Assembly: GCA_903840315.1 (NCBI GenBank) | Contig: CAIMFK010000003.1 | Coordinates: forward strand, 1-64,000 | Direction: 5' to 3' | Length of the DNA stretch: 64,000 nt | Source of the DNA: an uncultured Candidatus Saccharibacteria bacterium | GTDB lineage: Bacteria; Patescibacteriota; Saccharimonadia; Saccharimonadales; UBA4665 | Shown: one piece after another, positions 1-64,000 of the stretch | Layout of the letters: each line of letters begins with the position of its first letter | How positions within the stretch are numbered: position 1 is the first letter of the stretch | The notes under the pieces: generated by a model | The model's input: only the letters and a program-made list of their open reading frames with translations | Databases searched by the model: none | What the model was told of the DNA's origin: nothing | Program-made: the position numbers and the translations under genes

Positions 1-92
1 CCAGTAGAAAGCCGGCCATTCTGGTTATTGTCACTACGAGGTTCTGTTGTATTATTACCCCCGCTAACTCGTGTTTTGTCACTTGGTAGCAT
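1..92 (-). CDS. Start of an unidentified protein, cut by the window edge
   Basis: An open frame begins with ATG at 92-90 on the minus strand and runs off the window without a stop. An AAGGGA ribosome site lies about nine bases upstream. The 30 visible residues are hydrophilic and rich in Ser, Asn, Thr and Gly (beginning MLPSDKTRVSGG), with no recognisable motif. It lies 128 bases downstream of the epsilon gene of the F1 ATPase cluster and could be the last gene of that cluster or an unrelated one. The function is unknown, and the gene call itself is only moderately safe. Confidence 0.4.
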   Translation of the reverse strand, partial: MLPSDKTRVSGGNNTTEPRSDNNQNGRLST

Positions 93-220
93 CAATTAAT
101 TCCCTTAAATGGTTACTAATATTTTAGATGCTACATAAGCGCAATTCAACCTCTGTTTTTACAGATTGCATACTGGCTTTTAGGTTAACAGGGGTGAGGT
201 TTTCCACAGGATGAAATTAA

Positions 221-481
221 TCACACATTGGCGAATACTTCTACCATATTATTGGTAACGTGAATTATTCCCCTGCTAATTCCTATACTTTTTGAACCAT
301 CTTTTGAAAGTATCTTGACATCACCATTAACCAAAATACCTATAAAATTACTGTGTCCAGGCAAAACATCGAATGGACCATTTTGATCGACTGCAGATAT
401 TGAATTTGCCTCACCCTCAAAAAAAGTTTCAAACGGAGAAATAAAACGAACAATTAGATTATTGCTGGCTGGTTGATTCAT
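221..481 (-). CDS. atpC: F1 ATPase epsilon subunit, beta-sandwich domain only
   Basis: At 86 residues this matches only the N-terminal beta-sandwich of epsilon subunits (motifs FETFFEGEA and DVLPGHSNF). The C-terminal helical hairpin of the usual 130-140 residue protein is absent; in other bacteria that hairpin inhibits ATP hydrolysis. Epsilon sits on gamma at the base of the central stalk and contacts the c-ring. Its ATG overlaps the end of the beta gene by 23 bases, so the two are translationally coupled. It ends with TGA. The loss of the helical domain suggests an enzyme not held back from hydrolysis, which is an inference. Confidence 0.85.
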   Translation of the reverse strand: MNQPASNNLIVRFISPFETFFEGEANSISAVDQNGPFDVLPGHSNFIGILVNGDVKILSKDGSKSIGISRGIIHVTNNMVEVFANV

Positions 482-1802
482 TGCCTGTTCCCGAATCCAA
501 TAAAGATTTAATAGCTTTTAGGTTATCTTCTCTGCTGACATATTCCCCAGGTGCACCATTTAAATCCTGAGTCACAAACATGGACTGAGTGAAGTATTTA
601 ATTAATTTTTGAGCTAAATGATAGTCATCACGGTCTCTCTGAGACAATTCAGATTCACCAATAACAGCGATAATGCCTTTTAGAGATTCATACTTTTGCA
701 AAATTGCTTTCACCCTACCAACCAAGTCATAGTGCTCTTTACCGACAATTTCTTCGGTTATGAGCGATGAGTTAGTCTGTAGTAGATCGACAGCTGGCAA
801 AACTCCGCTTTCGAAAACCGCCCTAGAAAGAACTATGACAGCGTCCAATTGTTGAGATATTTCTACTACTGCAGGGTCAGATAAATCATCAGACGGGATA
901 AATACAGATTGCACTGTTGTTATGGCACCATTATCATTGGAATCTAGCTGCTCCATGAGCTTTTTAAGATCCGAATACATTGATGGCTGGTATCCGCCCT
1001 CGGCTGGCATTTCTCCTATCATGCTTGAGAGTTCGTTATTAGCCTGAACATGTCTGTATATATTATCTATGAAAAATAGGATATCTTTTTTCTTCTTGTC
1101 TCTGAAATACCTCGCCGATCTAGCAGCAGTTGGACCGACTATGGATCTAAGGGCGGCATTCTCATTCATTTGTCCAAGATACATTACAGTACTTTCAAGT
1201 AATTTCTCTTCTTTTAGGGTGTTAAAGAGCTCGTGCCCCTCTCTCATTCTTTCCCCAATACCAACAAAATACGTAAGATTGTCTTTTTTGTTACCTATAT
1301 TATGCATGATCTCGGTAGTCAGGACTGTCTTACCAACTCCAGCTCCACCAATAATTCCAATTTTTCTACCCTTAACAAATGGTGTCAGGAAATCTATAAC
1401 CTTTATGCCGGTTTCAACAATATCATTATTATTTGTTCTGTATTTTCTGTCTGGCTTAATTTCAGTAAATACATCTACAAATGTCGAATTCTTAAATTCA
1501 TCAGGCCTAACATCAATCGATCTCCCAAGAGAGTCAAAAACATGGCCAATGATTTCATCGCCAACTGGAATACTAAGGCCTTTTTCAGAAGAAAATATCT
1601 TAGCCCCCTTATAAACCTTACTTGATCCTGACAGGTTCAGACATCTTGCTATATTCTTATCGCTATAACCGATAATTTGAAGCATTACTTCTGGAAATTC
1701 ATCCAAATAAAGAACTGTATTAATCAAGGGTTTGTCTACTACTGTTGTTAATACGTCTACAATAAGCCCATTGATTGATTTAATATTTCCTATGACTAAC
1801 AT
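459..1802 (-). CDS. atpD: F1 ATPase beta subunit, divergent
   Basis: The catalytic beta subunit (447 residues) carries the P-loop GGAGVGKT near residue 150, the catalytic Glu-Arg in GIGERMREG, Walker B LFFIDNIYR and the DDLSDPA loop, so ATP hydrolysis chemistry looks intact. It is more diverged than usual: the familiar GRMPSAVGYQP is GEMPAEGGYQP, the following helix is changed, and the DELSEED region reads ESELSQRD. It ends in a short polar tail. It lies 34 bases downstream of gamma in the same operon. Divergence in the lever regions that touch gamma, with the active site kept, suggests a specialised motor rather than a housekeeping synthase. Confidence 0.9.
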   Translation of the reverse strand: MLVIGNIKSINGLIVDVLTTVVDKPLINTVLYLDEFPEVMLQIIGYSDKNIARCLNLSGSSKVYKGAKIFSSEKGLSIPVGDEIIGHVFDSLGRSIDVRPDEFKNSTFVDVFTEIKPDRKYRTNNNDIVETGIKVIDFLTPFVKGRKIGIIGGAGVGKTVLTTEIMHNIGNKKDNLTYFVGIGERMREGHELFNTLKEEKLLESTVMYLGQMNENAALRSIVGPTAARSARYFRDKKKKDILFFIDNIYRHVQANNELSSMIGEMPAEGGYQPSMYSDLKKLMEQLDSNDNGAITTVQSVFIPSDDLSDPAVVEISQQLDAVIVLSRAVFESGVLPAVDLLQTNSSLITEEIVGKEHYDLVGRVKAILQKYESLKGIIAVIGESELSQRDRDDYHLAQKLIKYFTQSMFVTQDLNGAPGEYVSREDNLKAIKSLLDSGTGNESTSQQ

Positions 1803-1836
1803 TCTATTGCCTTATTGGATATCATTTTATTCATAA

Positions 1837-2664
1837 CTATCGTCCGTTACCTTGAAATAACTGTTGTCTAAGAGCTTCGTCTTTGAGTCTCCGCTTTGTT
1901 TGATTATACTGTAGCTTAAGCATTTTAATGGTATCTTTTGCCTTCTCATTTATCACTGTAGTAGTCTTAAATCTATTGGCGTATTCACTTAGTCTAGATT
2001 CGAAGATGATTTGAGATAAGCTAATATTTAAGATTACTGACTCTAGGTACTCCATAACCTCCGTATATCCTGGCTCAATAATATAATCATCAATATCTAT
2101 CCTTGATTTTAGCTCACTAACGCTTTGTGATGGTATTAGATTGGTTTTAGTTATTTTCTGACTGGCTAGAGATATAAATGTCTGATAAATACAGAATGCT
2201 TTTTTATACTTAGATACCAAATCAGATAGGGGTGTTACATCTATTGGCTTAGTGATATCTGGAGATTCAAATCCTAGAATTATTTTTCTTCCCTTTGCGG
2301 TAAGAATAGAAACTCCTTTTGTGCCAATTACAGCTATGTCACTGCCTGCAGTATCTGGATCGCTATCCAGTAATCGAATAATTTCGTCATCCGCGGGACC
2401 CGAAAAGCTGCCCGAAGAAGTCACTACTAAACAGATAGTTTTATCGAATTCAAAATCGCGCTGATTGACCTCCTCAACACTCTTTGCATTAATTAATTCT
2501 TCATATAGAGCCCATAGATCAACATAAAACCTCTGAGACAGAAAGACATCATTTTTTGTCGCATTAATTTTTATAGTTGAGGTAATTTCAAAGATTGAAC
2601 TGAGATTGGCTATAGTGGTCGTATCAGCTAAATTCTTTTTAATTATTTTTATGTTATCTGCCAT
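1837..2664 (-). CDS. atpG: F1 ATPase gamma subunit (rotor shaft), divergent
   Basis: Identified by position between alpha and beta, by length (275 residues), by the central strand CLVVTSSGSFSG (usually LVVTSDRGLCGG) and by the C-terminal helix LKLQYNQTKRRLKDEALRQQL, which matches the gamma coiled coil. The N-terminal helix lacks the common ITKAMKMVA motif and reads IFEITSTIKINATK instead. Gamma is the shaft that couples beta catalysis to the membrane ring. Start ATG at 2664, nine bases after alpha. Sequence drift in both stalk helices matches the drift seen in beta. Confidence 0.85.
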   Translation of the reverse strand: MADNIKIIKKNLADTTTIANLSSIFEITSTIKINATKNDVFLSQRFYVDLWALYEELINAKSVEEVNQRDFEFDKTICLVVTSSGSFSGPADDEIIRLLDSDPDTAGSDIAVIGTKGVSILTAKGRKIILGFESPDITKPIDVTPLSDLVSKYKKAFCIYQTFISLASQKITKTNLIPSQSVSELKSRIDIDDYIIEPGYTEVMEYLESVILNISLSQIIFESRLSEYANRFKTTTVINEKAKDTIKMLKLQYNQTKRRLKDEALRQQLFQGNGR

Positions 2665-2673
2665 ACGAAATCC

Positions 2674-4083
2674 TTAGGAGTAAAGCCCAATTAATTTTTG
2701 AGAAATTGATTCTATATTGCTATCACCCTTGTCTTTTGTAGGAAGCGCCTTAACTCTCTGTTTCAGATCAGGAATATCCAAATTATTTATGCTACCACTT
2801 CCAAGAGCAACTTGAAGCATTATCTGCTCTTCTATAAGTGTGTATAGCTCATTAGGTGCCTGACCAAAAATACCATAAATCCTCTCACCAATTCTAAGAA
2901 TTGACTTTGTTTCGGCAGATTGCTCACTAACAAAACGAGAAGTCTCTAGAGTAGACCTATAATTTGCCAAATATGAAGAAACAATTCTTGCAATGTATCT
3001 AGCAGTATTTGTTTGTCCTCTACCGCCAACACGAGAAACAGATAAACCGACATTTAGGGCAGGCTTTATTCCTTGCCTCATGATGCTATTGTCGAAAATT
3101 AATTGTCCATCAGTTATGGAAATAAGGGTAGTCGAAAGGAACCCTGTAATGTCGTCATTAGGAGTTATGGATATTGGCAATGAGGTTAATGTTTTCCCGT
3201 TACTGCTCTTTTTGCCAGCTCGTTCAAGAAGCGATGAATGCACATAAAACATATCTCCAGGATAAGCCTCTCGACCAGGGTTTTTTCTCATGAGCAAAGA
3301 CAGTTCTCTGTACGCTTTGGCATGGCTACTGAGATCATCATAAATAACAATTACATCTTCATTATTCTCCCAAAAATATTCAGCTATAGCACAGCCGCTA
3401 TAGGGAGCAATGTAGGTCATTGGCAAAGAATCGAATACATCGGCAATTACAAAAATAACTCTGTCTCTTGTTTTAGAGTTTTCAAATCTTTGAATTAATT
3501 GTTCAACATCTGATTTTCTTTTACCGATAAGTACCCAAACTATAATTTTGCCTTTTCTGGCCTGATTTATTGCAAGCTGAGTTAAGAAGGTTGTTTTTCC
3601 AGACTTAGCGTCGCCCATAACCGCAATTCTCTGGCCATAAACCACTGGAAATAAGGTATCTACTACAGTAACTCCAGTTTCAAGCTGATTAGAAAGTATT
3701 GCCCTATCTTGAAAATCTATCGCTTGTCCGAAAACTATTTGTTCACTAGTTTTCGGCAACATCCCAAGACCATCAACTGCCTTTCCGAGCGGATCAACTA
3801 TTCTTCCAAGCATTTCTTTGGAAACCTTAACTTTAATTTCTTCGTCTTTTACCACAACCAAACTGCCTATATTGATGACTTCTGTGTTAAGATTTAAAAT
3901 TTCAATATAATCGTCATAAATACTTTCCACTAGACCATTGCTCCCATCCTCAAAAACAACTACTGAACCCATCATTACTTTATCTAAGCCACTAACTCTT
4001 GCCAAGAATCTATCGCTATAAATAACCTCACCGGAATCATTGCCCTTCTCAACTAGGGATTTAAAAATCTGTGAACTAGACAT
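2674..4083 (-). CDS. atpA: F1 ATPase alpha subunit
   Basis: At 469 residues this is the best conserved member of the cluster. It has the P-loop GDAKSGKT near residue 160, IYDDLSSHAKAYRELSLLMR, the NPGREAYPGD motif and SVSRVGGRGQ with the arginine finger that reaches the beta active site. It forms the alpha3-beta3 head with atpD. The first codons overlap the end of the delta gene by eight bases. The retained arginine finger supports a working ATPase. Confidence 0.95.
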   Translation of the reverse strand: MSSSQIFKSLVEKGNDSGEVIYSDRFLARVSGLDKVMMGSVVVFEDGSNGLVESIYDDYIEILNLNTEVINIGSLVVVKDEEIKVKVSKEMLGRIVDPLGKAVDGLGMLPKTSEQIVFGQAIDFQDRAILSNQLETGVTVVDTLFPVVYGQRIAVMGDAKSGKTTFLTQLAINQARKGKIIVWVLIGKRKSDVEQLIQRFENSKTRDRVIFVIADVFDSLPMTYIAPYSGCAIAEYFWENNEDVIVIYDDLSSHAKAYRELSLLMRKNPGREAYPGDMFYVHSSLLERAGKKSSNGKTLTSLPISITPNDDITGFLSTTLISITDGQLIFDNSIMRQGIKPALNVGLSVSRVGGRGQTNTARYIARIVSSYLANYRSTLETSRFVSEQSAETKSILRIGERIYGIFGQAPNELYTLIEEQIMLQVALGSGSINNLDIPDLKQRVKALPTKDKGDSNIESISQKLIGLYS

Positions 4084-4555
4084 TATTCAATATCCCCTTG
4101 ATCGAATCTTTGTTACCTAAAAGCACTGAAGATATGGACAAATCAATCCTTTTTTTGTCAGTCTTTAAGATAACTCCGCCTATTATTGATTCATCTACGA
4201 TTATCTCAACAAGAACAAATGGATTGATTGTTCTAAGCCAACTAACCATTTTTGTCTTAAATTTATTCGAAGGTATTCCCGATAATGTTAAAGTGACGGT
4301 TGGTGATGAAGATATAATGCCTTCAAGTTGTTTTTTTAACTCACTAAGGTGATTCCACTCAATTGAATCTTCAAAAAAATATTGCATCATTTCTGGAAGT
4401 TCTATTTTTGTAATTTTTGCTTTTATCCCGGCTTTATTAGCGGCCTCAACTGATCGCTTTTCAGAAATTGCACTATCTATAAAAGAAATCAACTGATAGA
4501 TCTGAGCTAAATTTGAAATCTGTTTTGGTAGACCCTTTAACTTATACTCCGACAT
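4076..4555 (-). CDS. atpH: F1 ATPase delta-like stator subunit
   Basis: At 159 residues (usually about 175-180), its N-terminal half is helical and its C-terminal half carries the delta-family pattern ESIIGGVILKTDKKRIDLS. Delta normally ties the top of the F1 head to the b subunits, holding the head still while the shaft turns. The start overlaps the end of the b-like gene by 14 bases and the end overlaps alpha, so translation is tightly coupled. Identification rests on gene order and the C-terminal motif; the N-terminal half is too diverged to be certain. Confidence 0.8.
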   Translation of the reverse strand: MSEYKLKGLPKQISNLAQIYQLISFIDSAISEKRSVEAANKAGIKAKITKIELPEMMQYFFEDSIEWNHLSELKKQLEGIISSSPTVTLTLSGIPSNKFKTKMVSWLRTINPFVLVEIIVDESIIGGVILKTDKKRIDLSISSVLLGNKDSIKGILNNV

Positions 4556-5159
4556 TTTTTATATCCTCTAAAATAGCAGCTTTGTTTTGTTCAAGCTTTT
4601 CGAATATATAGTCTTCCTGGTCATTCAAGTCAATCGTGCCTTCAAGGCTATTATTAAGATAAGAAACCAAAATGTTATTTAGTCTATCTTCAACCTTTTT
4701 AACTACCTCGTCTTTTTTGGCACTAATAGCTTCTTGAGTTGCGCTATTAATAGATGTTGAAGAGGTGAGCATTTTAGCTTGTGTATCTTCTGCAATCTTT
4801 TGAGATTTAACCCTAAAATCTTCTAGTGATTTTCCAAATTCTTTTGTTATTGACTCCAGGCTAGTCCTAAAAGTTTGATCAAGCTGTAACATGTTCATTT
4901 TAAGTTGACTATCAAACTGAACCTTATACTTACTTATCATTTGGTCTGTAGCCATATTTAAAGCCTCTTCTGAAGCTTTTTTAAGTGAAATTGGGTCAAT
5001 ATCCATTTCCTTGATTTTTGATTGCTTGCGCGGCTTATTTGTTTTTTTACCACTTTTAACCGTAAGAACTAGCACTAAGACAAAAATTATAAATATTATA
5101 ATTAGGGTTATAATCCATTGTTTTAAGTTAGAATTTGTTGATTCAGATATATTGAACAT
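4542..5159 (-). CDS. atpF: F-type ATPase b-like stator stalk protein
   Basis: 205 residues: a short external N-terminus, one membrane helix at about residues 14-35 (IITLIIIFIIFVLVLVL), a Lys/Arg-rich cytoplasmic patch and a long charged, Ala-poor helical region with coiled-coil character. This is the architecture of subunit b, whose dimer links the membrane sector to delta. It is longer than the usual 160 residues. It sits three bases downstream of the c-like gene and overlaps delta, as atpF does in ordinary operons. In a normal enzyme b also binds subunit a, but no a gene is present here. Confidence 0.75.
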   Translation of the reverse strand: MFNISESTNSNLKQWIITLIIIFIIFVLVLVLTVKSGKKTNKPRKQSKIKEMDIDPISLKKASEEALNMATDQMISKYKVQFDSQLKMNMLQLDQTFRTSLESITKEFGKSLEDFRVKSQKIAEDTQAKMLTSSTSINSATQEAISAKKDEVVKKVEDRLNNILVSYLNNSLEGTIDLNDQEDYIFEKLEQNKAAILEDIKNVGV

Positions 5160-5162
5160 TCC

Positions 5163-5981
5163 CTACCCCTGTATTACCAAATATGATGCGACGAAACTTA
5201 TTAAGATTATAGCTACAACCATAACAATTATCAAAATAGTATGGCTAGTTATTCCTCGACTTGCGAGCGGATTTCTTCCGATAGACCTAATCGATACAAC
5301 TGTCGAAGCAAGAATAAGTAGTAATGATATTCCGATTGATATCAATAGGATTACGAGTGCAGTTATTGTTTGGCTTTGAGTTACCGTCTTATGGACAATC
5401 TTAGAAAAAAAAGATTGAAATGGCCTTATTGATGAGTTATCGGAAAGAGATATTGGAGTTCCTGCAAAATCCGCTACAGCAACATTCACCAGTATTTGAC
5501 CAGCAAATATAGTTTGGGCCTTACCTTGATCTGTGGTTATAGTTTCCTTAACGGCTCCCTGTGTACTTGGGTCAAACGATGATAAAGCTGTTCCGATCAC
5601 TCTTGTGGCATTAGTTGCTTTTTGTCCAACACCCTCAATTATAGAAGCTGTTATCTTGTCACCCTTAGAAATACTTCCGTTAATTGTTGAAACATCTGTA
5701 GGATAAGTTCCTGTTGTACCTACGTCTATCGAAGTCTTTGTTGTGTTAAAACCAATGTTCGAACTATTCTGACGAATTACTACGCCAGTAAGATTATTTA
5801 TATTATTTACGTTTGCAGTAACAACAGATTGAGCATTTTTAGAATTTAGACTTACTATCGAACCAACCTGTAAATTATCGTTACTAGAGTAGCCACCCGA
5901 AAAACTTAAAGTTGCTGCTGATACAAGACCGATAGTAAAGGTGCATGTGATAATTAAAAATGCGGGAATCAATAGTCCCAC
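5163..5981 (-). CDS. Secreted-type protein ending in an ATPase c-subunit-like hairpin without the carboxylate
   Basis: This occupies the atpE position but is 272 residues instead of about 75. It has a hydrophobic signal sequence, an outside domain of about 180 residues rich in Thr, Ser and Asn (with GDKITASIIEGVGQKA and RVIGTAL, a beta-repeat style seen in surface fibres), then a helix, a loop reading IGRNPLAS, and a last helix. Helix-loop-helix with R-N-P matches subunit c, and the topology fits (N-terminus out, loop in). In the second helix the position of the essential Glu/Asp is Val/Ala (IIVMVVAIIL). The GTG at 5981 leaves no positive residues before the signal core; see the upstream start at 6024-6038. 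It could be a dead paralogue, an anchor or a ring subunit. The homology to c is my inference. Confidence 0.7.
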   Translation of the reverse strand: MGLLIPAFLIITCTFTIGLVSAATLSFSGGYSSNDNLQVGSIVSLNSKNAQSVVTANVNNINNLTGVVIRQNSSNIGFNTTKTSIDVGTTGTYPTDVSTINGSISKGDKITASIIEGVGQKATNATRVIGTALSSFDPSTQGAVKETITTDQGKAQTIFAGQILVNVAVADFAGTPISLSDNSSIRPFQSFFSKIVHKTVTQSQTITALVILLISIGISLLLILASTVVSIRSIGRNPLASRGITSHTILIIVMVVAIILISFVASYLVIQG

Positions 5982-6023
5982 TCTAAGTCCAATTTTATTT
6001 AGGCCCCAGATATTAATCTTTAA

Positions 6024-6038
6024 AATATCACACCCCTT
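6024..6038 (-). promoter_or_regulatory. Strong Shine-Dalgarno followed by an in-frame ATT codon: likely true start of the c-like gene
   Basis: Reading the minus strand, AAGGGG is followed after six bases by ATT at 6026-6024. This is in frame with the downstream gene and adds 15 residues containing two Lys and one Arg, which would give the signal sequence a proper positive n-region. No ATG, GTG or TTG sits at a usable distance. ATT starts are rare and known from infC, where they are sensitive to IF3. Confidence 0.5.
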
Positions 6039-6094
6039 AAGCTTACTTAGAACAATAATATCATTATCAAATCGAAAAACAAAATATCAAAATA

Positions 6095-6171
6095 TGGTGG
6101 GCGGTAAGGGACTCGAACCCCCGACTTCCTCGGTGTAAACGAGGCGCTCTAGCCAACTGAGCTAACCGCCC
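6095..6171 (-). tRNA. tRNA-Val (anticodon TAC)
   Basis: A cloverleaf with acceptor GGGCGGT/ACCGCCC, the anticodon stem CCTCG/CGAGG around loop TTTACAC, a standard T-arm (GGTTCGAGTCC) and an encoded CCA. It lies three bases after tRNA-Leu and is probably co-transcribed with it from the promoter at 6296-6324. Confidence 0.97.
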
Positions 6172-6175
6172 TCTC

Positions 6176-6261
6176 TGGTGCGCGAGAGAAGACTCGAACT
6201 TCCACAGGGTTGCCCCCACTACCACCTCAAGGTAGCGCGTCTACCATTCCGCCACTCGCGC
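6176..6261 (-). tRNA. tRNA-Leu (anticodon GAG)
   Basis: A class II tRNA with a long variable arm. Acceptor GCGCGAG/CTCGCGC, anticodon loop TTGAGGT closed by CTACC/GGTAG, encoded CCA. First gene of a two-tRNA unit. Confidence 0.96.
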
Positions 6262-6295
6262 GAGTGTGAGAGCAAAAAAGTTAATGAACCCTGTT

Positions 6296-6324
6296 ATATT
6301 ACTGTTAAATGAGAGAAAACTCAA
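6296..6324 (-). promoter_or_regulatory. Promoter for tRNA-Leu and tRNA-Val
   Basis: TTGAGT (6324-6319), 17-base spacer, TAATAT (6301-6296) on the minus strand, about 28 bases before the mature tRNA-Leu. Confidence 0.65.
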
Positions 6325-6332
6325 GTCTAGTT

Positions 6333-7964
6333 CTAGGATTTTGGTAAATAATTATTAAATCCCCTGGTATATTCTTGTCTTAGAATGTTTTTAACAGATT
6401 CTATGTCTACATTTATCTTTACCCCTGGATTAAGAATGTTGTGTGGATCAAAAATATCTTTAACTCTTGCCATTAAATTATATACATCCTTGCCGTAAAG
6501 CTTTTCTAGATAGAGCGCCCTTAATCTTCCGTCATTATAACTGCTACTAGTGCTTCCGCCCATTTCAATAATCATTGGGTAATATTCTTCCATCAATTTG
6601 AATACTTTCTGACGATCTCCAACAACACTAAGATCCAAAAATGGCTGTATGTGTAAGTTACCCTCACCAGCATGTCCCCATATAGCAATATTTATATGGT
6701 TTTTACTAAAGATTTGATAAAGATTATCAATATACTCCGAAAGCTTATCTACGGGAACTATTCCATCCTCTAGTAGCGGGAGTGGTCGTGTATTGCCATC
6801 AACATGATTCAATATCACAGAACTAGCGTCCCTTATCTTCCATATGTTTTCTATTTTGTCTTCATCATTCTCCATCTGATTAGATATCGCGTAATTAGAG
6901 AGAATATTTGATGCTTTTTTGCAAACCTTACGCCTATTTCTCTCATTAGCATCATCGAACTCAAGGAAAAGTATAAATTTTGGCAATTCTTCGGGCAATA
7001 CATCCTTTAGTAGATTGGGATTGATTTTATTAACCATACCTAAAAATTGATCGTCTACAATCTCCATCTCACTCGGAATTTCGGGTAGTTTTTTTAATTC
7101 GTTAATAGCTTGCTGTAATGACTCAAGATCGTTAAAGAAGCCAAAAACTAGCGAAGTATCTTCGTTAAATGGCACGGTTGAAATTTCCGCTTCAGTAATT
7201 ATTCCTAGAGTCCCCTGAGAACCTACAAAAAGTGGCGTTAAGTCAAAGCCTTTTTTTGTGATGATATTCGTAAGATCATAACCCGCCCCATTCCTAGAAA
7301 CAGATATTTTAGACTCTTTGATAAGTCCTTTATTCTCTTCAAGCAAGGCATCGAGAGATCTATAAATTTCTCCTTCTAAAGTAGTTAGGCCTAACTTACC
7401 CTTCAGCTCTCTTTTGCTTAGCGGTTTAGTCTCTATTACCTCACCGTTAGCAAGGACTACTCTTAGAGAACTTACGTAATTTCGAGCATCTCCGTATTTT
7501 ATAGATTTTTCTCCACCTGCATTGTTGGCTACTGCTCCGCCTATAGTCGAATATTCGAGTGATGAAGGATAAAATGGCAAAAATTGACCGTGGGTTTTAA
7601 GAGTTTGTTGTAATTTTCCAAAATTGATACCTGGTTCCACTACTACTTTTCCGTTTTTGGAATCCATCTCTAAGATGTTATTCATATGAGCTGGGAACAC
7701 CATTATTAAACCGTCACCTATAGCGGCACCGGTTTGGTCAGACCCTGATCCTCTAGATGTAATTGGCAATAGTCTTCCTCTTTCAGCCAATTGCCAACTA
7801 AATCTAGCTGTTTTTCTTACATCATTTTCGTTTTTTGGATATGCTATTAGGCTTGGTGTTAAAGATAAAATACTGTTATCGGTAGAGAAATAAAGTCTGG
7901 CGTCTTTTGAATCCATGACCTCTCCCCTAAGATGGTTCTGAAGGTAGTGTGCTATTTTATTCAT
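6333..7964 (-). CDS. FAD-linked oxidoreductase (D-lactate/glycolate oxidase GlcD type)
   Basis: 543 residues. It has an FAD-binding PCMH domain with ITSRGSGSDQTGAA and STIGGAVANNAGGEKSIKYG, followed by an FAD-oxidase C-terminal domain with WGHAGEGNLHIQPF and the closing DPHNILNPGVKIN. Members oxidise 2-hydroxy acids such as D-lactate or glycolate. The C-terminal Fe-S cluster domain found in some larger relatives is absent. No electron acceptor is encoded nearby, so the partner is unknown. ATG at 7964 follows GGGGTG at seven bases. It lies between two tRNA pairs, not in an operon. The substrate cannot be told from sequence alone. Confidence 0.88.
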   Translation of the reverse strand: MNKIAHYLQNHLRGEVMDSKDARLYFSTDNSILSLTPSLIAYPKNENDVRKTARFSWQLAERGRLLPITSRGSGSDQTGAAIGDGLIMVFPAHMNNILEMDSKNGKVVVEPGINFGKLQQTLKTHGQFLPFYPSSLEYSTIGGAVANNAGGEKSIKYGDARNYVSSLRVVLANGEVIETKPLSKRELKGKLGLTTLEGEIYRSLDALLEENKGLIKESKISVSRNGAGYDLTNIITKKGFDLTPLFVGSQGTLGIITEAEISTVPFNEDTSLVFGFFNDLESLQQAINELKKLPEIPSEMEIVDDQFLGMVNKINPNLLKDVLPEELPKFILFLEFDDANERNRRKVCKKASNILSNYAISNQMENDEDKIENIWKIRDASSVILNHVDGNTRPLPLLEDGIVPVDKLSEYIDNLYQIFSKNHINIAIWGHAGEGNLHIQPFLDLSVVGDRQKVFKLMEEYYPMIIEMGGSTSSSYNDGRLRALYLEKLYGKDVYNLMARVKDIFDPHNILNPGVKINVDIESVKNILRQEYTRGFNNYLPKS

Positions 7965-8011
7965 GAATTCACCCCGTAACTTTATTTTGTAATTTATTTT
8001 ATTTTAACACA

Positions 8012-8088
8012 TGGTGGAGATGCGGGGACTCGAACCCCGGACCCCCTGCTTGCAAAGCAGGTGCTCTAGCCAACTGAGCTACATCCCC
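8012..8088 (-). tRNA. tRNA-Ala (anticodon TGC)
   Basis: Acceptor GGGGATG/CATCTCC gives the G3-U70 pair that marks tRNA-Ala. Anticodon loop TTTGCAA, encoded CCA. Second gene of the Ile-Ala pair downstream of 16S. Confidence 0.98.
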
Positions 8089-8104
8089 ATATGTTAATGA
8101 AATT

Positions 8105-8181
8105 TGGTGGGCTTGCCAGGACTTGAACCTGGGACCTCGTCATTATCAGTGACGCGCTCTAACCAACTGAGCTACAAGCCC
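8105..8181 (-). tRNA. tRNA-Ile (anticodon GAT)
   Basis: Acceptor GGGCTTG/CAAGCCC, anticodon loop CTGATAA closed by CGTCA/TGACG, encoded CCA. The 16S-Ile-Ala order is that of an ordinary rRNA operon spacer, but a terminator and a new promoter separate it from 16S. Confidence 0.98.
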
Positions 8182-8198
8182 TTAATGTCATCGGACGT

Positions 8199-8227
8199 AT
8201 TGTATCGAAACTAACAGGTATAAGCAA
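8199..8227 (-). promoter_or_regulatory. Promoter for tRNA-Ile and tRNA-Ala
   Basis: TTGCTT (8227-8222), 17-base spacer, TACAAT (8204-8199) on the minus strand, 18 bases before tRNA-Ile and just after the 16S terminator. Confidence 0.65.
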
Positions 8228-8240
8228 TTTTATTTTTAAT

Positions 8241-8262
8241 AAAAAACTCCCTAAAAAGGGAG
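8241..8262 (-). terminator. Intrinsic terminator of the 16S rRNA transcript
   Basis: CTCCC TTTTTA GGGAG followed by TTTTTT on the minus strand. It sits about ten bases past the 16S processing stem and before the tRNA promoter. Confidence 0.8.
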
Positions 8263-8273
8263 CTTTTTAGCTT

Positions 8274-8311
8274 TAAAAACTTCAGTAGTGCAATCAACGT
8301 CAATCATCGTG
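8274..8311 (-). other. 3-prime half of the 16S rRNA processing stem
   Basis: This trailer is complementary over about 28 positions to the leader at 9938-9970 (for example GTAGTGCAA in the leader and TTGCACTAC in the trailer, with TGACGTTGATT against AATCAACGTCA). The two would close a long RNase III type stem around 16S alone. A separate perfect 9-bp hairpin (GTAAACTAA/TTAGTTTAC) lies at 8347-8374 inside the trailer. Confidence 0.75.
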
Positions 8312-8431
8312 TTTCAGAACTGTGTCTCGTTATATAAATATAATAAGTAAACTAACAGTACTGCATTAGTTTACCGAGATCGACCTAGCTCTCGAATCAA
8401 TAAATTGAAACGATGCTAGTTTTCTCCCTAG

Positions 8432-9898
<1,467 letters not shown>

Positions 9899-9937
9899 AA
9901 AAGAATTTAAAACTTAACTTAAAATCAAAAAAATGAA

Positions 9938-9970
9938 CTGACGTTGATTTGCACTACTCAAGTTTTTAAA
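9938..9970 (-). other. 5-prime half of the 16S rRNA processing stem
   Basis: Leader sequence between the promoter and mature 16S, complementary to 8274-8311. Minus strand reads AAAAACTTGAGTAGTGCAAA and onward. Expected to be cut by RNase III. Confidence 0.75.
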
Positions 9971-10016
9971 GACCAGTTTAGAGACAATTAAACAATACCT
10001 CTAAATCTCAAAATCA

Positions 10017-10046
10017 ATCTTACCCTGTTACTATATTAAATGTCAA
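10017..10046 (-). promoter_or_regulatory. 16S rRNA promoter
   Basis: Perfect TTGACA (10046-10041), 18-base spacer, TAAGAT (10022-10017) on the minus strand, 12 bases downstream of the gyrA stop. The start is predicted near 10010, giving a leader of about 110 bases. Confidence 0.8.
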
Positions 10047-10057
10047 GAAAAGTTTTA

Positions 10058-12541
10058 TTATTTTTCTTCGATTTCTTCATTTTCTTTTTCGCTATCGACT
10101 AATGCTAATGCAACTACCTCATCGCCATCATTCATTCGCATGATTCGAACACCCTGTGTAGCTCTACTCAATTCAGGAATATCCTTGATTCCTAATCTGA
10201 TAGCCTGGCCCTGGCTGGATAATATAATTACTTCTTGAGAATCATCCTTGAGAGTTTGAACACCAATTAAGTCACCTGTTTTTGTGTTCACGACCGCAGA
10301 TCTAATACCGACACCACCTCTTGCATGAGGCGTAAACTGTGAAATCTTTGTTCGTTTACCATACCCAAACTTGCTTATAACAAACACGCTTGAATTATCC
10401 TGAACAACATCCATGCCAATCACTCTATCATTTGCTCTTAATCTAATACCCCTGACGCCTCTTGAAGCTCGCCCCATGGGTCTCACTCCAGACTCATTAA
10501 ATCTAATTGCTTGACCCATTGATGTAGAAATAACCATTTCGTTATCACCAGATGTCATTCTAATCCATTTCAATTCATCACCATCGTCGAGGTTAATTGC
10601 TATTAGTCCCGAGCTCCTTACATTCTGATATTGCTCGAAAGGTGTCTTCTTAACAACTCCTCTTACAGTACACATGAACAGATATTTGGTGTTATTAAGT
10701 TTGCTAACGTTAATTACTGAGCTAACCGCCTCCTCCGGCTGAAGCTGAAGCAAGTTAACTATTGCAATACCCTTGGCATTTAAACCTGTTGTAGGAATCT
10801 CGTAAGTTTTTATTCTGAATACTCTACCCTTGTTAGTAAAGAATAGTAGGAAATCGTGGGTACTTGCATTAATTACATGCTCAATTACGTCTTCTTCTCT
10901 GGTAACCATGCCTCTTCGGCCTTTTCCACCACGCCCCTGCTTCTTATAATCAGCGATTGGACTTCTTTTAACATAGTTAGCAGATGTAAGCGTTACAACA
11001 ACCTGCTCATCAGGCACGAGATCTTCGTCGCTCATTTTTCCGAGCTCACCTGGGATAATCTTAGTTCGTCTTTCATCAGAATAGAGTTTTTTGATTTCTT
11101 CAAATTCTTCTTTGATTATCTTCAATATCTCTTTCTCATCAGCAAGTATCTTTTCTAATCCAGCGATTATTTTAAGTAGTTCGGCTAATTCATCCTCAAT
11201 CTTTTGACGCTCTAGGCCAGCTAGGGTTCTAAGCTGCATCGCCAATATTGCTTTAGCCTGTATTTCGCTTAACTTAAACTTCTTTATTAAGTTTTGCTGA
11301 GCTTCGTCAGTTGTTTGGCTTGATCTAATCGTTGTAATTACTTCATCGATATGGTCAAGTGCTATCTTGAGCCCCTCCAAAATATGAGCTCTTTCTTTAG
11401 CTTTCTTTAATTCATATTCTGTTCTTCTTCTAACAACAACTTGTCGATGTTTTATGTGTTCGCTTATTATATCTACAAGACCGAGAATTTTCGGCTGAAT
11501 TCCATCAACTAGAGCGAGCATGTTGTAGTGGAACATGCCTTGTAATGGTGTTAATTTATATAATTGATTGAGTAACTTTTTAGGGAATGCATCTTTTTTA
11601 AGATCTATAACAATCCTAACGGCGCCTCTAGAGCTCTCGTCTCTAATATCACTAATGCCCGTTATTTTCTTATCCTTATAGAGTTCAGCTATTTTTTCGA
11701 TTAAGGATGCCTTATTGAGTCCGTAAGGAACTTCGGTTATGACAATTTGATTACGAGCTTTAACGTTCTCTATAATCTCAGCAACACCTCTAACAACAAC
11801 ACCACCTCTACCGGTAGCATATGCTGTTCTTAACGAATCTTTGCCATATACAACGGCACCTGTAGGAAAGTCTGGACCCTTAACAAATTCCAGCAATTCA
11901 TCAACTGTTGCATCAGGATTATCTATGAGATGAATTGTGGCATCCAATAATTCTCCCAAATTGTGTGGAGGAATGTTTGTTGCCATACCAACTGCAATAC
12001 CAAGCTGGCCGTTAAGTAATAGGTTTGGAAGTTTTGCCGGCAAAACTGAAGGCTCACTCAATCTACCATCGTAATTTTCTCTAAAATCAACAGTTTCTTT
12101 TTCGATATCTACTAATAGCTCTTCAGATAACTTCGACATTTTAGCTTCTGTATAACGCATAGCTGCTGGTGGATCTCCATCCATAGAACCGAAGTTTCCC
12201 TGCCCGTTTACTAGTAAATACCTCAGAGACCAAGGTTGAGCCATACGAACCATAGCATCATAAATTGATGCATCACCATGAGGGTGATAATCACCCATTA
12301 CGGCACCAACTACATTGGCACTTTTTCGGTGCTTTGCGGACGATCTGAGACCATCGCGATTCATAGTGTATAAAATCCTTCGATGCACTGGTTTTAGGCC
12401 GTCACGGACGTCTGGTAGGGCTCTAGATACTATAACGCTCATGGAATAGGTTAAGTAACTACTCTCCATGACCTCTTCAATAGTTCTTGGTTCAATATTT
12501 ACATGTGGTACTGCTGCTATTTCTTTTTCTTTTTCTTCCAT
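10058..12541 (-). CDS. gyrA: DNA gyrase subunit A
   Basis: 827 residues. N-terminal winged-helix with the catalytic tyrosine in [10 protein letters not shown] (about residue 127), [12 protein letters not shown], a coiled-coil tower, and a C-terminal beta-pinwheel of repeated blades. The GyrA box is recognisable as [11 protein letters not shown] near residue 537, which separates gyrase from topoisomerase IV. It breaks and rejoins DNA as A2B2 with gyrB to introduce negative supercoils. ATG at 12541 is seven bases after gyrB, so the two form an operon. The C-terminus is acidic. Confidence 0.97.
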
Positions 12542-12548
12542 AATAATC

Positions 12549-14516
<1,968 letters not shown>

Positions 14517-14571
14517 TTAAGTACCCTCTGAGTTGTTTATATTAAGGCCACCCAACTTAATTGTCTTAAAT

Positions 14572-14600
14572 ATTATAAATCTATTACATGTATTTTACAA
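14572..14600 (-). promoter_or_regulatory. gyrB-gyrA promoter
   Basis: TTGTAA (14600-14595), 17-base spacer, TATAAT (14577-14572) on the minus strand. Predicted start near 14565, giving a leader of about 50 bases. Confidence 0.65.
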
Positions 14601-14618
14601 GACATTCAGGAATAGTTA

Positions 14619-17414
14619 TTAATCTTTTTTGATATGAAAGACTTCATCATTATTAGATGTAGGCTCATCAAGATTTATATGAAGCTCTTGATTGCTGACT
14701 ATGTCATTTTTTTCTAAATCTAAGCCATTGGGAGACAATGCTGGTCTATTGTCCAAACCGCTACTTCCACTCCTATTGGAAGGTTCTGCATCTTCAACTG
14801 ACTTTGTTGTTTTGTTTCTTTTTTGTAGCCATTGATCCAGGAAAGAGTCAGCTCCGCTTTTAGGAGATATGGGTTTATTTGTTGCGTTGGAAGGCGCTGT
14901 AGTTTGAGATAAAGGACTTTTTTGTTGAAAAATATCAGAAGGTCTCGTAGGCTCCTGAACAATAAAAGTCTTAAGCCTTTCTCTAATCTCTTGATCGACA
15001 ACTGCTCTAGGCCTACCATATTTTGCCGCTGAGAGCTGCTTTAGAGCATCTCCTAGCTGCGCATTAGGGTTACCCTGGGGTAATAAACATGTCATAGAAA
15101 AAGGCGCAGAAGGAACGCCATTAACCAATGTTCTTACGATTGTGTCCCCTGTTGCTAATCTAAGAAGATCATCAGAATCAAAGGATGGCTGGAAATATTG
15201 CTTCAGGGGCTCAGTGTCATCCTGTCCAACCCTGAAAGCAATTATAGTTCCGACGTTTCCGAATACAGCACCCCTTATCTCTTCAGATAATTGAGTAGTG
15301 AACTGGTTTGCCACTATAAGGTTCAGTCTAAATTTTCTTGCTTCACTCATAACGTCAGCGAATGAATCTGTAGAAAAGTTTTGAAACTCATCAACATACA
15401 AAGAAAAATCCACTCTATCATTTTGATCTGGAATATCAGATCTACTCATCGCAGCCACCTGGAACTTCATAACAAATATCATACCCAGCAATTTAGAATT
15501 CAGCTCTCCCGTTAACCCCTTGCTCAGGTTCACTAATAGAATTTTTTTGTTATCCATAATGTCGCGCAGATTGAAAGAACTTTTCGTCTGACCGATTATA
15601 TTTCTCATCATCTCATTCGATAGAAAGGCGCCGAATTTACTGAGCACCCAGCTTATAAGATCACCGAATTCATTAGATCTTTGTCCCTGAGGAAATTCTT
15701 TAGTCCAAAAATCTATTACTGTCTGGTCGGTACAAAACTTTAGTTTTTGCTGAACAAACTTTGGATCTGTGAATAGCTTCGGTATATCAATGAATGTTCC
15801 GCCAGCGGGATCCGACAGAAGTAACAACGCAGCATTTCTGAACATGTGCTCAAATCTTGGACCAACAAAGCCCTGCTTGTTTGGGTCATAGAGCTTATAT
15901 AGCATATTGATTGACTCTTGGATCAAGAAATCTTTCTTTTGAGGATCAGTATATTCAAATATGTTTAGTCCTAGAGGGTTATCCATATCTGATGGATTGA
16001 AATAAATAACGTCTTCGGCTCTCTCCTTAGGCACCATCGAGAGTAGCTTATCGGCTATGTCTCCGTGTGGGTCAACAAAAGCGAAGCCATTTCCGTTTAT
16101 CATATCTTGGAGCGCTAGATTTTCAAGCAGTGTAGTCTTACCTGTTCCAGTTTGACCCAAGGTATAGATGTGGCGTCGTCTATCGTCCTCACTAATTCGT
16201 ATTGGCTTCTTGATTCCTCTAAAAATATTATATCCAAGAAGTAGTCCCTTTTCAGGAATATTTCTAGGGCCATCAACTTGTTTTGAGCTCTGACGCTGAA
16301 GCTGAGATGTTGGAATATTTCTTTGATCAGGGAAATGGAACAATGTAGAGAGCTCAACTGAGTTAAGTATATTTCTTTTCTTCCTGTCAGGGAATGTACG
16401 CATTATGTAAGAAGTAACGAAATTCTCAATGTTTTCAGTTGGTCTATAGTCAAATCCATTTTTACCTGGAGCATCAAATAATGAAAATGCCGCCTTAACA
16501 TTGCCTATGATCGCCTGGGCTCTTTGATTTATATTCGATGAAGCTATAAGTCTTATGCTAACCTCGAAACCCGGATGTCTTGTCTTATCTTCGATAGCCT
16601 CGACCAATGATTGCTCGGTTGACGATAAATCTTTCCTTTCGGATGATCCATCGCCTTTTTTTTCATCAGGAACCTTATAAAACGCTATTAGCAGATGTTT
16701 AATCCACTCGATAATCAGGTCGGAACCAGCTTTAGACTTTTTACCCTTGCGCTTATCACTAGCAATCATCGATGCTTCTTTGCGCCATTCAGGATCTGCA
16801 GGTCTCATCAAAATTTGAATTCCAACACCGTCTTCTTCTGTAAGATTGGACAATGAGTTAAGAAGAGATTGAATAGCATCTCTTTTTATGTCTTGATAGG
16901 TGGCTATAGGATAAGCAAATGTTTCCTTTAAGGTTATTTCACCGCCGATAGTGCTGTTAATCTTTCCTATTTTATTGAAAATATTATGATCTTCGATTTC
17001 TTCTAGTATTGCAGATGGGTATGAGCTAATAATGGCTTGTTTTACTAGATCAACAAGTGAAATAGGAACAGAGGCATAGAAGTATACCAGCGAGCCTGTA
17101 CCGACAATTTCGAATGAAAAGTGCCTCTGGCCATAAAATTTATTCTTGAATCCTTTTTTGAAGCTGCTATTAAGAATGTTGTACATGATTTGAGCCTGAG
17201 AAATAGATTCTTCGGTGATATCTCTATTGTCTCTACCATTTGAATCAATATCTTCACTCATTGGAGGAATTTTAATTAGAAGAGTGACCATCTTAAGGCC
17301 TCTTTCGAAATTCTTTTGCTCTCTAGCAATTCTTCTGAGGTAATGAAAAATTGGCACTGATAGCACTGTTGCTATGAGCAATATTCCAAAAATAATAATA
17401 ATTACAGTAGTCAT
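14619..17414 (-). CDS. Membrane-anchored VirB4/VirD4-like type IV secretion ATPase
   Basis: 931 residues. One N-terminal membrane helix, a mixed alpha/beta region, then a RecA-type motor with P-loop GQTGTGKTTLLENLAL near residue 420, FVDPHGDIADKL, Walker B YVDEFQNF near residue 675 and a TraG-like end. The tail from about residue 790 is Ser/Pro/Asn-rich and probably disordered. Relatives are often called type IV secretion or conjugative transfer ATPases; they pump DNA or protein or power channel assembly. ATG at 17414 with AAAGGAAA upstream. The small protein 14 bases upstream is probably a partner. No other VirB genes are nearby, so the cargo is unknown. Confidence 0.8.
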   Translation of the reverse strand: MTTVIIIIFGILLIATVLSVPIFHYLRRIAREQKNFERGLKMVTLLIKIPPMSEDIDSNGRDNRDITEESISQAQIMYNILNSSFKKGFKNKFYGQRHFSFEIVGTGSLVYFYASVPISLVDLVKQAIISSYPSAILEEIEDHNIFNKIGKINSTIGGEITLKETFAYPIATYQDIKRDAIQSLLNSLSNLTEEDGVGIQILMRPADPEWRKEASMIASDKRKGKKSKAGSDLIIEWIKHLLIAFYKVPDEKKGDGSSERKDLSSTEQSLVEAIEDKTRHPGFEVSIRLIASSNINQRAQAIIGNVKAAFSLFDAPGKNGFDYRPTENIENFVTSYIMRTFPDRKKRNILNSVELSTLFHFPDQRNIPTSQLQRQSSKQVDGPRNIPEKGLLLGYNIFRGIKKPIRISEDDRRRHIYTLGQTGTGKTTLLENLALQDMINGNGFAFVDPHGDIADKLLSMVPKERAEDVIYFNPSDMDNPLGLNIFEYTDPQKKDFLIQESINMLYKLYDPNKQGFVGPRFEHMFRNAALLLLSDPAGGTFIDIPKLFTDPKFVQQKLKFCTDQTVIDFWTKEFPQGQRSNEFGDLISWVLSKFGAFLSNEMMRNIIGQTKSSFNLRDIMDNKKILLVNLSKGLTGELNSKLLGMIFVMKFQVAAMSRSDIPDQNDRVDFSLYVDEFQNFSTDSFADVMSEARKFRLNLIVANQFTTQLSEEIRGAVFGNVGTIIAFRVGQDDTEPLKQYFQPSFDSDDLLRLATGDTIVRTLVNGVPSAPFSMTCLLPQGNPNAQLGDALKQLSAAKYGRPRAVVDQEIRERLKTFIVQEPTRPSDIFQQKSPLSQTTAPSNATNKPISPKSGADSFLDQWLQKRNKTTKSVEDAEPSNRSGSSGLDNRPALSPNGLDLEKNDIVSNQELHINLDEPTSNNDEVFHIKKD

Positions 17415-17428
17415 GCCATCATTTCCTT

Positions 17429-17836
17429 TTAATCATCAGTCAGTTTTAAGTCAATACCAAATCTCTTTTTCATATACTCAGCCCTAAGCTTATTAATTTG
17501 AATATTTTGCTCCCTGGGATCATTGCTCGTAGAAGAGATGATATGCTTCGCCTTTACAATCCATTCTTTAGGAATGCTTGTTGTATCATTATCATCAATA
17601 TGACTTACATTATCCACCACTGAATTTGTTGTACTAGTTACATTTTGAGGACTAAATTTTATTGAAGAAATATCTATGGGTGTGCTGTTGTTATCTTTCT
17701 CAACATGAACAACATTATTATTGCCTATTTCTTGGTGGTTAACCAAGTTCTCAGCTGAAACATCTGAAGCAATTTTAGTCTCCCCACCTAGTGGTGGCAA
17801 GACCATATTCGAGTGGTAGTTTTGCTTATTGTCCAT
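17429..17836 (-). CDS. Uncharacterised small acidic protein upstream of the secretion ATPase
   Basis: 135 residues. The first 85 are low in hydrophobic residues and rich in Asn, Val, Asp and Ser, so probably disordered. The last 50 (IPKEWIVKAKHIISSTSNDP and then YMKKRFGIDLKL) look like a folded helical pair and are the part I would expect to be conserved. No membrane segment. It shares an operon with the VirB4-like gene. The upstream extended -10 at 17846-17851 places the transcript start about three bases before the ATG and no ribosome site is present, so this mRNA should be effectively leaderless. Function unknown. Confidence 0.75.
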   Translation of the reverse strand: MDNKQNYHSNMVLPPLGGETKIASDVSAENLVNHQEIGNNNVVHVEKDNNSTPIDISSIKFSPQNVTSTTNSVVDNVSHIDDNDTTSIPKEWIVKAKHIISSTSNDPREQNIQINKLRAEYMKKRFGIDLKLTDD

Positions 17837-17845
17837 ATGAGATAT

Positions 17846-17851
17846 ATTATA
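17846..17851 (-). promoter_or_regulatory. Extended -10 promoter, near-leaderless
   Basis: TGATATAAT with the hexamer nine bases before the ATG at 17836. No convincing -35. Confidence 0.55.
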
Positions 17852-17878
17852 TCAGCTATTAAAAGTGTAGGCTGTATT

Positions 17879-18232
17879 TCATTTCGCAAAAGAAGATCGG
17901 TTTATATAAAAAATAGAAATTAAAACTAGTACAGCTACGGTTATTAGGTCTCTTCCTGTTAATTGCCCGATTGATTGTAGAGCTATAAGCATTGTCATAA
18001 TGAATGAGAAAGCTAAAATTATTAGTTTCCTCCTCTTAAAGATTAGCGCATTGGAGCTAGAAAATAATTTTTTAGAGATAATGTTTGAGGTGCTGAGTAA
18101 AATTAAAAATATACATATGAATGGCACCATAAAGAAGTAAACAGGCATGGTATTAGGACTAGTTAGGAAGATAATTGATAGAAAAACAAATAATGAGGCC
18201 AACAATATTAGGTTATTATTTTTTATACTCAT
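17879..18232 (-). CDS. Small four-helix membrane protein, unknown function
   Basis: 117 residues from ATG at 18232 (MSIKNNN); an in-frame TTG at 18259 is possible but sits against the terminator. Four hydrophobic segments (around LILLASLFVFLSIIFL, YFFMVPFICIFLILL, ILAFSFIMTMLIAL and LITVAVLVLISIFYI) with basic loops. I recognise no family. It lies just downstream of the structured RNA at 18295-18448 and its terminator, so that RNA could be its regulatory leader. Confidence 0.6.
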   Translation of the reverse strand: MSIKNNNLILLASLFVFLSIIFLTSPNTMPVYFFMVPFICIFLILLSTSNIISKKLFSSSNALIFKRRKLIILAFSFIMTMLIALQSIGQLTGRDLITVAVLVLISIFYINRSSFAK

Positions 18233-18261
18233 ACAAATATAATGTAACACAAATAACAACT

Positions 18262-18294
18262 AAAAAAGTACTCAATAAATTTGAGTACTTTTTT
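18262..18294 (-). terminator. Bidirectional intrinsic terminator
   Basis: AAAAAAGTACTCA and its complement TGAGTACTTTTTT around a 7-base loop. On the minus strand it ends the RNA that starts near 18448. Confidence 0.75.
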
Positions 18295-18448
18295 AGTTTA
18301 TTTTGGAGCTTTGGACGATAAATCCGCTCTTTAAAAAAAATATTTAGCGCTTATCGTCCTCGGCAGACTGACCGCTCAACTGACAGTTATGACAGTTAGA
18401 GCGTTAACGGACCCTCTTGCTCCGGTGTAGTTAAACAAAATAAACTAC
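18295..18448 (-). ncRNA. Structured RNA candidate (non-coding RNA or leader element)
   Basis: A less AT-rich island in very AT-rich DNA, framed by a promoter (18455-18483) and a terminator (18262-18294). Reading the minus strand: a 5-prime hairpin GTAGTT/AACTAC, an outer stem GGAGC/GCTCC, one arm CGCTC-AACTG type (CGCTCTAACTG/CAGTTGAGCG) and a second arm with perfect GGACGATAA/TTATCGTCC topped by CGCT/AGCG. That is a multi-branch fold of about 125 bases. It matches no RNA I can name: not tmRNA, SRP RNA, RNase P, a T-box or a common riboswitch. It may be free-standing, or a leader of the membrane protein gene that follows. Confidence 0.45.
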
Positions 18449-18454
18449 CTTCTC

Positions 18455-18483
18455 AAATTAGCATAAGAATTTAATAAAGTCAA
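18455..18483 (-). promoter_or_regulatory. Promoter of the structured RNA candidate
   Basis: TTGACT (18483-18478), 17-base spacer, TAATTT (18460-18455) on the minus strand. Start predicted near 18448. Confidence 0.55.
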
Positions 18484-19047
18484 TACAACTATGTAGTATC
18501 GTTCACATCATGTATCTGTTATATTTTTATGTTGTGCGTTGTGTTATATACATTTTAATAAATAAAAATAGCCTATTACTTTGACAAAATAGCCTTTTTG
18601 ATTCAAAAACAATAGTAAAAACAACAATTGGAAATATTGAATTGATTCTATTATTGATCACATAATAATTCACAATATTTTCATACAAATATTGTGCTAA
18701 AGAATTTTTGTGCACTAATCAAAATAGAATTCTGGTTGCAGTATTTTAGAATCAAGTTCTGTCAGTATTAATTAAAAATATAGTTTTTGGAAATTATTCA
18801 AAATTAGAAATTCATAATAATGTAGATTTTTAGAACCAAGATCATTTAATTGCCTAGTTCTTATGAGCTTATATTATTTTAACTAAGAGATTTCTTAAAC
18901 GAGGCAGTAATAAAAAATGATCGTGAGGAAGTAGATTTTTACTGCCATGATTGTTAAATATAAATGAAAAACGCTTTAATAAAACGCTATATTGCACAAT
19001 AAAAAAAGTTATGCACAGTTTTATTTTAAAAATAGTATTAAATAGTG
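18484..19047. other. AT-rich non-coding stretch
   Basis: About 560 bases with no believable gene on either strand; short open frames here are low-complexity. Seen in it: an inverted repeat at 18671-18696, a bulged hairpin GGCAGTA/TACTGCC at 18903-18946, two direct AATAGCC copies near 18567 and 18588, and one DnaA-box-like TTATGCACA at 19009-19017. I assign no function. Confidence 0.5.
18671..18696. repeat. Perfect 10-bp inverted repeat
   Basis: CACAATATTT, six bases, AAATATTGTG. Could be an operator or a hairpin; no T-run follows. It resembles half of an NrdR-type palindrome only loosely. Confidence 0.5.
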
Positions 19048-19076
19048 TTGACATGCCTTTTATGCTTTTATAAGAT
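19048..19076 (+). promoter_or_regulatory. Strong promoter of the mini-gene at 19081
   Basis: Consensus TTGACA (19048-19053), 17-base spacer, TAAGAT (19071-19076). The same hexamer pair is used by the 16S promoter in this window, which suggests high expression. Confidence 0.7.
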
Positions 19077-19080
19077 GTTA

Positions 19081-19191
19081 GTGGCGCTGAATAAAAAAAG
19101 TGCTCAAAACAAAAACGACATCGCAACAACGGCTTCTCGCAAGCCGTTGTTCCAAAAAAGAAACAACCTATACTTCAAAACAAAATACTAA
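19081..19191 (+). CDS. Possible 36-residue basic peptide, or a small RNA of the same span
   Basis: An open frame from GTG at 19081 fills the transcript between a consensus promoter and a terminator. The peptide is very basic (about ten Lys/Arg) and Asn-rich, ending LYFKTKY. GTG lies four bases after the -10, so the mRNA would be leaderless; an in-frame ATG at 19075 overlaps the -10. Inside it is a perfect 11-bp hairpin, AACAACGGCTT/AAGCCGTTGTT (19125-19151). Either a ribosome-associated mini-protein, fitting the neighbouring translation genes, or an abundant small RNA of about 145 bases. The sequence does not decide. Confidence 0.35.
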   Translation: MALNKKSAQNKNDIATTASRKPLFQKRNNLYFKTKY

Positions 19192-19201
19192 CAAAAAATA
19201 A

Positions 19202-19225
19202 TTAGCTCCCTTCCAGGAGCTAATT
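19202..19225 (+). terminator. Terminator of the mini-gene
   Basis: TTAGCTCC, five bases, GGAGCTAA followed by TTTAAATTT. It separates the mini-gene from the infC promoter. Confidence 0.65.
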
Positions 19226-19241
19226 TAAATTTGAAATGATA

Positions 19242-19270
19242 TTGCTCATCTAGGTCATATCTGTTATAAT
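19242..19270 (+). promoter_or_regulatory. infC-rpmI-rplT promoter
   Basis: TTGCTC (19242-19247), 17-base spacer, TATAAT (19265-19270). Start near 19277, giving a leader of about 35 bases. Confidence 0.7.
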
Positions 19271-19311
19271 TGAACCAATAATTATTAATTAAGAATCAAG
19301 GAGTCCTGTAT

Positions 19312-19842
19312 ATCAGCAAGAACACTCGCCTGAATCAATCAATTCGGGCAGCACAATTAAGGGTTATTGATCAAGACGGAAATCAACTTGGAATTTTTTC
19401 CAGACAAGAGGCTTTAAATCTTGCCCAGGAAAGAGATTTAGACCTTGTTGAAATATCTCCCGACGCCAACCCGCCTGTTGCTAAAATTATTGACTGGGGA
19501 AAGTTTAACTATCAAAAGACTAAACAGATCCAGAAGACAAAACGCAATACAAAGGTGGTTGAACTAAAAGAGATGCGATTCGGACTCAAGATTAGCGACC
19601 ATGATTTAGGCGTAAAGCTCAATAAGGTGAATAAATTCCTTGAAGCGGGCCATAAAGCTAAGCTAACAATAGTGTATAGAGGTAGAGAGCTAGCCCACAA
19701 GGAACTAGGCTTCACTCTAGCAAACAAAATGATAGCAATCATGGGTGAAACGATAATTATTGATCAGCAGCCTCAATTTGCCGGTAAACAACTAAACTTC
19801 GTCATAAGGAGCAATCAGAATGCCAAAGCTAAAAACTCATAG
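19312..19842 (+). CDS. infC: Translation initiation factor IF-3, starting at ATC
   Basis: 176 residues. The N-domain (NTRLNQSIRAAQLRVIDQDG, then FSRQEALNLAQERDLDLVEI) and C-domain (VVELKEMRFGLKISDHDLGV) are complete only if translation starts at ATC 19312-19314. AAGGAG lies eight bases before it; the first ATG in frame is at 19555, which would delete the N-domain. An in-frame CTG at 19306 is too close to the ribosome site. IF-3 rejects non-standard start codons, and in E. coli the ATT start of infC lets IF-3 repress itself; the same circuit is implied here. It overlaps rpmI by 23 bases. Confidence 0.93.
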   Translation: MSKNTRLNQSIRAAQLRVIDQDGNQLGIFSRQEALNLAQERDLDLVEISPDANPPVAKIIDWGKFNYQKTKQIQKTKRNTKVVELKEMRFGLKISDHDLGVKLNKVNKFLEAGHKAKLTIVYRGRELAHKELGFTLANKMIAIMGETIIIDQQPQFAGKQLNFVIRSNQNAKAKNS

Positions 19843-20014
19843 TGGAACAAAAGATCGAGTAAAAATATCAAAAAATGGTAAGGTTAGAACACGTCGAAAT
19901 AATGCTAGCCACTTCTTGCAGAAGAAATCAGCCTCTAACAAAAGACAAATTTCACAGATGCACACTGCAAACCCTACTAACAGTAAGATGATTAAGACCA
20001 AATTAGGAGTATAG
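19820..20014 (+). CDS. rpmI: Large ribosomal subunit protein bL35
   Basis: 64 residues. Family pattern MPKLKTHSGTKDRVKISKNG, then RRNNASHFLQKKS. ATG at 19820 lies inside the end of infC, preceded by AGGAG, so it is coupled to infC as in most bacteria. It binds 23S rRNA. Confidence 0.97.
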   Translation: MPKLKTHSGTKDRVKISKNGKVRTRRNNASHFLQKKSASNKRQISQMHTANPTNSKMIKTKLGV

Positions 20015-20018
20015 ATAG

Positions 20019-20369
20019 ATGAGAGTTAAACGAGGGGTTACAACCCACAAACGACACCAAAAGATTAGAAAAGCTACCAAAGGAATGACTCATTCCAATA
20101 GGGCAAGTATTAGACGTGGTAAACAAGCAATCACAAAATCTTTACAGAATGCTACTAGGGACCGAAAAAATAGAAAAAGAAGCTTTAGACAACTTTGGAA
20201 TACGCGAATTAATTCGGCTGCAAGACAAAATGGCACAACATATAGTCAACTAATAAATGCTTTAAAAAAGGCAAATATTATTGTAGACAGGAAGATTTTA
20301 AGTGAATTAGCAGTTAATGAACCAGTTGCTATTAAGGCCATTATAGATACTGCATCAAAAAGTAATTAA
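20019..20369 (+). CDS. rplT: Large ribosomal subunit protein bL20
   Basis: 116 residues. Typical MRVKRGVTTHKRHQKIRKAT and FRQLWNTRINSAARQNG. ATG at 20019 after TTAGGAG. In other bacteria L20 also represses its own operon by binding the rpmI leader. It is the last gene before the shared terminator at 20388-20417. Confidence 0.97.
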   Translation: MRVKRGVTTHKRHQKIRKATKGMTHSNRASIRRGKQAITKSLQNATRDRKNRKRSFRQLWNTRINSAARQNGTTYSQLINALKKANIIVDRKILSELAVNEPVAIKAIIDTASKSN

Positions 20370-20387
20370 AAACTTTTAAAGTATTAA

Positions 20388-20417
20388 TAAAAAAGAGCTC
20401 ATCAGAGCTCTTTTTTA
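20388..20417. terminator. Bidirectional terminator between rplT and rnpB
   Basis: AAAAAAGAGCTC, four bases, GAGCTCTTTTTT. It serves rplT on the plus strand and RNase P RNA on the minus strand. Confidence 0.9.
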
Positions 20418-20420
20418 GTT

Positions 20421-20761
20421 CCAGATTATCCATAAGCCGGGTTCTGTTTTATCTAGTCATCTATCTAGTCTAAGTGTTGCCACTTAAATCGAGCGGATGT
20501 TGATGGATATAGTGGGAACTAGCCATGAATGGCAAAATCCATCTCCTTGCAGTAGGCAGGGTTTACCCCTTCCAGCTGTCACCAGCCAGAATAACAGCTT
20601 CTTACTTCTGTTCTTTTCACCCTTACCCATAAATGGGCGGTATCGTCTCTGTGGCACTTTCCCTAAGGTTGCCCTTGGTTGCCGTTAGCAACTGCCTTTT
20701 CCCTATACTGCCCGGACTTTCCTCTTGCAGAATATGCAAGCGACTAGTCAATAATCTGGAT
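20421..20761 (-). ncRNA. rnpB: RNase P RNA
   Basis: About 340 bases. The universal cores are present: GAGGAAAGTCCGGGC near the 5-prime end and ACAGAACCCGGCTTAT near the 3-prime end, and the two ends pair as P1 (CCAGATTAT/ATAATCTGG). It is the catalytic RNA that trims tRNA 5-prime ends. An extended -10 at 20768-20773 puts the start at 20761. Confidence 0.95.
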
Positions 20762-20767
20762 TTAAAT

Positions 20768-20773
20768 ATTATA
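20768..20773 (-). promoter_or_regulatory. RNase P RNA promoter (extended -10)
   Basis: TGCTATAAT on the minus strand, seven bases before the first base of P1. The -35 is weak. Confidence 0.6.
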
Positions 20774-20788
20774 GCATAATAAATATGA

Positions 20789-21442
20789 TTAAGCTATAGC
20801 TTTATCTAATGCCTTATTGACTTCGGCATCTGCAAGTTTATTTTTCTCTCTTGGGACGTGAGTAAACGCAATTTTTTTGAAAGATGCAAGTATGTTTTTT
20901 ATATCAGTAAAAATTATAAGCAAATCCTTATTTTTGATCTTAAATTTACCATTCATCTGATTAACAATTAGCAGGCTATCCATGTATACAGATACTTCTT
21001 CTATCCCCATATCAAGCAGCTTTTCTAAGCCGTATTTTAAGGCTAAATATTCTGCTTGGTTATTGGTCATGACCCCCAAGTAAATTCCTTTACTAAACAA
21101 AACATCATCATTGCTGTCCAAAATAACAAAACCGCTTGCAGATGGACCTGGGTTACCTCTTGACCCTCCGTCTGTGAAAAGTTTTACTCCTTTTTTATCA
21201 ATCTTAGGTTGGTCAATAATCTTATCAATATGAGAAGCCATTTCCCTATCCTTGTCTGTTATTTCATTATTGCTATCGTGAGTAGTAAGCCAAATTTCTA
21301 CGACGCTCCACTCATTAGTCCATTTTGGATGATGATTAAGCCGATTTGCTACTTCAGATACTTTAATCATAAAACTGAAAGCATCGTTAAAATCAGTAAA
21401 TACAAATTTTCTATAAAGTTGATTATTTAATTCTTTCCACAT
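20789..21442 (-). CDS. Fusion of a pterin-4a-carbinolamine dehydratase-like domain and RNase HI
   Basis: 217 residues from ATG 21442. Residues 1-75 form a PCD/DCoH fold with the active-site pattern (RLNHHPKW with the His pair, and LTTHD with the third His, KDREMASHID). Residues 88-217 are RNase HI with all four acidic residues (LFTDGGSRGNPG, NNQAEY, YMDS, LADAEVN). RNase HI cuts RNA in RNA-DNA hybrids; PCD recycles a pterin cofactor or acts as a dimerisation cofactor. No pterin hydroxylase is nearby, so the PCD part may serve as a dimeriser. An upstream ATG at 21502 lies inside tRNA-Pro and was rejected. Confidence 0.85.
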   Translation of the reverse strand: MWKELNNQLYRKFVFTDFNDAFSFMIKVSEVANRLNHHPKWTNEWSVVEIWLTTHDSNNEITDKDREMASHIDKIIDQPKIDKKGVKLFTDGGSRGNPGPSASGFVILDSNDDVLFSKGIYLGVMTNNQAEYLALKYGLEKLLDMGIEEVSVYMDSLLIVNQMNGKFKIKNKDLLIIFTDIKNILASFKKIAFTHVPREKNKLADAEVNKALDKAIA

Positions 21443-21466
21443 ATTGATTTCTTTCTTTTTTATTAT

Positions 21467-21543
21467 TGGTCGGGATGGCCGGACTTGAACCGGCGACCTC
21501 ACGGCCCCCAGCCGTGCGCGCTAGCCAACTGCGCCACACCCCG
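21467..21543 (-). tRNA. tRNA-Pro (anticodon GGG)
   Basis: Acceptor CGGGGTG/CATCCCG, anticodon loop CTGGGGG closed by CACGG/CCGTG, encoded CCA. It follows the 6S-like RNA by about 15 bases and may share its promoter. Confidence 0.97.
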
Positions 21544-21558
21544 TAGATATTATTTTAC

Positions 21559-21691
21559 GACTGATTAGTCTGAATTGATTAGCCTGGAAGAAACCAGGTG
21601 GGTGTCCTCACCTATATGCCACGGCTTATAGAAATATTGAACTCCCGATAAAATGTTATTAAGATAATCAAATTATCAGAACTAATCAGTC
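21559..21691 (-). ncRNA. 6S-like RNA candidate
   Basis: About 133 bases. Its two ends pair perfectly over 11 bases (GACTGATTAGT/ACTAATCAGTC), extended inward by CTGA/TCAG and TTGATTA/TAATCAA. The middle is largely open, with a small hairpin CCTGG-TTTCTT-CCAGG just after ACACCCA on the 3-prime side and GGTG/CACC at the apex. A long closing stem, an open bubble and a 3-prime-side hairpin are the plan of 6S RNA, which binds RNA polymerase. A promoter places the transcript start at the first base of the stem. Identity is inferred from shape only. Confidence 0.45.
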
Positions 21692-21698
21692 AATCAAT

Positions 21699-21727
21699 AT
21701 TATATTGGCTTATTAAGCCTTAACCAA
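21699..21727 (-). promoter_or_regulatory. Promoter of the 6S-like RNA and tRNA-Pro
   Basis: TTGGTT (21727-21722), 17-base spacer, TATAAT (21704-21699) on the minus strand. The -35 overlaps the last codons of the protease gene. Confidence 0.65.
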
Positions 21728-22346
21728 GTAATAAATTATTTAAAGTTATTTCAAGATACGAAATTAGTGGCCACAGGATTTGAATCATGAGGACAAATAC
21801 AATTAGTATTGAAATAAATCCAAATTCTTCTATTTTCAACATTATTCTTTGTAATGCCTCTGGAGCAAAAGCATACAACAATCTAGATCCATCCAAGGGT
21901 GGAATGGGAATCATATTAAAGATGAAGAAAAGAATATTTACGTCTACAAACAGGGTCAAATAGTTGGATGCGACTAATGAGTTCAAACCTATAATCTTAT
22001 ATACAAAAGAGCCAATAATTGCCAACAAGAGGTTTGTTATGGGGCCTGAGATTCCTATCATTGCGACACCATAATCACCATATTTGACCCTATTGGGGTT
22101 AAACGGAACTGGCTTGGCAACAAATATCGGGGGTACATGTATCAGTATCATCATCATTGGTAGCAATATAGTTGTATATAAATCTACATGTTTTAATGGG
22201 TTAAGTGTTAGCCTGCCCTCATCCTTAGCTGTTGTATCTCCTAGCCAATGGGAAACAAATGCATGAACCGCTTCATGAAGCCCCATTGATATTAGAATTA
22301 TTATTAATACCGCAGCAATATCGGAAACGCTAAGATTAGTAAACAT
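21720..22346 (-). CDS. Site-2 protease family (M50) membrane metalloprotease
   Basis: 208 residues, mostly membrane. Zinc motif HEAVH in the first third (GLHEAVHAFVSHWLGD) and the second metal-binding motif in NMIPIPPLDGSRLL. Such proteases cut other membrane proteins within the bilayer, often releasing anti-sigma factors; the substrate is unknown. No PDZ domain. The extended -10 at 22353-22358 places the transcript start exactly on the A of ATG 22346, and no ribosome site exists, so the mRNA looks leaderless. Confidence 0.88.
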   Translation of the reverse strand: MFTNLSVSDIAAVLIIILISMGLHEAVHAFVSHWLGDTTAKDEGRLTLNPLKHVDLYTTILLPMMMILIHVPPIFVAKPVPFNPNRVKYGDYGVAMIGISGPITNLLLAIIGSFVYKIIGLNSLVASNYLTLFVDVNILFFIFNMIPIPPLDGSRLLYAFAPEALQRIMLKIEEFGFISILIVFVLMIQILWPLISYLEITLNNLLLG

Positions 22347-22352
22347 ATAATT

Positions 22353-22358
22353 ATTATA
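22353..22358 (-). promoter_or_regulatory. Leaderless promoter of the site-2 protease
   Basis: TGATATAAT, then six bases, then ATG. No -35 consensus. Confidence 0.6.
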
Positions 22359-22392
22359 TCAATATTTCATTGCATTACCTCTATTATAATTA

Positions 22393-22421
22393 TTGACGAA
22401 TAGCAGAAAACAATATAAAAT
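22393..22421 (+). promoter_or_regulatory. rpmB promoter
   Basis: TTGACG (22393-22398), 17-base spacer, TAAAAT (22416-22421), 30 bases before the ATG, with AAAGGA as ribosome site. Confidence 0.6.
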
Positions 22422-22451
22422 AGTAAACTAATTGCTTATAAAGGAAATAAG

Positions 22452-22640
22452 ATGAATATTTGTGATATAACCGGTAAAGGTAAACAATTTGGAAGTAACG
22501 TTAGTGCGTCAATGAGACACACTAAAAAAACTTGGAAGCCTAATCTTCAAACCAAAACTCTTATTATAGACGGCAAAAAAACCAAACTAAAGATTTCTAC
22601 TCAAGCCTTAAGAACTCTTAAGAAGAAAAACTTAATCTAG
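22452..22640 (+). CDS. rpmB: Large ribosomal subunit protein bL28
   Basis: 62 residues, matching the L28 pattern (MNICDITGKGKQFGSNVSAS, HTKKTWKPNLQ). Single gene with its own promoter, ribosome site AAAGGA nine bases before ATG. Only ten bases separate its stop from the convergent MBL gene. Confidence 0.95.
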   Translation: MNICDITGKGKQFGSNVSASMRHTKKTWKPNLQTKTLIIDGKKTKLKISTQALRTLKKKNLI

Positions 22641-22650
22641 TACTAAAAAA

Positions 22651-23286
22651 CTAAGATTTTTCTAGCACCACAAGCTCACGAATATCGCTGAGCTCACCTG
22701 CTTTTATTTTAAGTTTTTGTACTATTTCTTTAGCCTGTAAGTTCATGGCCTTTAGAGCGTCTTCGAGCTTATCTTGAGGAACTGGGTATTTTAATTGGCT
22801 ATCGTCATAATTCGAAGGAATAATTAGTTTGGGCTCGATCTGCTTGATTGCCTTTAGTGCCCCTTGTGCATCAAGAGTATAACCATGTCCTCCAATTGGA
22901 ACAACCAATACATCCACCATTCCCATTCTTTCTAATTGCTTTTCTGTGAATTCAGGATACACATGTCCCAAAACAACTAAATTGATACCTCCTGCAATTA
23001 TCTTGTATATAGTTGCAGTCTTATTATTCGATTCATCGGTGTGTGCCCTAGCTTCAATTCCATAGATAGACACTTTACCAACTTCATACTCCCCAGGAGT
23101 CTTTATTTTAACCCTGGCCATAGAATTATTCATATCGCCTTCAGTTAATTCAGAAGTATAAAGGCCAATATCTCCGGATTTAGTTACGGATTTTGCTCCT
23201 AAGGTCTTAATATTGTCGTCAATAACCACTCGAGTTTGCTTGTAGGTTACAGCTATACAGTTTGCTCCGTAATATTGAATTTCCAT
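22651..23286 (-). CDS. MBL-fold protein lacking the HxHxDH metal motif
   Basis: 211 residues. It keeps the frame of UPF0173-type metallo-beta-lactamase hydrolases: MEIQYYGANCIAV at the start, TPGEYEVGKVSIYGIEA, LVVLGHVY, VDVLVVPIGGHGYTLDA and IEPKLIIPSNYD. The segment that should hold HxHxDH reads LYTSELTEGDMNN, so the main metal ligands are gone. It may be inactive, bind something else, or use a changed site. It sits 23 bases after the HTH protein gene in one operon; GAGGT precedes its ATG. Confidence 0.75.
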   Translation of the reverse strand: MEIQYYGANCIAVTYKQTRVVIDDNIKTLGAKSVTKSGDIGLYTSELTEGDMNNSMARVKIKTPGEYEVGKVSIYGIEARAHTDESNNKTATIYKIIAGGINLVVLGHVYPEFTEKQLERMGMVDVLVVPIGGHGYTLDAQGALKAIKQIEPKLIIPSNYDDSQLKYPVPQDKLEDALKAMNLQAKEIVQKLKIKAGELSDIRELVVLEKS

Positions 23287-23309
23287 TTGAACCTCTTTTC
23301 TATTATTTA

Positions 23310-23909
23310 TTATTCGTTAATCAAAATACCGTTTTTATCTATCAGGATCTGCTTTTTAGCAGTAATTACATCTGATATGAATTTATCCTTAACCTGATTT
23401 CTGTACTTATACTCATCAAGATCCATGACAACATATCTTATATCCTTATTTTCCTGTGCTTCAAGCTCTAAAATAAACTTATCTAATTTATTCTTATTTA
23501 CATCTCCAACAATCATAAGATCTATCCCTGATATTTCGTCGTTAGTAAATTGCCCCGTGTAGAAAGCTAACTCGACATTGCCGATACCTTTGAAAATGTT
23601 TCCGTGATCTGAAGATGAACCGTCGGAATCCACTCCGCTCATATTTGCAGTAGGCGATTTGGAAAATATTTCAGATAAGGCCCTGTTATACTCAAACTTC
23701 TTATTAACTTCATAAAAAAGTTTATTATTATCATTGCGTGAAATAATTATTCCAATAGTGAGCAAATTAGCCAATTCTCTTCTGACGGAATTTATTTGCT
23801 CATCAATTTTTCGAGTAATCTCTCTTACATAAAAGGATCTATTTGGATTGGAGTAAAAAAGCTGCAATAACTTTACCCGTGTTTTTGAGCCAAATAATTG
23901 ATCAATCAT
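23310..23909 (-). CDS. Winged-helix protein with a nucleotidyltransferase-like C-terminal domain
   Basis: 199 residues. Residues 1-75 form a winged helix (LFGSKTRVKLLQLFYSN, FYVREITRKIDEQINSVRREL). After a Ser/Gly linker the rest (GIGNVELAFYTGQF, EISGIDLMIVGDVN) resembles the MNT-like fold found in CPR regulators; the GSxxxxD catalytic motif is not clear. Probably a DNA-binding regulator, with unknown targets. The -10 TACAAT (23916-23921) is six bases before ATG, so the mRNA should be leaderless. Confidence 0.65.
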   Translation of the reverse strand: MIDQLFGSKTRVKLLQLFYSNPNRSFYVREITRKIDEQINSVRRELANLLTIGIIISRNDNNKLFYEVNKKFEYNRALSEIFSKSPTANMSGVDSDGSSSDHGNIFKGIGNVELAFYTGQFTNDEISGIDLMIVGDVNKNKLDKFILELEAQENKDIRYVVMDLDEYKYRNQVKDKFISDVITAKKQILIDKNGILINE

Positions 23910-23915
23910 ATTGAT

Positions 23916-23921
23916 ATTGTA
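23916..23921 (-). promoter_or_regulatory. Leaderless promoter of the winged-helix/MBL operon
   Basis: TGATACAAT, six bases, ATG at 23909. Confidence 0.6.
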
Positions 23922-23937
23922 TCAAAGTAATGAATAG

Positions 23938-24810
23938 TTAAATACTGTATTTGTTCAAATATGTTGTTATTATCGCTACCATTTCGCTCTGTTTATCAAT
24001 CCAGTGAATATTTTTGTTTCTTTTGAACCATGTATTTTGACGTTTTGCATAACTTAATGTGTCTTTATTTATTCTATCCTTTAGCTCTGAAATATTTATT
24101 TTTTTTGCAAAATATTCCCTGAATTCCACATAGCCAATAGTTCTCATGGGCTCTATGTTCCATCCATAAAGTTTTTCAAGTTGCCTAACTTCATCTTCCA
24201 GACCCTGTTCAAGCATCCTATCCGTCCTAGATTTAATAGACGCATAGAGCGATTCTTTATCTTTTTTTAAACCAAGTACCAAACAGTCATCAATAAGATC
24301 TTTATCCTTTTCCCTGCCATTATTCATTATCGTACTAATTAGATGTCTTGAGTTTTTTTCATTAATCGGCATTGATAAATTCTTTATTTTTATGATCTCT
24401 TGAAGCTCAGATACAGACTTACCATCCAATGAGTCTCTTAACTTTTTATCTATGGGTGCATATGAGTAGTCAAATATAACCGAATCAATATATAGGCCAC
24501 TACCACCAACCAGGATAGGTATTTTGCCGCGGCTTTTTATTTTCCCAATTTCAACTAAACACAATTCCTTGAATTGAGATGCACTTAATGGATGTTTGGG
24601 ATCTCTAATTTCTAATAAATGATGTGCTATTCCAGATTGCTCTTCCTTACTCGGTGCCGATGTGCCAATCTTCATGCCTTTATATACTGTTCTAGAATCA
24701 CAGCATATTATCTCGCCGCCAATAATCTTGGCTAATTCTATGGAGAGAAGTGTCTTTCCGCTTGCAGTCGGACCAACCACAACAATTGTAGGAATTCTAG
24801 CTAGCTTCAT
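23938..24810 (-). CDS. miaA: tRNA dimethylallyltransferase
   Basis: 290 residues. P-loop VVGPTASGKTLLSIELA, then CCDSRTVYKGMKIGTSAPS, VGGSGLYIDS and the closing YAKRQNTWFKRN, all MiaA signatures. It adds an isopentenyl group to A37 of tRNAs reading UNN codons. The ATG overlaps the end of thrS by 14 bases, so it is translated by coupling. The isoprenoid donor must come from elsewhere in the genome or from the host. Confidence 0.95.
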   Translation of the reverse strand: MKLARIPTIVVVGPTASGKTLLSIELAKIIGGEIICCDSRTVYKGMKIGTSAPSKEEQSGIAHHLLEIRDPKHPLSASQFKELCLVEIGKIKSRGKIPILVGGSGLYIDSVIFDYSYAPIDKKLRDSLDGKSVSELQEIIKIKNLSMPINEKNSRHLISTIMNNGREKDKDLIDDCLVLGLKKDKESLYASIKSRTDRMLEQGLEDEVRQLEKLYGWNIEPMRTIGYVEFREYFAKKINISELKDRINKDTLSYAKRQNTWFKRNKNIHWIDKQSEMVAIITTYLNKYSI

Positions 24811-26644
24811 TTAGAGTAGAGATCTTATCTCTGTTTGTGGATTCCTGCGCAATATGTGCTATAAAGTCTTGGATTGATAGTTCAACCTCTGGGCCATTCT
24901 TTAAGTCCCCTCTTATTCTCGGACTAACTTTGCCAGAAAGAATTTCTTTTTCGCCCAAGACTACCGTATATGGAATCTTCATTACTTCAGATGATCTAAT
25001 CTTTTTGCCTACAGATTCATTAGAATTATCGATTTCAATCCTTAAGTTATGCTCCTGGGCTTTTTCTTTCAATTTGTTGGCGAATTCAACAGTGTTGTCT
25101 TCTTGATTAACCGTAATTACCCTTATCTGTTCAGGCGCCAACCAAACAGGAAATCTTCCCTTAGAATTTTCGATATAAGCAGCCAAAAATCTTTCTATGG
25201 AGCCCATCAAAGCAAAATGAATCATTACTGGAGTCTTTTCCTGCCCATCCTCATCAGTATATTTCAGACCAAATCTTTCTGGCTGTACAAAATCTAGTTG
25301 AGGTGTTGCCAATTGTAGTTCTCTACCTAAAGCATCAGTCCCCATGAAATCAATTTTTGGACCATAGAAAGCAGCTTCGCCTTCACCGATATAGTACTCA
25401 ATTCCTGATTTTTCGACTATGTTCTTAAGAATAGATTGCGCTCTATCCCATAATTCCCTATCTCCAAGATATTTATCAGAATCATCTCTGAAAGAAAGTC
25501 TTGCTTTAAGGCTCATCCCTAAAGTTTCATAAAATTCTTTTACAGTAGAAACTAAATTATTGATACATTCATCTATTTGTTGGGGGGTGCAAAATGTATG
25601 ACTATCATCCTGAGTTAAGGATCTGACGCGAGCCAAACCTATTAGCTCACCTGCCTTTTCATCTCTATAGTCTGTTGTGGTTTCCATGTATCTAATGGGT
25701 AGATCACGGTAACTTCGAGGTTTAGAAGCATATATTTGCTGATGGTGAGGACAATTCATTGGCTTAAGAACTAAGTTATCTTTAGTTTCTTTGCTCGATA
25801 CAGTTAGCCATTCATCTCCAAACTTAGCCCAGTGGCCTGAAACTTCATAAAGTTCTTGCTTGGCAACGTGAGGAGTCCAAACATTTTGATATCCAAGTTT
25901 TTTTCTTATTTCCTGAGAATATTTATTTAATTCATCTCTTAAAACTGTACCTCTAGGGCTAAACAATGGGAGACCAGAACCGACTAAAGGAGAAATAAAA
26001 AATAGATCCAGGTCTTGCCCTAGTTTGCGGTGATCATATTTTTTTGCCTCCTCAACAGCTTGAAGATAATTATTCAATTCTTCTTTGGTTTTGAAAGCAG
26101 CACCATAAATTCTCTGCATTTGAGGATTTGTATCTTTGCCCCTCCAGTAAGCACCTGAAATTCTAATTAATTTGAAAGCGCCTACTTCGGATGTATTTGC
26201 GACATGTGGACCTCTACATAAATCAGTAAAATCGTCATTTCTGTAGAAAGATACATTATCAACCATACTGTCACCATTCGCTTCAATGCCAAGCTCATTT
26301 GAATCAATGTCGCTTGCAGACGTAGTTCCCGATCGCTTGAGGTCATTGAGAAGTTCGAGTTTATAGGGTTGATTATTGTCTTCAGCCCATTTGATTGCCG
26401 AATCAATGTCGAGATCAAAGTGATCAAATGGAATTTTTGAGGAGATAATTCTCTTCATTTCTTTTTCTATAACAGAAAAATCTTCAGTTGATAACTTATT
26501 CTGACCAAGGTCGACATCATAATAAAAACCATTCTCAATCACTGGACCAACACCGAATTTTGCTTCAGGCCAATGACGTTTTATAGCAGTAGCCATAATG
26601 TGAGCTAGAGAGTGACGTTGAGAATGCAATATTTTATCTGTCAT
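24797..26644 (-). CDS. thrS: Threonyl-tRNA synthetase without a TGS domain
   Basis: 615 residues. Editing domain (RHSLAHIMATAI with HxxxH; DLCRGPHV), catalytic core (MNCPHHQQIY, motif 2 RYMETTTDYRDE, LAPEQIRVI) and an anticodon-binding domain. The usual N-terminal TGS domain of about 60 residues is missing. I place the start at the second Met (26644): TATTAT of an extended -10 (TGTTATTAT, 26658-26653) lies eight bases upstream, so the transcript begins near it; ATG 26650 would be outside or at the very end. A terminator lies 30 bases upstream of the start. Confidence 0.95.
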   Translation of the reverse strand: MTDKILHSQRHSLAHIMATAIKRHWPEAKFGVGPVIENGFYYDVDLGQNKLSTEDFSVIEKEMKRIISSKIPFDHFDLDIDSAIKWAEDNNQPYKLELLNDLKRSGTTSASDIDSNELGIEANGDSMVDNVSFYRNDDFTDLCRGPHVANTSEVGAFKLIRISGAYWRGKDTNPQMQRIYGAAFKTKEELNNYLQAVEEAKKYDHRKLGQDLDLFFISPLVGSGLPLFSPRGTVLRDELNKYSQEIRKKLGYQNVWTPHVAKQELYEVSGHWAKFGDEWLTVSSKETKDNLVLKPMNCPHHQQIYASKPRSYRDLPIRYMETTTDYRDEKAGELIGLARVRSLTQDDSHTFCTPQQIDECINNLVSTVKEFYETLGMSLKARLSFRDDSDKYLGDRELWDRAQSILKNIVEKSGIEYYIGEGEAAFYGPKIDFMGTDALGRELQLATPQLDFVQPERFGLKYTDEDGQEKTPVMIHFALMGSIERFLAAYIENSKGRFPVWLAPEQIRVITVNQEDNTVEFANKLKEKAQEHNLRIEIDNSNESVGKKIRSSEVMKIPYTVVLGEKEILSGKVSPRIRGDLKNGPEVELSIQDFIAHIAQESTNRDKISTLNEAS

Positions 26645-26652
26645 ATTCATTC

Positions 26653-26658
26653 ATAATA
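26653..26658 (-). promoter_or_regulatory. Near-leaderless thrS promoter
   Basis: TGTTATTAT, then eight bases to ATG 26644. No ribosome site between. Confidence 0.5.
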
Positions 26659-26674
26659 ACAGATAAGGATGTAA

Positions 26675-26720
26675 AGAAAAAATCGGCTTAAATGTCATCG
26701 CAAATACATTCAAACCGATT
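26675..26720 (-). terminator. Intrinsic terminator before thrS
   Basis: Stem 26681-26695/26706-26720, ten-base loop, T-run at 26680-26675 read on the minus strand. Confidence 0.65.
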
Positions 26721-26756
26721 ATTCTTGTGATAAAAACCACTACCTAAAACTTCACT
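26675..26756 (-). ncRNA. Small RNA candidate upstream of thrS
   Basis: An extended -10 TGATATATT (hexamer 26768-26763) predicts a start at 26756. About 35 bases later comes a 15-bp stem with two mismatches (26681-26695 with 26706-26720), followed by TTTTTT on the minus strand. The product would be about 80 bases. No open frame of use. It could be a small RNA or a short abortive leader of thrS. A perfect DnaA-box sequence TGTGGATAA at 26825-26833 lies further upstream and is probably chance. Confidence 0.35.
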
Positions 26757-26862
26757 CCAATTAATATATCAGTATTGGTAGTATAAGGCTAGTAAAATAC
26801 TATTGTTATTTATACAAAGCTAATTGTGGATAAATAGTTTTTGAATATACAGTTTGTGATAT

Positions 26863-26888
26863 AAAAAATCCCCTGCTGTATGGGGATT
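26863..26888 (-). terminator. tRNA-Val terminator
   Basis: AATCCCC, eight bases, GGGGATT then TTTTTT on the minus strand, just after tRNA-Val. Confidence 0.8.
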
Positions 26889-26894
26889 GAAATA

Positions 26895-26971
26895 TGGTGG
26901 ACCCTAGAGGACTTGAACCTCTGACCTCTTCCACGTCAAGGAAGCGCTCTAGCCAACTGAGCTAAGAGTCC
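26895..26971 (-). tRNA. tRNA-Val (anticodon GAC)
   Basis: Acceptor GGACTCT/AGGGTCC with one G-T pair, anticodon loop TTGACGT closed by CTTCC/GGAAG, encoded CCA. Single unit with its own promoter and terminator. Confidence 0.97.
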
Positions 26972-26983
26972 ACTGAATATGAA

Positions 26984-27012
26984 AATATACTCCATAATAC
27001 TCGGTTTTTCAA
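26984..27012 (-). promoter_or_regulatory. tRNA-Val promoter
   Basis: TTGAAA (27012-27007), 17-base spacer, TATATT (26989-26984) on the minus strand. Confidence 0.65.
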
Positions 27013-27045
27013 CCCCCTTTTACATAAGCTCTATCTGTTAGCAAA

Positions 27046-27074
27046 TTGACACAAAACATATGTTATGATAGCAT
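27046..27074 (+). promoter_or_regulatory. Promoter of the 34-residue mini-gene
   Basis: TTGACA (27046-27051), 17-base spacer, TAGCAT (27069-27074) with an extended TG. Start near 27081. Confidence 0.6.
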
Positions 27075-27098
27075 TAATAGGTTAAACAGGGAAAATGT

Positions 27099-27203
27099 GT
27101 GAGTACCAAAAAAAATTTTTTGGATGGCTATAAGCTATTCTATGAAGAATTATTTACTTCAAAATCATTAGATAGAATTAAAAGATCTAGATCTACAAAA
27201 TAA
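27099..27203 (+). CDS. 34-residue protein of unknown function
   Basis: GTG at 27099 is preceded by AGGGA at seven bases. The product starts VSTKKNFLDGYKLFYEEL and ends in a basic tail (KRSRSTK). It has a complete unit of its own: a near-consensus promoter at 27046-27074 and a strong terminator at 27228-27257. The amphipathic, aromatic-rich N-terminus and charged tail look protein-like rather than random. No family recognised. It lies between tRNA-Val and nrdR. Confidence 0.5.
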   Translation: MSTKKNFLDGYKLFYEELFTSKSLDRIKRSRSTK

Positions 27204-27227
27204 TCAGTTATATAAAATGTAATATAG

Positions 27228-27257
27228 GCCTCCTTATAAGATAAAGGAGGCTTTTTT
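27228..27257 (+). terminator. Terminator of the 34-residue mini-gene
   Basis: GCCTCCTT, eight bases, AAGGAGGC then TTTTTT. Confidence 0.85.
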
Positions 27258-27305
27258 ACACATTAAATTATTTCTTTTCCACTACCATTTTTCCCTGCGT
27301 TATGA

Positions 27306-27311
27306 CAATAT
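27306..27311 (+). promoter_or_regulatory. Leaderless promoter of nrdR
   Basis: TGACAATAT, six bases, ATG at 27318. Confidence 0.5.
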
Positions 27312-27317
27312 ATAGAC

Positions 27318-27731
27318 ATGGTATGTATATATTGTAGCGGAAATACAAAAGTGGTAAATTCGAGATCTTCTAAAAAAAATTCATGCATATGGAGAAGACG
27401 CCAGTGTGATTCCTGTGAGGCTGTTTTTACGACCAATGAATACCCTGACCTATCACGCTCAGTCTCGATAATTAATAATATAGGCGCATTAGAGACGTTT
27501 TCTTCAGATAAGTTATATATGAGTTTATTTAAAGCCTTATCGCACCGAGAAGAAGCTCTGAATGACGCAAGGCATCTAACCAACACCATAATTACAAAAT
27601 TATTACTAGAATGCACAGACGGAGCCATCAAACTATCAGACCTCAAGATGGTTTGCTTAAATACACTTGAAAAATTTGATAAAGTAGCTGGTACTTATTA
27701 TTCGGCCTACCACCCCATTAAGACCAATTAG
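27318..27731 (+). CDS. nrdR: Transcriptional repressor NrdR
   Basis: 137 residues. N-terminal zinc ribbon (CIYC and CDSC around SRSSKKNSCIWRRRQ) followed by an ATP-cone (VSIINNIGALETFSSDKLYMS, then TGAIKLSDLKMVCLNTLEKFD). NrdR senses ATP and dATP and represses ribonucleotide reductase genes. Slightly shorter than the usual 150 residues. The mRNA should begin at the ATG. The stop codon TAG overlaps the stop of the convergent glycosyltransferase gene. Confidence 0.93.
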   Translation: MVCIYCSGNTKVVNSRSSKKNSCIWRRRQCDSCEAVFTTNEYPDLSRSVSIINNIGALETFSSDKLYMSLFKALSHREEALNDARHLTNTIITKLLLECTDGAIKLSDLKMVCLNTLEKFDKVAGTYYSAYHPIKTN

Positions 27732-29344
27732 CTTGTTCGTTTAGTCCCCGTCTTATCCTTAACCACTACTGCCTTATCGGTTACATCAAATTTATCGTAA
27801 TATAGTCCAAATATTAGCCTTGTTTGGGAATAAAATGCAGATAGCGAGCTATATACTATAGTTGTTACCGGCAGATAAACCCATTGAAGTATCATGAAAA
27901 TATTTCGATGCGCCTTGTAATGTGCAGGTTTAGGGGGCAAAGTTTTAAAGCTAATAAACAAAGTAGCTATAATTCCTGCTAAAGCAACAGTTTGTATCTG
28001 ACTTACCAATATAGGAAGCTCATTTGCAGCGTAATTTTGAGGATTGAACAATACTGGAATAAAAGCAGAAAAAGCTAATAAAATTGGTGCGACCGCCCAA
28101 GTAACATGCCCTTCGAGCAATCTTAGAAATTTGAATATTTTATCAAGCATGGGTACATTATTTTTTGTCAAAAAACCTTTTTGAGCAAAATATGCCACAT
28201 CTGATGCACCATAAGTCCATCTTCTTAATTGAATAAATTGAGCTTTCAAGGTTTTAACGTACGTATTAGAAAAAACTGCATCTTGATAAATAGGAGTATA
28301 GATTGGGTACACTTGATGCTTTCCATCATATCTAAAATAAGTTCTCCAGAACTGATGACCATCTTCAACTATGGTTCTTGTACTCCAATAATCTGTGTCA
28401 ATAAGTGATTTCATGCTTTGAGCATGAGAAGAAAAGTTCCTAAGCATATGCGGTCTGAGTGAAAGAACTACATTCCAGAATGAGTTACCTGTAGCTATAA
28501 CCCTCATAGGTGCAGGAACATCCCATATATTATTCGTATACATAGGAATTGGCTGAAACGATATATGAAGTGGATCAATGCACGCCACATAAGTATAAGC
28601 TAATGCTGCAAAATAGTTTTTATCTGGTCGATTATCTGAATCTAAGGTAGTGACAACTACTTTTATGGGATCAATCTTTTTTGCTTCTAACAACTTTTCC
28701 AGTTCTCTTGCAGCATATGTAATGTTGCCACCCTTGCCGATTATTTCGTTAGGAATGTTTGAAGGGTGCTTTACGGCCATAGCATGAAAGAATTTGTGCT
28801 TATACTTAGCTATTATCTCGTTAGTCACCTCTTCAGTCCTCTTACCTCCACGCTCTTCATATGCTATAACCAATATCATTTTACCTGGATCATAGTTCGA
28901 GGCGAGTATGGACTTAATGGTTGGCTCCACAACTTCCTTGCTTTCATTATATACGGCTACTAAAGCAACCTGGTATAGATCATTGGGTCTATTTGCTTTT
29001 GGATACTCTTTTAGTCTTAGTACATTTGAATTATGCCAGTCAGGCCTATTAGCACCTTCATCAACCGATCCAACCTGAAGCTCGTGCAACATAGATTGCC
29101 AATCTAATTCCTTATGGAGCTTCATAATCCGATATCCCTGAAATGCCCTAACATCTATTCCGATTGATCTTACAAACCAGAGCAATAAATATCCTAAAAT
29201 AAAGATTACTGCCAATGTTGTATTAATAAGACTCAGAGCAAATGGCAATAAAAGTAGAGACCAGCTCAAGAGTCCTGGCAACATTTCAAAAAATCGATAT
29301 GCCTTTGTCTTATCCTTTTGAAGTGGTATTTCTATATCAGTCAT
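27728..29344 (-). CDS. Membrane glycosyltransferase family 2 (cellulose/hyaluronan synthase-like)
   Basis: 538 residues from ATG 29344 (MTDIEIPLQ). Two N-terminal membrane helices, a GT2 domain (LVAVYNESKEVVEPTIKSIL, TLDSDNRPD, IVEDGHQFW, QLRRWTYG) and four or more C-terminal helices. These D,D,D,QxxRW motifs mark processive synthases that polymerise and export a sugar chain. The product cannot be told; a surface polysaccharide is likely. A longer frame starting at ATG 29380 overlaps the upstream gene and was not preferred. It follows the upstream membrane protein by four bases. Confidence 0.85.
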   Translation of the reverse strand: MTDIEIPLQKDKTKAYRFFEMLPGLLSWSLLLLPFALSLINTTLAVIFILGYLLLWFVRSIGIDVRAFQGYRIMKLHKELDWQSMLHELQVGSVDEGANRPDWHNSNVLRLKEYPKANRPNDLYQVALVAVYNESKEVVEPTIKSILASNYDPGKMILVIAYEERGGKRTEEVTNEIIAKYKHKFFHAMAVKHPSNIPNEIIGKGGNITYAARELEKLLEAKKIDPIKVVVTTLDSDNRPDKNYFAALAYTYVACIDPLHISFQPIPMYTNNIWDVPAPMRVIATGNSFWNVVLSLRPHMLRNFSSHAQSMKSLIDTDYWSTRTIVEDGHQFWRTYFRYDGKHQVYPIYTPIYQDAVFSNTYVKTLKAQFIQLRRWTYGASDVAYFAQKGFLTKNNVPMLDKIFKFLRLLEGHVTWAVAPILLAFSAFIPVLFNPQNYAANELPILVSQIQTVALAGIIATLFISFKTLPPKPAHYKAHRNIFMILQWVYLPVTTIVYSSLSAFYSQTRLIFGLYYDKFDVTDKAVVVKDKTGTKRTS

Positions 29345-29348
29345 ATTT

Positions 29349-29705
29349 TTAATGCATTGCCAAAAGCGAATTACTAACAACTATCACGCAAACAATCAAA
29401 AGAAGCGTTAAGCTTAAAACCCCTATGGATACGTGTTTTTGGTCATCAAATGACTTGTAGCTCAAAACAAAACCAATAACCATAATCAGCAAGGTGAAAG
29501 CTAAAAATCCTATCATAGTCGATATTCCACCTTGGGTGTACTGATCGATACCTAGATTAGCTCGTCTTTGAACTATATAAATGCCTGCCCTACCATTATT
29601 AAGTCTTAGAAAGATTAATGCTGCGGACAAAAGTGCTAATAAAATGTTAGAGGTTATCAGTAATAGGATAGACTTATCGTGAAGATACTTTTTAGATAAT
29701 TTCAT
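29349..29705 (-). CDS. Small three-helix membrane protein before the glycosyltransferase
   Basis: 118 residues, with three hydrophobic segments (SILLLITSNILLALLSAALIF, then MIGFLAFTLLIMVIGFVL and LSLTLLLIVCVIVV). It is in an operon with the glycosyltransferase and may be an accessory subunit. TACAAT at 29720-29715 lies nine bases before ATG 29705, giving a 3-base leader. No family recognised. Confidence 0.65.
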   Translation of the reverse strand: MKLSKKYLHDKSILLLITSNILLALLSAALIFLRLNNGRAGIYIVQRRANLGIDQYTQGGISTMIGFLAFTLLIMVIGFVLSYKSFDDQKHVSIGVLSLTLLLIVCVIVVSNSLLAMH

Positions 29706-29714
29706 TGCCTATAT

Positions 29715-29720
29715 ATTGTA
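29715..29720 (-). promoter_or_regulatory. Near-leaderless promoter of the glycosyltransferase operon
   Basis: TACAAT, nine bases, ATG. No TG extension here. Confidence 0.45.
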
Positions 29721-29778
29721 GCCTTAATCTAAAGACTAGTCGAGAAAAAAATGAGTATTGTGGTCAAACCATAATACT

Positions 29779-29853
29779 TGGTGCGGGTAGAGAGAATCGA
29801 ACTCTCCACTCAGCCTTGGGAAGGCTACATATTAACCACTATACGATACCCGC
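29779..29853 (-). tRNA. tRNA-Gly (anticodon CCC)
   Basis: Acceptor GCGGGTA/TACCCGC, anticodon loop TTCCCAA closed by TAGCC/GGCTG, encoded CCA. Ten bases downstream of tRNA-Thr. Confidence 0.96.
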
Positions 29854-29863
29854 ATAAATTTAA

Positions 29864-29939
29864 TGGAGCCATCTGCCGGGATTGAACCGGCGACCTACGC
29901 TTTACGAAAGCGCCGCTCTACCAACTGAGCTAAGATGGC
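29864..29939 (-). tRNA. tRNA-Thr (anticodon CGT)
   Basis: Acceptor GCCATCT/AGATGGC, anticodon loop TTCGTAA closed by GCGCT/AGCGT, encoded CCA. Confidence 0.96.
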
Positions 29940-29963
29940 AATCAACAACAGCAATGCTGAAAA

Positions 29964-30467
29964 TTACTCGCCCTCAACCTTGCCAAGAACTTTTTTCTGC
30001 TTACCATACTCAATAAAAGTAAGGCATACAATCACAATATCAAAAATTGTTAGCAAAATCATACCGATTGAATGACTGAAAATGATTTCATAAGTTTGAT
30101 ATAAGATGAAAAAAATAGTTAGCACAATTAGCCCTATATAAGCCCATAATCTTTCTCTAAGTATTTCGATAACCAATATTAGTTTTGCTACACCATGAGA
30201 AAGCAAATAAAGCCCCAAAAAAACTAAAGAACCCTTGGATACATCCCTGCTCCAATGTACTAAATGATTGGATATGAAATCATGGGGATCGGACTTTAAT
30301 TCGGAATGTGTTAGCCAATTAACAGCCCAACTTACAGTGTCGGGGTTTATTAGTAAGAGAAATATTCCACTAATTGTTTCAGCCAAACCATTCAATCCTT
30401 TTAAGATGATTCCAACTTCAAATACTTTATCTAAAGAATTTTGTGCTCTGAAATATTTACTGGCCAT
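29964..30467 (-). CDS. DUF2127 family membrane protein
   Basis: 167 residues, four membrane helices. Family pattern ISGIFLLLINPDTV, LTHSELKSDPHD, YLLSHGVAKLILVIEILRERLWAY and LTIFDIVIVCLTFIEYG. Function unknown in any organism I know. ATG at 30467 preceded by GAGGT. Upstream of the tRNA-Thr/Gly pair and downstream of a DUF1003-like gene. Confidence 0.75.
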   Translation of the reverse strand: MASKYFRAQNSLDKVFEVGIILKGLNGLAETISGIFLLLINPDTVSWAVNWLTHSELKSDPHDFISNHLVHWSRDVSKGSLVFLGLYLLSHGVAKLILVIEILRERLWAYIGLIVLTIFFILYQTYEIIFSHSIGMILLTIFDIVIVCLTFIEYGKQKKVLGKVEGE

Positions 30468-30535
30468 AGGTACCTCGCGAATTATTTATTGAGTATTGAG
30501 TAAGTATTTTATTCATTACTAACAGATTGAGTGGG

Positions 30536-30934
30536 TCATTTTTCATTACTTTTCAATCTGTTCAACATTTCAGTTTGATTCTTTAATTCTATCATTTGCT
30601 CATCTTGCAAGTTGGCTAGGTATGTTAATGTGTGGTGATCTGATTGAGATTTAGCATCAGTCGCCGTTTGAGCTACATTCTGAGCGACCATAATAGCAGG
30701 AAGTAATACAAGTTGTATCCAATTAGAAGATATCCAATTAACAATAGGAACAAGATTATGCGTGCCGAATGCTGATTTGGCGGAAAGTAGAGCAATTACA
30801 TTGAATAGGTAAAAACAGTACATACTCCCCACATGCGTAGCAATCCATACCGCAAACTTATCATTAAAATTATTTTCCCTTTTTACTAATTCTTTTGGAT
30901 TTATAACATGTGGGTGAGATTTTAGCTTGTCCAT
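30536..30934 (-). CDS. DUF1003-like membrane protein
   Basis: 132 residues from the second Met of MYMDKL (ATG 30934). Two central membrane helices (MYCFYLFNVIALLSA and WIQLVLLPAIMVAQN) followed by a charged helix with LANLQDEQMIELKNQTEML. The layout and the VAQN-containing helix fit DUF1003; the function is unknown. TGATATTAT ends six bases before ATG 30934, which makes the second Met the leaderless start. Confidence 0.65.
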   Translation of the reverse strand: MDKLKSHPHVINPKELVKRENNFNDKFAVWIATHVGSMYCFYLFNVIALLSAKSAFGTHNLVPIVNWISSNWIQLVLLPAIMVAQNVAQTATDAKSQSDHHTLTYLANLQDEQMIELKNQTEMLNRLKSNEK

Positions 30935-30940
30935 ATACAT

Positions 30941-30946
30941 ATAATA
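30941..30946 (-). promoter_or_regulatory. Leaderless promoter deciding the DUF1003-like start
   Basis: TGATATTAT, six bases, ATG 30934. Confidence 0.55.
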
Positions 30947-31074
30947 TCATTCACCTTCTAATTGAGCACTGTCAGAATTTTAATTAAAAGGCCTATCTTC
31001 CGATATAACAGAAATTGTTCCAATTCTTTCAATTATGTTATTGGAATTTTTGGGAAAAACCTACAAGTAAAAGA

Positions 31075-31098
31075 AAAAATCTCTCTTAAAAGAGAGAT
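31075..31098 (-). terminator. tRNA-Asp terminator
   Basis: ATCTCTC, six bases, GAGAGAT then TTTTTC on the minus strand. Confidence 0.8.
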
Positions 31099-31112
31099 AG
31101 ATGTTGTCTATA

Positions 31113-31189
31113 TGGCGGGCCCGACCGGATTTGAACCGGCGATCTCCTCCGTGACAGGGAGGCGTGTTAGACCACTGCACTACGAGCCC
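31113..31189 (-). tRNA. tRNA-Asp (anticodon GTC)
   Basis: Acceptor GGGCTCG/CGGGCCC, anticodon loop CTGTCAC closed by CCTCC/GGAGG, discriminator G as usual for Asp, encoded CCA. Confidence 0.97.
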
Positions 31190-31212
31190 ATAATTAAATA
31201 ACAACAGAGGTC

Positions 31213-31241
31213 ATAGTATCATTACACCGATAAAAATGCAA
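31213..31241 (-). promoter_or_regulatory. tRNA-Asp promoter
   Basis: TTGCAT (31241-31236), 17-base spacer, TACTAT (31218-31213) on the minus strand. Confidence 0.65.
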
Positions 31242-31249
31242 TTTTTTTA

Positions 31250-32338
31250 TTATCTAACGGATATATAATAATTGGGTTTTTGTGATTTTTTCAAAGGATC
31301 TAAGTATGTATTTATGCTTTTGTAATTGAAAAGTATGTGAGCAGCCGTAATCTGATTATTGTCTATAGAAATAACCTTGATAATCTCTAGGCCTGATCCA
31401 ATGTTAATAATTCCAGAAACCTGACCGGGTTTCAGTTTAAATATTTCATTTAGAGCCTGTGGAGATAAATCTTTATTGCCTGGAGCGATAGTGAAAGGAA
31501 ATTGCCCACCATTAGAACTAGTTGTGTTGTCTTCAGAATAACTCTTTGCAATAGTGGCAAAATCCGCTCCAGAGTTTATGGCCGATAATGCTTGATTGGC
31601 TTTCTGATTGGTTGAGGTATCTAATGAAGCTACAACTTTTTGAGCCAAAATCTGGCTTGCTAGCTCTCTTTTGAAGTCGCCGAGAGTCCAACCCCAATAT
31701 TGAGCAAGCACATTGTCCAAAACCTGATTATTGTCACCGAGTAAATTTTGCTGCTTAAGGAGGGTAATTTCATTATTTACATCTGTTGTAGTTACCTTAA
31801 CATTATTCTTTTTGGCTAACTCTTTAATGTAAGACTGGTCGACCACCATTTGTAGAGCCTGTTTTCTGAAGTTAGATAACTGCTGCTGTCCCTCAACTGA
31901 TTTAAAATCAATTTTTTGCTGAGTCTGATAATAATGAATGTAGTGCTTTAGCTCAAATAGGTAATTCTCATAAGCAACGTAGTTAGGCCCTGCCTTGGCA
32001 ACCGGAAATGGAACGACTTGAGATACTCCATATATGAATGATGAATAATTCTGATATTTATATAGGGACAGTCCACAATATATAAAGAATGCAAGCAGCG
32101 CTACCGAAAAAATAGATGAGGATATTATTACTACTTTGTGTTTTGAATGCTGCAGTGGATATATATACTTTCTCGCAGTTGAAAGAATTTCCTCTCGATG
32201 GTCATTTACTGTTTCATTGGTAATCTTTGGTAATGTTTCAAGAGCTTCCTTGAATTGACTCGCAACTAATTTATCCTTATTTCGAGTAAATTGTTTACGG
32301 ATAAATTTTATTGGCTTAGGCTTCTTCAATTTCTTCAC
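31250..32338 (-). CDS. Membrane-anchored PpiC/SurA-like foldase
   Basis: 362 residues. Basic cytoplasmic N-terminus (about 70 residues), one membrane helix (VVIISSSIFSVALLAFFIYC), a SurA-N-like chaperone region and a parvulin domain (ADFATIAKSYSEDNTTSSNG, GGQFPF, LKPGQVSGIINIGSGLEIIK). It should sit outside the membrane and help fold exported proteins such as pilins. The start overlaps the PH-domain gene by 23 bases. A similar SurA-N-like part occurs in the giant pilus-linked protein at 46023-49556. Confidence 0.82.
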   Translation of the reverse strand: MKKLKKPKPIKFIRKQFTRNKDKLVASQFKEALETLPKITNETVNDHREEILSTARKYIYPLQHSKHKVVIISSSIFSVALLAFFIYCGLSLYKYQNYSSFIYGVSQVVPFPVAKAGPNYVAYENYLFELKHYIHYYQTQQKIDFKSVEGQQQLSNFRKQALQMVVDQSYIKELAKKNNVKVTTTDVNNEITLLKQQNLLGDNNQVLDNVLAQYWGWTLGDFKRELASQILAQKVVASLDTSTNQKANQALSAINSGADFATIAKSYSEDNTTSSNGGQFPFTIAPGNKDLSPQALNEIFKLKPGQVSGIINIGSGLEIIKVISIDNNQITAAHILFNYKSINTYLDPLKKSQKPNYYISVR

Positions 32339-32879
32339 CTTCTTGTTGATTAATTATAAGCTTTTTTTCTTGATTGGTGCCATAGGAATTGGCGATAATA
32401 CCCTGATCTCTTAATATTTCGAGAATTCTCTTTTGTATTTTCGCTGGATGATGGACATCATGAATTATTAAATCTCCAACAAACGTCTGCATCATTATTG
32501 TACCAGAACCCAATAATGTTTCTTGAATTCCCGACACCTGATAATTCACCAACTGAATCTGATTAAGCCCCATGTCGACTACACTTCTATGAAATAAACC
32601 TTTTTGTGTAATCTGTATGAGTCTCTGATTAGTAAAAACAAAAACACTAAAATGCCATGTAATCCAGGATGGCATAAATAATATTATTCCTATTAGTAGC
32701 CCCCCTATTAGTCCACCAAAAAACCAACTAAACTCAGGATTAACAAGAGATGGCAATGTTCCACCAAGAAGTGATAGCATGAACAATATAAGACCCCTTC
32801 GCATAACGATTGGGTGCTTGTGAAATACGTAAAGTACTTCTTCCCCTTCCAACTGATCTTCAAAATATTTATTTGCCAT
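32316..32879 (-). CDS. bPH2-domain membrane protein (YdbS/YdbT-like)
   Basis: 187 residues. Two close membrane helices at about residues 27-70 (GLILFMLSLLGGTLP, GLIGGLLIGIILFM) followed by a bacterial PH domain (FVFTNQRLIQITQKGLFHRS, VDMGLNQIQLVNYQV, GSGTIMMQTF). Function in these small genomes is unknown. AGAGGATG precedes the ATG. It is coupled to the foldase gene. Confidence 0.75.
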   Translation of the reverse strand: MANKYFEDQLEGEEVLYVFHKHPIVMRRGLILFMLSLLGGTLPSLVNPEFSWFFGGLIGGLLIGIILFMPSWITWHFSVFVFTNQRLIQITQKGLFHRSVVDMGLNQIQLVNYQVSGIQETLLGSGTIMMQTFVGDLIIHDVHHPAKIQKRILEILRDQGIIANSYGTNQEKKLIINQQEGEEIEEA

Positions 32880-32934
32880 AATTTTTCATCCTCTAGCACA
32901 TATAAAGCATTCTATGTATACTATTTTACTATTG

Positions 32935-33009
32935 GCCCCCGTAGTTTAATGGATAAAACAATTCCGTCCTAAGGAGAAGCTTCACGTTCGAATCGTGGCG
33001 GGGGCACCA
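32935..33009 (+). tRNA. tRNA-Arg (anticodon CCT)
   Basis: Acceptor GCCCCCG/CGGGGGC, anticodon loop GTCCTAA, T-arm CACGTTCGAATCGTG, encoded CCA. The anticodon stem has an A-A mismatch at its outer pair. The only plus-strand tRNA in the window; possible -10 TATACT at 32917-32922. Confidence 0.95.
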
Positions 33010-33049
33010 AAAATCCGAAAATACTTCTCTATACACATTTTCTTGAGAT

Positions 33050-33553
33050 TTATTTTTTTGGCTGAGTGAATTCATCATGAGTTGTACTATATGAGAATAA
33101 TTCATCTTCCTTAAACCAGTGTGCAATCTCTTGTTTAGCCTCAACTGCGTCACCAGAAGCATGAATAATATTAGAAATTCCTAATTGTAAATTATCTGCG
33201 TGCATAAAACTTACGTGAGCATAATCACCCCTGATTGTTCCAGGTAGAGCAGATTTTGGTTCAGTAGTTCCGGTCATTTTCCTAACCTGCTCAATTGCTT
33301 CCACGCCTTCAAGTACCATAGCAATAACAGGGCCAGCCTCAAGCATCTTTAGGGTAACATCTAGAGCTTTTTGCCCTCTTCTTGTAGCCATCTTGCTAAT
33401 GGTCTCATAATGATGATAGTAATGAGCTGTGTCAGGTTGTAGCATCTTTACACCAACAATCTTTAGACCAACTTTTTCAAATCTAGTAATAATCTCACCA
33501 ACAATTCCTCTTTGAACCGCATCCGGCTTGCAAATAACTAAAGTCTTTTCCAT
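33050..33553 (-). CDS. ndk: Nucleoside diphosphate kinase
   Basis: 167 residues. ICKPDAVQRGIVGEIITRFE at the start and the active-site histidine in NIIHASGD; TGTTEPKSALPGTIRGDY is the nucleotide-binding loop. It balances NTP pools by phosphate transfer. About 20 residues longer than the E. coli enzyme. AAAGGAAC precedes the ATG, with an extended -10 (TGGTATAAT, 33589-33584) giving a leader of about 25 bases. Confidence 0.96.
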   Translation of the reverse strand: MEKTLVICKPDAVQRGIVGEIITRFEKVGLKIVGVKMLQPDTAHYYHHYETISKMATRRGQKALDVTLKMLEAGPVIAMVLEGVEAIEQVRKMTGTTEPKSALPGTIRGDYAHVSFMHADNLQLGISNIIHASGDAVEAKQEIAHWFKEDELFSYSTTHDEFTQPKK

Positions 33554-33634
33554 TATGTTCCTTTTTTATAATTTATATCTTTAATTATACCAGCTTAAAC
33601 TATTCTAAATAAGAAAATACTTCCCAAAAAGGTT

Positions 33635-33640
33635 TACAAT
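33635..33640 (+). promoter_or_regulatory. Leaderless promoter of xerC
   Basis: TACAAT, six bases, ATG at 33647. No TG and no clear -35. Confidence 0.45.
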
Positions 33641-33646
33641 ATAGAT

Positions 33647-34558
33647 ATGGAATTATCCTCGCTCAAAACAGATTTCTTAGAATATTTAGAAATAGAACAA
33701 AACAGATCAAATAAAACAATTGCTAACTATGATCATTATCTGACTAGACTTATAGATTATGCTGGAGACATTAAAGTTTCGGATATAGATAGTGAGCTTA
33801 TCAGAAAATGGAGACTATGGCTCAACCGATTAGGGACAAATACAAGTGACGAACTACAGAAGACAACTCAGAATTACCATCTTATAGCCCTAAGGAGCTT
33901 TTTGAAGTATTTGTCTAAAAGAGATATCAAATCTCTTCCCCCGGAAAAAATTGAGCTTGCCAAAACTACACGCAAGCAAGTGACTTTTCTTGAAAAGCAG
34001 GAACTTGACAGATTAATTAATCAGCCCGACCTAACCACAATCATTGGAAAAAGAGATAGGGCGATTATTGAACTCCTTTTTTCAAGCGGACTTAGAGTAA
34101 GTGAACTTGTTAAATTAGATAAGGATCATATTAATTTAAAGAGACGTGAATTTATGGTAAGGGGTAAGGGCCAAAAAGATAGGCCAATATTTATAAGTCC
34201 AGATGCAACCTATTGGCTAGAAAAATATCTGGATGCCAGAAAGGATAGTCAGACCCCCCTTTTTCTTAGATATAATGGAAAGAAAGATTTAGATACGAGC
34301 GGAGACTACCAGAGACTTAGCGTAAGGAGCGTGCAAAGACTAATTGCAAGATATGCCAAACTAGCAGGAATAACTAAGCACGTAAGCCCACACACATTAA
34401 GACACTCTTTTGCAACCGATCTTCTAATGAATGGAGCGGACTTAAGAAGCGTTCAGGCACTACTTGGGCATAGCAACATTGCAACAACACAAATATACAC
34501 CCACGTTACAGATCCACACTTAAAAAAGATTCACGAACAATTTCATAACAAAAGCTAG
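33647..34558 (+). CDS. xerC: Tyrosine recombinase XerC/XerD type
   Basis: 303 residues. N-terminal SAM-like core-binding domain (FLEYLEIEQNRSNKTIANY) and catalytic domain with Arg in SSGLRVSELVKL, HxxR in HTLRHSFATD, and LLGHSNIATTQIYTHV with the nucleophile Tyr. Normally resolves chromosome dimers at dif, working with FtsK, whose gene is also in this window. A lone chromosomal Xer is expected rather than a phage integrase, as no phage genes are near. Its TAG stop shares bases with the TAG of the convergent pilin-like gene (CTAG at 34555-34558). Confidence 0.9.
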   Translation: MELSSLKTDFLEYLEIEQNRSNKTIANYDHYLTRLIDYAGDIKVSDIDSELIRKWRLWLNRLGTNTSDELQKTTQNYHLIALRSFLKYLSKRDIKSLPPEKIELAKTTRKQVTFLEKQELDRLINQPDLTTIIGKRDRAIIELLFSSGLRVSELVKLDKDHINLKRREFMVRGKGQKDRPIFISPDATYWLEKYLDARKDSQTPLFLRYNGKKDLDTSGDYQRLSVRSVQRLIARYAKLAGITKHVSPHTLRHSFATDLLMNGADLRSVQALLGHSNIATTQIYTHVTDPHLKKIHEQFHNKS

Positions 34559-35598
34559 TATGATTTACACGGTCCAGTGCTTGGAGATGGAGACAATGCA
34601 GAGTCTAATGGATAACGTAATTCACTCCCCGAAGTATCTGACACTGCTACATTTTTGCATAAACTCTTGGTAGAGACTATCGAATAGTCTGAAACTCCAT
34701 CTGGAGTATTTTGAGCAATATTAGCTTGAGCCACAACTCTTCTGGCTACACCGTTAGTAACTGCAGTTACATCGATTTTAGCCTGACCGCCAACAAAATT
34801 AGCTCCATTCGAATCAATCGTAACGCTAGAATCGGAGTAAATAGACCTCATGTTAATCCAGTTACACGGATTGGCAATATCGCACTGAATACTAAAAACT
34901 AGATTATTACTGTAATACATTTTTGGCTGTGTTGAAGGTTTAAAAATAGCTGGGCTAGAACTAGATGGGCCATACTTTGGAATCAAATAATAGGTTTGTG
35001 AACTATTTTTTAGGCAACTCCTATCTGAACAAGATGAACTAGGGCCTGAAGATATATTCAGCCTTAAAACTCCGGCACTGGGACATTTGTTTGACCAAGA
35101 AGCAGAATCGTAAAGTTTACCATCACAGGAACTGCTAATATAAGGAGAACTTCCAATGTTATTCCATCGAATATTTAAAATGTAACTCGTTTGAGCTGGT
35201 GAATGATTTGGAATAGGTATATAAGCTGTTTGCGATTTATTAACTGAAATATCATCCCATATTAATGTTGAAACACTTGTTTGCCAGGTAGCGCATGTAA
35301 TATTTGAGTTTGAATTAGAGCTAAAAGACAATCCAGGGGCGTTGCAACTACTATTGCTTGAATTTGGTGAACTTATAATTTTATTTAATATTGTATTTAT
35401 TCCAGACTGAGCAGCATAATATGATGCTGTACTTAACTGATTGTCTAAGGTCTGCCTAGATTGATTTCTGGATATTTCACCAAAACCAAGAACAATTAGC
35501 CCAACAACAATAATAAAAACCATTGTCACTATTATTGAAATAACCCCATTTTCGTTTGTTCTCAACTTTGAACCGTCCATTACTATTATGTTTATCAT
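34555..35598 (-). CDS. PilX-like minor pilus protein
   Basis: 347 residues. A leader ends at NENG, followed by a hydrophobic helix (VISIIVTMVFIIVVGLIVL) and a large Ser/Asn/Cys-rich outside domain with several paired cysteines. No Glu at position 5 of the mature helix, as is common in PilX/GspK-type tip pilins. The start overlaps the upstream pilin-like stop by one base (TAATG). Likely part of the pilus tip complex with the next three genes. Confidence 0.7.
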   Translation of the reverse strand: MINIIVMDGSKLRTNENGVISIIVTMVFIIVVGLIVLGFGEISRNQSRQTLDNQLSTASYYAAQSGINTILNKIISSPNSSNSSCNAPGLSFSSNSNSNITCATWQTSVSTLIWDDISVNKSQTAYIPIPNHSPAQTSYILNIRWNNIGSSPYISSSCDGKLYDSASWSNKCPSAGVLRLNISSGPSSSCSDRSCLKNSSQTYYLIPKYGPSSSSPAIFKPSTQPKMYYSNNLVFSIQCDIANPCNWINMRSIYSDSSVTIDSNGANFVGGQAKIDVTAVTNGVARRVVAQANIAQNTPDGVSDYSIVSTKSLCKNVAVSDTSGSELRYPLDSALSPSPSTGPCKSY

Positions 35599-36302
35599 TA
35601 TTGAACCGTTTTTTCAACATAAGTTACAAGTTCGGAAGTTGCACAATAAGGTGAATTTGGATAGCAGCGCGGATTGTAGTTAGTACTGTTGTAATTAGAT
35701 TGATCATTATTGAAGCCAGGACCGTTAGGATTGATTCCATCTGTACCGCTAGCAACCATAACATCTACCTTGTATAAATTGCCAAATTGCTTATCAATTT
35801 TGAATTTTGCCAATCTCATTCCGTTAGGGATTAAATTAACATAGTAATGTGATGATATGGATCCAGCTGTAATAAAACTCCAGTTACTAGAACTAATTTT
35901 TGGTCCACCATTGGAACACTGAGTATTATAGCTCAATACCAAAGAGCCATTTGAAGTGGTGTTATCAAACCTACCACCAATCTGATAGACATATTGGTTA
36001 TTTCCAATGCATAAATAGCTCTCTAAATTCGATAAATCTGAATTATTATTAGACCAAAAATGAATAGGATTTCCTGGAAAAATAACATCTCCACCAGTAA
36101 ACTGTATCTGCTGGACTATGTTGTTAGTAATATTTTTAGCCACATTTAGAGTCTGATTTTGGATTACTCCGTGATAATATGTGCCGCTAAGTCTTATTAC
36201 CACCTGGGTTAGAACAAGTAATATAGCCGAAAAAACCACTGTAGCTATTAATAGCTCAATTATTGTGAAGCCTTTGGAATTAGAATCAGTGTTTTTTTTC
36301 AT
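35598..36302 (-). CDS. PilW-like minor pilin
   Basis: 234 residues. Class III signal SKG-FTIIELLIATVVF with Glu5, then a Cys-containing globular domain. In the minor pilin operon downstream of pilD. Expected to be cut by PilD and added to the pilus tip. Confidence 0.75.
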   Translation of the reverse strand: MKKNTDSNSKGFTIIELLIATVVFSAILLVLTQVVIRLSGTYYHGVIQNQTLNVAKNITNNIVQQIQFTGGDVIFPGNPIHFWSNNNSDLSNLESYLCIGNNQYVYQIGGRFDNTTSNGSLVLSYNTQCSNGGPKISSSNWSFITAGSISSHYYVNLIPNGMRLAKFKIDKQFGNLYKVDVMVASGTDGINPNGPGFNNDQSNYNSTNYNPRCYPNSPYCATSELVTYVEKTVQ

Positions 36303-36304
36303 TA

Positions 36305-36787
36305 TTAATTACTCACCAATTCGTATGTTAATTTTGCATTACTTGGAGAAGTGTGTCCTTGGTCATACCAATCAATCTCTCCTTGAAGATTGTAGTAATT
36401 TAATGGAATGGCCTGTACCAGATTTAGCTTAATGTCATAAAAGCCAGTACTTCCATTGGTAACCCCTGTTTGATCGAATTTACAGTTTGAGGTAGTAATA
36501 TTAAACTTAACGACGGGAGAAGTAGTAACGTAGGTGCAGAAACTACTTACATGAGTAGTAGAATAAATGCTATTAAGTGAGTATTCTGGAAGATTCATAT
36601 TTGCGGCTTTAACCAATTCCATCTGATTCTGCAGAACCTGTATTGCCTGTTGCCGCAAATAGTTATTACGGTTGCTTGTTGCGATACTATCAACCGCCAA
36701 TGATGAAGTAATTATGACTGATCCTATCACAGCAAGTGCAATTAATACTTCTACAATCGTATCGCCTTTTTGATTGATCGCTAGCAT
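36305..36787 (-). CDS. PilV-like minor pilin
   Basis: 160 residues. Leader NQKG then DTIVEVLIALAVIGSVI with Glu in place, followed by a short globular part with two cysteines. Start overlaps the upstream pilin gene by seven bases. Confidence 0.72.
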   Translation of the reverse strand: MLAINQKGDTIVEVLIALAVIGSVIITSSLAVDSIATSNRNNYLRQQAIQVLQNQMELVKAANMNLPEYSLNSIYSTTHVSSFCTYVTTSPVVKFNITTSNCKFDQTGVTNGSTGFYDIKLNLVQAIPLNYYNLQGEIDWYDQGHTSPSNAKLTYELVSN

Positions 36788-37653
36788 GAGGCGTTTGTTC
36801 CAATATTCACTGAAAATCCTGAGCCTTGAATATTTGTATTGCCAGAATTTGATGTATTATTTGCATTTGAAGTAATTGTTATGCCCAATATTCGACTAGA
36901 GCCAATCTGCTGAACGCAAAAGGTTGCGGTTTTTATTTTATTTGTAGTCGAGAACCCAGAATCATTTCTTGAACAAAGCTGATTTGTAGATTCACCACCG
37001 CAAGTAGCTCCACCACCTTGACTGGGATCCGGGTAATAACATGGGGGAGAAGGATCTGGATCATTATTATTCATTTTGTACAAATCGAGACTCGTTCCAT
37101 TGTTAGGGTCATTGGTCGAAGCAATTATGCCTAGACCGCACATATTATTTGTTCCTCCGCAAGATCCTGAATCATAAAAAACACATTTGATTCTTAAATT
37201 ACTACTTAAACTATATTTATCTATCTCATTATTTTTCACAATAATTTTATCAGATGTGGATATGGTTGCATTATTTGAAGGAGCTGCAACAATATAGGAA
37301 TAAATCATATTAGAGGGTGTTGGTCCTATATATATATTTTTACCCAGAAATACGCATTCTTGATTGCTGCCTTGATTCGCATTCCCGTTCCCATCGATTT
37401 GAACTTCAGGTGGATTCTGATTATCTACATAACAGCTTATACTATTGTCATAAGTGTATTGCCCTGACGTTACCTGATTGGCAATATTTTGGAGCTGTGT
37501 TGCGAATGACCTTGTTCCTGTCTGGAAGTTTGTTGAAGCAACCTGTCCACCTATCACAGTCATTGCAATAATCAGTAGCGCTCCTGTAGATGCAAGCACT
37601 ATCATCACTTCAATAATAGTAAAGCCACCTACTCTTTTGCCCACAGATATCAT
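36781..37653 (-). CDS. Minor pilin with a Cys-rich globular domain
   Basis: 290 residues. Leader RVGG-FTIIEVMIVLASTGALL with Glu5; the mature part has about ten Cys and many Asn/Ser/Gly. First gene of the minor pilin operon. The extended -10 TGCTATAAT ends six bases before the ATG, so it should be read from a leaderless mRNA. Multiple disulfides suggest stability outside the cell. Confidence 0.75.
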   Translation of the reverse strand: MISVGKRVGGFTIIEVMIVLASTGALLIIAMTVIGGQVASTNFQTGTRSFATQLQNIANQVTSGQYTYDNSISCYVDNQNPPEVQIDGNGNANQGSNQECVFLGKNIYIGPTPSNMIYSYIVAAPSNNATISTSDKIIVKNNEIDKYSLSSNLRIKCVFYDSGSCGGTNNMCGLGIIASTNDPNNGTSLDLYKMNNNDPDPSPPCYYPDPSQGGGATCGGESTNQLCSRNDSGFSTTNKIKTATFCVQQIGSSRILGITITSNANNTSNSGNTNIQGSGFSVNIGTNASC

Positions 37654-37659
37654 ATAAAA

Positions 37660-37665
37660 ATTATA
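37660..37665 (-). promoter_or_regulatory. Leaderless promoter of the minor pilin operon
   Basis: TGCTATAAT, six bases, ATG at 37653. Confidence 0.6.
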
Positions 37666-37683
37666 GCATAAACAGATAGCCGA

Positions 37684-38496
37684 CTAGCCAAGTAACCCAG
37701 AATACCAAGAAAGCAATTTAGCACCGAAAAGAACAACTGTTATTGTAGCTAGAATCAAGAAAGGACCGAATGGTATTTTAGTATGCATCAACTTGCCCTT
37801 CATAGGATAAAGAATAAGCGCATATCCTGTTCCGAGGAGTGATGCTATGAAAACAAGCAAAAAAGCCATCACAGGACTCCCAGACAGCAGCCCAAGCAGA
37901 AATACGAGCTTAACATCCCCTCCCCCAATCCATTTAGCTTGAGATAATTGAAAAATAGCATAAAATAGTACGAATAATATGAGTCCTGCCAAAAATGAGA
38001 GTAATGCATGATGAAATGCATGATAAAAAATAGCTATATATACCAAATAGACTGAGTACAAATAGATTAGAGGAAATACTACCTTATTGGGTAGCTCCAT
38101 CCATCTGAAATCGTAAATAGAAAGCGCAATCAGACCAAGTAACACAATTAGCCAGGCTATGAGCCCAATAATGCCGAAACCATTAAGCTGTAATGGCCAG
38201 TAAAGATATGAAGCTATAAAAAGCACGCAAGTTAATAGTTCAACTAGTGGATATTGGATAGATATTGGTTTATGACAGTACCTACACTTCCCTCTAAGTA
38301 ATATCCAGCTCAAGACAGGAACTAGATCCATGGGACCTAATACGTGCTTACAGGATGGACAAATAGATCTACCACGAGTAATTGACAGCTTTCTAGTCCT
38401 GGATTTTATTTTAGTATTCTCATGCAATCTATAAACAAATGCATTTAGAAAACTACCTAAGCAAAGTCCGAGGATTATGATAATTAGTAAAAACAT
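37684..38496 (-). CDS. pilD: Prepilin peptidase (A24 family)
   Basis: 270 residues, about eight membrane helices. Zinc-binding four-cysteine loop (CPSC and CRYC around residues 40-75) and the two catalytic Asp in YDFRWMELPN and GGGDVKLVF. It cleaves and N-methylates prepilins. A terminator separates it from pilA; its own extended -10 (TGTTATTAT) gives a 3-base leader. Confidence 0.93.
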   Translation of the reverse strand: MFLLIIIILGLCLGSFLNAFVYRLHENTKIKSRTRKLSITRGRSICPSCKHVLGPMDLVPVLSWILLRGKCRYCHKPISIQYPLVELLTCVLFIASYLYWPLQLNGFGIIGLIAWLIVLLGLIALSIYDFRWMELPNKVVFPLIYLYSVYLVYIAIFYHAFHHALLSFLAGLILFVLFYAIFQLSQAKWIGGGDVKLVFLLGLLSGSPVMAFLLVFIASLLGTGYALILYPMKGKLMHTKIPFGPFLILATITVVLFGAKLLSWYSGLLG

Positions 38497-38505
38497 GACC
38501 TAAAT

Positions 38506-38511
38506 ATAATA
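38506..38511 (-). promoter_or_regulatory. Near-leaderless pilD promoter
   Basis: TGTTATTAT, nine bases, ATG at 38496; the -10 lies in the tail of the pilA terminator. Confidence 0.45.
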
Positions 38512-38535
38512 ACACTCCCGGGCGGGAGTGTTATT
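38508..38535 (-). terminator. pilA terminator
   Basis: AATAACACTCCCG and its perfect complement CGGGAGTGTTATT around two bases. The T-run is interrupted (TTATTATATTT), so some read-through into pilD is possible. Confidence 0.65.
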
Positions 38536-38554
38536 ACTAATCGAATTGCGATTA

Positions 38555-39151
38555 TTATTGAGACTGTATACAGTTCCAGTACATATTTCCTGCGCCGCTC
38601 AAGGTAGTATAAAGCAGAGCTATTTGATTAGTCGTCGAGGCAACTGTCGGAAGACTAGCTCCGAATGCAGGAGCTGGGCATGTTGCATTAGTGTCCAAAA
38701 CTACCATAAATTGGTTAGTCTTAGCTACTGGTGGGAGAGTTATGGGACCATTAACTTGAGCCCAAAGACCATTAGAAGTCGTAATTAAACCATTTAAAGG
38801 AGCCACTGTTAAATTATTTCCGTCACAACCAGAAGCACAAATTGTTTTAGTGCTCAAATTAGACAACTTACCTAAAGAACCAGCTTCTTGAATGACTGCT
38901 GTTTCAAATGCTGTGGGACCTGTAGCTGATGGTGCGGTAGGAATTGTTCCATTAGTATTACTAATATAGGTAGTAATTGCTGATGAAATTCTCGTTGCAT
39001 CATTCTTAGCCGAATTATTAGCCTGACTTCTCTGTAGCCCAGGAACTGCCAAGAATACTACCAGTAATATCAATGCAGCAATCGCTAGTACGATCAAGAC
39101 TTCAATAATTGTGAAACCTTCTTGTTTAGATTTGATTGTTTGCTTTTGCAT
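38555..39151 (-). CDS. pilA: Type IV major pilin
   Basis: 198 residues. Leader SKQEG then FTIIEVLIVLAIAALILLVV with Glu5, a long helix and a globular domain with two closely spaced Cys pairs. Chosen as the major pilin because it stands alone between its own promoter and terminator, with a strong ribosome site (AAAGGGGG). Saccharibacteria use type IV pili for twitching and host contact. Confidence 0.85.
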   Translation of the reverse strand: MQKQTIKSKQEGFTIIEVLIVLAIAALILLVVFLAVPGLQRSQANNSAKNDATRISSAITTYISNTNGTIPTAPSATGPTAFETAVIQEAGSLGKLSNLSTKTICASGCDGNNLTVAPLNGLITTSNGLWAQVNGPITLPPVAKTNQFMVVLDTNATCPAPAFGASLPTVASTTNQIALLYTTLSGAGNMYWNCIQSQ

Positions 39152-39195
39152 AATGCAAATGCCCCCTTTGCTTATGTTTAATTGTTATGCTTTAA

Positions 39196-39224
39196 ATAAT
39201 AGCTTATAAATTTTATTAATGCAA
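39196..39224 (-). promoter_or_regulatory. pilA promoter
   Basis: TTGCAT (39224-39219), 17-base spacer, TATTAT (39201-39196) on the minus strand; leader about 38 bases. Confidence 0.65.
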
Positions 39225-39232
39225 CACTTTTT

Positions 39233-40462
39233 TTAGTGGCTACCAGATAACGAGCTGTTGCCTGCAAGACTATATATTGGTAGAAGTATCGCCGCCACAA
39301 TTACAAGAGCTACTCCGCCAAGAATAACCATCATGATTGGCTCTATTATTGTAGAGATATTCTTAATTTCAGTATCTACTTCTTTTTCATAGTAATCGGC
39401 TGTCTTACCCATCATCTGTTCAATTGTTCCAGATTCTTCACCAATACTAAGCATATTTGGTACTAAATCTAAAAAGTTTGGATCGCCTTTAAGAGATTGA
39501 CTAAGCGCCTTTCCACCCTTGACCTTGGTAATCGCTTTATTTATTGACTCCTCTATAAGAACATTGTTTACCGATTTTGCCGTAATTTCTAGCACCTGAA
39601 TTAAAGGAACTCCACTTGCTACAAGTGTCGATGACATTCTTGAAAACCTTGCCATATAAAGCTTCATCATAAGACCCTTAAATAGAGGAAAACTCATCTT
39701 GAGTCCATCGACAAATCTTTTACCCTTAACTGTTTTAGCAAGCCTATTAAGTCCAAATATGATGCCTGCTATAAATACGAGCACTATCCACCAATACTTA
39801 ATTGTCTTAGCTGAGACCCAGAGTAATATTTTTGTAACTAATGGCAATGAAGCACCTGGAAGTCCGTTGTATAGGATTTGGACTTGAGGTAATACTTCTA
39901 TGAGCATAAAGGCAACAACTGCCACCATAACAAGCAAAACTATGGCTGGGTAAATCAATGCTCCTCTTACTTTGGATATTATTTCAGCCTCTTTTTCCTG
40001 CTGATTAGCTAGTCTCTCAAGGGCCTTATCGATTGTTCCTGAGGTTTCACCAGCAGCCACTAGGTTAATATATATTGGTGAAAAAACTTTTGGGTAATTA
40101 GCTAGCGATTTCGAAAATGACGAACCACCTTCTACATCAGTAACAATCTGACTAATAATGAGCTTAAGCTCCTTATTCTTTGTTTGGGTAGCCACACTAC
40201 TAAGGCTCTGAATAATTGGAAGGCCTGCGTCAATTAAAGTAGATAATTGCCTAGAGAAAAGTACTTTATCTTTAGTTGTTACCCTATGGGTATAGCTATT
40301 GAACATAGCCAAAATTCCAGTGTTGCCAGCCTTAATATCTATAGGAATTAAGCCTAAATTTTTTATAGCCTTAAAAGCATCTCTTTCATTTTCAGCCTGA
40401 ACCCGAGACTTTATATTGGCGCCAGTTTTAGGATTTTTAGCAGTATAATTGTAGTCAATCAT
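39233..40462 (-). CDS. pilC: Type IV pilus inner-membrane platform protein
   Basis: 409 residues. Two T2SSF domains (FSRQLSTLIDAGLPIIQSL and MARFSRMSSTLVASGVPLIQ) and three membrane helices. It is the platform that PilB and PilT act on. Two bases after pilT. Confidence 0.93.
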   Translation of the reverse strand: MIDYNYTAKNPKTGANIKSRVQAENERDAFKAIKNLGLIPIDIKAGNTGILAMFNSYTHRVTTKDKVLFSRQLSTLIDAGLPIIQSLSSVATQTKNKELKLIISQIVTDVEGGSSFSKSLANYPKVFSPIYINLVAAGETSGTIDKALERLANQQEKEAEIISKVRGALIYPAIVLLVMVAVVAFMLIEVLPQVQILYNGLPGASLPLVTKILLWVSAKTIKYWWIVLVFIAGIIFGLNRLAKTVKGKRFVDGLKMSFPLFKGLMMKLYMARFSRMSSTLVASGVPLIQVLEITAKSVNNVLIEESINKAITKVKGGKALSQSLKGDPNFLDLVPNMLSIGEESGTIEQMMGKTADYYEKEVDTEIKNISTIIEPIMMVILGGVALVIVAAILLPIYSLAGNSSLSGSH

Positions 40463-40464
40463 CC

Positions 40465-41529
40465 TTATTCTCTCATCAGTCTATCTAGTTCTTTTAGATC
40501 AACGGCAAAATTACGAGCTTCATCATAAGTAATTTCCCCGCTATGAACCAGTCCTACAAGTGTTTTGTCCATAGATTGCATACCAAATTCACCACCAGTC
40601 TGTATTATGGCTTCCATCTGCTGAATCTTGCCTTCTCGAATTAAGTTGCGTACCGCTGGATTTGCAACCAAAATTTCAGCAGCAGGAATTCTTCCACCTC
40701 CAACTGAAGGGACTAATCTCTGAGAAACAATGGCCATTAATATATTCGAAAGCTGTGAACGTACCTGAGCCTGTTGATGGGGTGGGAACACATCTATCAT
40801 TCGATCAATACTTTGAGCTGCTCCGTTAGTGTGAAGGGTTGCAAAGACTAGGTGTCCAGTTTCAGCAATAGTAATGGCATTAGCGATTGTTTCGAGATCT
40901 CTCATCTCGCCAAGCATAACTACATCTGGATCTTCTCTGAGTACAGATCTTAGAGCAGCGCTGAATGAATAAGTATCATAGTGCACTTCTCGTTGGACGA
41001 TAATAGATTTAATTGACCGATGAGTATATTCAATTGGATCCTCTACTGTAATAATGTGAACGGCTTTTTCCTGATTAATCTTATTGATCATGGCAGCTAG
41101 AGTCGTAGACTTTCCTGATCCGGTTGGGCCAGTGACAAGTACTAGTCCTCTAGGAAATTCAGAAAACTTTTCTATTATGGGAGGTAGTTTTAATTGTTCA
41201 ATGGAAGGAATCTCATTATTTAGGAGCCTAAATGCTCCAGCAATATTTCCTCTTTCATGAAACAGATTAACTCTGAATCTTCCAAGGTCACCGAACGCAA
41301 AACTAAAATCAAATTCCTTATCTTTGATAAGTATCGCCTTTTGTTCTTCATCAAGAATAGAAAAGATAAGCCCTTCTATAGTTTTATTATCTAAATCTGT
41401 TATTCCTCCGATAGGAACCAATGCACCATCAACCCTCATAATTGGAGGCAACCCTACCTGTATGTGTAGATCTGATGCCTTTCTTCTGACTACTTCTTCT
41501 AGAATTGATTCAATCTTTATATTTTCCAT
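40465..41529 (-). CDS. pilT: Pilus retraction ATPase
   Basis: 354 residues. P-loop GPTGSGKSTTLAAMINK, Asp box, GEMRDLETI Walker B and the retraction signature PAVRNLIREGK. Powers pilus retraction and twitching. Overlaps neither neighbour, two bases from pilC and two from pilB. Confidence 0.95.
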   Translation of the reverse strand: MENIKIESILEEVVRRKASDLHIQVGLPPIMRVDGALVPIGGITDLDNKTIEGLIFSILDEEQKAILIKDKEFDFSFAFGDLGRFRVNLFHERGNIAGAFRLLNNEIPSIEQLKLPPIIEKFSEFPRGLVLVTGPTGSGKSTTLAAMINKINQEKAVHIITVEDPIEYTHRSIKSIIVQREVHYDTYSFSAALRSVLREDPDVVMLGEMRDLETIANAITIAETGHLVFATLHTNGAAQSIDRMIDVFPPHQQAQVRSQLSNILMAIVSQRLVPSVGGGRIPAAEILVANPAVRNLIREGKIQQMEAIIQTGGEFGMQSMDKTLVGLVHSGEITYDEARNFAVDLKELDRLMRE

Positions 41530-41531
41530 TA

Positions 41532-43319
41532 CTAATCCTTGCTGATAGACGCAACTCTATTAACTTCATTTAGTGTTGTTAGGCCGCTGAGAGCTTTTAG
41601 GAAGCCATCTTCGCGCATACTTATCATGCCTTCAGTTTTGGCCATTTTTTCAATTTCAAGACTAGTAGATCTCTTTAATATAAGATCCTGGATTTTTTCG
41701 GTTACGCTAAATACTTCGTAAATTCCCATTCTGCCCTTATACCCTCCCGGAGCTTCTGAGGAATTTATTCCTCTTGTTAAAGTATAAGCTTTACTGCCCC
41801 TCAGTGGCAAGTTACTAAATCCTAAATCTGCTCCTACTCTTTCGATGTCCGATTGTTTTTCGGGCAATAGTTTCCCGAGAGTCTGGTCTATTAGTCCTGT
41901 TTCAATCTGATCAGAAACATAGTTTTCTTTATTCTCGCCAATTCTTCGAACCAATCTCTGTCCAATTACAGTTCTTACTGTGCTCGCTATTAGAAAAGGT
42001 TCAATTCCCATATCCAAGAGTCTTGGCAAAATTCCGGCGGCCGAGTTTGTGTGAAGAGTACTAAACACTAGGTGTCCTGTAAGCGCGGCCTGAACGGCTA
42101 ACTCTGCCGTTTCTTTATCTCTAATTTCTCCAACCATAACTACGTTGGGGTCTTGACGAAGTATAGACCTAAGTCCACTAGCAAAAGTAAGGCCAACCTC
42201 GGGATTAACCTGTATCTGATTTATTCCTTCCATTTTATATTCAACGGGATCTTCAAGAGTAACAATATTTATTGAATCACTTTTTATTTCATTTATAAGG
42301 GCATATAGAGACGTAGACTTACCTGAACCGGTAGGCCCTGAAGTTAGTATCATTCCACTGGTTTGCTTCATTCCATCTCTAATTAGCCTAAGACTTCTGC
42401 CAACATAACCCATATCTTCTAGGTTTAAACTTGTGCCAGATTTATCGAGTAAACGAATAACTACCTGTTCACCCCAAATCGTTGGAGATATGGCAATACG
42501 AAGGTCAATATCCTTGTTTCCAGATTTAATTGAAAACTGACCATCTTGTGGTATTCGGTGCTCATCTATTTTTAGATTTGATAGGATTTTAATTCTAGAT
42601 ATAAGGGGTGGCTCAGCAATCTTAGGTAACCTTGTTACCTCTCTCAATATGCCGTCGATTCGACACCTTATCTTCATAAAGTTCTTGGTTGGCTCGATGT
42701 GAATATCTGAAGCCTTGTTTCTTGCAGCGAACATAAGTATTGAAGTTATGATTTTACTTATTGGGGAATCTTGGGATATGTTTTGAACATCCATTGATTC
42801 CAAATTCATACCCCCGGTAGCATCATTATTTTTTTGTTCACTTGAACTGAAGTCACCAATTAAAGACTTGTTAATCTGAGCATCATATTGTTTGAATATG
42901 TGCTTAATACCGCCTTCGCTAGCAAGATAAACCTTTACTGGCCTATTCACTCTGCTTGCTAAAAAGTCGACAGCTTGAATATTATCGGCGTCAAGCATGG
43001 CTACCGCAAGCCTATTACCTATTTCACCCAGCGGTACAGCCATAAATCGCTCAGCGATATCTTTAGGTAGTAAATCTAGAGTTTGAGCGCTAATTGTTGC
43101 CTCGCTTAAATTGACATAAGGAATTGAGTTGGCATTAGCGATTGCTTCAGTTAAGTTTTCTTCCGATATTAACTTCTGATTAATAAGTAAAGTAATGAAT
43201 GGTGTGTTCTCATGTTCGGATTTAATTTTTAGATCTTTAAGCTGAGCGGGATTAATACCACACTTTTTGACTAGAAAATTTTCTACCTTTTGTTCGGTAT
43301 CTGCAGATAATACGCTCAT
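41532..43319 (-). CDS. pilB: Pilus extension ATPase
   Basis: 595 residues. T2SSE N-terminal domain followed by the motor: GPTGSGKSTSLYALINE, LEDPVEY, GEIRDKETAELAVQAALTGH. The four-cysteine zinc motif found in most PilB proteins is absent; the region reads IGENKENYVSDQ with no Cys. Drives pilus growth. Confidence 0.94.
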   Translation of the reverse strand: MSVLSADTEQKVENFLVKKCGINPAQLKDLKIKSEHENTPFITLLINQKLISEENLTEAIANANSIPYVNLSEATISAQTLDLLPKDIAERFMAVPLGEIGNRLAVAMLDADNIQAVDFLASRVNRPVKVYLASEGGIKHIFKQYDAQINKSLIGDFSSSEQKNNDATGGMNLESMDVQNISQDSPISKIITSILMFAARNKASDIHIEPTKNFMKIRCRIDGILREVTRLPKIAEPPLISRIKILSNLKIDEHRIPQDGQFSIKSGNKDIDLRIAISPTIWGEQVVIRLLDKSGTSLNLEDMGYVGRSLRLIRDGMKQTSGMILTSGPTGSGKSTSLYALINEIKSDSINIVTLEDPVEYKMEGINQIQVNPEVGLTFASGLRSILRQDPNVVMVGEIRDKETAELAVQAALTGHLVFSTLHTNSAAGILPRLLDMGIEPFLIASTVRTVIGQRLVRRIGENKENYVSDQIETGLIDQTLGKLLPEKQSDIERVGADLGFSNLPLRGSKAYTLTRGINSSEAPGGYKGRMGIYEVFSVTEKIQDLILKRSTSLEIEKMAKTEGMISMREDGFLKALSGLTTLNEVNRVASISKD

Positions 43320-43327
43320 TCTAGTTC

Positions 43328-43582
43328 CTAATTACTGCCTGAGCTAAACGTATTGCTTCCCTGCTGTCCACCAATTTGAATATGAACAACTGGATCAACA
43401 TTGCTACTACTTAAATATGGTCTTACTTCAGCGTCTGGAAAACTTGTTTCTATTATTGGTACACTTTCAACATTTTGCTGGCGTGATGTAGGGGTTACAA
43501 AAACTTTAGAAGAAATGACAACGGAAGCTATAGCGCTAATAATTCCAATTAATATCAATGTAGTTATATCTTTAGACTTCAT
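43328..43582 (-). CDS. Small single-pass protein in the pilus operon
   Basis: 84 residues: one N-terminal membrane helix (ITTLILIGIISAIASVVI) and a short Ser/Gln-rich outside part. It occupies the place where pilP would sit but has no lipobox and no resemblance I can see; monoderms need no PilP. Start shares four bases with the pilO stop. Confidence 0.6.
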   Translation of the reverse strand: MKSKDITTLILIGIISAIASVVISSKVFVTPTSRQQNVESVPIIETSFPDAEVRPYLSSSNVDPVVHIQIGGQQGSNTFSSGSN

Positions 43583-44253
43583 TTGACTACTACCTGACCT
43601 ATATTAAATTGATACGCAGGCTGATAATAACTTTGGGCCGTATAGGTAATCGTAGGACTTTGACCTGCAGTAGCTGCAGTAAATATGGCTCCAGTTACCT
43701 GAATCGGGATAATAGACTTATTAAGCGAATCAAAAGTACCCTGTATGCTATTTAGACCCGTACTAAATGTTCCTGTAAGCTGAACGGGTGTTGGTTTGGG
43801 ATTGCTGCTACCAGCAGCAGATGAAGCGGAAGAAGTCGCTGCCAAGGAAATGAAGCCAGATCCCTGTCCTAATAAATTATTTAAATTGGATAAATTTAAA
43901 TTCCAGGCATTTGGATCAAAACTTGTAGATAACGCGTCGAGTATTATCTTTGAATTATTTCCATCGTTATTCCCTGACCCCAAAGGATTTCCACCTAATA
44001 AATTTTGAGGCTGATCTACAAATGCTTCATATGATGATTTTAGGCTTGTGATGGCACTTAGGTCGGTGTCTAAATTATTCTTGGCTATTGTTTGCTGACT
44101 GATTATTCGGTTTTGATATGCACCCTGACTGATTAAATCTTTAGTGGCAAATAATGCAAAGATAAAAATAAAGACCGTAAATGCTAGTGAGCCAAATATA
44201 AGCTGATTCGCCTTATCTAATTGAACTCTTTTACCTAAAGTATTTTTATCCAT
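43579..44253 (-). CDS. pilO: PilO-like alignment protein
   Basis: 224 residues. Short cytoplasmic start, membrane helix (LIFGSLAFTVFIFIFALF), a coiled-coil and a ferredoxin-like outside domain with Ser/Ala-rich insertions. Identified by position after pilN. Confidence 0.75.
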   Translation of the reverse strand: MDKNTLGKRVQLDKANQLIFGSLAFTVFIFIFALFATKDLISQGAYQNRIISQQTIAKNNLDTDLSAITSLKSSYEAFVDQPQNLLGGNPLGSGNNDGNNSKIILDALSTSFDPNAWNLNLSNLNNLLGQGSGFISLAATSSASSAAGSSNPKPTPVQLTGTFSTGLNSIQGTFDSLNKSIIPIQVTGAIFTAATAGQSPTITYTAQSYYQPAYQFNIGQVVVK

Positions 44254-44262
44254 AATAGTTCC

Positions 44263-44943
44263 TTATTTAGTAAATGTGCTGGCACTAGGTTGATTTAGAG
44301 TAGATTGGGTAACGTCTTTATTGGGAACACTAATTGCAATATTGGCCCCGGTCTTAAATAACGCAACTGGAACAGTAGCTTTAACACTGTAGTTAATTGA
44401 GGCGCCCGATGATGCTGATGAGCTTGTTGATCCTGATAAGCCAGAAATAGTGACTCCACCAAATAGTGGCTCCTGAGGGCCTTTATCTAGTGAGTAAGTT
44501 GAATATAATAACTGATTATAAAATACGTTACCGTCTAACAAATTATCTGCGCTTCCATCAAATGTTAAGGCACCAGTTTGATAATTAATATTGAAAGTTG
44601 AGATAGTGATTCCTTTTGATGTAGATTGTTGCAATATATTAAATATTTCATAAGGGTTGTTTCTATTTGCATAAAGACCTGGCAATGACTTCAATTGCTG
44701 TTGAATTGTAATAATCTTATTAACATCAGCATCATTTTTTATGGATGCACTCTCAGAAGTGATCTGTGTTGCAACAGAGTTAAGGTGATTTTTCTGAAAG
44801 ACATCAACTGTTAAATAAAGGACTACAATGGCAACAATTGAAATAGCACTTAATATTCCGCAGATAAAAACCACGATTCTTTCAGTGCGCTTGGTTTTCA
44901 TAAATTTAATCTTTACGTCTGGAAGCAAATTAATTTGTATCAT
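44263..44943 (-). CDS. pilN: PilN-like alignment protein
   Basis: 226 residues. Begins MIQINLLPDVKIKF, the PilN cytoplasmic motif that docks on PilM, then a membrane helix and a ferredoxin-like domain. Its start overlaps pilM by four bases. Confidence 0.85.
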   Translation of the reverse strand: MIQINLLPDVKIKFMKTKRTERIVVFICGILSAISIVAIVVLYLTVDVFQKNHLNSVATQITSESASIKNDADVNKIITIQQQLKSLPGLYANRNNPYEIFNILQQSTSKGITISTFNINYQTGALTFDGSADNLLDGNVFYNQLLYSTYSLDKGPQEPLFGGVTISGLSGSTSSSASSGASINYSVKATVPVALFKTGANIAISVPNKDVTQSTLNQPSASTFTK

Positions 44944-45977
44944 TCGTTTCTCCCTGCGAGGCCAACAGCAACACCAAATTGATTTGATACGGTCATAAGT
45001 TCAGATTGACGGGTTTGAGGGAAAGAAACATTGTGCCATGCATTACCAATTTCTACATTTAGACCAAATCTCTTAGCAATTTCATTTGCAAAATTGGGAA
45101 TTAGAGAGGCTCCTCCAGTAATAATCATCTTTTCAATCTTCTTGCCAGAATATCTTGACTCAAAGAACTTAATTGATTTATCGATTTCGGTATTCAAAAG
45201 TTCTATAGTGGACTGAATTGCCTTATTTAATTGGCCATCAAGTTTTGTTGGATCCATGCCAAATTTGAAAATAAATTGCTGAGCTTGCTGATTATCTATA
45301 TTCAAATTCTGAGCAGCAGATCTAATTATTGCTTGGGTTCCTACAGCGATTGACCTAGCCAATCTTGGCGAATCACTCATGGAGATTATCAAATCAGTCC
45401 CTAAGCTCCCTACATCCAAAACAATTACAGGTGAAGCAGAACCTGGAGTTACTAGAGCCCTTACTACAGCAAGATTTTCAGGTTCGAAAGCTATTACATT
45501 TAGGCCTACCGACTCAAGGCTATCCAGTCTACTTTCAATGTATTTATCGCTAACACTACTAAGCAAAATCTCTACTTTAGAAGTCTCTTTAGGCGAGTCG
45601 CCAATTAATGCCCAATCAATTTTAGATTCACCAATAGGAGTTGGAATCAATGAATCGGCTTGAAACATAATTGTTTTCTCTAGCTCTCTAGGCGAAACCC
45701 TATCTATGTCTACAACAGTTGTAAATACTTTTTTGGTAGGTAGACCCACTACTACATTTTTAGTTGTCAGCTTGGCCTGACTACAAAGATCTAGAATTAT
45801 TTGAGCCAATTGTATCTGATCGGCCTTGGAATCGCTTAAGGAAATTTTAGGATCTATTGGGACATATGCATATTTAACTAAAGTCTTGGGATAATTGCCA
45901 TCAAGTTGCACTAATCTAATAGCTGTTGTGCCGATGTCTAGCCCAAAAAAATCAGATATCCCACTCAATAAACTCAT
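44940..45977 (-). CDS. pilM: Actin-like pilus assembly ATPase
   Basis: 345 residues. FtsA-like fold: FFGLDIGTTAIRLVQLDG, VLDVGSLGTDLIISMSD and ITGGASLIPNF are the phosphate and adenosine motifs. Cytoplasmic partner of PilN. The extended -10 TGCTATAAT lies nine bases before the ATG (3-base leader). First gene of the core pilus operon. Confidence 0.92.
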   Translation of the reverse strand: MSLLSGISDFFGLDIGTTAIRLVQLDGNYPKTLVKYAYVPIDPKISLSDSKADQIQLAQIILDLCSQAKLTTKNVVVGLPTKKVFTTVVDIDRVSPRELEKTIMFQADSLIPTPIGESKIDWALIGDSPKETSKVEILLSSVSDKYIESRLDSLESVGLNVIAFEPENLAVVRALVTPGSASPVIVLDVGSLGTDLIISMSDSPRLARSIAVGTQAIIRSAAQNLNIDNQQAQQFIFKFGMDPTKLDGQLNKAIQSTIELLNTEIDKSIKFFESRYSGKKIEKMIITGGASLIPNFANEIAKRFGLNVEIGNAWHNVSFPQTRQSELMTVSNQFGVAVGLAGRNE

Positions 45978-45986
45978 ATTAGTAAA

Positions 45987-45992
45987 ATTATA
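45987..45992 (-). promoter_or_regulatory. Near-leaderless pilM operon promoter
   Basis: TGCTATAAT, nine bases, ATG at 45977. Confidence 0.5.
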
Positions 45993-46022
45993 GCATAAGT
46001 GCTTAAAGTGAATTCAACTTTT

Positions 46023-49000
46023 TCATAAAGTTGGCGATAGACTAAACAATGCTGTCAATCTACCTTCCTGAGTGCCAACCGGCGCCAACCAATCCTCTGG
46101 TGTATAATTGAATATTTCTGCAGGGGTATTGCTTACAGATTCTGAGCTATCTATATTTCCACCAGTTCGCTCTAAGTATATTTGTTTAGCCATGAATGAT
46201 CCATTTACGATTAGTTGATTGGGTGATGATAAACTTCCATAACAACTCGTTCCCTGGAAATTACCCCCAGAATCTGCACAATCTCTAATGTCATTCGTGG
46301 CAATGTATATTCCATCTAACTGATGAACGCCTGGTGCTATATAAATATTATTGGCTATTATTTTAAGATATGGTATCTGACTTATGTCAGTCCATCCGGT
46401 TGTGTTGTATTTGATGTCTCCATTTATGTATACATTGCCTGTGACATATATTACCGCTTTGGTGCCGTTAGTAACAGTGTTGGAGTTAATGGTTAAGTTG
46501 CCGGTGTATGCTACTGTTCCCGTCCCTATTGAATTTATTGTTCCTGGACTTGTTGATGTTGTTAGAGCAGAGTACGAGCTAAGATCTGGTCCGCATGGAG
46601 CTGTTCCGAACATGCCACCATAAATTGGTGAGGTAAATGGGGCTCCGCCAGTGTTTGCATTAGCAAAGGTGAGATCATTCCCATTGGCTGTATTGTTTTG
46701 GTTAGAAACAAAGCCAATTATTTGTCCTAGTGCTTGAGCTGCCATGGTTGTGCCTGAGCCACTAAATGATGGGACGCTGGTGTTAGTATTTGAGTTCCAA
46801 GCGAGTATTCCGTCAGGATCTGGAGAAGTATCGGTACAGCTACCTGGTTGAGCCCCTATTACAGTTCCGGTTATGATGTCGCCGCCAGATACTTTAATAA
46901 ATGGCTTACTATAAATAGTGAAATTTGAAGCGCAGGAGTTAAAATTGGGATATGTGATACCGGAAGCTGGAAGAGTAGATGTGAATGTAAATGAAGCTGG
47001 ATATAAGCCGGGATTATTACTTAGCGTTTTTGTAACATTGGCTATTAAATTAGAGCCCGATAGACTACCATTTACTGATGTTGTTACATTTAGGAAATTA
47101 ACACTAAAAGTGCCCGCAATTCCACTAATAAGATTACTTGAGCCAGGATTGGCGCTCGTGCTAGGCTGCTCCATAAATCCTACACTAGCATAAACGGTTT
47201 GTATCTGCCCAGGACTAGGATTTGGACTAGAAAATGTTGGCGGTGAGCACGTGTAAACTACTCTAACAGGACATTTTATTACAGTGGTGACATTTGCAAA
47301 TCTAGCAGAACTAGCGGTGTTATAATCTGTTACAGATATTTGGTATTGATTGTATTTTCCATTACTGTTTAATGTACTGCTCAAATCATAATTTAGATTA
47401 ACTCCATTACTAATAGTACTGGAACTGTTTATCTGGGTATAGCCTCCTGAACTATTCAGTTGTCCAATAGTATAGGCTATGTTTTTATTCGATGAAGCAT
47501 CGGCATCAGCAATCGATGCTGTAAGTTTATCATTTACATCACAAACCGGCGAAACAATGGTTGGCTTATGATCGGCAGTTGTATATGCAAAATTATACTC
47601 AGTATTATTTCCTAAATTATAATTACAGGCATGGGGGCTTTCTTTGAGGCCCGCTAATTGAGACTCATAAGCACTATAATTGGTATTGCAATGATCTTTA
47701 ACTCCAGACGGTGGTGCGCCCCCTGGCGGAGCCCCATTCTTGATATAATCAGGAGTAATAATCGGGTTACTCAATAAATTACCTGTCACTGGATCGGTAA
47801 AAATTTGAGGAACTCTAATGCAGAATGAAGTGCCAATGGTGACAGATTGGGTATACGAGCCTGTATTGTTCGTAGTGGCATTATAATTACAGTTAGTTCC
47901 TGTTATTGGCACACCAGAAAGAACTCTGCTTCCAGAACCATTATAGTAATAGACCAGCCCTCCAATATTTACTTTGGCAGGCTTAACAAAAATTGTAAGA
48001 AAACCATAGGCACCATTGTCGCTACTATTAAGCAAAACTGCTCCACTCACTGTTGCCAAAGATCCATTTGATCCTAAATCATAATTATAATAAGTTGTGC
48101 CTACAACATTACTATCTGTAGCCTGAGGACTCGCTGATATATCTAAATCATATCCAGATGGAGGCTGTATCTGTAAAAATTTATTATTTCCGCCAACTAG
48201 ACAATTTACCCCTATTACCATATTATTCTTTGCTGTACCGCCAACAAATGTGGATGTAGCAGACTCAGCCCCACTCTCGCAAGGATTATTTGCACAATTT
48301 ATATCAATAGTGGAAATTGAATTATCATTTCCTGTAATTGACTCAAGAGGCATTCCCGTACCCTGGGAGTCATAGTCCCAGCATCCAGAATATTGAGTCC
48401 ATGAACCATATGTAAAAGACCCTCCATTAGGCTGATAATGCTCTTTTAGGGTTGCATAGCTAGGCGAAACAATCTGACCACTGCTCGAATCCTTAAACTG
48501 AACTCCGACGGAATAAACGTGCCCTCCATCTTTATTAAAACAAGATCCGTAATTAAGGGTAGCGGCATAAGCCTTTTCGCCGAATACAAAGCCAATTGGT
48601 TTTGCAATTATTGCTTTGAGATTGTTCAATATGTCACCTGGCGTCTTAAAATAAACGCCTTTTTTAGAATAAACATTTAACATATTCTCTTCAGTTGTAA
48701 ACTTTCCGTTGTTAGATTTTTCTAGTCTAAAAATAGCAAAATACCCAACAGTGGACTTAAATATTCCTGTATTTTGTCCAACATTTGAAAGCTTACTAAC
48801 TGCATCATAATTAGAGATTCCTCCGCCTCCAAAATTAGAAAACTTTGAATTGTTAGAATAACTGTCCACAAGATTAGTGACGTAGGTATAGCTAGTAGGT
48901 AAGCCTATAGCTGTTTTTTCTAAATTATTATCAATTTTATATGCATCAGTTTGCTCTTTTATTGATTCGGAAGAGAGTCCACTATTAAAGAGTGGTAAAA

Positions 49001-49556
49001 ACTGAGCAGAAAGCTTAGATTTAATTTCATTATCAATTTCGGTTGTTTCGTGCAAAAAAGGATCCCACCTAATTGTCACTCCAAACAATTGATTTTGAGA
49101 AAATATTTTATCCTTCAAGGCATCCTGCAAGTAGGTTGTCTGATTAATATAGTTAGCAATTTCTTTTGATTCACCATATTGGGTGGAGACATAATGATAA
49201 TATTGCTCCTTGCCACCATTGATGTCGTAGTACTGCTTCATGTATTTATCTGTAGCAGCCTGCGAATAATCAAGACCTGCGATTTTTGCCTCACTAACAT
49301 ATGCGTTATTGCTTATAATTGCGTTTTTGGCAGTGTCGGCATAACTACTTAGAGGTTTATTTACTTTATTTTTAGCATCTTGAAACTGATAATATTTCTC
49401 TAGATTCTGATAAAAATTTCTGGTAGTGGCAATTCCATTAATTTTTGAGTAATATTTGTCGACTTTACTTATATAAATTAAAGATGCCAGTAATACCAAA
49501 ATAACAGCTAATGATGTTATTAGTAGGGTGCTTTTATGTCGCTCCAAAAACTTCAT
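46023..49556 (-). CDS. Giant surface protein linked to the pilus locus
   Basis: 1177 residues, the largest gene in the window. N-terminal anchor helix (LLITSLAVILVLLASLIYI), a SurA-N-like helical domain to about residue 310, then a long Cys-containing beta region and a C-terminal segment with repeating short strands (AVIYVTGNVYINGDIKYN, LKIIANNIYIAPGVHQL, GIYIATNDI) that looks like a right-handed beta-roll. It has no LPxTG or C-terminal anchor. It lies 46 bases upstream of pilM on the same strand. A pilus-associated adhesin or host-contact protein is my inference; a chaperone-like start fused to an adhesin-like end is unusual. Confidence 0.7.
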   Translation of the reverse strand: MKFLERHKSTLLITSLAVILVLLASLIYISKVDKYYSKINGIATTRNFYQNLEKYYQFQDAKNKVNKPLSSYADTAKNAIISNNAYVSEAKIAGLDYSQAATDKYMKQYYDINGGKEQYYHYVSTQYGESKEIANYINQTTYLQDALKDKIFSQNQLFGVTIRWDPFLHETTEIDNEIKSKLSAQFLPLFNSGLSSESIKEQTDAYKIDNNLEKTAIGLPTSYTYVTNLVDSYSNNSKFSNFGGGGISNYDAVSKLSNVGQNTGIFKSTVGYFAIFRLEKSNNGKFTTEENMLNVYSKKGVYFKTPGDILNNLKAIIAKPIGFVFGEKAYAATLNYGSCFNKDGGHVYSVGVQFKDSSSGQIVSPSYATLKEHYQPNGGSFTYGSWTQYSGCWDYDSQGTGMPLESITGNDNSISTIDINCANNPCESGAESATSTFVGGTAKNNMVIGVNCLVGGNNKFLQIQPPSGYDLDISASPQATDSNVVGTTYYNYDLGSNGSLATVSGAVLLNSSDNGAYGFLTIFVKPAKVNIGGLVYYYNGSGSRVLSGVPITGTNCNYNATTNNTGSYTQSVTIGTSFCIRVPQIFTDPVTGNLLSNPIITPDYIKNGAPPGGAPPSGVKDHCNTNYSAYESQLAGLKESPHACNYNLGNNTEYNFAYTTADHKPTIVSPVCDVNDKLTASIADADASSNKNIAYTIGQLNSSGGYTQINSSSTISNGVNLNYDLSSTLNSNGKYNQYQISVTDYNTASSARFANVTTVIKCPVRVVYTCSPPTFSSPNPSPGQIQTVYASVGFMEQPSTSANPGSSNLISGIAGTFSVNFLNVTTSVNGSLSGSNLIANVTKTLSNNPGLYPASFTFTSTLPASGITYPNFNSCASNFTIYSKPFIKVSGGDIITGTVIGAQPGSCTDTSPDPDGILAWNSNTNTSVPSFSGSGTTMAAQALGQIIGFVSNQNNTANGNDLTFANANTGGAPFTSPIYGGMFGTAPCGPDLSSYSALTTSTSPGTINSIGTGTVAYTGNLTINSNTVTNGTKAVIYVTGNVYINGDIKYNTTGWTDISQIPYLKIIANNIYIAPGVHQLDGIYIATNDIRDCADSGGNFQGTSCYGSLSSPNQLIVNGSFMAKQIYLERTGGNIDSSESVSNTPAEIFNYTPEDWLAPVGTQEGRLTALFSLSPTL

Positions 49557-49636
49557 TTCTTATTTAATTCCTCAATAAATTAAGTATAGTACTAATGCTT
49601 GGTATATAAAAGAGTAAAAAATGATTTTATCTCTGT

Positions 49637-49642
49637 TACAAT
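49637..49642 (+). promoter_or_regulatory. Leaderless promoter of ychF
   Basis: TGTTACAAT, six bases, ATG at 49649. Confidence 0.55.
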
Positions 49643-49648
49643 GTATTC

Positions 49649-50731
49649 ATGTCAAAAAATTTAGAGATAGGAATAGTTGGTCTTCCAAATGTAGGTAAAT
49701 CTACACTTTTTAACATACTCACCGACGGAAATGCTCTGGCAGCCAACTACCCTTTCGCGACAATAGAACCAAATAGTGGAACTGTTGCAGTACCGGATGA
49801 AAGACTTAGGGTATTGGCTGATCTTTATAAGACCAACAAAATAATCCCTGCTACTGTTACATTTACAGATATTGCTGGGCTTGTAGCTGGAGCTTCTAAA
49901 GGCGAAGGACTCGGCAATCAGTTCCTGGGTCATATTAGATCTACAGCACTTATTGTGCATGTCGTAAGAGCATTTAGTGATTCCAATATTCAACATGTAG
50001 ACGAAGATCACAATCCAAAAAAGGATATTGAAGTTATCAATACTGAACTGATGCTTGCTGATATTCAATCTATAGATAAACGACTTTCAAAACTCGAAAA
50101 AGAGGCCAGGTCGGATCCTAAAGTTCGTGTAATTGTTGAACAAATTAAAAAAGTTCGTGATTACTTGGACCAAGGAATTATGCCGAATTCACTTCCCGAT
50201 GAGGATTTCTCAGAGATTACCGACTTACAGCTTTTATCATTAAAACCTCAAATATTTGTATTCAATATTGATGAAAAAGACCTTGATAAAGATTCAAAAA
50301 AACAAGAACTCATCAAATTAGTTGCAAACTACCCTTCTGTTTTCATATCAGCAAAATTAGAAAATGAACTTAGAGGCCTTGATGAATCCGATGCAAAAGA
50401 ATTATTGGAAAGTTACGGTCAGACTGAAAACGGATTGAACATACTAATAAAAATGGCTTATTCAACTCTTGGGCTTCAAAGCTATTTGACTGCTGGCGAG
50501 AAAGAAGTGAGGGCTTGGACAATAAATTCAGGAGATACAGCACCTCAAGCTGCTGGAGTAATTCATGGAGACTTCGAAAAAGGCTTCATAGCTGCTGAAA
50601 TAGTTAACTATACCGATTTAGTTAATGCTGGCTCCATGCAGGCTGCTAGGGCAAACGGTAAGGTCAGAACAGAAGGCAAGGCCTATGTTATGAAGCCAGA
50701 CGATGTAGTTGAATTCAGATTCAACGTCTAG
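49649..50731 (+). CDS. ychF: Obg-family ATPase YchF
   Basis: 360 residues. G1 GLPNVGKSTLFNILT, G3 DIAGLVAGASKGEGLGNQFL, the modified G4 NIDEKD that makes the family prefer ATP, and a C-terminal TGS domain (RAWTINSGDTAPQAAGVIH). It binds ribosomes and affects stress responses. Leaderless start. Its end overlaps the convergent PH-domain gene by 11 bases. Confidence 0.95.
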   Translation: MSKNLEIGIVGLPNVGKSTLFNILTDGNALAANYPFATIEPNSGTVAVPDERLRVLADLYKTNKIIPATVTFTDIAGLVAGASKGEGLGNQFLGHIRSTALIVHVVRAFSDSNIQHVDEDHNPKKDIEVINTELMLADIQSIDKRLSKLEKEARSDPKVRVIVEQIKKVRDYLDQGIMPNSLPDEDFSEITDLQLLSLKPQIFVFNIDEKDLDKDSKKQELIKLVANYPSVFISAKLENELRGLDESDAKELLESYGQTENGLNILIKMAYSTLGLQSYLTAGEKEVRAWTINSGDTAPQAAGVIHGDFEKGFIAAEIVNYTDLVNAGSMQAARANGKVRTEGKAYVMKPDDVVEFRFNV

Positions 50732-51443
50732 GAATAATTCCCTGTCTAGGCCATTGCCTATTTTTAGATTTGAAAGATGATTTAATAAATGGATTGACTG
50801 GATAAGGTGACTCATTAGTTGTTCCTAGATCTAGAGCTGGATTTAGCTGACTAGCCCTAAGGTCATCTTTCATAGCATGATTCAATGCTATTGTTGCTAG
50901 AGAAATATCCTCGTCGTTATTTTCTATGAAGTATGACATTGGCTTAGGTGTGGCCTGAATAGTTGACTGCTGTATGGGAATTGAAGGTGCTTGTTGTATT
51001 GGGGCGACTTGCTGATAAGTCTGAGAAAAAGCTTGTGAGTGGGCTTGCTGAAATTGCCTAATTGCAAGCACGTGCTGTTGAGCGCTCATCGATAATTTTC
51101 TCATTTTCTGAATGTTCCAGCTCGTAAAATGGAGTGTTTTAGTTGGCGTAAAAATCTTTATAGTTGAATCAAGTAGTCTATGAGAGTAATCAATTTCTGC
51201 AATCATGTCATACCTGACGTCTTCTACTGTCAAAAACATAGGTTTTGAATCAATTAATATGATTCTTTGATTGGTAGCGCAAAGCATTGCGAAACCATTC
51301 AAATAATGGCCGTTTACACAGTCACTAATCACTTCGCCTGGTAATAAAATATTACACAGCTCCTTGAGTTCAGAACGACCCCAAAGCCCAATTCGGCTTC
51401 CGGAACGTCTCAATTGCTCTTCTACAGTACTCATACTTACCAT
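50721..51443 (-). CDS. Protein with a YokE-like PH domain and a Gln-rich linker
   Basis: 240 residues. Residues 25-115 form a small PH-type domain (LCNILLPGEVISDCVNGHY, LCATNQRIILIDSKP, TLHFTSWNIQKMRKL). A Gln-rich linker follows (residues 130-165), then a polar tail. No membrane helix. Function unknown. Strong ribosome site GGAAGGAGGG seven bases before ATG 51443. Divergent from the Crp-family gene. Confidence 0.65.
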   Translation of the reverse strand: MVSMSTVEEQLRRSGSRIGLWGRSELKELCNILLPGEVISDCVNGHYLNGFAMLCATNQRIILIDSKPMFLTVEDVRYDMIAEIDYSHRLLDSTIKIFTPTKTLHFTSWNIQKMRKLSMSAQQHVLAIRQFQQAHSQAFSQTYQQVAPIQQAPSIPIQQSTIQATPKPMSYFIENNDEDISLATIALNHAMKDDLRASQLNPALDLGTTNESPYPVNPFIKSSFKSKNRQWPRQGIIPRR

Positions 51444-51562
51444 ATCGCTACCCTCCTTCCTTATACTTATATATTAGACTTCTGAGTTGAAGCTGTATGT
51501 TATATTGCTCACCATAACTAAGAGATATAAGTCACATATTTGCCCAAAAAGCCTAATTCTGA

Positions 51563-51568
51563 CATAAT
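51563..51568 (+). promoter_or_regulatory. Leaderless promoter of the Crp-family gene
   Basis: TTGCCC at 51540-51545, 17-base spacer, CATAAT with extended TG, six bases, ATG at 51575. A possible operator GTTAT-N10-ATAAC lies at 51499-51518. Confidence 0.55.
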
Positions 51569-51574
51569 GAAGGT

Positions 51575-52228
51575 ATGCTAGCGTCTGATAAACAGAAAGC
51601 TTCACTGATAGAAATATTCCGTCGGGCGAAGAAAATGACTTATGCTAAGGGGGAATTTATCATCAGGCCCGGCGAAACTCCGCCGGGTATTTTATTTGTC
51701 GATAGCGGCCTCGTTAAGGCTTACGATATAACAAAATATGGTGAGGAAAACTTACTAGTTATCCGTAAAGCTGGTGAATTTTTAGGTATAACTTGGGCTA
51801 TTACTGGTGAAGATAGAAAAATTATTTATACAGCTCTGGAGCCGACAACAGTTCACTGTATAGACCGTGAAAGTTTTTTAAAACATATACAATCTGATCC
51901 TAAATTAAGCCTACCCATAGTCGACATGGTTACAGAAATGTACAAAATGCATTCTGATAGGATACTAAATCTTGAATACCGAACAGTTAGAGAAAGGCTA
52001 ATATCCTATCTTCTGACCTGTGCCGAAAGGTTTGGGCAGCAACTAGATGATTCAGGCGCAATTTCAATTAGCGTCCCCTTAAAACAACAGGACATCGCAA
52101 GCTCGATTAACGCAACAAGAGAAACTACAGGCAGACAACTGGCAATTCTAGAAAGACAAAATCTAGTATCAAAACACAATTCATATATTCTCTTAATTGA
52201 TCCCGTTAAACTAAGAAGCTTTCTTTAA
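51575..52228 (+). CDS. Crp/Fnr family transcription regulator
   Basis: 217 residues. Cyclic-nucleotide-binding-like beta-barrel (FIIRPGETPPGILFVDSG, then GEFLGITWAITGE), dimer helix, and a C-terminal HTH (LKQQDIASSINATRETTGRQ). The phosphate-binding Arg-Ser of true cAMP receptors is not evident and there are no Fnr-type N-terminal cysteines, so the signal is unknown. The final 18 bases overlap the convergent tlyA-like gene. Confidence 0.88.
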   Translation: MLASDKQKASLIEIFRRAKKMTYAKGEFIIRPGETPPGILFVDSGLVKAYDITKYGEENLLVIRKAGEFLGITWAITGEDRKIIYTALEPTTVHCIDRESFLKHIQSDPKLSLPIVDMVTEMYKMHSDRILNLEYRTVRERLISYLLTCAERFGQQLDDSGAISISVPLKQQDIASSINATRETTGRQLAILERQNLVSKHNSYILLIDPVKLRSFL

Positions 52229-52774
52229 AAGATAAAACCTTTCACTGTTTCCTTTTGAACCATGAATTTCCGAATCGGCCTTATTTAGAATTAAAAAGTA
52301 TTTAGACGCCCAAGACTCAAAATCTTTAAGTATTTGGCGTCTAATTCTATCATTCTTTATAATACCTTTAATTTTTTCATTTCTATTTGCTTCGAATTGA
52401 GGCTTTACGAGAACTGCCATTTCAGCGTTTTTAGGAATAACATTTAACATTCCGGGGAGTATATTTCTCAAAGAGACGAAGGATAAGTCCATTAAAATAA
52501 TATCTGGTTGGCTAGATAGCTTGTGAATAGAAAGGATGTCGGTTCGTTCATGAATTTCAACTCTAGGATTTTCTCTCAATGATTTATGGAGCTGCATTAC
52601 ACCGAGATCTACGGCTATAACTTTTTTTGCTCCGTGCTTTAAAGCAAAGTCCGTAAAACCACCGGTTGAACTTCCAACATCTAAGATTATTTTGTCTCGA
52701 AAATTTAAGCCTAGCTTATCCGCTACGCTTTGTATTTTGAGTCCCCCACGGCCAACGTATTCAAGATCAGCCAT
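52211..52774 (-). CDS. TlyA-like FtsJ methyltransferase lacking the S4 domain
   Basis: 187 residues. Starts directly at YVGRGGLKIQSVADKL and continues with the FtsJ core (ILDVGSSTGGFTDFAL, VIAVDLGVMQL, LMDLSFVSLRNILP, VLVKPQFEA). TlyA enzymes methylate 16S and 23S rRNA ribose and normally carry an N-terminal S4 RNA-binding domain of about 60 residues; here it is missing and only 12 bases separate the start from efp. Either the domain was lost or it is encoded elsewhere. Last gene of the rpsF operon. Confidence 0.82.
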   Translation of the reverse strand: MADLEYVGRGGLKIQSVADKLGLNFRDKIILDVGSSTGGFTDFALKHGAKKVIAVDLGVMQLHKSLRENPRVEIHERTDILSIHKLSSQPDIILMDLSFVSLRNILPGMLNVIPKNAEMAVLVKPQFEANRNEKIKGIIKNDRIRRQILKDFESWASKYFLILNKADSEIHGSKGNSERFYLLKKAS

Positions 52775-52786
52775 TGCAAGAAACTC

Positions 52787-53350
52787 TTATTTTACTCTTT
52801 CTAAGTAAGTACCAGTTTCAGTGTTAATCTTAATAACGTCGCCAGTCTTAACGAAAGCTGGGACCTTAATTATTTTTCCAGTTTCTAAAGTAGCATCTTT
52901 AAGCACATTTGAAGTTGTATCGCCCTTAACTACACTCTCAGCATATGTAACTTCAAGCGCAATAGTCTTGGGAAGCTCAATACCAATAAGTTGATCATTA
53001 AAAAACTGAGCGGTAACTTTATCGCCTTCTTTCAGGTAATCAACCTGCTCTTCTATATCTTCTCTAAGTACTTCGAATTGATCATAGTTATCGAGGTTCA
53101 TAAAATAAAATTTTGTTCCGTCATTGTATAAATATTGAACGTTTAAACTATTAACTTCTGCTCGTTCAATTGACTCGCTACTCTTTACGGTTTTTTCCAT
53201 TACCTTGCCATCAATTAAGCTCTTAATTTTAACATTTACAATAGAACCACCACGACCAACTACTTTTTGAGAATAGTCAATTACTTTATATGGCACTCCA
53301 TCCATTTGAAAAATGGTACCCTTTTTTAATTCGGTGTTACTTAGAGTCAT
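52787..53350 (-). CDS. efp: Elongation factor P
   Basis: 187 residues, three beta-barrel domains (KKGTIFQMDGVPYKVIDYSQ; PKTIALEVTYAE; GDVIKINTETGTYLERVK). The loop that reaches the peptidyl-transferase centre reads VVGRGGSIV, with Arg where many EF-Ps have a modified Lys. No modifying enzyme is seen nearby. It rescues ribosomes stalled at proline runs. Confidence 0.95.
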   Translation of the reverse strand: MTLSNTELKKGTIFQMDGVPYKVIDYSQKVVGRGGSIVNVKIKSLIDGKVMEKTVKSSESIERAEVNSLNVQYLYNDGTKFYFMNLDNYDQFEVLREDIEEQVDYLKEGDKVTAQFFNDQLIGIELPKTIALEVTYAESVVKGDTTSNVLKDATLETGKIIKVPAFVKTGDVIKINTETGTYLERVK

Positions 53351-53369
53351 AATTTACCTGTAGAAATAT

Positions 53370-53573
53370 TTAGTTATTAGCAACGAATGGTAATAGTGCT
53401 AAGTGCCTTGCTCGCTTAATAGCTTTTGCAAGTTGTCTTTGCTGACTTTCAGTCAAGCCAGTCTTTTTTCTAGATTCAATCTGCCCATAGATATCAACAA
53501 ATCTCTGTAGGTTTTTGTAATCTTTGTACTCAAAATATGTTGAGTCTGTTTGCTGTTTAAAAATCTTTGCCAT
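53370..53573 (-). CDS. rpsR: Small ribosomal subunit protein bS18
   Basis: 67 residues. Pattern YKNLQRFVDIYGQIESRKKT and QLAKAIKRARHLALLPF. Follows ssb by 11 bases, as in most bacteria. No zinc cysteines. Confidence 0.96.
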   Translation of the reverse strand: MAKIFKQQTDSTYFEYKDYKNLQRFVDIYGQIESRKKTGLTESQQRQLAKAIKRARHLALLPFVANN

Positions 53574-53584
53574 TATTTATCTCC

Positions 53585-54049
53585 TTAAAATGGTATATCG
53601 TCTAAGTTAATTGGTTCGTCACCTATATCATCGATGACTACGCTGTCTTCCTTGGCAGGCTTCTTGCTTGCAGGAGCGCTCTGAGAGTCATTATCTCTTG
53701 GCTCTGCGTCTGTACCGCCTCGTGAATCAAGAAATGTTACATCGCTTGCTAGCACTTCCACCTTGCTTCTTTTTGCCCCATCCTGTTCCCAGCTTCGGCT
53801 TTGAAGTTTACCTTGTACTAATACTCTACGACCTTTTGTCACGTACTGCGCGACTCTTTCGCCAAGATTAGCCCATGCTACAACATCAATATAGTCTGTT
53901 GCTTCTTTCCACTCTCCACTGGCATCCTTATAGCTTCGATTAAGCGCAAGGCTGAAACTGCACACAGATTGTCCGCTTGGGATTTGTCTGAGTTCAGGAT
54001 CTCTTGTTAAGTTACCCATTAACATTACTTGGTTAATACTTTTCGCCAT
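53585..54049 (-). CDS. ssb: Single-stranded DNA-binding protein
   Basis: 154 residues. OB fold (MAKSINQVMLMGNLTRDPEL, SFSLALNRSYKD, GRRVLVQGKLQSRSWEQ), acidic linker and the partner-recruiting tip LDDIPF. Between rpsF and rpsR. Confidence 0.96.
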   Translation of the reverse strand: MAKSINQVMLMGNLTRDPELRQIPSGQSVCSFSLALNRSYKDASGEWKEATDYIDVVAWANLGERVAQYVTKGRRVLVQGKLQSRSWEQDGAKRSKVEVLASDVTFLDSRGGTDAEPRDNDSQSAPASKKPAKEDSVVIDDIGDEPINLDDIPF

Positions 54050-54074
54050 AATAAATTCTCCTCTTTAAGCCCTA

Positions 54075-54488
54075 TTATACATCTGTTTTAGAATCGTCGG
54101 TCTTTTTTGAAGAGGTTTTTTCTTCTTTTGAAGAATCACTTCCACCACGTTCAGCCTGCTTCTTCTTTCGTTCAGCCTGAGCAGCCTCTGCTCTAGCAAT
54201 CTTTTTAAGATCAGGGCGAACGATAATGAAACGCAATACTTCTTCAGTGATGTTCAAAACCTTTTCAATCTTAACAACTGACAACGCAGGAATCTCTAGT
54301 GTATAGAATACGTAAATGGCATGGTCTTGTTTTTTGATTGTGTAAGCCAATTTTTTCTTGCCCCAATTGTCCACTTTGGAAATTTTGGCACCATTGTCTT
54401 TGAAAATCTTTTCAACAATACCTGTAGCTTTTTCAATATCTACTTCTAGACCTGGATCAAAAAGTAATCCAATTTCGTATTGATTCAT
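54075..54488 (-). CDS. rpsF: Small ribosomal subunit protein bS6
   Basis: 137 residues. S6 fold (MNQYEIGLLFDPGLEVD, DNWGKKKLAYTIKKQDHAIY, RFIIVRPDL) with a charged Lys/Glu/Ser tail of about 40 residues. AGAAGGAG precedes the ATG. First gene of rpsF-ssb-rpsR-efp-tlyA; a 6-bp hairpin (AGTCAT/ATGACT) near the transcript start may be a regulatory site. Confidence 0.95.
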   Translation of the reverse strand: MNQYEIGLLFDPGLEVDIEKATGIVEKIFKDNGAKISKVDNWGKKKLAYTIKKQDHAIYVFYTLEIPALSVVKIEKVLNITEEVLRFIIVRPDLKKIARAEAAQAERKKKQAERGGSDSSKEEKTSSKKTDDSKTDV

Positions 54489-54557
54489 GAGTCTTTCTCC
54501 TTCTGGTTAATTAGCCTATGTACCTATTAGTCATAAGCCTGAGTTAATAATGACTAT

Positions 54558-54586
54558 ATTATAGCTTAATCACCCCTGTTGGTCAA
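54558..54586 (-). promoter_or_regulatory. rpsF operon promoter
   Basis: TTGACC (54586-54581), 17-base spacer, TATAAT (54563-54558) on the minus strand; leader about 63 bases. The -35 overlaps the end of ftsK. Confidence 0.75.
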
Positions 54587-56760
54587 GATTCATCTATTTC
54601 GGCTTCTGTAGGCTCTACATTACCACCAATCTCATTGTCTCCACCGAACACTTCATCAAGACTACTAATTAGGACCTCTCTAGGTCTCTGTCCATCGGCA
54701 GGACCAATAATTCCTTGTTCTTCCATGGTTTCTATAAGTCTTGCTGCCCTTCCATAGCCAATCCTCAGTCTTCTTTGTAGCAAGCTCGTACTAGCCTTCT
54801 TGCCCTCAATAACAACTCTAAGCGCATCCTTCCACATTTCATCATCGGCATCGTTAGCGCCGTAATCTGCTACGATTCCACCTTTACCATTGAGCTGCAC
54901 TGGTTGGCTAATGATTTCGTCATCATACTGTGGAGGTCTTTGTGATCTGATAAAATCGGTAACCTTTGCGGTCTCATCACCAGAAATAAACGCTGCTTGA
55001 ACACGTTTTGGTTTAGGCATGTCCGATGTAAGAAATAGCATATCTCCTTGTCCAAGCAATTTTTCAGCACCCATTTGATCTATAATTGTTCGGCTATCTA
55101 TTTGTGAAGCTACAGTGAAAGCAATTCTAGCTGGAACGTTAGCTTTAATTAGTCCCGTAATAACATCAACCGATGGTCTCTGTGTTGCCAGCACTAAGTG
55201 AATTCCAACAGCTCGAGCTTTTTGAGCTAGCCTTACTATCAAAGCTTCAACGTCTCTTGCAGCCATCATCATAAGGTCTGCAAGCTCATCGATAACAATT
55301 ACAATGTAAGGCATTCCTTCTTCTTTTTTAAGGTCATTATATTCTCCAATATTTCTTCGACCCACTTCAGCAAGAGCCTTAAGTCGTCTTTCCATCTCTG
55401 CCACTGCCCATTTTAATGCGCTAATACATTTTTCAGGATCATTAATTACTGGGGTTAGTAGGTGTGGTATATCGTTATATGGTGCTAATTCTACCTGTTT
55501 TGGATCCACTAATATTAGCTTAAGGTCGCTTGGACTATTGTGATAAAGCAAGCTCGTTAGGATATCGTTAATCATTACCGACTTACCTGAACCGGTTTGT
55601 CCAGCTACCAATAAGTGAGGCATCTTTGCTAAATCATAGACTATTGGTGCACCAGTAATATCTCTACCGATTATCATACCAAGGGGACTAGATATGTCAG
55701 TCCATTCCCTAGACTTTAGAAGAGAACTCACCCTTACAATTGCAGGCTTAACATTTGGAACTTCAACGCCAACCGCCTTTTTACCAGGAATCGGTGCTTC
55801 AATTCTGATTGAATGAGCTGCAAGATCTAAAGCTAAGTTAGTTTCAAGGTTCACAATCTTAGTTAGCTTAACTCCGGTTGAGGGCTTCAGCGTAAACTGA
55901 GTAACTCTTGGCCCAACGTTTGCACCCTCCATCTCAACCTCGATATTAAAGTTTGATAGAGTATCTTGAATGATTTGAGCATTGCCCGCAACATCACCAG
56001 CATCAGCCTTGTCCTGATTCTGATCAAGCAATCCAATTGAAGGAAATTTCCATTCTGGATCCCTAGCAGTAGTTAAAGCTTGCTGATTATCCTCAGGATT
56101 AACTTTTTGAGCAGCGTTCTTGAAACTTGAAAGCCTTGGTTTTGGAGCAGCACTGTGCTCTACTGGCACCCCTTCATTAAGCTTAAATGTTGAACTGGTC
56201 TTCAGAGTAGATAAATCTGCATCTGGTTCTTTCTCTTTTGTCTTTAGCAAATCACCAACCTTAGTGATTACTTTTGGTGATACGCCAAAAGCAAAGAACA
56301 TAGATAGAATTGCCAAAATTAGGAAGACCAATGAAGCTGGGGTTTTGGTTAGTGCAAGTAAACTAACATTTCCGACTAATTTACCCAGCTCACCACCATG
56401 ACCCAGAATCCAACCACCATCAGTTTTAACGGCTCCAATAATGAAGAACCATGTGGATAATGATATTAATGATATTAATATACTTATAAGCTTAGACAGA
56501 GGAATCTTGTTGTCTTCGGTCATAAACTTCATGACACCACAATAAACTAACACTGCTGATAAATAATATGCAGCCCATCCGAATGTCCAGTAGGCACCGT
56601 GAAATAGACCATTTGGCAATGGACCACCCCCTCCGAAACCCCCGAGCAGTACAAAAAGAGCAAGAAGAATTAAAATTATGCCACCAGCTAGAGGCCAAAA
56701 ATTGGATCCCTCAGCTGGTTGATTTTTTCTTGATCTTGTTTGCTTTTTCTTTTTTGCCAT
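54583..56760 (-). CDS. ftsK: DNA translocase FtsK/SpoIIIE
   Basis: 725 residues. Basic start, four membrane helices to about residue 170, a linker, the motor (P-loop GQTGSGKSVMINDIL near residue 390, VIVIDELADLMM Walker B) and a C-terminal gamma winged helix (TSLLQRRLRIGYGRAARLIE) that would read KOPS-like sites. It pumps chromosomes at division and activates Xer. TATAAT lies eight bases before ATG, so the mRNA is nearly leaderless. Confidence 0.95.
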   Translation of the reverse strand: MAKKKKQTRSRKNQPAEGSNFWPLAGGIILILLALFVLLGGFGGGGPLPNGLFHGAYWTFGWAAYYLSAVLVYCGVMKFMTEDNKIPLSKLISILISLISLSTWFFIIGAVKTDGGWILGHGGELGKLVGNVSLLALTKTPASLVFLILAILSMFFAFGVSPKVITKVGDLLKTKEKEPDADLSTLKTSSTFKLNEGVPVEHSAAPKPRLSSFKNAAQKVNPEDNQQALTTARDPEWKFPSIGLLDQNQDKADAGDVAGNAQIIQDTLSNFNIEVEMEGANVGPRVTQFTLKPSTGVKLTKIVNLETNLALDLAAHSIRIEAPIPGKKAVGVEVPNVKPAIVRVSSLLKSREWTDISSPLGMIIGRDITGAPIVYDLAKMPHLLVAGQTGSGKSVMINDILTSLLYHNSPSDLKLILVDPKQVELAPYNDIPHLLTPVINDPEKCISALKWAVAEMERRLKALAEVGRRNIGEYNDLKKEEGMPYIVIVIDELADLMMMAARDVEALIVRLAQKARAVGIHLVLATQRPSVDVITGLIKANVPARIAFTVASQIDSRTIIDQMGAEKLLGQGDMLFLTSDMPKPKRVQAAFISGDETAKVTDFIRSQRPPQYDDEIISQPVQLNGKGGIVADYGANDADDEMWKDALRVVIEGKKASTSLLQRRLRIGYGRAARLIETMEEQGIIGPADGQRPREVLISSLDEVFGGDNEIGGNVEPTEAEIDES

Positions 56761-56768
56761 TTGGAAGT

Positions 56769-56774
56769 ATTATA
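56769..56774 (-). promoter_or_regulatory. Near-leaderless ftsK promoter
   Basis: TGTTATAAT, eight bases, ATG at 56760. Confidence 0.55.
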
Positions 56775-56865
56775 ACATTTATTTTATCTGTTAAAATCGA
56801 AAATACTTATTTTTATTTTGGATATTAATTATCCGCTTATTATATAAACAAATTACGAACTTGTC

Positions 56866-56959
56866 AATAAGCTAAAGCGGCGACTATCCCCTCATAGCAA
56901 GTAGGTAACCGTAAGCTCGTTAGTATTATATTTAGTCATATCTGAGAATGGGTCAATTT
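56866..56959 (+). repeat. 94-bp inverted repeat, left copy
   Basis: It is the reverse complement of 59579-59672 with four mismatches in 94 bases. The left copy has lost the stop codon present in the right copy (TAT for TAG). The right copy spans the last codons of a membrane-protein fragment, an intergenic gap and the edge of the rnj stop, so the left copy looks like the derived one. Confidence 0.9.
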
Positions 56960-57059
56960 GGGCCGTTTTTGATAAAGACTTACTTAGTTGATAGCAAGCT
57001 ACCCCTAACCCGCCACTGTTAAGCGGTGGAAGTTCCCAACCAAGCATAATTACGCGCAA
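56892..57059 (-). pseudogene. 5-prime fragment of a family 4 glycosyltransferase
   Basis: A TTG start at 57059 (AGAGGG just upstream) opens MRVIMLGWELPPLNSGGLG followed by VACYQLSKSLS, the N-terminal signature of GT4 glycogen/starch-synthase-like transferases. The homology stops where the inverted repeat begins (IDPFSDMTK), and the frame ends after 55 residues instead of about 400. The gene was cut at the repeat boundary. The missing part is not in the window. Confidence 0.7.
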
Positions 57060-57093
57060 AATTGCCCTCTAGCTTTCCTGTTTGTTTACCTCT

Positions 57094-57114
57094 TTAATTA
57101 TGGCTCATAATTAA
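57094..57114. repeat. Perfect 9-bp hairpin after the exporter genes
   Basis: TTAATTATG, three bases, CATAATTAA. It lies between the ABC permease and the glycosyltransferase fragment. No T-run, so a weak terminator at best. Confidence 0.5.
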
Positions 57115-57156
57115 CTTAAGCGCAAAGATATTTATAGTGTTTAGGGATTTAATATT

Positions 57157-57900
57157 TCAGGTTTCAATTTTTTTAAAACTACTCACCCCAAACCATACCA
57201 TTACTACTACCATTAGTCCAAGCACTGCTAGATCCTTCCACAGCTGGAAATATCCTTGGTTAATTAGAAGATGACGCATTGCATCAACAGAGTACGATAC
57301 TGGGTTGCAAGAAGCTATAATTTTTAAAGCCTTTGGAAAACCCTGTATTGGAAAGAGTGCCCCAGATAGGAAAAATAGTGGAAATATTAGAAATTGATTG
57401 ATAGCCTGAAAGCCCTGGAAATCGTTTACCCGAGAAGCTAGCCCAGCACCGAAACAGGTTACAGCAAAGGTAAATAGCATTGCCACAATTAGGGCCAGCG
57501 GAACGAGAAGCCAGTTATATGGCCTAAAACCGAGAAGCATCGAAAGGAAGAATACCATTGTGGCCTGCGCTAGCGTAGTGGTCGATCCTCCAAGCGCACT
57601 GCCCATTAAAATTCTAAGCCTTGAAACTGGTGCAACTAAAGTTTCTTTTAAGAATCCGAACTGCTTATCCCAAATAATATTTATACCCCAAAAAATTGCT
57701 CCAAAAAGGATAGTTTGAATGATAATGCCTGGAACTAAGAATTCTATATAATTTCCATTACCTGCTCGTTTATATAGCGAACCAATACCATAGCCTAATG
57801 CAAGAAGGAATAGTATGGGCTGTCCAACGGCACCAATCATTCTAGACTTTGAGCGGGTATATCTCTTAATCTGCCTAAGCCATAAATAATATATTTCCAT
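57157..57900 (-). CDS. ABC-2 type exporter permease
   Basis: 247 residues, six membrane helices. Pattern EFLVPGIIIQTILFGAIFWG, FGFLKETLVAPVSRLRILMG and FPLFFLSGALFPIQG, typical of DrrB/NodJ-type permeases for drugs or lipid-linked glycans. It starts two bases after the ATPase gene. The substrate is unknown. Confidence 0.88.
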   Translation of the reverse strand: MEIYYLWLRQIKRYTRSKSRMIGAVGQPILFLLALGYGIGSLYKRAGNGNYIEFLVPGIIIQTILFGAIFWGINIIWDKQFGFLKETLVAPVSRLRILMGSALGGSTTTLAQATMVFFLSMLLGFRPYNWLLVPLALIVAMLFTFAVTCFGAGLASRVNDFQGFQAINQFLIFPLFFLSGALFPIQGFPKALKIIASCNPVSYSVDAMRHLLINQGYFQLWKDLAVLGLMVVVMVWFGVSSFKKIET

Positions 57901-57902
57901 TA

Positions 57903-58703
57903 TTACCTCATCCTTCTTGAACGAACACGTGATCGAAAAGCTTCGTTTGGATCTACTTCTTCTTCTCTAATCTGTTTACCAGTCAACCTGAGGTATGCGC
58001 TTTCTAAGTCTTTAGTCTTTGTAAGAGCAAGTAACTGCTTTACCGTACCATTGGCTATTATTTTTCCATCATCAATTACTGCTATTCTATCCGCTACATT
58101 TTCAGCTTCTTCAAGGTAGTGGGTAGTAAAGAAAATTGTCATACCTTCGGTCTTGTTTAATTTCTCAACATAATCCCATAGTAGATTTCTCGTCTGTGTG
58201 TCCAGGCCAAGAGTCGGCTCATCAAGAAAAAGAACTTTAGGGTGATGCAATAATCCCCTAGCTATTTCAAGTCGCCGTTTCATACCTCCGGAAAAAGTTT
58301 TTACTAGAGAATCTTTTCTATCCCATAACTCTACGAGCTTCATTAACTCTTCGCTTCGTTTAATTCTATCGGCTTTTGGTAAGTGGTATAAGACACCGTG
58401 GAGTTCCATATTCTCGTAAGCCGTTAACTCATCATCTAGGCTGGGATCTTGAAACACAATCCCAAATGAAAATCGTGCTTCATTTTTCTCTTCTATTACG
58501 TTAGTACCATCGAGCTTAATAGTCCCATTCGTCGGTTTTAGTAGAGTGGTTAACATTTTTATGGTTGTACTTTTTCCGGCACCGTTGGGACCCAGAAAAC
58601 CAAATACCTCCCCTCTAGCTACACTAAAAGAAATGTTCTTTACAACTTTATGCTCACCGTATATTTTTGTTAAATTCTTAACATCTATTATAGAATCGCT
58701 CAT
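57903..58703 (-). CDS. ABC exporter ATPase (DrrA-like)
   Basis: 266 residues from ATG 58703. Walker A GPNGAGKSTTIKML, Q-loop VFQDPSLDDELTAYEN, signature SGGMKRRLEIARGL, Walker B VLFLDEPTLGLD, switch His TTHYLEEAE. A promoter at 58711-58739 starts transcription one base before the ATG. The reading frame is open further upstream into a CHAP-domain remnant, but a cytoplasmic ATPase with a secreted hydrolase at its N-terminus and no membrane helix between is implausible, so I start it here. Confidence 0.9.
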   Translation of the reverse strand: MSDSIIDVKNLTKIYGEHKVVKNISFSVARGEVFGFLGPNGAGKSTTIKMLTTLLKPTNGTIKLDGTNVIEEKNEARFSFGIVFQDPSLDDELTAYENMELHGVLYHLPKADRIKRSEELMKLVELWDRKDSLVKTFSGGMKRRLEIARGLLHHPKVLFLDEPTLGLDTQTRNLLWDYVEKLNKTEGMTIFFTTHYLEEAENVADRIAVIDDGKIIANGTVKQLLALTKTKDLESAYLRLTGKQIREEEVDPNEAFRSRVRSRRMR

Positions 58704-59510
58704 TAATCTTATATTAACAAAAATACGGTTTGTTAACAAGTTAGGAGATAGGTAGTAAGCTAGCTGACCTAGTCCATCAACACTTGTCGTAGTATTGCTT
58801 TCCATCTGACCATTTCCAGTAGCTGGATCAATATTCCTAGAATCTCCATAAATAAACGTCGGATGTTTACACCCACTTATTACGATCTCTGCATGTCCTC
58901 CAGGATAATTGAAGAAAGCAACGTCACCTGGACTGGGTAAATATCCTGAATTTAGGTCATGATAAGAAAAACCCATATCACTTAGTTGGTTGGCGTCATT
59001 TTCATCCCATGGTGCATTATTTCCATTAATGAATGGAGACCCGGAAATGTTGTAGATGTAGCTAACAAAATCGGCACACCACTCTTCGTTTGGATTGCCA
59101 TCTGTGTACTCGTTAAGCAAAGTTTCGTGGTTTATCGAGCCACTAGTCCAAATATTCCACTGTTCTGTAGCTTTACAGGCTAGTATCTCCGATTTACTCC
59201 CAATGCAGTTATATATACTTGACCTATCACTATATTCCCAAATTGAGTTAGGCTGGGATTTATCAGGGCAATTGTCAATAACAATTTTTGTCGAGTAGCT
59301 ACCGGCCACACTAAGGCACTTTCCACTATTTGGATTGATAAACCCACTTTTATATAATATCCAAACCTGTCCAGGTGACTGATCGCATCTATCTAAAACT
59401 ACAGGACTGTTATCTTTTGTTTGGATCGTCATTCCCTTTATTATCGGATTTGCAATATGGGGTGTAATTGGCGGTATAGGGTTTGCAGTTCTTGGCTTTA
59501 TTATATACAT
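58704..59510 (-). pseudogene. Fragment of a secreted lectin-CHAP hydrolase, no own stop, no signal peptide
   Basis: Reads as a ricin-B-type lectin repeat (SPGQVWILYKSGFINPNSGK; QxW pattern, paired Cys) followed by a CHAP amidase domain with catalytic Cys in EEWCADFVSYIYN and His in YPGGHAEIVISG. Such proteins cut peptidoglycan and may act on the host. The first 25 or so residues are the antisense of a membrane-helix frame and are proline-rich, so the natural start is missing; at the other end the frame runs into the ABC ATPase without a stop. Probably a remnant at a rearrangement point, or an assembly join. Confidence 0.6.
58711..58739 (-). promoter_or_regulatory. Near-leaderless promoter of the ABC exporter
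   Basis: TTGTTA (58739-58734), 17-base spacer, TAATAT with extended TG (58716-58711), seven bases, ATG at 58703. Confidence 0.6.
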
Positions 59511-59610
59511 TACTCAAAGAATAATGACAGTTAATTATGAGCAGAAGAAGCAAGGTCTTAAATCAAAAACAGATAATAAAATTGACCCATTCTCAGATAT
59601 GACTAAATAG
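59383..59610 (+). pseudogene. C-terminal fragment of a membrane protein
   Basis: An open plus-strand frame after TGA 59380-59382 encodes two hydrophobic stretches (FVWIVIPFIIGFAIWG, then GIGFAVLGFIIYIT) and a basic tail ending DPFSDMTK with TAG at 59608. It has no start codon context and lies antisense to the head of the lectin-CHAP frame. It looks like the natural end of a gene convergent with rnj whose front part has been replaced. Confidence 0.5.
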
Positions 59611-59672
59611 AATACTAACGAGCTTACGGTTACCTACTTGCTATGATGGGATAGTCGCCGCTAAAGCTTATT
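59579..59672 (+). repeat. 94-bp inverted repeat, right copy
   Basis: Partner of 56866-56959. It covers the last ten codons and stop of the membrane-protein fragment, about 60 bases of spacer and the edge of the rnj stop codon, so this copy sits in its natural place. Confidence 0.9.
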
Positions 59673-61641
59673 AACTTCTTGGATCTTGGTTGAGAAGTCG
59701 TTCTCTCATTTGAGCAAATCTTTTTTGCTGCTCTAAAGCTATTTCTTCTGGGGTTTTTTGCTTACCATTTGAATGATTCTTTTGAATGTCACCCTTACCA
59801 CCAATAACATTAACCACCGGTATTACAATTGGGCTCTTGCCTGTATTTTCAAATAGGAAGTGAGTTATAAAATCTTTAAGCTCAACTTTGAATCTGTCTA
59901 GCTCAACACGCTTAAATCTTTGCTGAGATGCTCTTCTTAGCTCTTGTCTTAGATTGTTCATAAGGTCTTCATTATCTCTCATGTATATAAATCCACGAGA
60001 AATTATGTCTGGGCTAGTCAGTAGATTGCCATTCTTCTTGTCTACTGTAAGTACTACTGCTACCAAACCTTCTTCAGCAAGCATTAATCGGTCTTTAATA
60101 ACTACGCTAGATACAAGAGAACCAGTCTGATCAACAAGCATAGTTCCATGAGGCACTTCACCTGCTGTAATCATTTTATCCTGTGTAAGATTTATGGTCT
60201 TTCCATTGAATATGTGTGAAGTATTGGCTCGAGGAAAGCCCCTCTCAATTGCAGCTTCGTTGTGATATTTCTGAGCGGTGTAGGTTCCGTAGATTGGAAT
60301 CAAGAATTTTGGCCTAACCATTTCAATCATGTCCATGTATTCATCAATTGAACAGTGACCACTAACGTGCAAAGGTCCACATCCATCAACTTCATGTGTC
60401 TCATGTCTTTTAACAAACACTCCCTTAATATTAAGCTCGTCAACCATTCTAGATATAAGCTTATCGTTACCGCTTTCGGGGATTGGAGTCGAACTAAGCA
60501 CTACAGTGTCGTTAGCTTTTAGTTTCACATACTTGTGATCACCAATACTCATTCGTTGTAATGCGGAGTTTGGTTCGCCCTGACTTCCTGTACATACAAC
60601 GACCACTTCATCATCTTTCATACTATTAACATTAGCAATTGGCACAAAAGTACCTTTTGGAATCTTGATCATGCCTAATTTAACCGCAACTTCGAGAGTT
60701 CCCATCATGCTTCTTCCGTCCATAGCAATTCTACGACCATGAGCAACGGCAGCATTTACGAGCATCTGAATTCTATTTATATTGCTTGAGAAAACAGCGA
60801 CAAAAACCCTTCCAGGAGCATTTTGAAATAAGTCATTATATGTTGGTTCGATTGTGCTTTCACTTGGAGTACGTCCAGGTCTTGATGCACATAAACATTC
60901 GTTAAGAAGCGCTAATACTCCTTCATCACCAAGCTGCTTTAATCTATCGGTGTCAGATTTTTCATGATCAAGCGGGTTTGGATCTAGTCTATAGTCACCT
61001 GTACAAATAATTTTTCCTACTGGTGAGTCAACAACGACACAGGTACTTCCAGGGATTGAGTGAGTTATTCTCACTAGTTCCAAAAAGAATGGACCTACTT
61101 TTAATTTTTCGTGTGTTACTTCATTCAATACTACTGTTCTTAGCTCGAAACCGTCGGGCATAGGTTGGCCAAAGTTTTCAAAATGCTTGGCTATCATACC
61201 AATTGTAAATTTAGATCCATATATTGGTGCTGGAACCTTTGGCACGATATGAGGTAATCCTCCAATGTGATCAAGGTGTCCGTGAGTAATTACATAGCCT
61301 CTTACCTTATTCTTTATAGACTCTAAGTAGGTAATGTCACAAATTGCATAATTTATACCTGGCAAATCAATTCCAAGCTCATTTCCACAATCAATTACTA
61401 GGGCATCGTTCATATACTCTAGAACTATCATGTTCTTTGATCCACCAGCGTCCATTCCGCCAAGAGCGGTTATTTTAAGAGCTGGAGTGTCATCGATGAA
61501 ATTAGCTCGCTTTTTTACATCAGAAGCATTTGAAGATGCGTACTGATTTATTATTCTTTGAGCATCATCTTGGTTTCTTCTCTGAGCTCTTATTGCAGCT
61601 CCTCGAGATGATCCTCTATTATTTTTCTTATCGTTAGTCAT
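59671..61641 (-). CDS. rnj: Ribonuclease J
   Basis: 656 residues, including a basic disordered N-terminal extension of about 50 residues. Metallo-beta-lactamase core (GGMDAGGSKNMIVLEY, THGHLDHIGGLPHIV, CTGDYRLDPNP), beta-CASP domain (CTGSQGEPNSALQRM, HVSGHCSIDEY) and a C-terminal domain. It degrades and matures RNA by 5-prime exo- and endonuclease action. AAAGGAAA precedes the ATG. Downstream of pnp, so two RNA-decay enzymes are neighbours. Confidence 0.95.
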   Translation of the reverse strand: MTNDKKNNRGSSRGAAIRAQRRNQDDAQRIINQYASSNASDVKKRANFIDDTPALKITALGGMDAGGSKNMIVLEYMNDALVIDCGNELGIDLPGINYAICDITYLESIKNKVRGYVITHGHLDHIGGLPHIVPKVPAPIYGSKFTIGMIAKHFENFGQPMPDGFELRTVVLNEVTHEKLKVGPFFLELVRITHSIPGSTCVVVDSPVGKIICTGDYRLDPNPLDHEKSDTDRLKQLGDEGVLALLNECLCASRPGRTPSESTIEPTYNDLFQNAPGRVFVAVFSSNINRIQMLVNAAVAHGRRIAMDGRSMMGTLEVAVKLGMIKIPKGTFVPIANVNSMKDDEVVVVCTGSQGEPNSALQRMSIGDHKYVKLKANDTVVLSSTPIPESGNDKLISRMVDELNIKGVFVKRHETHEVDGCGPLHVSGHCSIDEYMDMIEMVRPKFLIPIYGTYTAQKYHNEAAIERGFPRANTSHIFNGKTINLTQDKMITAGEVPHGTMLVDQTGSLVSSVVIKDRLMLAEEGLVAVVLTVDKKNGNLLTSPDIISRGFIYMRDNEDLMNNLRQELRRASQQRFKRVELDRFKVELKDFITHFLFENTGKSPIVIPVVNVIGGKGDIQKNHSNGKQKTPEEIALEQQKRFAQMRERLLNQDPRS

Positions 61642-61684
61642 ATTTTCCTTTCTATAGTTATATGATTTTGAATTTTATGATTCT

Positions 61685-62245
61685 TTAAATTAAATCTGGA
61701 ATTTTATGAAAATCATTCATTAACGTCTGTCGCATCGAGCCGTTATATAATGCTACGGCTGGATGATACAAAGGTAAATAAGTAATTCCATCTACTTTTT
61801 CCGGAACTCCATGAGCTTCAGATATCTTCTTGCCTGGTAGAAAACAATCCATACTATGCCTGCCCAATGTAACAACAAGCTTTGGTGCGATTATGGAGAT
61901 TTGTTGTTTTAAATATGGCAGAAAAGCTTTCTTCTCTTTCTTTGAAGGATCACGGTTTTCGGGAGGTCTATATTTAACAATATTAGTAATATAGACTTCC
62001 TCCCTAGTTAAACCAATCTTTTCAAGCATTTCATTCAGAAGCTTGCCTGAAGCTCCAATGAAAGGCTTACCCATTTCATCCTCTTTTTTGCCTGGTGCTT
62101 CTCCTATAAATACAACCTTAGAATCATGACTTCCGTCGCCAAAAACAAGCTGTGTAGCTCCGGACCTTAGTTCGGGACAAACATTGTCTCCGACAATTGT
62201 CGCACTAAGCTTGTCTAATAAATGCTTCTTATTTCCTGATTCCAT
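61685..62245 (-). CDS. Family 4-like uracil-DNA glycosylase without Fe-S cysteines
   Basis: 186 residues. Motif A GEAPGKKEDEMGKPFIG, the LYHPAV motif near the C-terminus and ITNIVKYRPPENRDP place it in the family 4/5 uracil glycosylases. These usually hold a 4Fe-4S cluster by four Cys; here KCRPP is KYRPP, the later Cys is Phe (KKAFLPYL) and only one Cys remains in the N-terminal pair (NVCPEL). So the cluster is probably absent. It removes uracil from DNA. Three bases after the small membrane protein gene. Confidence 0.85.
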   Translation of the reverse strand: MESGNKKHLLDKLSATIVGDNVCPELRSGATQLVFGDGSHDSKVVFIGEAPGKKEDEMGKPFIGASGKLLNEMLEKIGLTREEVYITNIVKYRPPENRDPSKKEKKAFLPYLKQQISIIAPKLVVTLGRHSMDCFLPGKKISEAHGVPEKVDGITYLPLYHPAVALYNGSMRQTLMNDFHKIPDLI

Positions 62246-62248
62246 AAA

Positions 62249-62440
62249 TTACTTATTCGGTTTAAAAACTTTTATTAATCTATTAATAAAAATTATTATC
62301 AAAAGAAAAGTTCCGCCATATTCCCACCAGCTTCCTGTAAAAATTGCCCTGGACGCCAATAAGTAAATAAGGCCAACTAGAACCAGGCTTCCACCCAAGT
62401 TCCAGTATCTAATATTTCGAGAACTTATTTTCTTTGCCAA
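62249..62440 (-). CDS. Small two-helix membrane protein
   Basis: 63 residues from TTG 62440, with AAGGGA eight bases upstream. Two hydrophobic segments (GGSLVLVGLIYLLAS and GGTFLLIIIFINRLI) and basic ends. Three bases after pnp and three before the glycosylase gene, so part of that operon. Function unknown. Confidence 0.65.
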   Translation of the reverse strand: MAKKISSRNIRYWNLGGSLVLVGLIYLLASRAIFTGSWWEYGGTFLLIIIFINRLIKVFKPNK

Positions 62441-62443
62441 GGT

Positions 62444-64000
62444 TTAATTCCCTTCTTTTTTTACGGCTTTCATGCTTAATTGTAGTCTTCCTCTGTCGTC
62501 GATAGCAACTAGCTTAACGTCTACCTTGTCACCCTCATTAACAACATCAGTGGTTTTGTTTACGCGCTCTTCGCTAAGCTCACTAATGTGCACCAAGCCT
62601 TCTTTACCTGGCATAATTTCAACGAAAGCTCCGAACTCTAAGACACTTACAACCTTACAGTTAGTGTAAATTCGTCCAACTTCTGGATCATCAGTAATGT
62701 TCTTAATCCAAGCAATTGCACCATCGATTGATTCTTTGTTAGGACTTGCAATCATTACTGTGCCATCGTCCTTTATATCGATTTCGGCACCAGTTTCAGC
62801 AATAATCTTATTGATAGTCTCGCCGCCCTTTCCAATGATCTCTCGAATCTTATCCGGATTAACCTTTATGGCCACAACCTGGGGAGCATATTTACTTAAC
62901 TCTTTTCTAGGTCTCCCTAAAGTCTTGAGCATAATATCTAAAATGTGAGCTCTTCCTGCTTTGCCCTGCTCTAATGCCTGTGCAAGAATATCTATGCTTA
63001 GACCATGAACCTTCATATCCATTTGAAGTGCGTTAATTCCTTTGGAAGTTCCCGCAACCTTAAAGTCCATGTCGCCAGCAAAGTCTTCTGCATCTGCTAT
63101 GTCACTAAGAATGGCTACATTATCACCATCCATCATAAGACCCATAGCAATTCCACTTACAGGAGCTTTAAGAGGAACACCTGCGTCCATAAGTGCTAAA
63201 CAGCTTGAACAAGTAGCAGCCATTGAGGTACTACCATGCTGGCTCATAATTTCAGTAACTGAACGAATTACGTATGGAAACACTTCTTCTGAAGGAATCA
63301 CCGGAAGTAAAGCACGTTCAGCTAAGGCACTATGACCAATTTCGCGCCTACCTGGACTACCAAGTCTTCGGACTTCACCAACTGTGTAGCCAGGTGCATT
63401 GTAATGATGCATGTATCTCTTCTCAGAGCTTTTCTCCATAGTGTCAACAAGTTGTGCATAGCTTGTAGGAGCTAGCGTTACAATGTTTAATCCCTGGGTC
63501 ATTCCTCTTGTAAATAGACTTGAGCCGTGAGCTCTTGGTAAAAGCCCAACTTCAGCACTAATAGGTCGGATTTCTGTAAGTTTACGGCCATCAGGTCTTT
63601 CCCTATCTTCAAGAATACCTTTTCTTACATCCTTATTGATTGCTGAGCCAAAAGCTTCAAGATACGCAGACTTATTCTCTGCGAAAAACTCTTCACCATC
63701 CTTTTCTAGGAAATGGCCAAGTAGTTCGGCCTTAAGTTCGGCAATTTTTTCGTTCCTTGTAGGGTAGTCGACTCGGATTTTAGCACCCATCTTACCTTCT
63801 AGGAACTTATTTACTGCTTCTTGGATTTCCTCAGCAATACCAATCACAGAATAGTCCATTGGCTTAACACCAACTTTAGCAATAAGTTCTTTTTGAAGAC
63901 TAATGGCTGGCTGAATTGCATTTTGAGCAAATTCTAGAGCTTCAACAACTTCAGCTTCAGAAATTTCATTAGCGCCAGCTTCTACCATAGTGATAGCATG
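62444..64000 (-). CDS. pnp: Polynucleotide phosphorylase, N-terminal part outside the window
   Basis: 519 residues are visible, entering at the window edge (HAITMVEAGANE). It includes the end of the first RNase PH domain, the helical linker, the second RNase PH domain (RPDGRKLTEIRPI, RGMTQGLNIVTLA, HYNAPGYTVGEV, RREIGHSALAERAL), KH (GKGGETINKIIAETGAEIDI) and S1 (YTNCKVVSVLEFGAFVEI). It degrades RNA from the 3-prime end using phosphate. About 200 N-terminal residues are missing only because the window ends. Confidence 0.96.
   Translation of the reverse strand, partial: HAITMVEAGANEISEAEVVEALEFAQNAIQPAISLQKELIAKVGVKPMDYSVIGIAEEIQEAVNKFLEGKMGAKIRVDYPTRNEKIAELKAELLGHFLEKDGEEFFAENKSAYLEAFGSAINKDVRKGILEDRERPDGRKLTEIRPISAEVGLLPRAHGSSLFTRGMTQGLNIVTLAPTSYAQLVDTMEKSSEKRYMHHYNAPGYTVGEVRRLGSPGRREIGHSALAERALLPVIPSEEVFPYVIRSVTEIMSQHGSTSMAATCSSCLALMDAGVPLKAPVSGIAMGLMMDGDNVAILSDIADAEDFAGDMDFKVAGTSKGINALQMDMKVHGLSIDILAQALEQGKAGRAHILDIMLKTLGRPRKELSKYAPQVVAIKVNPDKIREIIGKGGETINKIIAETGAEIDIKDDGTVMIASPNKESIDGAIAWIKNITDDPEVGRIYTNCKVVSVLEFGAFVEIMPGKEGLVHISELSEERVNKTTDVVNEGDKVDVKLVAIDDRGRLQLSMKAVKKEGN

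What the first reader, a model, noticed from the sequence alone, without database searches (positions are those of the whole stretch)
18262..18483. Unassigned multi-branched RNA with promoter and terminator
A less AT-rich island of about 150 bases in very AT-rich DNA can fold into an outer stem, two long arms and a 5-prime hairpin, and is framed by a TTGACT-N17-TAATTT promoter and a terminator. It resembles no RNA family I can recall. It could be a new non-coding RNA or a riboswitch-type leader for the four-helix membrane protein that follows.
Basis: partly seen in the sequence, partly recalled or inferred. Interest (0 to 1): 0.6.

Follow-up and report, generated by a model that had tools for sequence, protein, structure and literature searches.

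The report
New structured RNA of Saccharibacteria
The stretch encodes a previously uncatalogued structured RNA of about 190 bases that most Saccharibacteria genomes examined carry as one copy with its own promoter, and it most likely works as a stand-alone non-coding RNA rather than as a switch for the gene next to it.

Summary
In detail: on the minus strand (18448-18262) lies a folded RNA with a TTGACT-N17-TAATTT promoter and an intrinsic terminator. It has no Rfam match. Blastn and a covariance model find it, normally once per genome, in 136 of 198 genomes of the order, identified as Saccharimonadales from the titles of matching public records. Promoter and 5-prime A-rich hairpin recur. Two arms covary strongly: P1, followed by near-invariant GGUCAGUC, and P2, with invariant AA/UU beside a G/GAU internal loop (88 sequences, 97.6% of cells paired, 15 of 19 pairs changed on both sides).

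RNA or leader? Within the order the same four-helix protein gene follows almost always, but the wider synteny is conserved too. Against a pure leader: the RNA persists in two genomes that lost that gene; relatives in other Patescibacteria families sit between recA and a dksA-like gene or near rny; terminator arms do not compete with the leader; and in two outgroup copies P2 itself ends in a U-tract. I favour an independent, trans-acting RNA (about 0.6) over a leader (about 0.28). It is not SRP RNA, tmRNA or RNase P, and probably not 6S. Expression and partners are untested.

The parts
18478..18483 (-). -35 box TTGACT
   Evidence: sequence; TTG-type -35 with N16-18 and a -10-like box upstream of the RNA in 83 of 87 related loci, 20% in shuffled controls
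18455..18460 (-). -10 box TAATTT, 17 bases from the -35 box
18262..18448 (-). inferred RNA gene, about 187 nt; 5' end inferred from the -10 box, 3' end at the terminator
   Evidence: homologues
18427..18448 (-). 5' hairpin GUAGUU...AACUAC; in most relatives GUAAGU-(AAAACAAAAAC)-ACUUAC
   Evidence: stem of 5 or more bp in 73 of 84 loci, 55% in shuffles; A-rich motif in 72 of 84
18408..18424 (-). small variable CGG...CCG hairpin
   Evidence: fold; present in close relatives, variable elsewhere
18373..18403 (-). arm P1: CGCUC...GAGCG plus a variable apical stem
   Evidence: covariation; apical stem longer than in shuffles, 6.2 v 4.0 bp
18366..18373 (-). near-invariant single strand GGUCAGUC after P1
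   Evidence: alignments A1, A2; kept in divergent families
18313..18359 (-). arm P2: GGACGAUAA-G-CGCU-(AU-rich loop)-AGCG-GAU-UUAUCGUCC; lower extension GCC/GGC in most relatives
   Evidence: covariation; lower extension (z 8.2)
18262..18294 (-). intrinsic terminator hairpin with U-tract
17879..18232 (-). neighbour gene: 117-aa four-helix membrane protein (ATG at 18232), orphan family; candidate target if the RNA is a leader
17429..17836 (-). neighbour gene: 135-aa protein; its relatives share a C-terminal DLIEKEWV-type motif; no Pfam or NCBIfam match
14619..17414 (-). neighbour gene: VirD4/TraD-like ATPase, 931 aa (sub-threshold NCBIfam matches)

Best explanation
The locus is an independent gene for a structured non-coding RNA of about 190 nt, a family not in Rfam, present normally once per genome across Saccharimonadales with more divergent members elsewhere in Patescibacteria. 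Shown: homology, promoter conservation, two covarying arms, no known family. Inferred: strong constitutive transcription from the conserved promoter; a 3' end set by an intrinsic terminator, by P2 itself in some lineages, or by processing where no terminator is seen; and a trans-acting role. Proposed mechanism: a protein-bound scaffold, in which the near-invariant GGUCAGUC strand and the AA-G/GAU-UU internal loop of P2 are protein-recognition sites and the A-rich 5' loop is left accessible for base pairing or protein contact. The four-helix protein gene is mainly a syntenic neighbour.
For: Blastn found it in 25 of 60 relatives across families. The covariance models found it in 131 (R1) and 136 (R2) of 198 genomes of the order, normally one copy. 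Covariation: 9 of 19 pairs changed on both sides in 24 sequences and 15 of 19 in 88 sequences, score 0.292 v 0.144 +/- 0.006 shuffled and at most 0.058 when slid. Promoter in 83 of 87 loci, with the A-rich 5' hairpin following. No Rfam hit. Independence: RNA retained after loss of the four-helix gene in G068/L144 and G175/L244; four outgroup hits lack that gene, including recA-RNA-dksA-lspA in G356 and G451 and a copy near rny in G500; terminator in 24 of 79 loci by a strict rule, 2% in shuffles; no antiterminator excess; P2 followed by a U-tract in L134 and L182.
Against: 144 of 154 RNA loci have the four-helix gene downstream (some genomes are counted twice; three further loci are cut short), and in 143 of these it lies close behind the RNA. 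In several loci without a terminator its ATG comes about 20 bases after P2, so they are probably co-transcribed. The RNA-gene pair also occurs in other orders of the class with different neighbours (trpS, pheS). The outgroup hits without the gene are weak individually (E 2e-6 to 2e-4 per genome). Shuffle controls for promoter and hairpin keep base composition only. No expression data were available.
Confidence: 0.6

Rival explanations
1. A cis-acting leader (riboswitch- or protein-binding-type) in the 5' UTR of the four-helix protein operon: sensing a ligand or protein changes read-through of the terminator or access to the start codon.
For: The same gene follows in 144 of 154 loci, including G296 and G431 where pheS follows it instead of the VirD4 operon, and G253 with a divergent arm. 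Several copies lack a terminator and abut the ATG. The mixture of terminator and terminator-less copies is typical of riboswitch expression platforms (general knowledge).
Against: No competing pairing between terminator arms and leader; gene lost but RNA kept twice; a 530-nt gap in L060; other contexts in other families; some four-helix genes have no such RNA, e.g. where they overlap cdaA.
Confidence: 0.28
2. Both: a stable RNA processed from, or terminated before, the operon mRNA, acting in trans while its terminator sets basal operon expression.
For: Would reconcile conserved adjacency with retained RNA after gene loss.
Against: No direct evidence; needs transcript data.
Confidence: 0.09
3. 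It is the highly divergent signal recognition particle RNA, since no SRP RNA is detected in these genomes.
For: RF00169 finds nothing in 30 of 31 Saccharibacteria and no match over its cut-off in any, while it rings in 11-12 of 14 control genomes; the RNA contains GGUCAG, as SRP domain IV does.
Against: The Ffh M domain (PF02978) is absent from 21 of 21 genomes, controls 14 of 14, so there is no SRP protein to bind it; loss of SRP in CPR bacteria is already published (PMC4508563, PMC8080830). No GNRA-capped arm with an AGCAG strand opposite GUCAG.
Confidence: 0.02
4. Not an RNA: a DNA element or chance fold in AT-rich DNA.
For: Inverted repeats fold on both strands.
Against: Compensatory changes, including G-C to A-U swaps in up to about half the sequences, with conserved unpaired strands and a conserved promoter on one strand.
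Confidence: 0.01

Closest known systems
6S RNA (RF00013)
   Same: about 190 nt, own promoter, folded
   Different: no long rod with a large central bubble; a separate 6S-like match lies at 21554-21695 of the same window (35.5 bits, below the curated cut-off)
SRP RNA (RF00169)
   Same: GGUCAG tract; housekeeping-like distribution
   Different: no domain IV (GNRA loop, AGCAG strand); Ffh absent from these genomes
Transcription-attenuating riboswitch leaders as a kind
   Same: conserved promoter, folded 5' region, terminator before a membrane protein gene in some genomes
   Different: no antiterminator detectable, occurs without that gene, not in Rfam
Orphan structured RNAs found by comparative genomics (general knowledge)
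   Same: conserved structure and promoter, unknown partner
   Different: order-wide single-copy distribution in Saccharibacteria and no catalogued relative

Membership tests
Any Rfam 15 family | match at or near the gathering score | tested here: not met
   cmscan of the window and of 15 related loci: no hit on the RNA strand; only sub-threshold opposite-strand matches
SRP RNA | domain IV: GNRA-capped stem with 5' GUCAG opposite 3' AGCAG | tested here: not met
   alignment A2 lacks the 3' strand; pattern searches of the own genome find no convincing element
SRP RNA | cognate Ffh protein in the genome | tested here: not met
   PF02978 absent in 21 of 21 genomes
tmRNA | tRNA-like domain and tag reading frame | tested here: not met
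   ARAGORN finds none in the window; the genome's tmRNA lies elsewhere, L229:7915-8320
RNase P RNA | conserved P4 and core | tested here: not met
   RNase P RNA is a separate gene at 20417-20759
6S RNA | long rod with central bubble, RF00013 score | tested here: not met
   no RF00013 match here; a sub-threshold match elsewhere in the window
cis-acting riboswitch leader | consistent position upstream of one gene or function | tested here: inconclusive
   true inside the order, broken by outgroups and two gene losses
cis-acting riboswitch leader | mutually exclusive terminator and antiterminator | tested here: not met
   2 of 23 arms at p<=0.05 on either side; translational control not tested
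cis-acting riboswitch leader | ligand binding | not testable with these tools
   needs in-line probing or similar
independent ncRNA gene | own promoter and 3' end | tested here: met
   promoter in 83 of 87 loci; terminator present here and in 24 of 79 loci by a strict rule
independent ncRNA gene | occurrence uncoupled from the neighbour gene | tested here: met
independent ncRNA gene | discrete stable transcript | not testable with these tools
   no transcript data available

The most novel reading that the evidence does not exclude
The RNA is the RNA subunit of an undescribed, possibly essential ribonucleoprotein of Patescibacteria, in a lineage that has lost the signal recognition particle, perhaps linked to the membrane through its usual neighbour, the four-helix protein.
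Probability: 0.1. Interest if true: 0.88.

Novelty: new variant of a known kind. Interest (0 to 1): 0.62.

Why it matters
Little is known about regulatory or structural RNAs in Patescibacteria, and the paper searches made here turned up none described for Saccharibacteria. A single-copy RNA with near-invariant strands kept across a whole order of reduced genomes points to an important, unassigned function. Cultured oral Saccharibacteria with genetic tools (PMC10633639) make it testable.

Tried and rejected
Rfam at permissive thresholds: nothing on the RNA strand. Plasmid blastn: only matches to the terminator part. SRP RNA idea: raised because RF00169 finds nothing in 30 of 31 Saccharibacteria, rejected because Ffh is absent too; the single 22.5-bit hit in G038 is compatible with chance given 31 genomes searched. 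Attenuator idea: terminator arms tested against the leader, no excess. Outer stem: tested against swapped partners, genus-only. Fold search of the four-helix protein (AlphaFold2 pLDDT 87): no PDB match, best E 2.7. Literature searches for Saccharibacteria with riboswitch or structured RNA, and for CPR with non-coding RNA or 6S RNA: nothing on this RNA. Early in the work the constant downstream gene suggested a leader; outgroup contexts and gene losses shifted the balance.

Full report
What was checked. The finding names window 18262-18483. On the minus strand the order is TTGACT (18483-18478), 17 bases, TAATTT (18460-18455), a 5' hairpin (18448-18427), a small hairpin, arm P1 (18403-18373), GGUCAGUC (18373-18366), arm P2 (18359-18313) and a terminator hairpin (18294-18262). 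The fold is far more stable than shuffles on both strands (z about -6). Rfam gives nothing on this strand. The next gene, a 117-aa protein with ATG at 18232, starts about 30 bases beyond the terminator, followed by a 135-aa protein, a VirD4/TraD-like ATPase, gyrB and gyrA; infC-rpmI-rplT lie upstream in the other direction (infC, rpmI and rplT named from their sequences, not by a search).

Conservation. Blastn finds the core in 25 of 60 relatives, reaching other families of the order. From 24 sequences I built model R1; 97.1% of cells pair and 9 of 19 pairs change on both sides. R1 finds one copy each in 131 of 198 genomes of the order. A pattern scan of named genomes returns 69 records, titled Saccharibacteria, Saccharimonas, Saccharimonadales, Saccharimonadia, Patescibacteria or unnamed 'bacterium' MAGs, so the window is from Candidatus Saccharibacteria. 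Model R2 from 92 matches finds 136 of 198. In the 88 distinct sequences 97.6% of cells pair, 15 of 19 pairs change on both sides and the covariation score is 0.292 against 0.144 +/- 0.006 shuffled and at most 0.058 slid. Caution: the 69 pattern loci were selected for GAGCGGUCAGUC and GNUAAGCGCU, so invariance of those letters is inflated there; the covarying P2 pairs outside the pattern and the 24-sequence test are not affected. A rough swap test also supports a GCC/GGC extension below P2 (z 8.2) and rejects the outer stem as a family feature.

Promoter and 5' end. 83 of 87 loci have a TTG-type -35 and a -10-like box at N16-18, nearly always TTGAC[A/T]-N17-TAnnnT (20% in composition shuffles), and a GUAAGU...ACUUAC-type hairpin with an AAAACAAAAAC-type loop follows within about ten bases in most. 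This makes the inferred start credible; it is not a measured start.

Neighbours. In the named loci the RNA is followed by the same four-helix protein gene, then the DLIEKEWV protein and the VirD4-like ATPase; infC-rpmI-rplT lie upstream in most loci that reach that far. In several families where R1 is silent, a divergent copy with the GAGCGGUCAG hairpin sits in the same place. Counting all fetched RNA loci, 144 of 154 have the gene downstream; three of the ten others are cut short, and L155 ends 637 bases after the RNA. Some genomes are in the count twice.

Is the link causal? For a leader: in G296 and G431, another order of the class, the pair RNA plus four-helix gene is kept although pheS follows and, in G296, trpS lies upstream, and G253 has a divergent arm, a terminator and the gene. 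In several loci the ATG follows P2 by about 20 bases without a terminator. Against a pure leader: G068 and G175 lost the gene and kept the RNA; in G356 and G451 a related RNA lies between recA and a dksA-like gene with lspA, and in G500 near rny; in L134 and L182 P2 itself is followed by a U-tract; terminator arms do not pair with the leader above chance. The outgroup hits are individually weak (E 2e-6 to 2e-4 per genome), but G356 and G451 are two genera of one family with the same context, and the apical GCGCUACAU...GAGCGG of P2 is alike. I therefore favour an independent RNA gene with conserved synteny, at about 0.6.

What it is not. The rest of the own genome was fetched in pieces and scanned along with the window: RNase P RNA, tmRNA, rRNAs, a SAM and a cobalamin riboswitch and an L10 leader are elsewhere, and a weak 6S match lies at 21554-21695. 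SRP RNA is not detected in 30 of 31 Saccharibacteria, but neither is the Ffh M domain in 21 of 21, consistent with published loss of SRP in CPR bacteria (PMC4508563, PMC8080830). So the RNA is not an overlooked SRP RNA in the known sense.

Mechanism. Shown: a conserved RNA structure with near-invariant unpaired strands and a conserved promoter. Inferred: transcription, stability, trans action, protein binding at GGUCAGUC and at the AA-G/GAU-UU loop of P2, and exposure of the A-rich 5' loop. No partner or phenotype is known. The four-helix protein is an orphan family found in 54 of 192 sampled genomes across the phylum (the weakest matches may be chance), next to pheS outside Saccharimonadales in the loci examined, without a PDB fold match.

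Verdict. A real and so far uncatalogued RNA family; independent ncRNA favoured, leader not excluded.

Noticed in passing
window 21554-21695 (-): 6S RNA match of 35.5 bits, below the curated 46.4, next to tRNA-Pro; probably the divergent 6S RNA of this lineage.
   Followed up: no
own genome and 20 relatives: The Ffh M domain (PF02978) is absent from 21 of 21 Saccharibacteria genomes, and RF00169 SRP RNA is not detected in 30 of 31; loss of SRP in CPR bacteria is published (PMC4508563, PMC8080830).
   Followed up: partly
window 17879-18232 (-); L133, L156, L169, L171-L177: Orphan four-helix membrane protein family (about 115-130 aa) across Patescibacteria; directly upstream of pheS outside Saccharimonadales, and overlapping a diadenylate-cyclase-like gene in L172, L174 and L175.
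   Followed up: partly
L177 upstream of ORF at 1467; L173 upstream of ORF at 1476: Other structured-looking intergenic regions precede the four-helix gene in distant Patescibacteria, one with an AAAAACAAAAAC tract; no Rfam match; possibly far homologues of the RNA.
   Followed up: partly
L220:2116-5841 (-): The 23S rRNA match spans about 3.7 kb for a 2.9-kb model, which suggests an insertion or intron; the 16S gene is in the window (8432-9900), the 23S on another contig.
   Followed up: no
window 26791-26933 (+): HPnc0260 antisense RNA match (58.8 bits, cut-off 59) overlaps tRNA-Val on the other strand; probably an artefact of the tRNA.
   Followed up: no
L189:3900-4227 (+): Three tRNA-like genes in a row of unusual length (93-97 bases), one reported with a four-letter anticodon.
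   Followed up: no
L157/L178 (G038): One Saccharibacteria genome in which the new RNA was not found (81% complete) has a weak SRP domain IV-like element (22.5 bits, E 0.012); may be chance.
   Followed up: partly
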